Positions 1 through 20,664 of a stretch of 20,664 bases of DNA are shown piece after piece (positions within the stretch are counted from its first letter, which is position 1; each line of letters opens with the position of its first letter). The notes under the pieces are model-generated. The model was not told the origin of the DNA and did not search any database. It worked only from the letters and a program-made list of their open reading frames with translations. This DNA comes from a virus, in the IMG/VR virus record IMGVR_UViG_3300042924_003602, positions 1 to 20,664 of that record; one strand, 5' to 3'. A program made the position numbers and the translations under genes.

Positions 1-683
1 ATGAAGCGAACCGACTCAAACAAGCCGATTTCTCCGTTGTAGATTCCCTCTGGGTTGACGTAGTTAGCTGGCGTGCGCCATGCTGCTGCGTCAGTTGCCG
101 AACGGAAGTCGTACGAAACGTCTGGGTGGATAAAGCCGATGTATGAACCGTTGAAGGTCGCTACGTTTGCACCACGCAACTGTGCGACGGTCTTACGAAC
201 GTCGTCAGCAGCAAGTACGTCATCAGCCGAGATTGACTCACGGCTTGTTGGTGTGCTTGAACCACCAGTTGCGTAGATAACGTTGGTTCCACCAGCAAGA
301 ACTTCACGGACAACCTGGTCGATTGAATCGCCTGCGTTGTATCCGATGATGTTTGCTGCTGCTGAGTCAACATCCAAGAACGCTGTTCCACGCAACTTGG
401 CGGTGGTTACTACTGCGTTACCGTATTCGTTAAGAGTTACGGTTACTTGGCTGTCGGACAATGCTGTTGGGGTTACGTCGGTAACTTCGTTCAACGTTGA
501 CGTTGCTGCTGCAATGTCGCTGAAGATGGTGAATGTTACGCCCGTACCTGGCATTGCCTGCTGTACTGGTTGTACGTCTGCTGCCTGGTCGAACAAGAGT
601 TCTGAACGCAACGCGAAATACGCGAGACGGTCAAATGCTACCTGGTCTACGGACAGTGACGAGAGTTGGGTTTCGCCTGCCAT
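1..683 (-). CDS. Major capsid protein, N4-gp56-like (3' end missing)
   Basis: The minus strand is open from an ATG at 683-681 to the window edge, giving 227 codons without a stop. The protein begins MAGETQLSSLSVDQVAFDRL. From about residue 44 it has the pattern GTGVTFTIFSDIAAAT, then LNEVTDVTPTALSDSQVTV and TLNEYGNAV, which I recognise from N4-gp56 family major capsid proteins (HK97 fold). The family forms the icosahedral shell; members usually exceed 300 residues, so the C-terminal part lies beyond base 1. A ribosome site AAAGGA lies about 11 bases before the ATG. The scaffold gene is 25 bases upstream, the expected scaffold-capsid order. Family assignment is by eye and fairly firm; the rest of the fold cannot be checked here. 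Confidence 0.85.
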   Translation of the reverse strand, partial: MAGETQLSSLSVDQVAFDRLAYFALRSELLFDQAADVQPVQQAMPGTGVTFTIFSDIAAATSTLNEVTDVTPTALSDSQVTVTLNEYGNAVVTTAKLRGTAFLDVDSAAANIIGYNAGDSIDQVVREVLAGGTNVIYATGGSSTPTSRESISADDVLAADDVRKTVAQLRGANVATFNGSYIGFIHPDVSYDFRSATDAAAWRTPANYVNPEGIYNGEIGLFESVRF

Positions 684-708
684 TTTAATTTATCCTTTGG
701 TTTGAGGT

Positions 709-1161
709 TTATGAGTTATCGATTGCTGCTCGTGCCTCTGCCAAAATTCTTTCAACTTCTCGTGGCGACTCTGCTTCTTCCAAACGTCGCGCCCAATCGA
801 CTGGAGGCTGTGCGGTTTGGGAACCTGCCGCGATTTTTGCGGTTCGGTTCCAAGCCTTTGCCTCATCGGTTTGGGATGGTGCTACGGGTGGACTAATCAA
901 TTGCGCCTCGACTGCAGCCTCACGGATTGCTTCTGGGTTTAGTTCGCCGTCGTATCCTTTGACAAAGTACTTTGCCATTGGTGAGGTTGGGTCAATACCC
1001 GCCTTCACAAAGGCTAGTTCTCGTCTTTCGGATTCGGCTTCCGCGAGAAGTTTTTTGGCTTCTGCGTTTTCCTTTTCCAGTTGCTTCATCCTTGCCCGCA
1101 ACGGATTGCGAGTTTCGGTTTCTTCCAGTTGGTCTTCGTCGTAGTTGTCAAACTGTGACAT
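709..1161 (-). CDS. Capsid scaffolding protein (putative)
   Basis: This 150-residue, highly charged protein has a predicted coiled coil around residues 20-50 (RMKQLEKENAEAKKLLAEAE), a middle section GIDPTSPMAKYFVKGYDGEL, a flexible Pro/Gln stretch near 90-120, and a charged helical tail. Size, charge and position immediately before the major capsid gene fit phage scaffolding proteins, which hold capsid subunits during prohead assembly and then leave. The start is supported by AGGAG about nine bases before ATG. A GC-rich hairpin and a candidate promoter lie in the 169-base gap upstream. The role comes from gene order and coiled-coil character, not from a signature motif. Confidence 0.7.
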   Translation of the reverse strand: MSQFDNYDEDQLEETETRNPLRARMKQLEKENAEAKKLLAEAESERRELAFVKAGIDPTSPMAKYFVKGYDGELNPEAIREAAVEAQLISPPVAPSQTDEAKAWNRTAKIAAGSQTAQPPVDWARRLEEAESPREVERILAEARAAIDNS

Positions 1162-1238
1162 TATGGCACGCTCCTTTTGCCCACATCACATCGGAGGGAA
1201 GTGATGGCTGCTTAGTTGATTGGTACACCCCGTATGCG

Positions 1239-1266
1239 CCGTGCGAGTCGGGGGGCGCCCGCACGG
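1239..1266 (-). promoter_or_regulatory. GC-rich hairpin in leader of scaffold gene
   Basis: CCGTGCG and CGCACGG form a perfect 7-base-pair stem around a 14-base loop that contains GGGCGCCC, itself self-complementary. No T-run follows on either strand, so it is not a classical intrinsic terminator. It lies between the 391-residue protein gene and the scaffold gene, about 80 bases upstream of the scaffold start. It could slow read-through, mark RNA processing, or tune scaffold and capsid expression. Confidence 0.45.
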
Positions 1267-1294
1267 GTTCCTACTGTTCAAAGTATCGTTTGTT

Positions 1295-1323
1295 ACATTA
1301 TCCTGTTGTAAGACAGAATGCAA
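1295..1323 (-). promoter_or_regulatory. Candidate promoter for scaffold and capsid genes
   Basis: Read leftward, TTGCAT and TAATGT are separated by 17 bases, with GGATAATG giving a further -10-like match. The -35 begins just past the stop codon of the upstream gene, and a start near 1288 would give a leader of about 125 bases holding the GC hairpin. Hexamer matches are only moderate, so this is a candidate. A separate promoter would let capsid and scaffold be made in excess of the upstream virion proteins. Confidence 0.35.
1308..1316 (+). repeat. GTAAGACAG motif (isolated copy in the late region)
   Basis: An exact copy of the motif that recurs in the right-hand array, here on the strand opposite to the local genes and inside the candidate scaffold promoter spacer. 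CTGT upstream and ACAG at its end could pair across six bases. It may be a chance match, but its position in one of the few intergenic gaps of the late block is notable. Confidence 0.4.
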
Positions 1324-1330
1324 TCAGGGT

Positions 1331-2506
1331 CTATTCTCCGACTGTTCCCAGTCCTGCTTTTCCGCCTTCTTGAAGTGTTGCTTGTCGGCGTCGTGCTGTT
1401 TTGGCTACACGTTGTTGGGCAGCAGCGTTGATTCCTGTTACACCTTGGATAAGTTCTTCTTGGGTGAGTGCTTGTTCTCCTGCGGTTGGGCGGGTAAGTT
1501 CTTGCAGAGAACGCACACTAGTGAACGCTTGTTGTGCTTCTTGTTCTGTTACGCCACCCAGTACGAGTTGTTCTGCTTGGGCTGCAGTAAGTCCGATGTC
1601 TGCCTGTTTGCGGGCTTGTGCGGCTACTTCTGCGGCACGTGCGGAGCGTACTACTGCGTCTTTGGTTTTGTTTGGGTCAATGAAGTAGGCGGCGAGTGTG
1701 CCTTCGTCTAGCCCGTATAGGGTTTTGAGTTCGTTTACTACTGCTGGGTCAGCGTTCTTGACTGCGGCATAGCCTTGCTGTACGCGGAATTGGACTTCGT
1801 CTGGGGAAATGTCGTTTGTAATAAACGATTCGATGTCTGTTCGGTCTGTGTAAAAGTCTTTTGGCATGCCAGCAGCGTTCAATACTTGACGGTATGAGGA
1901 CTCTAACTGGAGGTATTGGGATACTGAGTAGGCTGGTTTGTTTGCTGCACGGCGTGCTTCGTTTGCACCAAAGCGTCGTTTGAATGCGTCTGATTCGCGG
2001 AGTTGGATTCCGATGTCATCGATGGTGGATGCGCCTGTGATGCGTCGGTCTGCGAGTGCGGTCTTTACGTCTTGGAGTAGGGCTGGCTCATCCATACCGT
2101 AATACTTTAGGGTTGCTGCAAGAATGCTTGACGCTGTCTCTGTGTCTTGCTGGTTTTGTTGACGGTTGAAATCACGAATGATTTGCTTCACATCTTCCGA
2201 GGTCACGCCATCTTCTGTACTTGCAATATCTTCTGGAGGGACAACTGGCTGAGGGGAGAGCAAACTGTTCCTATAATTATAAAGGCTGTTGAATGCTTCC
2301 TGGTTTGCGGCTGCATCTGCTGCTGCCTGTGGTGCGTTCGCAAGTTGAACCTTTGAGGTAATTTGCTTTCGACCTTCAGGGGTAGCAGCAAGTTCATTGA
2401 AACGTGCAGTCAAAGCAGCAGTATCAACAGCCTTCCCAGCCGCAGCAAGTTCAGCGGTGCGTTGTTGAACAAATAGTTTTTGGCGTTCTTCTTTAGATAA
2501 AGCCAT
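1331..2506 (-). CDS. Probable virion protein, 391 residues, helical
   Basis: A soluble, Ala/Gln-rich and almost entirely helical protein with no signal peptide or membrane helix. Residues about 195-290 hold a distinctive module running from SQYLQLESSYRQVLNAAGMP through FYTDRTDIESFITNDISPDEV to GLDEGTLAAYFIDPNKT, which reads as a structured helical repeat. The C-terminal 100 residues are Gln/Ala/Thr-rich and end in a basic patch (KTARRRQ). It is the last gene of the TAATG-coupled block, its ATG sharing one base with the stop of the 665-residue gene. AAGGA about eight bases upstream supports the start. Placement between portal and scaffold suggests an internal, portal-associated or ejected virion protein; a tail-related role is an alternative. 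Confidence 0.6.
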   Translation of the reverse strand: MALSKEERQKLFVQQRTAELAAAGKAVDTAALTARFNELAATPEGRKQITSKVQLANAPQAAADAAANQEAFNSLYNYRNSLLSPQPVVPPEDIASTEDGVTSEDVKQIIRDFNRQQNQQDTETASSILAATLKYYGMDEPALLQDVKTALADRRITGASTIDDIGIQLRESDAFKRRFGANEARRAANKPAYSVSQYLQLESSYRQVLNAAGMPKDFYTDRTDIESFITNDISPDEVQFRVQQGYAAVKNADPAVVNELKTLYGLDEGTLAAYFIDPNKTKDAVVRSARAAEVAAQARKQADIGLTAAQAEQLVLGGVTEQEAQQAFTSVRSLQELTRPTAGEQALTQEELIQGVTGINAAAQQRVAKTARRRQATLQEGGKAGLGTVGE

Positions 2507-4503
2507 TAGATAATCCTTCCGAATGCCTGTGCAAGATTGTTAGCGAGACTACGTGCCTCAGTTTTAGCGTTCTCTGTCTTCTCCCAACCATAACGGGCAT
2601 CAGTACGCAACAGTTTCTCCCACTCACCTGTGGTCATGGCACGCTTCTTGCCTTCTTCACCAAATGACAACGCAACCTCATAGTCGCCCTGTGACATGTC
2701 AATAGTGTTTGGGTCTACTTCTAAGAGTTTGGCTGCTGTCTGCTTGTAGTTACCTGCCAAGTCTTCAAGGGTTACACCTTGGTCGATGAGGTCTGAGAGA
2801 TGTCCGTAACGCTTCTTAGCAATTTCGCGTTGCTGGCGCTGGAAGTCCTGGGTGGTGATTGTGCCTGTAAGCACGCTTTCGATGCTGGATTGTGGTGCGC
2901 TATTGAAAAAATTTTTAGCAATCAACTGCACATTCAGATAGTCATTGCCTACCGTGGCACGCTTTATCGATGTTGGGTTGGCATAGGTTCCGTCAGGGTT
3001 TTTACGGAATACTTCCTTATAGGTTTCAGCCTTAAGGGTTTCACCTGTCCAACCAAGGTTAATGGAGTCGGTAACAAACTTGGAGAAGTCTGTGCTATCA
3101 AAACCAAGGTCGCCAACAATCTTTTTAATTTCTTTTACTTTGCCTGATGCGGCTAGTTCGTTGTAGAAGTCAACACCCTGGAGTTCAGCAGCAAATCGTG
3201 CCTGACCCTCAGTTGATAAATAGTATTTCTCGTCGTGAGCCTTTTGAAGCAAGGCAAATAGTTGTGGGTATTTGGTGCGGTCTTGGTCTAGCAACCATGC
3301 TTTTGCTGGGAATGTAGAACGGAATGATGTTTCCCAATCGGTTGATAGCGCGGCTGGGGTTGCAATATATTCTTTGCGCAACACCGCCCTGTTTGCTGGA
3401 GTGTCTTCGAGTTTGCGTTTAAGTAATTCGGCGTCAACAAATGCTTTTCTGGCATCTTGCTCTGGGGTAGTTTTAACTACTGCAGGACCGCCACCTCCGC
3501 CACCTCCAGTTGAAACTACCTTTGCAGTTTCTGTGACACTACCGTCGACATAGGTTGTCTGGACTACGGTAACGCCGTTCTTAACAACTTCCCTTGTGCT
3601 TTTTACAGCAAGGGTTTCATCAGCAGCAAGACGTTTAGCGGTTGCTGCTTGCGCGGCACGTTCTGCGGTATCTGCGGTCCTTGGACTTATGGTTGCACCA
3701 CTAGTTGCGGTTGTACGGTCCAAGCGGTCAGGGGCAACCCTGTCGCCTGCGGTTCGTGCAGTTGCTGGCGCGGTGGTAACAGCCTTGGCTGTGACATCAC
3801 GAGTCATACCTGTGTCTGTATAAACAACAGTCTTAGGAATCTTTACTCCGCCCTTAATTGCTGCATCTTCAGCACGAGCAAGATTGCTCAAAGCAGCCTG
3901 ATATGACCGTTTGAAAGGCTTAGAGGTTGTTGGGCTTACGGTAAGTTCTTGGGTAAGAGTTGACCATGCTTCTTCAGCAAGACGCTTTGCAGTTTGCAAA
4001 TCCTGCTGCAAAGTATTTTGCATCATCAACGTGTTGTTCGATATTTCGCCAGTTGGTTTAGGTTTGCGAGCATTATAAGCGTCGCCAAAATCTGAAGCGA
4101 TGTTTGACAATCGACCTACATAGGAAATAGCCTCATCGTAGGTATAAGTTTTGCCCTTGAACTTTACTGTTTCACCATCTGGAGAATTAACAATTGCTTG
4201 CTCAAGAACGCTTTTGTCGGTTGATGCGTTTTCTTGTGCTTGCTCAATTTCCGTAAGCGACAACTGTGGGTAAAGATTGTTTTCACGTTTCTTGAAAACA
4301 ACAAACTTCAGGAAGTCATAAATGTCTGTGATTATGCCCCAGTCCTGGGGTCCATCTACAACTGTAAAATTTCCTGCAAGCCACTGTTCTGTCAAATACT
4401 TTTTAGTTGGTGCTGGGAGTTTAAGATTCTGTAACCAAAAAGGTATTTCTCTACCCTTGGAAGATACGCCGCTAGAACCTTGGTCGTTTGTGTCGTTAGA
4501 CAT
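2506..4503 (-). CDS. Probable virion protein, 665 residues, with poly-Gly linker
   Basis: The N-terminal half is helical, with a low-complexity Ala/Thr region near residues 230-330. A run of seven glycines at about 333-339 is followed by AVVKTTPEQDARKAF. The C-terminal half is charged and helical (WETSFRSTFPAKAWLLDQDR, LSDLIDQGVTLEDLAGNYKQ). The same poly-Gly plus TTPxQD arrangement occurs in the next gene upstream, at 4503-5303, suggesting shared ancestry or a shared binding module. No catalytic motif, signal peptide or membrane helix is visible. It is TAATG-coupled to both neighbours. I infer an internal or ejected virion protein from context; the exact role is unknown. Confidence 0.6.
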   Translation of the reverse strand: MSNDTNDQGSSGVSSKGREIPFWLQNLKLPAPTKKYLTEQWLAGNFTVVDGPQDWGIITDIYDFLKFVVFKKRENNLYPQLSLTEIEQAQENASTDKSVLEQAIVNSPDGETVKFKGKTYTYDEAISYVGRLSNIASDFGDAYNARKPKPTGEISNNTLMMQNTLQQDLQTAKRLAEEAWSTLTQELTVSPTTSKPFKRSYQAALSNLARAEDAAIKGGVKIPKTVVYTDTGMTRDVTAKAVTTAPATARTAGDRVAPDRLDRTTATSGATISPRTADTAERAAQAATAKRLAADETLAVKSTREVVKNGVTVVQTTYVDGSVTETAKVVSTGGGGGGGPAVVKTTPEQDARKAFVDAELLKRKLEDTPANRAVLRKEYIATPAALSTDWETSFRSTFPAKAWLLDQDRTKYPQLFALLQKAHDEKYYLSTEGQARFAAELQGVDFYNELAASGKVKEIKKIVGDLGFDSTDFSKFVTDSINLGWTGETLKAETYKEVFRKNPDGTYANPTSIKRATVGNDYLNVQLIAKNFFNSAPQSSIESVLTGTITTQDFQRQQREIAKKRYGHLSDLIDQGVTLEDLAGNYKQTAAKLLEVDPNTIDMSQGDYEVALSFGEEGKKRAMTTGEWEKLLRTDARYGWEKTENAKTEARSLANNLAQAFGRII

Positions 4504-5303
4504 TATGCAAGTCCTTTAATTGATTTATCAAGAATATCGAACAACGACAACATGCCAACGGACGCAGCCTCAGCACCATACTGCTGTTCAATTTGTGCTT
4601 CTGCCGCATTGGCAATAGATGGTGCTTTCGGACCGCCTCTTGCTTCAGTAATTTCCTGACCTTCAAAGGCTTTTACAAACTTTTCAATTACTTCTGGTGG
4701 AAGTTGGCGTCCAAGTATTGTGCTACTGACAGTTCTGAATATCGCGCGAGTGTCTTGTTTGGGTGTGGTTCTGATTGCTTTGCCACCACCACCACCCTTG
4801 AAGGTGGTAAGAAATTGGCTGTATGCAACATCGGAAGTAACGCCTTGCGAGTTGGCATAACGCAAGAAGTCTCCCATCGCGGAAAAGTCTTTACTATCAA
4901 ACCCTGTTGGTGATGGTCGTCCTGAACCGTATAGTCCGCGGGCAGCAAGCGAGTTAAGAAATGCTTGGCGTTCTACCAAGTCCATTTTTGCTAGTTCGGC
5001 GTAAGCCTCTTTAGATGGGTCATACTGTCCACGGGTAATGATGCCTCTTGAGTCAACAAGGTTTTGACCGACATAACCAAATGAGGTTGGTCCAGCGATT
5101 TCACGTGCACGAGCAGAGGTGGTTTCGGTGGGGGAAACTGGGGTGGTGCTTACGACGTCGCCTTCACCTGGGGTAAACCCTGCAAGGGTTGCGCCTTTAA
5201 CCTGACGTACTTGTAGTTTTTGTTTTGGGTCCAAGCCTGATGTGCCTGCGGAAAGACCTGGGGCGTCGGCAACTGGCTGCGTTTGTGTCTCGTCAAAACT
5301 CAT
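4503..5303 (-). CDS. Probable virion protein, 266 residues, poly-Gly/TTPxQD
   Basis: The first 90 residues are Thr/Ser/Pro-rich and probably disordered. Residues 100-165 are helical (YAELAKMDLVERQAFLNSLA). Five glycines at 170-174 lead into KAIRTTPKQDTRAIF, then ILGRQLPPEVIEKFVKAFEG, a compact helical section. The poly-Gly plus TTPxQD segment matches that of the 665-residue protein encoded next, so the two may share a partner inside the virion. The gene is TAATG-coupled to the giant gene upstream and to the 665-residue gene downstream. No enzymatic motif is seen. A virion role is inferred from its position in the structural block. Confidence 0.6.
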   Translation of the reverse strand: MSFDETQTQPVADAPGLSAGTSGLDPKQKLQVRQVKGATLAGFTPGEGDVVSTTPVSPTETTSARAREIAGPTSFGYVGQNLVDSRGIITRGQYDPSKEAYAELAKMDLVERQAFLNSLAARGLYGSGRPSPTGFDSKDFSAMGDFLRYANSQGVTSDVAYSQFLTTFKGGGGGKAIRTTPKQDTRAIFRTVSSTILGRQLPPEVIEKFVKAFEGQEITEARGGPKAPSIANAAEAQIEQQYGAEAASVGMLSLFDILDKSIKGLA

Positions 5304-8300
5304 TAATCTACCTCTGCTGCAAGTTTATCTTCAAAAATACGGGCGAATTCTGGTGTTCTCTGGATAAGCACTTGTGCAATACTACTCAACCAGTCACGCA
5401 ACGGTTCGGCTCTCGTAGAATCAAGGCTCTTTAGGTTGACCGCACCTGCTTGCGCTAGGGCTTTATCTCGTGCAGCAATGTACTCCTTGACCGCTTGTGC
5501 AACATCGTTATCAGCGAGACGCTCATCCTGTACAGCAAACTTGAGTTCGCTGACGAAGGATTCGAATTGTCCTGGGTTGAAATCTGCCTTGACAGGGAAT
5601 CCTGGGTATTGGGTGTTGAGGTACTTGCGCCATTGACCAAGCCAGTCACGTTGTTCTGTGCTGATTCTGTCACCTAACTGGTTTCGCTTGGAACGATAGA
5701 CGGCTGAACCAAGTCGGTATTGGGCTGCGGCAACCATCTCTGGGGCTGACAAGCGTCGTCGTTGACCTTTTTGTAGTTGACGGTTCCAAGTTTCAAACGA
5801 GAAGTCGTCACCACCTGGGGCAAAGTAGCCTGCAGTTTGGCTGTATTGGCTGAACAAGTCTCCGTTGTTACGTTGCCAGTTACCGAATTCTTCTGATGCT
5901 TCTAGCCCACCCGCAATTGGTTCTGTCTTATGACCGAGATAGATGAATGCGTTTTCGCCGAAGGTTTCGATGAACCGTTGTACAGCATTGTCTGGGTTTT
6001 CGCTTTGGAACTTGTAAAACTCTTGGGCGATTGCTGATGCGGTGATGTCTCCGCCTTGAGTTTCTAGCCCGAAGTCAATCTGTGGCGATGCTGGTCCCGT
6101 GAACTGGAACAATGCTCGTAGACCTGCAAGGATTCGTGCTTTGCTTTTTGCATCTGCATACAGTTTGGCTGTGTCGTTCGGGTCGGTCAGGTCGTATTCA
6201 CCTGATGACGCAAGGTATTTGACTGTTTCACCATAGGTGTTGCCAAAGATGGTTTCCATGTTGGTGGTGTCGGCTTTGATTGCTTCGATTCCTCGGCGCG
6301 CCCATTGCGGCGCAAACGATGAAACACCCTGCTTGCCGTATGGGAGAACCATGCTTCGTACGAAGTCAAGTCGTGGTGTGTCTGGGATAAGTTCGCTTGC
6401 TGCGATTTGTGCAACTGGACCTACACCTGGGACGCTCAATACCTGGAATGCTCCGCGCACAGGGAACTGGAGGAGTGAACCTGCCCATCCGCCGACTGGG
6501 AAGTTGAACACATGCTTGCCGCTTGTTGGGTCTTTGCCGAACCAGCCTGCACCGATATTGTCTGGGTCTTCGCTGTTGTAGTTGACAGCGTTGTATGCGA
6601 GTTGTGTTTTGCGGATTCGCGATGGGTCTTCGATGAGATAGCCAGCGTATTTGGTAAGTGTTTCACGGAATGCTGTAGCAAATGGTGCTACCACGCGAAG
6701 CATGTCTTCAAAGTTTGATTTGCTTTGGGCGTTGTACAGGATGTCTTGGAGTTCTTGTACAGCAATTGATGATGCAAACTGTTCTAGTTCTTCAATGGTT
6801 GCGTCACCAGTTGCAACCTTGTTGAAGATTGCGTCATAGTTTTTTTTGTTTCCGACGTATTGTTCTACTGAAATTTCTCTACCAGTTTGCGTGCTAATTT
6901 CTGCGGCATAACGGGTGATGTTAGTGCGTAGTGTTGCTTGTTCTGCTGGAGAGAGCAAGAATGCTTTGTCTGCCACTTCCTTGTAGAAGGCTTGGCGGTA
7001 TAGCGGGGAACGTTCTAGTTCTTGTGTTGAGCGTCCTACAAGACTATTGAAGAACCACTTGACACCTGTGTCTAATGCTTGTGAGATTTTGTCTAGACCA
7101 ACGGTTTTGCCTTTTTCTACGCGGGCAGCGACCTTGACGGTTGGGGCAAGCAAGTTTTGCGCGCCCTTGTAGTTGATGTGTTCACGTAGTGCTTCGCTAC
7201 CGAATAGTCCTGGGTCTTTTTCTTTTGTGGTGAATGCGCGCCCAGGTGCTACTGGTTGAATTTCTGCTACTTCACGGTTGATTACCGTTCCAGGGTTGAA
7301 CGGGTCTTCTACTGATGTTTGCCTGATGTTGACAATCACGCCTTGACGGTCATCTGCAAGGTCAACTAGCCCGCCTACACCGCGTGGGTTGTTTGGTTCT
7401 CCAGCGACATAGGTTACGGAGTCAAGTGTTTGTTCTACGCGGCGTGCAATTACTGCTTCATCTGTAAGTTCACCAGCAACACGAACGTTCTCCATGAGGG
7501 GAACACGGTTGTATCCAACAATAAAACGAAGGTCGTCGTCGATGCGTCCAGATGTTGCTTCTCCGCGGAGGATGGTGGATACTCGTGAGGTTGCCGCACG
7601 GTCTACCCAGCCTGCGATGAGGGCGGTGTCAGATGCGCTATCAAAACGAACAAATGATGGTTGTCCACTTCCGTCGGTGATGCGTACACCATTGCGGAAG
7701 TAGTCGATGATTGCGCCTTTGGCTTGTCTGCCTTCTGCTGTGTCATCCAGGAATCTAACTATTTGTTCGGTGCGTTCTGCTTGCGGAAGGTTCCAGAGTG
7801 CTGCTACTCGCGACATGATTGGGTCTGCTGCAATCTGACCGAGGTTATCCACGTATCCAGTGGTGTGTCCTTCAGGGTTTACTGCTCGTGATATAAGAGA
7901 AAAATCTTCGCTTCTCAATAAGCGTTCGTTTGCACCTAATGGGTCTTGGAGGTGTTGATAAACGTTGCGTTGTACTGCTTCTTTGTAGTCGCCGAAGATG
8001 CCGCCAAGTGTTCCTGTTACGTCTTCGAGTGCATCTTCAAATGTTGCTACAACGTTTGCTCCTGTTTCATCCATTTTCCCCGTAAGTGTTCCGACGTAAC
8101 GTCGACCAAGGACTGTTTGCATGAAATGAAATGGGTGAGTAAAGAATGATTCATAGCCCTTGGCGCCGATGCGGATATGTGAGTCAATCATGTTTCTCAC
8201 GATGTATCCGCCTGTAGCGAGCACCATTGGCTTCCATACTTCTTGCTGGAGTTGTTCTGCTGCGCCAATAAGTGCGCGTTCGCGTCCGTCTTTGGTGCGG

Positions 8301-10120
8301 AGTGCGTGACGCAATACTTTGTTTCCTGTAATTGCGCGGAACTTGCGATAATCGGGTAGAACCTGCACGTGGTCTACAAGTTCTACAAGTGCGCTTGGTC
8401 CCTGTATTCTAAGATTGTCTAGGTCGGCTTCGCTGAAGCGTGCAAGTTCATCTTCGCTAATGTATTGGCGTAGAAATTGGATTAGTCCGCCGTCATCCAG
8501 TTGACCGTTTTGGTCGACACCGTATACTCGCAGTTTTGCGCGTTCATCTCTAATGTTTTTAACTGCTTTTTTGGCTACTGATATATCACCACCAGCGTGT
8601 TCGGTGATTACTTCCAAAAATTCGTCATAGAGTTTTTCGGTTGCTTCGCGGCGTGTGGCGGTGTTTTCAATGCTGAATGCTTGCATTGCTTTGCCCATAA
8701 ATTTTTCATAGGTTTCTGGCAACTGCTCGTTAATCTTTAGACCTTGCATCCATTTGCGGTAGGTGCCAATTGACTTAGAGCGTTGCATTCCTGTGCCGTT
8801 AATGATGGCTTGCTGGTTTGGTATCTCTGTCCAGAAGCGACTATTGCGCATTGAACGGTATAGGGGTACACGTTCACGTGCAAATTCGCGTGCAGCAAAT
8901 GTTGCGGCTGTTCCTGTTACATCGGAGATGGACCGCGGGAGGATGCTTGCACCTTGTTCTTTTCCTAGAACTGCTGCTGCTTCACCGAGGATTGCTTTTA
9001 CTTTGGTTGGTGAGTCTGCTCTTGCAAGACGCATTGCAACTTCTGGGTCGATTCTGTCACCGAAGTCTTCCAAGATTTTTGCTGCTGCGCGACCAATCTG
9101 GTTGTCTGCGTCAGCACCAGTAAGTGCGCGTGAAGCAATGTTGTCTGTTGCGGTTTTAGCATGCGTTGCTAGACGGTCTACCATTCGCCCTGCACGTGCG
9201 TTCTTGTCAAACCATGTGTAGAACTTTGATGAAGTAAATGCAATGCTTTCGCGTGCATCCAATCCTGCTTCTCCACGAGCAATACGTGCGGCTGCTTCGC
9301 CTGCTTCTTTGGTGATAGACGGTATCTTGTCAGTTTGTACTACACCGCTTTTAACAAGTTGGTCTGCGATTGCTTGGGAAACTTTGCGTGTTCCTGGAAT
9401 ACCTTTTGCCAGTTCGCCAGTCTTGGCGGCTTTGAGTGCTTGACCTGCATAAAGTGTTGGGTCGGCAAAGATGTTAACGCCAGCATCTAGGAATCCTGAC
9501 AGTAGTGAGTATTCTTTTGAGCCTGGGGTGAAGACCATGTCTGCTGCACCACGACCAATAGTCCATGCGTTGCCGTTGATTGTTCCACGGAACTCGCGTG
9601 CTTTTTGTGCTTGTGTTTTTTGTGCTTCGCCACCGAAAAAGAAACCTGAACCTGCGTCATTGCTGCCAGCCATCTGACCTAACTGTGTGGATGCGAACCA
9701 TCCGTCTACACCCGCTGGGTCATTACCTGAGAATGCTTGTGATGCAGCGTTTTGTACTAGGTCTGGTGTGAACTGCAATGCAGCAAATGTCCAACGTGAC
9801 AACGATTTTGCTTTACCATAAACTTCGCGCTGAAACCAACTACCTGATTCTTGTTTAGGTTGTGGGGTATTGGTCGTTACATATTGTTTGCCAGCAACGT
9901 TTGCCACAGCATCAATTGCTTGTTGTGATGGGTTTTGTTTCGCTAAGTCAAGAATGACACGTGGGGAAACCCACGGTGACTGACGATAAATTTGTGCGGC
10001 GGCTTGTGCTTGTTGTGGTGTTACTGTTTTAGCAAATTTTGCTTGTGCCGCAATGTTGGCTTGTGCGTCTTTATCGTTGTTTGATTCGTCGACTGGGTCG
10101 AATGCACCAAATAATCCCAT
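5303..10120 (-). CDS. Giant virion-associated protein, 1605 residues
   Basis: At 1605 residues it takes up about a quarter of the window. It is mixed helical and soluble, with a disordered-looking N-terminus (MGLFGAFDPVDESNN), long Ala-rich helices, and a C-terminal third with mildly hydrophobic stretches (GSLLQFPVRGAFQVLSVPGV). I see no lytic transglycosylase, lysozyme, HExxH, Walker or polymerase motif, and no long tape-measure-like heptad pattern. The start has AAGGA six bases upstream. Known precedents for very large proteins in such blocks are internal virion proteins ejected into the host (T7 gp16 type), virion RNA polymerases (N4 type) and tape measures. Location directly after portal and before scaffold favours an internal or ejected protein, but this is inference. 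Confidence 0.6.
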   Translation of the reverse strand: MGLFGAFDPVDESNNDKDAQANIAAQAKFAKTVTPQQAQAAAQIYRQSPWVSPRVILDLAKQNPSQQAIDAVANVAGKQYVTTNTPQPKQESGSWFQREVYGKAKSLSRWTFAALQFTPDLVQNAASQAFSGNDPAGVDGWFASTQLGQMAGSNDAGSGFFFGGEAQKTQAQKAREFRGTINGNAWTIGRGAADMVFTPGSKEYSLLSGFLDAGVNIFADPTLYAGQALKAAKTGELAKGIPGTRKVSQAIADQLVKSGVVQTDKIPSITKEAGEAAARIARGEAGLDARESIAFTSSKFYTWFDKNARAGRMVDRLATHAKTATDNIASRALTGADADNQIGRAAAKILEDFGDRIDPEVAMRLARADSPTKVKAILGEAAAVLGKEQGASILPRSISDVTGTAATFAAREFARERVPLYRSMRNSRFWTEIPNQQAIINGTGMQRSKSIGTYRKWMQGLKINEQLPETYEKFMGKAMQAFSIENTATRREATEKLYDEFLEVITEHAGGDISVAKKAVKNIRDERAKLRVYGVDQNGQLDDGGLIQFLRQYISEDELARFSEADLDNLRIQGPSALVELVDHVQVLPDYRKFRAITGNKVLRHALRTKDGRERALIGAAEQLQQEVWKPMVLATGGYIVRNMIDSHIRIGAKGYESFFTHPFHFMQTVLGRRYVGTLTGKMDETGANVVATFEDALEDVTGTLGGIFGDYKEAVQRNVYQHLQDPLGANERLLRSEDFSLISRAVNPEGHTTGYVDNLGQIAADPIMSRVAALWNLPQAERTEQIVRFLDDTAEGRQAKGAIIDYFRNGVRITDGSGQPSFVRFDSASDTALIAGWVDRAATSRVSTILRGEATSGRIDDDLRFIVGYNRVPLMENVRVAGELTDEAVIARRVEQTLDSVTYVAGEPNNPRGVGGLVDLADDRQGVIVNIRQTSVEDPFNPGTVINREVAEIQPVAPGRAFTTKEKDPGLFGSEALREHINYKGAQNLLAPTVKVAARVEKGKTVGLDKISQALDTGVKWFFNSLVGRSTQELERSPLYRQAFYKEVADKAFLLSPAEQATLRTNITRYAAEISTQTGREISVEQYVGNKKNYDAIFNKVATGDATIEELEQFASSIAVQELQDILYNAQSKSNFEDMLRVVAPFATAFRETLTKYAGYLIEDPSRIRKTQLAYNAVNYNSEDPDNIGAGWFGKDPTSGKHVFNFPVGGWAGSLLQFPVRGAFQVLSVPGVGPVAQIAASELIPDTPRLDFVRSMVLPYGKQGVSSFAPQWARRGIEAIKADTTNMETIFGNTYGETVKYLASSGEYDLTDPNDTAKLYADAKSKARILAGLRALFQFTGPASPQIDFGLETQGGDITASAIAQEFYKFQSENPDNAVQRFIETFGENAFIYLGHKTEPIAGGLEASEEFGNWQRNNGDLFSQYSQTAGYFAPGGDDFSFETWNRQLQKGQRRRLSAPEMVAAAQYRLGSAVYRSKRNQLGDRISTEQRDWLGQWRKYLNTQYPGFPVKADFNPGQFESFVSELKFAVQDERLADNDVAQAVKEYIAARDKALAQAGAVNLKSLDSTRAEPLRDWLSSIAQVLIQRTPEFARIFEDKLAAEVD

Positions 10121-10521
10121 TAGTATCCTTCACGTATGTATGAGTCCAGCATGTCTGCGAGTTCTTCGCTTGGGTATGTTGCGTAAAGTGCACGTAGTTC
10201 GTCAAGGATTGGGTCGCTGTTACGCGGTCCGATGTATCCACCTAGTTGCTGTGTGCGTCCTGGTCCAAATGGTGCGCCAGCAGTAACAGGTTCGTTAGGT
10301 CGTTCTGTTGGGCGCGATAGTGGACCCATTGAACCTGGTGCTACACGTGGTTGTTGTGGTGTAGCGGTTGGTGCTACATCTGTTGGTGGGGCTGCCATTG
10401 GTACTGCACGTTGTGCTGCCATTTGTTTTCCTGCTTCACCATAGGTTTGTCCTGTGGCTGCTTTTGCTGGAAGTTTTGCTGAGTTACGAAGGTCTGAACG
10501 ATTCGGATATTGCTTTGCCAT
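10120..10521 (-). CDS. Small Pro/Ala-rich protein downstream of portal
   Basis: This 133-residue protein starts MAKQYPNRSDLRN, continues with a QTYGEAGKQMAAQRAVPM segment, has a long disordered Pro/Thr/Ala-rich middle (about 45-95), and ends in an amphipathic helix (ILDELRALYATYPSEELADM). It is coupled by TAATG to the portal upstream and to the giant protein gene downstream. The ribosome site is weak (GGTTGGG), which fits translation by re-initiation. A connector, portal-associated or small internal virion protein is plausible. No enzymatic motif is seen. Confidence 0.6.
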   Translation of the reverse strand: MAKQYPNRSDLRNSAKLPAKAATGQTYGEAGKQMAAQRAVPMAAPPTDVAPTATPQQPRVAPGSMGPLSRPTERPNEPVTAGAPFGPGRTQQLGGYIGPRNSDPILDELRALYATYPSEELADMLDSYIREGY

Positions 10522-12344
10522 TAGCCCAACCTACCTGCAAGTGAGAGTACTCCGCCAGGTGTTCCTGGTTGTGCTGCTGCTCCTGCTGGTGGTCCGCCGA
10601 GTTGTGAGAGGAGTCCTTCGATTCCTGCTGGTCCACCTGCTGTTGGTTGCTCTGCACCCATGCCTGGCATTGCTAGCCCTGGCATTGCTTCTGGTGCGCC
10701 TTGCTCTACTGGTGTTGCCTGGCGTTGTTGTGCGCGTTCGTTGGTTCGACGTACAGCCTCGTGTAGTGGCACGTTTTCTTCCACTGTAAGTTTCGTCAAG
10801 TACGCAAGGTCTTCTGGTTGGTATGGTCCGTTAGGGTCAGCGGCTTGTGCCTGAATCGAAGATAGCAATGCTGCTTCTACTGACTCTGCGGTGATGCGGT
10901 CCTTTTCCAACTCTGGGTCCGAGATGAGTGGGTCGGCTTCGCGTGCGGATTCTTTTGACATGAGTCCCGTTCCGAGGCGCTGTCCAAGTCCAACGATGAG
11001 TCCGTTGACGTCTGCACCTGATGATGGATAGTTTACATAGTGGAAGTCTGTTTCCCAAATCTTGTTTGGAACATAGTCGATGCGTCCACTCGATTGGCGT
11101 CCTGGCATAAAGAACGATTTGGACATGTTTCCAAAATACGATTTCTCCAAAGCAATAGCAATCTTGTCTTCTTCAAGGAGTGATTGGGAGAAGATTGATT
11201 GTGCTTCTTGTACGCGGAAGTCTACGGTTGCTGACAACACGGATTCGCCACGGCGACCAGTACGAATGTTGGTACCTGATTCGCCACCGAACTCTGCAGG
11301 GATTGCACCTTCAAGACGCTCTTGGCGTTCCAAGCGGTCTAGCGCAACATCAGTTTTGTATCCAGGGTTTGATTGCAACTGTTGAATGTCGCCACCCTTA
11401 ACAACACCAAGTTGTCCTGTCTTGCCATCGGCAATCTGCAAAATTTCTGGGTTCTCACCTGGGCGTGCTACGAGGTATTCGTCTGGGAAGATGCCGCGTT
11501 CGATTGCGATTTCGGTGAGTGCTTGCAAACGAGCACGTGTGTAGTACATGCCCATAACACCATCGAACTGTCCTTTTGGTAGGTCGAGGGTGATGCGTTG
11601 TGGTACGACTGCTAGTGGGATTCCTGCACGGTTCGGGATGCGTTCTAGTTCTACAACTTCTAAACCTGAGCGTTCCTCTGGTGAAAGTGTTTCGGTGTTC
11701 TCTGGACCCATTACACAGCACACGATTTCGTTCTCATCAACGTATTCAAGGATGACGTATTGAGTGTCGAAGCGTACTTTGCCCATGCGCAGGCGTCCGA
11801 TGACTTGTTCTCCGTAGTTGGAGATAAGCCATGATGCTGGCTTCATATAGGTGAAGATGCAGTCGTCTGGGACTAGGTTATCTGGGTCATCCGATGGTGC
11901 AGCGTAGGTGTCTAGTGGGTTTCGTACTGACCATTTTGGTGAAAGGTTCTTGAAGTCTGGGCGCAGCATGACTGGGCTTGACGAATATGCGAGAAGGTGA
12001 CGTGCGCGGCGTCGCATTTTCAAATCCATTTTGTTTGTATCCCACATGGATAGGATTGCTTTGCGGCGGGTGCGTGATAGTTCTTTGCTTCGCTCGTTGC
12101 CTTCTTTTACTGGCGGGAAGTATGGCATTGGCATCGTGGATGCGACACGCATAGAGGTTTGGTCTAAGCCTTGCACTAAAAGGTTGGCTGTTGATGTGCG
12201 TGCGTTGCGGTCTAACTCGTTCAACGGTACGATGACGTCGCCGTTGGCTAGGTCGCGGACGCGGCGCATTTGTGCGAGCACTGGTCCTTGTGTTTCTCGA
12301 CGTGATTTGTAGAGACTTACAATTTCTTCGACGGTAATTGCCAC
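10521..12344 (-). CDS. Portal protein (putative)
   Basis: This 607-residue protein immediately follows the large terminase, the usual portal position. It has an N-terminal helical section (VEEIVSLYKSRRE), a long alpha/beta core with MRRRARHLLAYSSSPVMLRP and WSVRNPLDTYAAPSDDPDN, and a Gly/Pro/Ala-rich C-terminal tail from about residue 540. Portals form the dodecameric ring through which DNA is packaged and ejected. The start is GTG, not ATG, at 12344-12342, chosen because AAAGG lies seven bases upstream and no better start exists. Length is within the usual portal range. It leads the TAATG-coupled chain of virion genes. The call rests on context and overall pattern, since portals have no short signature. 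Confidence 0.8.
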   Translation of the reverse strand: MAITVEEIVSLYKSRRETQGPVLAQMRRVRDLANGDVIVPLNELDRNARTSTANLLVQGLDQTSMRVASTMPMPYFPPVKEGNERSKELSRTRRKAILSMWDTNKMDLKMRRRARHLLAYSSSPVMLRPDFKNLSPKWSVRNPLDTYAAPSDDPDNLVPDDCIFTYMKPASWLISNYGEQVIGRLRMGKVRFDTQYVILEYVDENEIVCCVMGPENTETLSPEERSGLEVVELERIPNRAGIPLAVVPQRITLDLPKGQFDGVMGMYYTRARLQALTEIAIERGIFPDEYLVARPGENPEILQIADGKTGQLGVVKGGDIQQLQSNPGYKTDVALDRLERQERLEGAIPAEFGGESGTNIRTGRRGESVLSATVDFRVQEAQSIFSQSLLEEDKIAIALEKSYFGNMSKSFFMPGRQSSGRIDYVPNKIWETDFHYVNYPSSGADVNGLIVGLGQRLGTGLMSKESAREADPLISDPELEKDRITAESVEAALLSSIQAQAADPNGPYQPEDLAYLTKLTVEENVPLHEAVRRTNERAQQRQATPVEQGAPEAMPGLAMPGMGAEQPTAGGPAGIEGLLSQLGGPPAGAAAQPGTPGGVLSLAGRLG

Positions 12345-12374
12345 TAATCAACCTTTGCGATGTTAAACCTGGTG

Positions 12375-12383
12375 GTTATAGCA
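12375..12383 (-). promoter_or_regulatory. Candidate extended -10 promoter for the portal operon
   Basis: Leftward TGCTATAAC is an extended -10 (TGn plus TATAAC) in the 49-base gap between terminase and portal. No good -35 is present. A start near 12368 would give a leader of about 24 bases with AAAGG before the GTG. Weak but well placed. Confidence 0.3.
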
Positions 12384-12393
12384 TACACAAGTG

Positions 12394-14367
12394 TTATATC
12401 CATGAGGGTCGCCACTGTCTTGGCGGACGTTTTATTGTGGTGAGGTTCGGCGCATGCAGACATGCGAACCATAACGCCATTGCTAGGTCGGTTCCGTTCT
12501 TTTTGTCGCGGGTCCACTTGCAAAGTTCGTCTACGAGGGCGAGTGTCTTCCAGTTTCCGCGCATTGTTGGTAGTCGTAGTGCGCCTGAGCGTGCAAGTGT
12601 TGGGATGATTGCTTCGATTCCTAGGTTTTGGTCTAGTTTGTTGCGGGCTGTGGTGTGGGGAAGGATGTTCACACCCCATTTGGCTGTCCATTTGCGCACA
12701 AAGTCGTGTTGGAGTAGGAATCTTTGGGCTGCGTTGATTTCTACGATGATGTGGGACACGGGATAGCCGAGATATGCGGCGCGTTCGCACCATTCTTGGA
12801 GGATTCCCGTGAACGAACCGTCGGTTGTGTTGTATCCGAGGAGGTTTTCTGCTGTGAGTTTGGTTCTTTGGATGTCTACGATGTGATACAGGTTGTGTTC
12901 TGGTTGGTAGAGCATCCAGATGAGTCCCCAGAATTGGGTTGGGGATGGGTCAATGCTGATGATGGAGATAACTGGGGCGCGTAATCCTGGTGGGATGTGT
13001 TCTGGTAGACGTTCGTTATCGATGCAACCTTGGTAGAGGACACCGTCTTGTCCTAGTCCTCCAGTAATCCATGTTCTATCAACAAGATATGTTTCGTCGG
13101 CGAGGTCTTCTTGTTGGTAGATGACACGGAACCGTTCATTGTTTGAAGAACGGAGATACGAGAGGTCTTTCCACGAAAGCCTTTTGGGGTCAAGTAGCGG
13201 TCCATCAGGGTAAGCAGGCGAGTCAAGACGCCTGGACTTAGGACCAGTATCCAAGTCTTCGTAGTACGCCTTGTAAATAATATGCTTATATTTTTGTTTC
13301 TTGGTTGGTTCAGGCTTCTCAAGCACATTGGAAGTTGTGACATCTTCGCCATCATAATCGTCTTCGTCTAAGTCATACGTTACTTTGTTCAGACAGTGGG
13401 CATACAGGTCGCCTGAGCCGAGTCTTTGACCCACGACTACGAGTGTGCCGCCTGGGTCTACGCGTGCTTCTGCCATTGAGTCCCAGCGTTCTAGGAGTTT
13501 GTCGCGGGCTGTGGATTCTCTGGCGTTTTCGGTGGAGGCTACGTCGTCAAAGAGGCAGAGGTCTGCACGGTGACCAATGAACTCTGCGTCGATACCATAT
13601 GCGCGGACGGTTGGTTCTTTGTTGTCTAGCCCGTTCCCGTCTAGTTGTTCAACGATGAATTCTTCAGCACGCCATAGCGCACCTTTGTCTGCTGGTTTGA
13701 AACGCCCGTAGTCTATGGAGAGGCATCCGAGTGCGTCTTGGGCTAATCCTTTTTTGGCTAGTTCTGTGTCTGCGAGCATAGGGTTGGGGCGTTCTAGGGT
13801 TTCGCGAATTCGGCGGCTGTACATCTTGGCTAGGTTTTGGTTGGCGGAGCCGATGAGTACACGGATGGCACGGTTCTTTACTATTGCCCATACGGCAACA
13901 TCATGAAACAGGGTGGATTTACCTGCACCTGGTGGGACGTTTAAGCAGATGAATTCTTTTTCTTCACTGTCTAAAGACATAACTATTTCTAGCGCGGCTT
14001 CTACTTGCCATGGTGCGGACACACGTCCCAGGTAGTGTTCACGAAAGAATTGGAAGTCGTCTAATCCTCTACGTGCTTCTGGGGTGAGACGGTCTAACGG
14101 TATGGCTGGTGGTAGGTCTGCTGCTTCAGCAAGGTCCATTGCGTCTTCCCATTGGACGCCACCTTGTCGACGGGTGTGTTTGGTGAGTTCGATTGCTGCA
14201 ACATCGGCGTTTGCTTTGGCTACTTTAGATTTCTTTATCCAGTTGTAACCTGTGTTGGGGTGTACGCCTGCGATGCGGCATGCGTCTAACGTTGTGTGTC
14301 CTGAGTGGATTGCTTGCCAGAAACGTGCTTTGTCGTTTGCTGGAACCTTGCGGATTCCTTGTGCCAT
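12394..14367 (-). CDS. terL: Terminase large subunit with N-terminal helix-turn-helix
   Basis: This 657-residue packaging motor has an ATPase Walker A at 144-152 (VPPGAGKST) and a Walker B with adjacent acidic residue at 271-275 (CLFDD). The C-terminal RNase H-like nuclease shows three likely metal-binding acids: D473 in SIDPS, E543 in IIVEINA, and D627 in TDLAMALWF. Residues about 14-48 (FWQAIHSGHTTLDACRIAGV, then HPNTGYNWIKKSK) form a helix-turn-helix like those of small terminases or transposases, so DNA recognition may be fused in. It acts at the portal vertex, cutting and translocating DNA. AAGGGG before the ATG supports the start. Length is near the upper end for the family, consistent with the extra N-terminal domain. 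Confidence 0.95.
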   Translation of the reverse strand: MAQGIRKVPANDKARFWQAIHSGHTTLDACRIAGVHPNTGYNWIKKSKVAKANADVAAIELTKHTRRQGGVQWEDAMDLAEAADLPPAIPLDRLTPEARRGLDDFQFFREHYLGRVSAPWQVEAALEIVMSLDSEEKEFICLNVPPGAGKSTLFHDVAVWAIVKNRAIRVLIGSANQNLAKMYSRRIRETLERPNPMLADTELAKKGLAQDALGCLSIDYGRFKPADKGALWRAEEFIVEQLDGNGLDNKEPTVRAYGIDAEFIGHRADLCLFDDVASTENARESTARDKLLERWDSMAEARVDPGGTLVVVGQRLGSGDLYAHCLNKVTYDLDEDDYDGEDVTTSNVLEKPEPTKKQKYKHIIYKAYYEDLDTGPKSRRLDSPAYPDGPLLDPKRLSWKDLSYLRSSNNERFRVIYQQEDLADETYLVDRTWITGGLGQDGVLYQGCIDNERLPEHIPPGLRAPVISIISIDPSPTQFWGLIWMLYQPEHNLYHIVDIQRTKLTAENLLGYNTTDGSFTGILQEWCERAAYLGYPVSHIIVEINAAQRFLLQHDFVRKWTAKWGVNILPHTTARNKLDQNLGIEAIIPTLARSGALRLPTMRGNWKTLALVDELCKWTRDKKNGTDLAMALWFACLHAPNLTTIKRPPRQWRPSWI

Positions 14368-14376
14368 GTTCCCCTT

Positions 14377-14390
14377 AGTCTATACAGACT
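14377..14390 (-). promoter_or_regulatory. Short inverted repeat before terminase
   Basis: AGTCT-ATAC-AGACT is a perfect 5-base-pair hairpin between the stop of the 189-residue gene and the ribosome site of the terminase gene. There is no T-run, so it is more likely an RNA-stability or spacing element, or an operator, than a terminator. Confidence 0.35.
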
Positions 14391-14392
14391 GT

Positions 14393-14962
14393 TTATTTGC
14401 GGCGGGTATCTTTTTTGTTTCTTGGTTTGTTTGCAACCGTTGCAGCGATACCAGTGTTCTTGGCTACGTTGCTTACTGCACGTGATGTTACTGCGGACAT
14501 TTCTCGTCTTACGGCAGGTGCGATTTCGTTGGCACGGTTTTCTGCAATCTTGGTTAAACCTTTTGCCGCTGAAGATGTCTGACCCTTGGTCATAATTTTG
14601 GTTGAGGCAAGTGTTGGTCCCATAGGGGTGTTGGTTCTAAACACTGTTCCACCAGGACCCATTGATTTTGGTGCAAGTTTTTCAAATGCTACCTTGCCAG
14701 CGATTTGTCCTGACACTTTTCCTGTGACTGCTCCTAATGCTGCTCCTAATAGTCTGCCTGCACCAGCAGCAGCAACGTTTGTTGCCACGTCTACAGCAGC
14801 GGTTTTGGCTACTGCTTTTGGACCTTGTTTTGCTGCGTTAAAGTATTTGAGGTTTTGTGAAACGATTGGCACATTGGATACACCTTTGGCAACTTTGTCT
14901 TTGAAGTCTGCGAGGCTGTCGTTCCAGTCGATTGACGGTTTAGAATTTTTCTTTGTTGCCAT
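14393..14962 (-). CDS. Unknown Ala/Lys-rich protein, first late gene
   Basis: A 189-residue, strongly basic protein with a hydrophobic, Gly/Ala-rich segment at about 65-90 (GAGRLLGAALGAVTG) flanked by Lys/Thr/Ala-rich helices and a very basic C-terminus (KPRNKKDTRRK). I do not recognise a family. The amphipathic centre and basic ends could fit a DNA-binding, membrane-active or ejected virion protein. It starts the leftward gene block, 25 bases before terminase. No good ribosome site precedes the ATG, but a promoter lies so close that the transcript may be nearly leaderless, a mode common in actinobacteria. A small terminase is conceivable from position but no such domain is visible. Confidence 0.6.
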   Translation of the reverse strand: MATKKNSKPSIDWNDSLADFKDKVAKGVSNVPIVSQNLKYFNAAKQGPKAVAKTAAVDVATNVAAAGAGRLLGAALGAVTGKVSGQIAGKVAFEKLAPKSMGPGGTVFRTNTPMGPTLASTKIMTKGQTSSAAKGLTKIAENRANEIAPAVRREMSAVTSRAVSNVAKNTGIAATVANKPRNKKDTRRK

Positions 14963-14974
14963 GTTGCAAAGAAT

Positions 14975-15002
14975 AACATAAACTGCTACTGTCTTGTTTC
15001 AA
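14975..15002 (-). promoter_or_regulatory. Leftward promoter next to first late gene
   Basis: Read leftward, TTGAAA (five of six matches to the -35 consensus) and TATGTT (four of six to the -10) are 16 bases apart. Transcription would begin about 4-7 bases before the ATG at 14962, giving an almost leaderless message; no Shine-Dalgarno sequence is seen there, which agrees. Confidence 0.5.
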
Positions 15003-15050
15003 CTTCACAAGTCGTCACTGTCGGGAGATAGCGATGCACGCATGGCTGTA

Positions 15051-15340
15051 CACCTGTTGCAAGGTGCGGGGCGTAAACAGGGGAACCTGGGTTGGTTTCT
15101 ATTATCTAAATAGGAAAGCAGCGTGATGAACGTCATCTCATCGAACAAAGGTGTCGGCTGAAATTAGCCACGGCGACCTTCCGCGGGGGCGGGAACTGTG
15201 GGGGAGGCACTCTTATGCTGTTTCGACTGTGATGCCAACGGCAGTGAAACCATCTAGCGCGCCCGTTGGGCTTGCTCGCAAAGAAGAAGGAGCAATGTTG
15301 CTAACGTCTGACACCCTCGTTCAGTGCTTCTTTTTTTTCT
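15051..15340 (+). other. Hairpin-rich non-coding stretch; possible structured RNA or leader
   Basis: No convincing gene is present. Several perfect short hairpins follow one another: CACCT-GTTGCA-AGGTG (15051-15066), GATGA-ACG-TCATC (15125-15137), GGCT-GAAATT-AGCC (15156-15169), GCCC-GTT-GGGC (15261-15271) and AGCAA-TG-TTGCT (15291-15302). On the plus strand the stretch ends in a terminator-like stem and T-run. On the minus strand it would be the roughly 390-base leader of a transcript from the 15357-15385 promoter. Transcription direction cannot be decided by eye, and no known RNA family is recognised. Confidence 0.35.
15283..15338 (+). terminator. Rho-independent terminator-like structure
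   Basis: GAAGAAGGAGCA pairs with TGCTTCTTTTTT (12 pairs including three G-T), around a 30-base loop with an inner AACG/CGTT stem, ending in eight consecutive T at 15331-15338. It would stop rightward transcripts before they enter the promoter-rich region. The loop is longer than usual and some T residues belong to the stem. Confidence 0.4.
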
Positions 15341-15356
15341 GTTTTTTTCTAACTCA

Positions 15357-15385
15357 AATATACGCCGTTGTATAACACTTGCCAA
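15357..15385 (-). promoter_or_regulatory. Leftward promoter with CAAGTGT-N-ATAC element
   Basis: Read leftward, TTGGCA (five of six to -35) and TATATT (five of six to -10) are 17 bases apart. The spacer holds CAAGTGTTATAC, whose first base is 19 bases before the -10, exactly as in the two rightward promoters at 15888-15916 and 17137-17165. It would start a transcript near 15350 running through the hairpin-rich stretch into the late genes. Confidence 0.6.
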
Positions 15386-15545
15386 CAGAAACAACAACCA
15401 AACCCACACAGCCACCCACACTAATTAGCACTAAACGTCGCACCAAATTTCGAGCCACAAATGTGCATGCATACAGAACGGATATATAGTTATCCCTACG
15501 CGCGCGCCCTCGGCATATGCCCAGTCGTGATATATGACCAGCACA

Positions 15546-15559
15546 CGAACACTTGTTCG
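15546..15559. promoter_or_regulatory. LexA-like SOS box 1
   Basis: CGAACACTTGTTCG contains GAAC-N4-GTTC with both flanking CG, matching the LexA operator of actinobacteria and Firmicutes. It is one of three perfect boxes within 224 bases of the divergent control region. Confidence 0.65.
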
Positions 15560-15586
15560 CATCACGCAGAGCGACCATTCCACCAC

Positions 15587-15600
15587 CAAACACACGTTCG
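15587..15600. promoter_or_regulatory. LexA-like box 2 (imperfect)
   Basis: CAAACACACGTTCG has one mismatch in the left arm. It starts 41 bases after box 1, about four helical turns, so it would face the same side of the DNA. Confidence 0.4.
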
Positions 15601-15632
15601 CACCCCACCCCACCTACCTTCTTGCTTGCAAA

Positions 15633-15662
15633 AGTTAGCACCCCGCTTGCTGTAGTTAGCAC
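15633..15662 (+). repeat. Direct repeat AGTTAGCAC, 21 bases apart
   Basis: AGTTAGCAC occurs at 15633-15641 and 15654-15662, two helical turns apart, and ATTAGCAC occurs at 15424-15431. This could be a second regulator's site or an iteron-like element; with so few copies no function is assigned. Confidence 0.35.
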
Positions 15663-15684
15663 GGCGGCTCGCCTACTGTGAGAG

Positions 15685-15699
15685 TGAGAACCATTCTCA
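15685..15699. promoter_or_regulatory. Palindrome TGAGAA-CCA-TTCTCA
   Basis: A perfect 6-base inverted repeat with a 3-base centre, between the LexA-like boxes. It looks like a dimer-binding operator rather than a terminator, since no T-run follows. Confidence 0.4.
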
Positions 15700-15715
15700 T
15701 TTTGTGGTGGCATTG

Positions 15716-15729
15716 CGAACACTTGTTCG
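15716..15729. promoter_or_regulatory. LexA-like SOS box 3
   Basis: CGAACACTTGTTCG, identical over all 14 bases to box 1. It lies 40 bases before box 4, again about four helical turns. Confidence 0.65.
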
Positions 15730-15755
15730 GCTGTGTGTTGTCTCGGCTCGGCTTG

Positions 15756-15769
15756 CGAACATACGTTCG
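15756..15769. promoter_or_regulatory. LexA-like SOS box 4
   Basis: CGAACATACGTTCG has perfect GAAC/GTTC arms and a symmetric centre. It is the box nearest the first rightward promoter, about 120 bases upstream of it. Confidence 0.65.
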
Positions 15770-15773
15770 TTTT

Positions 15774-15789
15774 GTTAGGTGTGCCTAAC
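15774..15789. promoter_or_regulatory. Palindrome GTTAGG-TGTG-CCTAAC, DtxR/IdeR-like
   Basis: A perfect 6-base inverted repeat. TTAGGT-N2-GCCTAA resembles the iron-dependent DtxR/IdeR operator of actinobacteria (TTAGGTTAGCCTAA core). It sits four bases from LexA-like box 4. It could equally be the site of a phage regulator. Confidence 0.35.
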
Positions 15790-15887
15790 TTTTCTTCTTC
15801 GTCTCCTCAGTTTTGTATTACAATTTCATGACAATTTGTAGCGCCTTTATTTGTACGGGCTTTTGCCTGTCTTAGGGCTTACCCGCC

Positions 15888-15916
15888 CTTTCAAGTGTCA
15901 TACCTATGCGTATACT
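15888..15916 (+). promoter_or_regulatory. Rightward promoter P1 of the early array
   Basis: The -10 TATACT is at 15911-15916 with a weak -35 (CTTTCA, 17-base spacer). CAAGTGTCATAC starts 19 bases before the -10, shared with two other promoters. Transcription would start near 15923, at the foot of a hairpin and about 40 bases before the first gene. Confidence 0.6.
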
Positions 15917-15922
15917 TGATGT

Positions 15923-15942
15923 TGTCGGGAATTACCCCGACA
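15923..15942 (+). promoter_or_regulatory. 5' leader hairpin of the early transcript
   Basis: TGTCGGG-AATTAC-CCCGACA is a perfect 7-base-pair stem placed right at the predicted start of the P1 transcript. 5'-terminal hairpins protect phage and bacterial messages from decay; here it leaves the ribosome site GAGGGGG free. Confidence 0.5.
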
Positions 15943-15963
15943 CCGAGACCCGAGGGGGCACAT

Positions 15964-16167
15964 ATGACAAGAAAAGACTACGAGGCGATTGCGGAGCGCA
16001 TAGCCCAAAACGCGGAGAAATACCAATACGACAGGGGGGCAGACATCGTGGCAGAAATCGCCGAAGACCTCGCCGAGATTTTCGCCGATGAAAACCCACG
16101 TTTTGACCGTGACCGATTTATAGACGCTTGCGGTGTCTATTCATTGCGGGGCTTAGACCGAAAATAG
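15964..16167 (+). CDS. Small acidic conserved phage protein
   Basis: A 67-residue helical protein (MTRKDYEAIAERIAQNAEKY, then IVAEIAEDLAEIFADENPRF). It resembles a family of small proteins common in phages, with an MTRKDY start and a DNPRFDRxRF-like end; function unknown. An in-frame ATG at 15895 is rejected because it lies upstream of the predicted transcription start. The ATG at 15964 has GAGGGG six bases before it. It is the first gene after P1 and the control region, so it is probably expressed at once on infection. A strong hairpin overlaps its stop codon. Confidence 0.7.
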   Translation: MTRKDYEAIAERIAQNAEKYQYDRGADIVAEIAEDLAEIFADENPRFDRDRFIDACGVYSLRGLDRK

Positions 16168-16189
16168 ACCGAAACCCCTTCGGGGGTCT
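16166..16189 (+). promoter_or_regulatory. Hairpin after first early gene
   Basis: CCGAA-ACCCC-TTCGG, flanked by AGA and TCT that can also pair, forms a stem starting at the stop codon; alternatively CCCC-TTCG-GGGG forms a UUCG tetraloop. No T-run follows, so it may be a partial terminator or an RNA-processing or stability element. Confidence 0.4.
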
Positions 16190-16205
16190 GTCCGTAACGC
16201 GGGCA

Positions 16206-16218
16206 CTGACGAGGTCAG
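16206..16218 (+). promoter_or_regulatory. Hairpin upstream of the SprT-like gene
   Basis: CTGAC-GAG-GTCAG is a perfect 5-base-pair stem ending 12 bases before the GGGGA ribosome site. It may tune translation or be part of a protein-binding leader. Confidence 0.35.
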
Positions 16219-16239
16219 ACACACACAAAAGGGGAATAC

Positions 16240-17028
16240 ATGAACACTGCAACATTCACCGCCGAGGCGGGCGAGGGAACCCTCGCTCCTGTCATCTCGG
16301 CATTACATGACGTCTACGATGACCTCGCGATACATGTCCGCAACATGACGCGGGGCGCGGTAGTGCTCCCGCCTGTAGTCTTCATCTCGCAACGCGATGA
16401 CCGCGCATGGGGACACATTACGACCCGCCCAACATGGGCGACACCATACGAGGCAATAGACGAAGACTACGCTTACGCGCCTTTCGCGGTTGCGATGGGG
16501 CTCGGCACCGAGACGAAGTACTTAGGCAAATATGAAATCATGGTAAGCGCCGAGAACCTCGCGCGAGGCGGGCGCGAAGTGTTCGGGACAGTCGCCCACG
16601 AAGTAGCCCACGCGATAAACATAGTGCGCGGGGTTCAAGACGTGGACAGCAACGGGCGCCACAATAAAAAATTCAAGCAGACAGCCGAGTATTTCTTCGG
16701 GCTCCTAATTGAAGAATACGCGCCTAATCATTGGGCGGGCTGGACTAAGACAACGGTCACCCGCGAGTGTGCGGAGAAGTGGAACGCCCAAATAGAAAAA
16801 ATCTCGGAGTCAATCCGCGTAGCCTCGGGGTACGGACGTAAGACAGGAACGGGGACAGGAACGGGCGGGGGCTTTGTTATCGGCGGGGGCGACACCTCAC
16901 GCGGACGCGATAAGAACGGGCTCAAGGCTGTGTGTTCTTGTGGCTCCATCATTCGGACATCGCGCCGAGCATTGGACAAGGGCATTCTATGCGGGGGGTG
17001 TGATAGCGAATTCATCTACGTTGGTTAG
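16240..17028 (+). CDS. SprT-like zinc metallopeptidase with C-terminal zinc ribbon
   Basis: This 262-residue protein carries HEVAH at 120-124, the HExxH metallopeptidase motif, with a likely third ligand H141 in GRHNKKFK, the spacing seen in SprT/Spartan-like proteins. A Gly/Thr-rich linker (about 201-217) leads to a zinc ribbon using C232, C234, C251 and C254. Spartan relatives cut proteins crosslinked to DNA; the phage versions are uncharacterised, so a role in clearing host proteins from DNA is inference. GGGGA five bases before the ATG supports the start. The linker is encoded by a tandem 12-base repeat next to a TAAGACAG copy. It ends in TAG directly against another copy. Confidence 0.8.
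   Translation: MNTATFTAEAGEGTLAPVISALHDVYDDLAIHVRNMTRGAVVLPPVVFISQRDDRAWGHITTRPTWATPYEAIDEDYAYAPFAVAMGLGTETKYLGKYEIMVSAENLARGGREVFGTVAHEVAHAINIVRGVQDVDSNGRHNKKFKQTAEYFFGLLIEEYAPNHWAGWTKTTVTRECAEKWNAQIEKISESIRVASGYGRKTGTGTGTGGGFVIGGGDTSRGRDKNGLKAVCSCGSIIRTSRRALDKGILCGGCDSEFIYVG
16834..16846 (+). repeat. GGACGTAAGACAG motif copy 1
   Basis: A 13-base copy inside the SprT-like gene, at the start of the linker-coding section. The same 13 bases recur at 17028 and 17853, and 12 of 13 at 17649. Confidence 0.7.
16842..16865 (+). repeat. Tandem 12-base repeat
   Basis: GACAGGAACGGG occurs twice head to tail and encodes the Gly-Thr linker of the SprT-like protein. Because it starts inside the TAAGACAG motif it may have grown by slippage. 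Confidence 0.7.
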
Positions 17029-17040
17029 GACGTAAGACAG
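17028..17040 (+). repeat. GGACGTAAGACAG motif copy 2
   Basis: The first base is the last base of the TAG stop of the SprT-like gene. The last base is the first base of three-way-junction structure A. Confidence 0.7.
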
Positions 17041-17085
17041 GGCGGGAGCGCGCAGGCGCCACGAGGAGCGAGACCTCACCCGCCC
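17040..17085 (+). ncRNA. Candidate three-way-junction RNA, structure A
   Basis: GGGCGGG (17040-17046) pairs perfectly with CCCGCCC (17079-17085). Inside are arm 1, GCGC-GCAG-GCGC (17048-17059), and arm 2, GAGG-AGCGAGA-CCTC (17063-17077) with a seven-base loop, then a single A before the closing strand. The layout resembles a tRNA reduced to acceptor and two arms. It lies between the SprT-like gene and the P2 promoter, so it could be a 3' end structure, a terminator without a T-run, or a processed RNA. Fold found by eye. Confidence 0.45.
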
Positions 17086-17136
17086 GCGAGGGGGAACCCT
17101 TACACAAAGAAAAGCGGGTGCATGACTTGCGTCAGC

Positions 17137-17165
17137 CCTTCAAGTGTGATACAAATAGATATAAG
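17137..17165 (+). promoter_or_regulatory. Rightward promoter P2
   Basis: The -10 TATAAG is at 17160-17165, and CAAGTGTGATAC starts 19 bases before it, as in P1 and the leftward promoter. The bases before the element (GCCCTT) also match P1. Start near 17172; the next ATG is at 17194. Confidence 0.6.
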
Positions 17166-17193
17166 CAAATACACCAACAAACAAGGGGAAAAC

Positions 17194-17484
17194 ATGGAAG
17201 CGATACCGAAAAGCAGTTTCGTTAGGAGCAGTCACCGCGTGACACTCCGCGCGAAGTACCTACCAAATAGCGGACGGATTACAGTCGCCCGCTACGAGGG
17301 CAACACATACGGCAAAGACCCGCAACGGATTACAGTCGCCCGCAACTACGCGCTAGACATGCCCGAGCAGTACGAGCAAGCAATCCTAGAATACCTACGC
17401 CGTGCCAACTGGGGCGGGCATTGGGTCGTCTCAACTATCACAGATGGAGCAGTGGCAGTGTGTGCGGGGGAGTACGTAGCATGA
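17194..17484 (+). CDS. Unknown protein with internal RITVAR repeat
   Basis: A 96-residue basic protein. An upstream in-frame ATG at 17122 is rejected because it precedes the P2 -10; the ATG at 17194 has GGGG six bases before it. Residues about 27-51 contain two copies of RITVAR (GRITVARYEGNTYG, QRITVARNYA) in an otherwise beta-rich section. The C-terminal half has a short helix (PEQYEQAILEYLRRANW). No family recognised. It overlaps the next gene by ATGA, so translation of the membrane protein is probably coupled. Confidence 0.6.
   Translation: MEAIPKSSFVRSSHRVTLRAKYLPNSGRITVARYEGNTYGKDPQRITVARNYALDMPEQYEQAILEYLRRANWGGHWVVSTITDGAVAVCAGEYVA
17275..17343 (+). repeat. 18-base direct repeat within a gene
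   Basis: CGGATTACAGTCGCCCGC occurs at 17275-17292 and 17326-17343, exactly 51 bases apart, keeping frame. It encodes RITVAR twice. The match is perfect at the DNA level including silent positions, which points to recent duplication or a nucleotide-level function. Confidence 0.8.
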
Positions 17485-17648
17485 TAAAAGAATTTCTATG
17501 GACAGGACTCGGCGCCCTTGTCATGTTGTCACCATTCATTCTCGGGGCAATGCTCCAACGGTGGAACGATAACCGCCCGAGGTACAGCACCCGCGAACTG
17601 GTGAACATGCAAAGAAACAAAATCAACAACTACTGGTGGAACAGGTAA
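17481..17648 (+). CDS. Small single-pass membrane protein
   Basis: A 55-residue protein with one hydrophobic helix at about 4-24 (EFLWTGLGALVMLSPFILGA) and a basic, polar tail (RPRYSTRELVNMQRNKINNY). Start ATG at 17481 overlaps the preceding stop as ATGA and has GGGGGAG nine bases upstream. By size and layout it could be a host-membrane-targeting early protein or a superinfection-exclusion factor, but no family is recognised. It stops 11 bases before the next gene, with a motif copy in the gap. Confidence 0.6.
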   Translation: MIKEFLWTGLGALVMLSPFILGAMLQRWNDNRPRYSTRELVNMQRNKINNYWWNR

Positions 17649-17661
17649 GGACGTAAGACAT
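17649..17661 (+). repeat. GGACGTAAGACAt motif copy 3
   Basis: Twelve of 13 bases match; the last base is T because the motif runs into the ATG of the next gene at 17660. It fills the whole gap between the two genes, and the adjoining AAGGA acts as ribosome site. Confidence 0.65.
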
Positions 17662-17860
17662 GAACATTTACGGGATAGTAGATGAAGGTTATTTCATGTG
17701 CATATGCACTGACCCCGACCAACCGATGGCATGGCAACGAGTGACAAATAAAATCCACACGTGCCAATTCTGCGGAGCAGACTTTCAGATTACGCAAGCG
17801 ACACTGGAAGGAAGCAAAGTGCGGGTGATGGAAGTGGACGGGGGCTACCCTCGGACGTAA
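17660..17860 (+). CDS. Small zinc-knuckle protein
   Basis: A 66-residue protein with C14-x-C16 and C35-x-x-C38 (MCICTDPD and CQFCGADF), a spacing that suggests one structural zinc site. Otherwise a short beta-rich protein of unknown role; it could be a nucleic-acid or host-protein binding adaptor. AAGGA eight bases before the ATG supports the start. Its stop codon TAA is the TAA of motif copy 4. Confidence 0.6.
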   Translation: MNIYGIVDEGYFMCICTDPDQPMAWQRVTNKIHTCQFCGADFQITQATLEGSKVRVMEVDGGYPRT

Positions 17861-17865
17861 GACAG
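17853..17865 (+). repeat. GGACGTAAGACAG motif copy 4
   Basis: All 13 bases match copies 1 and 2. The motif supplies the stop codon of the zinc-knuckle gene (17858-17860) and is followed four bases later by structure B. Confidence 0.7.
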
Positions 17866-17869
17866 TAAC

Positions 17870-17908
17870 CCCTAGCGCCTTGGGCGTGCCGTTCAATCGG
17901 GACTAGGG
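17870..17908 (+). ncRNA. Candidate three-way-junction RNA, structure B
   Basis: CCCTAG (17870-17875) pairs with CTAGGG (17903-17908). Inside are arm 1, CGCC-TTG-GGCG (17876-17886), and arm 2, CCG-TTCAAT-CGG (17889-17900), then GA. An alternative is a pseudoknot, with CCTTG (17878-17882) pairing with CAAGG (17910-17914) across the closing stem. Same layout as A and C, no sequence match. Fold found by eye. Confidence 0.4.
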
Positions 17909-17950
17909 ACAAGGCAACACCGCCGAAGCAATAACCGAAGAAGGGACAAC

Positions 17951-18199
17951 ATGAATACCGAAGACAAAACGCAACGCATACTGGAGCGCCTCACTATCAA
18001 GGCACTAGAGGAAGCGTCAGACCTCATTCTTTCATTGCAAATTCAAGTAGCACAACTGGAGCGAGGAGTAGTGCCAGCGCAGACCCCGACAGGTTACACC
18101 CAATACGTGCGAGCACTAGCAAAACTGGATTTCTTTTCAGACCATGTATGTGCAACCCATTCAGTGCAACCATTACATAAGACAGGAGAAACAAAATGA
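17951..18199 (+). CDS. Unknown 82-residue helical protein
   Basis: The N-terminal half is a long charged helix (RILERLTIKALEEASDLILS) that could be coiled coil. The rest is mixed and ends HKTGETK, which is encoded by motif copy 5 and the ribosome site of the next gene. AAGGGA about six bases before ATG supports the start. It overlaps the DUF3846 gene by ATGA. No family recognised. Confidence 0.55.
   Translation: MNTEDKTQRILERLTIKALEEASDLILSLQIQVAQLERGVVPAQTPTGYTQYVRALAKLDFFSDHVCATHSVQPLHKTGETK
18178..18185 (+). repeat. TAAGACAG motif copy 5
   Basis: Lies in the last codons of the 82-residue gene and merges into AGGAG, the ribosome site of the DUF3846 gene. No junction structure follows. Confidence 0.6.
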
Positions 18200-18567
18200 A
18201 AACCGCAATCCGAATCACCACGACAGGCGAGGTGACCATGTTGGACATCAGCACCGACACCCTCGCGCAATTACAGCAAGCAGTCGGCGGGCTGGTGCAG
18301 GCGATTGACCTCACCGAGCGCTTGACGCTGTGGTGTAACGAGGAAGGCAAGTTACTAGAGCAGGCACACAATCCATATGCGCAGTACTTCTGGGACAAGA
18401 TGTTCGGGGCGTACACCGATTACATGGTGGGCGATGTTGTGTTCACTGGCGGGACAGACGACAACGGAAACACACTTGGCATGACCGAAGACGCGGTGGA
18501 GTGGTTGCTGTTCTTCATTGACAAGGTGCGCGACTGGGTGGAGATATGGTCAAACGTTCTGTCATAA
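18196..18567 (+). CDS. DUF3846 family protein
   Basis: A 123-residue protein with the order of conserved features I associate with DUF3846: GGLVQAID at 31-38, NEEGKLL at 48-54, NPYAQ near 59-63, and GDVVFTGGTDDNGNTLGM at 79-96. The family is common in phages and actinobacterial mobile DNA; its function is unknown. The C-terminal extension is helical (EDAVEWLLFFIDKVRDW). AGGAG seven bases before the ATG, which overlaps the previous stop as ATGA. Its own stop TAA belongs to motif copy 6. Confidence 0.75.
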   Translation: MKTAIRITTTGEVTMLDISTDTLAQLQQAVGGLVQAIDLTERLTLWCNEEGKLLEQAHNPYAQYFWDKMFGAYTDYMVGDVVFTGGTDDNGNTLGMTEDAVEWLLFFIDKVRDWVEIWSNVLS

Positions 18568-18572
18568 GACAG
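18565..18572 (+). repeat. TAAGACAG motif copy 6
   Basis: The TAA is the stop codon of the DUF3846 gene. Upstream CTGTC can pair with GACAG (CTGTC-ATAA-GACAG). Structure C begins four bases later. Confidence 0.7.
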
Positions 18573-18575
18573 GCA

Positions 18576-18615
18576 GGGTGGAAGGCATACCTCGCGGTTC
18601 AAGTCCGCGACACCC
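18576..18615 (+). ncRNA. Candidate three-way-junction RNA, structure C, with tRNA-like T-arm
   Basis: GGGTG (18576-18580) pairs with CACCC (18611-18615). Arm 1 is AGG-CATA-CCT (18583-18592). Arm 2 is CGCGG-TTCAAGT-CCGCG (18593-18609), a perfect tRNA T-arm: five base pairs, seven-base loop, GGTTCAAGTCC core. The remainder of a tRNA (D-arm, anticodon arm) is absent. It lies between the DUF3846 stop and a good promoter. It could be a member of the A/B/C family or a phage attachment core copied from a host tRNA 3' end. Confidence 0.5.
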
Positions 18616-18640
18616 ACGATGTAAAGATATAAAACAATAC

Positions 18641-18669
18641 TTGACATCACATAGTATTTGTACTACGGT
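18641..18669 (+). promoter_or_regulatory. Rightward sigma-70-type promoter P4
   Basis: A perfect -35 TTGACA (18641-18646), 17-base spacer and TACGGT as -10. It lacks the CAAGTGT-N-ATAC element, so it may answer to a different control. Start near 18676, giving a 25-base leader with AAAGGGA before the ATG at 18701. Confidence 0.6.
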
Positions 18670-18700
18670 AAAACATAACAACAACGAAAGGGAAATAGAC

Positions 18701-19171
18701 ATGGGCTTAGACCAATATCTATACGCAAATAAAAATATCGGGAACGCGGAGTGGCGAGGCGATGAGGAGCGAGAACAATTCTCACAAATCATCAGCACCA
18801 TGAACGCGCATGACATGGTTGAGGGCGAGGACATACCAAGCATGAACCTCGCGGTCAAGGTTGGTTGCTGGAGAAAGGCTAATCAAATTCACGGCTGGTT
18901 CGTACGCAACGTGCAAGACGGCGAAGATGAATGCCGTGAGTATGACGTGAGCCGAGGCAAGTTGCAGGAACTCTTGACCCTGTGTCAGACAGTCAAGCAA
19001 GACCCAAGCAAGGCAGAGAAACTACTCTCACCAACAGCAGGGTTCTTCTTCGGGTCGGACGAGATTGACGAATGGTACTGGCATGACATTGACTACACGA
19101 TTGAGTTGCTATCTCGCGTACTTAAGACAGTAAACGAAGACTGGCACTTGACCTATCAGGCGAGTTGGTGA
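18701..19171 (+). CDS. Conserved MGLD-type phage protein
   Basis: A 156-residue protein starting MGLDQYLYANK, with WRKANQIHGWFVRNVQDG and GEDECREYDVSRGKLQELL followed by GFFFGSDEIDEWYW. This set of blocks is a widespread family of uncharacterised proteins in phages and bacteria; sightings of MGLDxYL, WRKANxIHxWF and FFFGS are from memory. Function unknown. AAAGGGA seven bases before the ATG, and P4 directly upstream, so it probably opens a new transcription unit. An upstream in-frame ATG at 18518 is rejected because it would run through structure C and P4. Confidence 0.7.
   Translation: MGLDQYLYANKNIGNAEWRGDEEREQFSQIISTMNAHDMVEGEDIPSMNLAVKVGCWRKANQIHGWFVRNVQDGEDECREYDVSRGKLQELLTLCQTVKQDPSKAEKLLSPTAGFFFGSDEIDEWYWHDIDYTIELLSRVLKTVNEDWHLTYQASW
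19123..19130 (+). repeat. TAAGACAG motif copy 7
   Basis: Inside the MGLD-type gene near its 3' end, read as LKTV. No junction structure recognised after it. Confidence 0.55.
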
Positions 19172-19176
19172 TTGCC

Positions 19177-19554
19177 ATGAAGACACTAATCAAGCAATGG
19201 TCAGACCTCAAGATGGATAGGTGGTACGACTTCAAGATGACGGACTGGGCAACCATGAGCACAGCACAGCAACGTCTATCAATAATCAAGTGGCGACTAC
19301 TGGGTAAAACATTCAGCGAGAAGTGTCACTACTGCGACAAGCCACTGGGGACAGAGGACTTCCACGATGAGCACAACTTATTCCCAATCGGAAACAACGA
19401 GGACAACACGGACAGGACTTACGACTGGGATAAAAGCCTATGCGATGTTTGTTATGACGAACAATGCACCGACTACGACATACAACCACTAAGCACCAAC
19501 GCTTATATAACCGAAGAACACATCGCACGATACAACAAAGGAGAACAGCAATGA
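19177..19554 (+). CDS. Double CxxC zinc protein, unknown
   Basis: About 125 residues from the ATG at 19177; in-frame TTG (19165) and GTG (19168) could add up to four residues. The ATG is preferred because GGTGA lies five bases before it. CHYCDKPL and LCDVCYDEQC give two CxxC knuckles about 40 residues apart, with HDEHNLFPIGNNED between them. That is reminiscent of a treble-clef or HNH-like fold, but the canonical DH/N/H catalytic pattern is not clear, so a structural zinc protein is as likely. It overlaps the next gene by ATGA. Confidence 0.55.
   Translation: MKTLIKQWSDLKMDRWYDFKMTDWATMSTAQQRLSIIKWRLLGKTFSEKCHYCDKPLGTEDFHDEHNLFPIGNNEDNTDRTYDWDKSLCDVCYDEQCTDYDIQPLSTNAYITEEHIARYNKGEQQ
19533..19554 (+). 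repeat. Repeated ribosome site block, copy 1
   Basis: AAAGGAGAACAGCAATGA within a 22-base block identical to 19819-19840. It spans ribosome site, spacer and start codon. Confidence 0.7.
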
Positions 19555-19844
19555 AGCAAGGAAAAGTATTCGTAAAAGAAATACCAATGGAAAACTGGCT
19601 ACTACTAAACCATGCCCGCTTACATAGCGACATCGTGGTAATCAGCACCGAGTGGAGTACGTACGAGGACTGTCAAATCATTTGGTTGAGCAATGAGGAA
19701 GTACGGTTCAACGCCATTCACCCACTCAAAGGTGGAGAGTATGAGTTTCAGTTTCATATTTCAAGTATCAAGACAGTAGAAAACATAACCAATAATGAGC
19801 AGATGTGGTTTCAACAACCAACAAAGGAGAACAGCAATGACTAA
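19551..19844 (+). CDS. Unknown 97-residue protein
   Basis: Beta-rich and soluble (MKQGKVFVKEIPMENWLLLN, VVISTEWSTYEDCQIIWLSN, then GGEYEFQFHISSI). No family recognised. An upstream in-frame start at 19464 is rejected because it lies within the preceding gene; the ATG at 19551 carries AAAGGAG at good spacing and overlaps the preceding stop. Part of a tightly packed run with overlaps on both sides. Confidence 0.6.
   Translation: MKQGKVFVKEIPMENWLLLNHARLHSDIVVISTEWSTYEDCQIIWLSNEEVRFNAIHPLKGGEYEFQFHISSIKTVENITNNEQMWFQQPTKENSND
19819..19840 (+). repeat. Repeated ribosome site block, copy 2
   Basis: Second copy of the 22-base block that covers ribosome site and start codon. The two downstream proteins are unrelated, so this is duplication or convergence of a translation-initiation region rather than of a gene. 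Confidence 0.7.
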
Positions 19845-20019
19845 GGAAACTATCCGAGCAGAAATTATCCGAGGCTTTGAGGACTTACGTTTCTTACTAA
19901 GTGAGGGCGTAAGACAGGGAGAACTACGCCCAATGCAAACGTTCGGAATGTTAGAGCAACTAAACCAAGCCCAGTTTCTTATTGAGCAGGGCATGAAGGA
20001 CAAGGAGACAGCACAATGA
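19837..20019 (+). CDS. Unknown 60-residue helical protein
   Basis: Two helices are apparent (KETIRAEIIRGFEDLRFLLS and FGMLEQLNQAQFLIEQGM). The gene overlaps its upstream neighbour by eight bases and the next by ATGA. Start ATG at 19837 has AAAGGAG upstream; an earlier in-frame ATG at 19795 is rejected as it lies in the preceding gene. Contains motif copy 8. No family recognised. Confidence 0.55.
   Translation: MTKETIRAEIIRGFEDLRFLLSEGVRQGELRPMQTFGMLEQLNQAQFLIEQGMKDKETAQ
19910..19917 (+). repeat. TAAGACAG motif copy 8
   Basis: Inside the 60-residue gene, read in a different frame (VRQG) from copies 1, 5 and 7, so protein sequence does not explain its conservation. A near copy, CAAGACAG, lies at 19769-19776. 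Confidence 0.55.
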
Positions 20020-20288
20020 AAGCATCAAAGGTAATTGAATTCATGCAGACATACCACCCCGATGAAGACCTACTCATCTCATGGGTAGACCGTGAACAGT
20101 TCGCTGTTGAAGATGAGCAGACTGGCAAGTTGGTAGTGGCAACACGAGAGGAGTGGTCAGACATTATCCAGTATTTCCAAGACACAGAGTTCATGTCCGA
20201 GTATGACGTCAATGAGATGACCGACTACGTTGCACAAGCAAACAGAGAAGGCAAGACCGAGCCAGCAGGAAGGGTAACAGTCCAATGA
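20016..20288 (+). CDS. Unknown 90-residue acidic protein
   Basis: Helical and acidic (MKASKVIEFMQTYHPDEDLL, REEWSDIIQYFQDTEF). AAGGAG nine bases before the ATG, overlapping the previous stop as ATGA, and overlapping the next gene the same way. The start MKASKVIEFMQTYHPDEDL resembles short phage proteins of unknown role. No catalytic motif. Confidence 0.6.
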   Translation: MKASKVIEFMQTYHPDEDLLISWVDREQFAVEDEQTGKLVVATREEWSDIIQYFQDTEFMSEYDVNEMTDYVAQANREGKTEPAGRVTVQ

Positions 20289-20664
20289 AAATCTATGACC
20301 TGAACTTAGAGACAGTCAGACAGCACCATTACATCGTGACTTACGACAGCAGTCTTGACTTGTGGTATCACGACACCGAGAACGAAGAAGGTTTCTTCCC
20401 CTATGGCACGGTCTACAACGAGAGTTATGACCAATGGGAAAGCGACTATCGGGGTGACGGTGAATACCTAGAAGGCACAGACAAACTGACTGACCGCTTC
20501 ACGTTGGGCTTGCAAGCAATGAACCGAATACCGATGGGCGACACACAGTACCAACTGATAGATGGCATGGCACGCAGACTGCATGACCCTGTGGACTGGC
20601 TTGTCTACGAGATGAGCAAGCACCTAACCCAACAGCAAATCATTGAAGTGATTGAAGAACTGCA
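20285..20664 (+). CDS. Unknown protein, open at the right edge
   Basis: ATG at 20285 overlaps the previous stop as ATGA, and the frame stays open to the window end: 126 codons with no stop. Begins MKIYDLNLETVRQHHYIVTY and has an aromatic and acidic centre (YGTVYNESYDQWESDYRGDG), then helices (TLGLQAMNRIPMG, LTQQQIIEVIEEL). AGGG about nine bases upstream is a modest ribosome site. Same gene style as its neighbours. Family not recognised; the C-terminus is outside the window. Confidence 0.65.
   Translation, partial: MKIYDLNLETVRQHHYIVTYDSSLDLWYHDTENEEGFFPYGTVYNESYDQWESDYRGDGEYLEGTDKLTDRFTLGLQAMNRIPMGDTQYQLIDGMARRLHDPVDWLVYEMSKHLTQQQIIEVIEEL

Follow-up and report, generated by a model that had tools for sequence, protein, structure and literature searches.

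In the tRNA punctuation of mitochondria, tRNA-shaped folds lie between the genes of long transcripts, right behind the stop codons. The same layout is found for the phage elements described here, but they have no anticodon arm and are therefore unusable for decoding, and their cleavage is proposed from sequence. In the early mRNA of phage T7, structured sites between early genes are thought to divide the transcript by RNase III punctuation; these sites are long hairpins, in contrast to the tRNA-like elements found between early genes here. The tRNA-like domain of tmRNA combines an acceptor, a T-arm and a stemless D-loop without an anticodon arm, as does one class of the elements (type III, see below), but the elements contain neither a tag reading frame nor a connector and comprise about 44-52 nt in all. 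RNase P cuts bacterial polycistronic mRNAs and phage RNAs, and its non-tRNA substrates have tRNA-like parts (PMC4919922). These are scattered single cases, in contrast to the repeated system between genes reported here. Another tRNA-like RNA, mascRNA, is a substrate of RNase P as well as RNase Z (PMC4919922). Together with menRNA it shares the tRNA-like form with the elements. Both RNAs lie at transcript 3' ends, where these two nucleases act; they are animal nuclear RNAs with one copy per transcript, so that host and layout differ. The mascRNA-menRNA family (RF01684) was also the best lead in Rfam, in which no element reached the gathering score: one element scored 26.7 bits (E 0.19), the cut-off being 42.5 bits. 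ARAGORN called none of the elements as tRNA or tmRNA. A match to the DUF2693-FD RNA (RF02926) was on the opposite strand, and the idea that it is the same RNA as the elements, read on the wrong strand, is unsupported: the score was 15.3 bits (cut-off 44.5 bits), and true members have a 2-bp arm at this place. A description of the elements was not found in the open-access literature. Mimicry of tRNA and punctuation by tRNA are known as such; their repeated, anticodon-less occurrence between early genes of phages appears to be new.

The window, i.e., the whole stretch of DNA that was analysed, is a linear IMG/VR virus fragment of 20,664 nt. Its capsid, portal, and terminase genes are encoded on the minus strand, whereas the small early genes occupy the plus strand, starting at about 15.9 kb. 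No close DNA match was found among phage isolates, and the major capsid protein is at most 42-49% identical to proteins of Streptomyces phages, e.g., FlowerPower, and of one uncultured phage. Eighty relatives were collected via the terminase, and further ones via a second terminase. The initial annotation had proposed that tRNA-like RNAs form a family at the ends of early genes, represented by three sites (17040-17085, 17870-17908, and 18576-18615). All three are present at these coordinates, and the existence of the family is borne out by strand bias, covariation and unbiased pairing, as detailed below.

The shared plan of the elements consists of a 5-7 bp acceptor, a D-like arm or loop, and a T-arm with a TTCRA loop, followed by A73-C74. 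Acceptor stem and TTCRA-looped T-arm are features of tRNA (RF00005). An anticodon arm is absent and can be excluded, since a length of about 44-52 nt with 2-5 nt between the D-like arm and the T-arm leaves no room for it. The elements are thus best described as tRNAs without an anticodon arm. Three types can be distinguished. In type I, one arm is nearly constant (CGCY-NNN-GGCG), and the T-like arm of 3-4 bp carries a TTCRAT loop; a subtype has the arm 1 CCTC/GGGG and the loop GTCRNN. Type II is a tRNA minus the anticodon arm only, with a 6-7 bp acceptor, a D-like arm of 4-5 bp with an NNNGG loop, a 3-5 nt variable loop, and a 5-bp T-arm with TTCGATY. In type III, an acceptor of 5 bp and a T-arm of 6 bp are combined with a D-like stretch that is unpaired (ACTGGCAGACA or similar). 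Among 122 distinct elements, A73 is present in 117 and C74 in all 122, while C75 occurs in only 7 and a T at position -1 in 4. Directly 3' of the tail, 61% of the elements have a strong hairpin, versus 11% of shuffled sequences and 15% of random stretches. A U-tract follows none of the 122. Stem sequences vary widely among the copies within one genome.

Several lines of evidence show that the structure is under selection. The window and the 80 relatives were scanned with a tRNA-like descriptor composed of a closing stem, a first arm, and a second arm with a TTCRA loop. On the strand of the early genes it had 49 matches, compared to 3 on the opposite one, and dinucleotide-shuffled versions of the same DNA gave 1-7. 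The folds are therefore far above chance. The covariance models R1 and R2, searched against both strands of about 1 Mb, found 41 and 45 matches at E <=1, all of them on the early strand, and models R1-R3 detected at least one element in 12 of 12 long relative records tested (30-42 kb). In the model-fitted alignments every helix covaries: 98.6-100% of the cells are paired, 94-165 cells are changed on both sides, and the covariation scores are 0.53-0.71, compared to 0.15-0.19 in shuffles. Model-fitted alignments lean towards structure, and therefore an unbiased set was generated with a pattern whose only fixed parts were the D-like core and the core of the T-loop. Scanning viral contigs with it gave 29 distinct hits. 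Here, 115/116 cells of the outer T-stem and 116/116 of the outer acceptor are paired (combined 231/232), whereas exchanging the partners between sequences leaves on average 66 (T-stem) and 77 (acceptor) paired cells. The view that the sequences differ while the plan is kept, as expected for structural selection, is thus well founded. Furthermore, the D-like core GACTGGC occurs with TTC in the T-loop in 19 cases, GACTAGC with TGC in 10, and a mixed form in 1 (Fisher p = 3.7e-7, treating distinct sequences as independent, although the phages are related), and each of the two states is combined with several different acceptor stems. This tertiary covariation is the contact that D-loop and T-loop make in the elbow of tRNA.

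By energy alone, all three folds in the window are modest, and it is the comparative evidence that is decisive for these sites. Element 1 (17040-17089, plus strand) starts 11 nt past the stop codon (17026-17028) of an early gene (16240-17028, plus strand), which encodes a 262-aa protein of PHROG 6361 with unknown function. The site 17040-17085 folds exactly as originally drawn (-26.6 kcal/mol, z -3.1, equalled by 0/200 shuffles), with a 7-bp acceptor (17040-17046/17079-17085), an arm 1 (17048-17051/17056-17059), and a T-like arm (17063-17066/17074-17077) with the loop AGCGAGA, followed by the tail GCGA (17086-17089). A relative, L024, has the compensatory change GAGG/CCTC to GGGG/CCCC. Two further relatives, L021 and L043, have type I elements in the gap after the same gene, which indicates that the slot is kept while the type of element changes. 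Element 1 is not matched by the models R1-R3 and is therefore the weakest of the three by sequence. Element 2 (17870-17912, plus strand) belongs to type I and starts 9 nt past the stop codon TAA (17858-17860) of an early gene for a 66-aa protein (17660-17860, plus strand). It consists of the acceptor CCCTAG/CTAGGG, the arm 1 CGCC-TTG-GGCG, the T-like arm CCG-TTCAAT-CGG, and the tail ACAA, and it scores 55.1 bits with R1 (E 1.6e-13). For the three-way junction at 17870-17908 energy and comparison disagree: the minimum-energy fold is a different hairpin (z -2.1, equalled by 4/200 shuffles), but covariation supports the junction, as in 37 distinct relatives 100% of the cells are paired and 94 are changed on both sides. 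Element 3 (18576-18619, plus strand) is of type III and starts 8 nt past the stop codon TAA (18565-18567) of an early gene for a 123-aa protein of PHROG 3777 (18196-18567, plus strand). It has the acceptor GGGTG/CACCC, the unpaired D-like stretch GAAGGCATACC, the T-arm TCGCGG-TTCAAGT-CCGCGA, and the tail ACGA, and scores 37.2 bits with R3 (E 1.6e-6); its class is shared with elements of the phages Konstantine, Send513, Lika, and Joe. A three-way junction had been drawn here as well, but its small arm 1 is doubtful. The 11-nt ACTGGCAGACA of most homologues cannot form this arm, and thus a two-helix form with acceptor, unpaired D-like loop, and T-arm is the better reading. The fold energy of 18576-18615 has a z of -2.3 (again 4/200).

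The elements had also been regarded as led by the motif TAAGACAG. With up to one mismatch the motif occurs 27 times in the window, compared to 14.5 expected occurrences, and is therefore a real repeat. However, only 8 of the 122 distinct elements are preceded by a copy at a distance of up to 25 nt, which rules the motif out as leader of the fold, and most copies in the window are without an element. The sites start -1, 4, and 3 bases after the motif, rather than 0-4 bases in each case, while it is correct that its TAA is the stop codon in two cases. TAAGACAG is thus a separate repeat of the clade of the window, outside the RNA fold. The same is true for a GGACGTAAGACAG repeat copy at 17027-17040 (plus strand); other GGACGTAAGACAG copies are located at 16835-16846, 17650-17661, and 17854-17865, and further TAAGACAG positions are 18178, 18565, 19123, and 19910. 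As read from the sequence, TAAGACAG forms the 3' half of a putative hairpin, CTGTC-ATAA-GACAG (18559-18572, plus strand), with the stop codon in its loop, and small hairpins of the type TGTC-GTAA-GACA with TAAGACAG as 3' half adjoin several elements in relatives. A first scan of viral contigs for TAAGACAG followed by GGTTCAA was discarded, because the matches were mostly due to chance.

The position relative to genes is tightly defined. Of the 82 distinct elements in the window and its relatives, 72 start at a distance of 5-22 nt (mode 7-9) from a preceding stop codon, for which open frames with 50 codons or more were counted; only 11% of random early-strand positions are that close behind a stop. 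A frame is open across the element in only 2 of the 82, and the distance from a stop to the next start is not a multiple of three. One element each is present in many consecutive early gaps, and some gaps hold none. This is consistent with a role in marking or processing message ends.

The elements form a widespread, repeated RNA class between the early genes of many actinobacterial phages. With the type III consensus as query, blastn matched 109 phage records, and all 60 rows listed were unannotated at the match; a variant query gave 256 records, the weak ones including ordinary tRNA matches. Unannotated elements are present in many gaps between small early genes of the Mycobacterium phages Konstantine and Send513, the Streptomyces phages Lika and Joe, and the Gordonia phage Cafasso, in which they occur on both arms. 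At least one element each was found in Gordonia phage Rabbitrun and Microbacterium phage Roman, and isolates contain 4-14 copies per genome. The models found 35 elements in the four annotated isolates Konstantine, Send513, Lika, and Joe; 32 are intergenic, the median distance is 9 nt past the stop codon, and the next start is usually 22-54 nt downstream. Elements also occur in phages with no integrase in view. No convincing element was detected in the isolate FlowerPower, in spite of its related capsid protein, no match in plasmids, and no element in phiC31, the early terminators of which lack U tails.

We propose that the elements are mRNA punctuation, which host tRNA-maturation nucleases (RNase P/Z) cut or leave as 3' caps, and we give this reading about an even chance. 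Enzymes, cleavage, effect on the messages, and benefit are all inferred. In the long early transcript, each element would fold just behind the stop codon into a tRNA mimic between early genes, with the acceptor stacked on the T-arm and the D-like arm or loop docked on the T-loop. Host enzymes that read the top half of tRNAs would recognise it, most likely RNase P at the 5' end and/or RNase Z at the 3' end after A73. The transcript would be split into single-gene messages, or the element would be kept as a structured 3' end, and the downstream hairpin could form a protective 5' terminus on the message that follows. These enzymes are proposed because the conserved T-loop, the D-loop contact, the 10-12 bp stack, A73, and C74 are what they read, while the lost anticodon arm is the part that they do not need. 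Together with the avoidance of CC, the one-per-gap layout, and the hairpin as next 5' end, these features point to punctuation of early transcripts. According to a review, RNase P uses a distance of about 12 bp, measured from the T-loop, and shows strong interference at G19, G53, and A58 (PMC11143913). The stack of the elements has 10-12 bp, and the equivalents of these nucleotides, i.e., the GG in the D-like loop, the GG before the T-loop, and the A in TTCRA, are conserved. RNase Z is inhibited by CCA, and cleavage after A73 would fit the avoidance of CC at positions 74-75. Bacterial RNase P favours C75 and U(-1), and the 3' RCCA of its substrates pairs with the L15 loop. In the elements R73 and C74 are nearly invariant, but C75 and U(-1) are mostly missing, which counts against a simple RNase P model.

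A 5' cut would, in addition, leave the upstream message with a bare 7-9 nt past the stop codon and without a protective structure, and thus a 3' cap without 5' cleavage is equally possible. In its pure form, this alternative holds that the fold remains attached to the upstream message as a barrier to 3' exonucleases, the ends being generated by an unrelated nuclease or a nearby transcription stop. It would account for a protected end of the upstream message, it agrees with the location just behind the stop codon (72/82) and the compact GC-rich fold, and the tRNA-like 3' ends of plant viruses are a precedent. Nevertheless, we regard it as rather unlikely, because a plain hairpin would suffice and the full tRNA detail, namely D-loop/T-loop covariation, A73-C74, and CC avoidance, is left unexplained. 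That excised elements act in trans, as small RNAs that occupy host tRNA enzymes, EF-Tu, or the CCA-adding enzyme during infection, would fit the several copies per genome and the conserved acceptor end; we consider it improbable, because it needs neither the tight spacing to the stop codon nor one element per gap, and because stems vary so widely between copies of one genome. A similarly low probability is assigned to translation signals, i.e., a fold 7-9 nt past the stop codon that acts on terminating ribosomes by readthrough, recycling, or insulation of the next gene. Known stop-proximal stimulators have a similarly tight spacing, but the closed frames (80/82) and gaps that are not multiples of three exclude readthrough fusions as general role. 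GC-rich structures at gene ends could also be intrinsic transcription terminators, which is very improbable in view of the lacking U-tracts (0/122), loop sequences conserved without need for termination, and genes that continue downstream after gaps of 22-54 nt. Degenerate tRNA genes or attachment-site remnants are highly unlikely, in spite of the resemblance of T-arm and acceptor to tRNA 3' halves, because the covariation implies present selection, 4-14 copies lie between genes and escape ARAGORN, and elements also occur where no integrase is in view.

If punctuation by tRNA mimics is true, some of the best-collected phages contain a repeated, unannotated RNA class, the gaps of about 90 nt between small early genes have a concrete reason, and phages borrow tRNA-processing enzymes to manage their early messages. 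The elements can be tested directly in cultured phages (Konstantine, Send513, Joe, and Lika) on laboratory hosts, would offer compact natural tRNA mimics for the study of RNase P and RNase Z recognition, and could improve the annotation of thousands of phage genomes. With slightly less than even probability, anticodon-less tRNA mimics might be a general punctuation in many actinobacterial phage lineages, one per early gap and cut or capped by host tRNA-maturation nucleases, as the phage counterpart of mitochondrial tRNA punctuation, possibly extending to some archaeal viruses. The element-free early gaps and the element-free phiC31 count against the proposed punctuation. Among haloviruses, one candidate each was found in HRTV-5 and HHTV-2, that of HRTV-5 being weak and single in 50 kb. 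The three non-intergenic elements of the four annotated isolates overlap small annotated genes, one of which was, according to the annotators, not called by GeneMark.

Single type III elements were found in a contig of Corynebacterium halotolerans (L337:145-188) and in a Bacteroidales MAG (L338:5268-5311). The Corynebacterium contig is probably a prophage, because an identical viral contig is present in IMG/VR. In archaeal viruses, the covariance model for type III elements (R3) retrieved intergenic candidates in HHTV-2 (L346:1497-1539, E 6.5e-4) and HRTV-5 (L345:1490-1532, E 3.6e-3), and it is possible that both are tRNA-like elements. Blastn listed 29 halovirus records, in several of which the match covers the T-arm only. 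An unannotated tRNA-shaped sequence with the T-arm TTCGAATCC lies in an early gap of phiC31 (L344:31424-31509), in addition to the annotated tRNA-Thr.

Four more distant relatives (L224, L242, L246, and L250) contain two long stable hairpins 3' of the PHROG 6361 gene, a position that is the slot of element 1 in the window.

The early gene junctions of the window carry the repeat GGACGTAAGACAG / TAAGACAG on the plus strand (16835-16846, 17029-17040, 17650-17661, 17854-17865, 18178-18185, 18565-18572, 19123-19130, and 19910-19917), at every listed copy oriented in the direction of transcription. It could be a regulator-binding site, e.g., a stoperator, or else one half of a hairpin, as exemplified by CTGTC-ATAA-GACAG at 18559. 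Upstream of early genes, a TTGTGATACAGTAAGACA-like stretch is conserved in the window (17143-17157) and in the early regions of the relatives L021, L022, L026, and L030; it looks like a promoter -10 region, with the TAAGACA motif located at the start of the transcript.

The 1605-aa protein encoded between portal-side genes (5303-10120, minus strand), for which no PHROG match was found, is probably a large internal virion protein.
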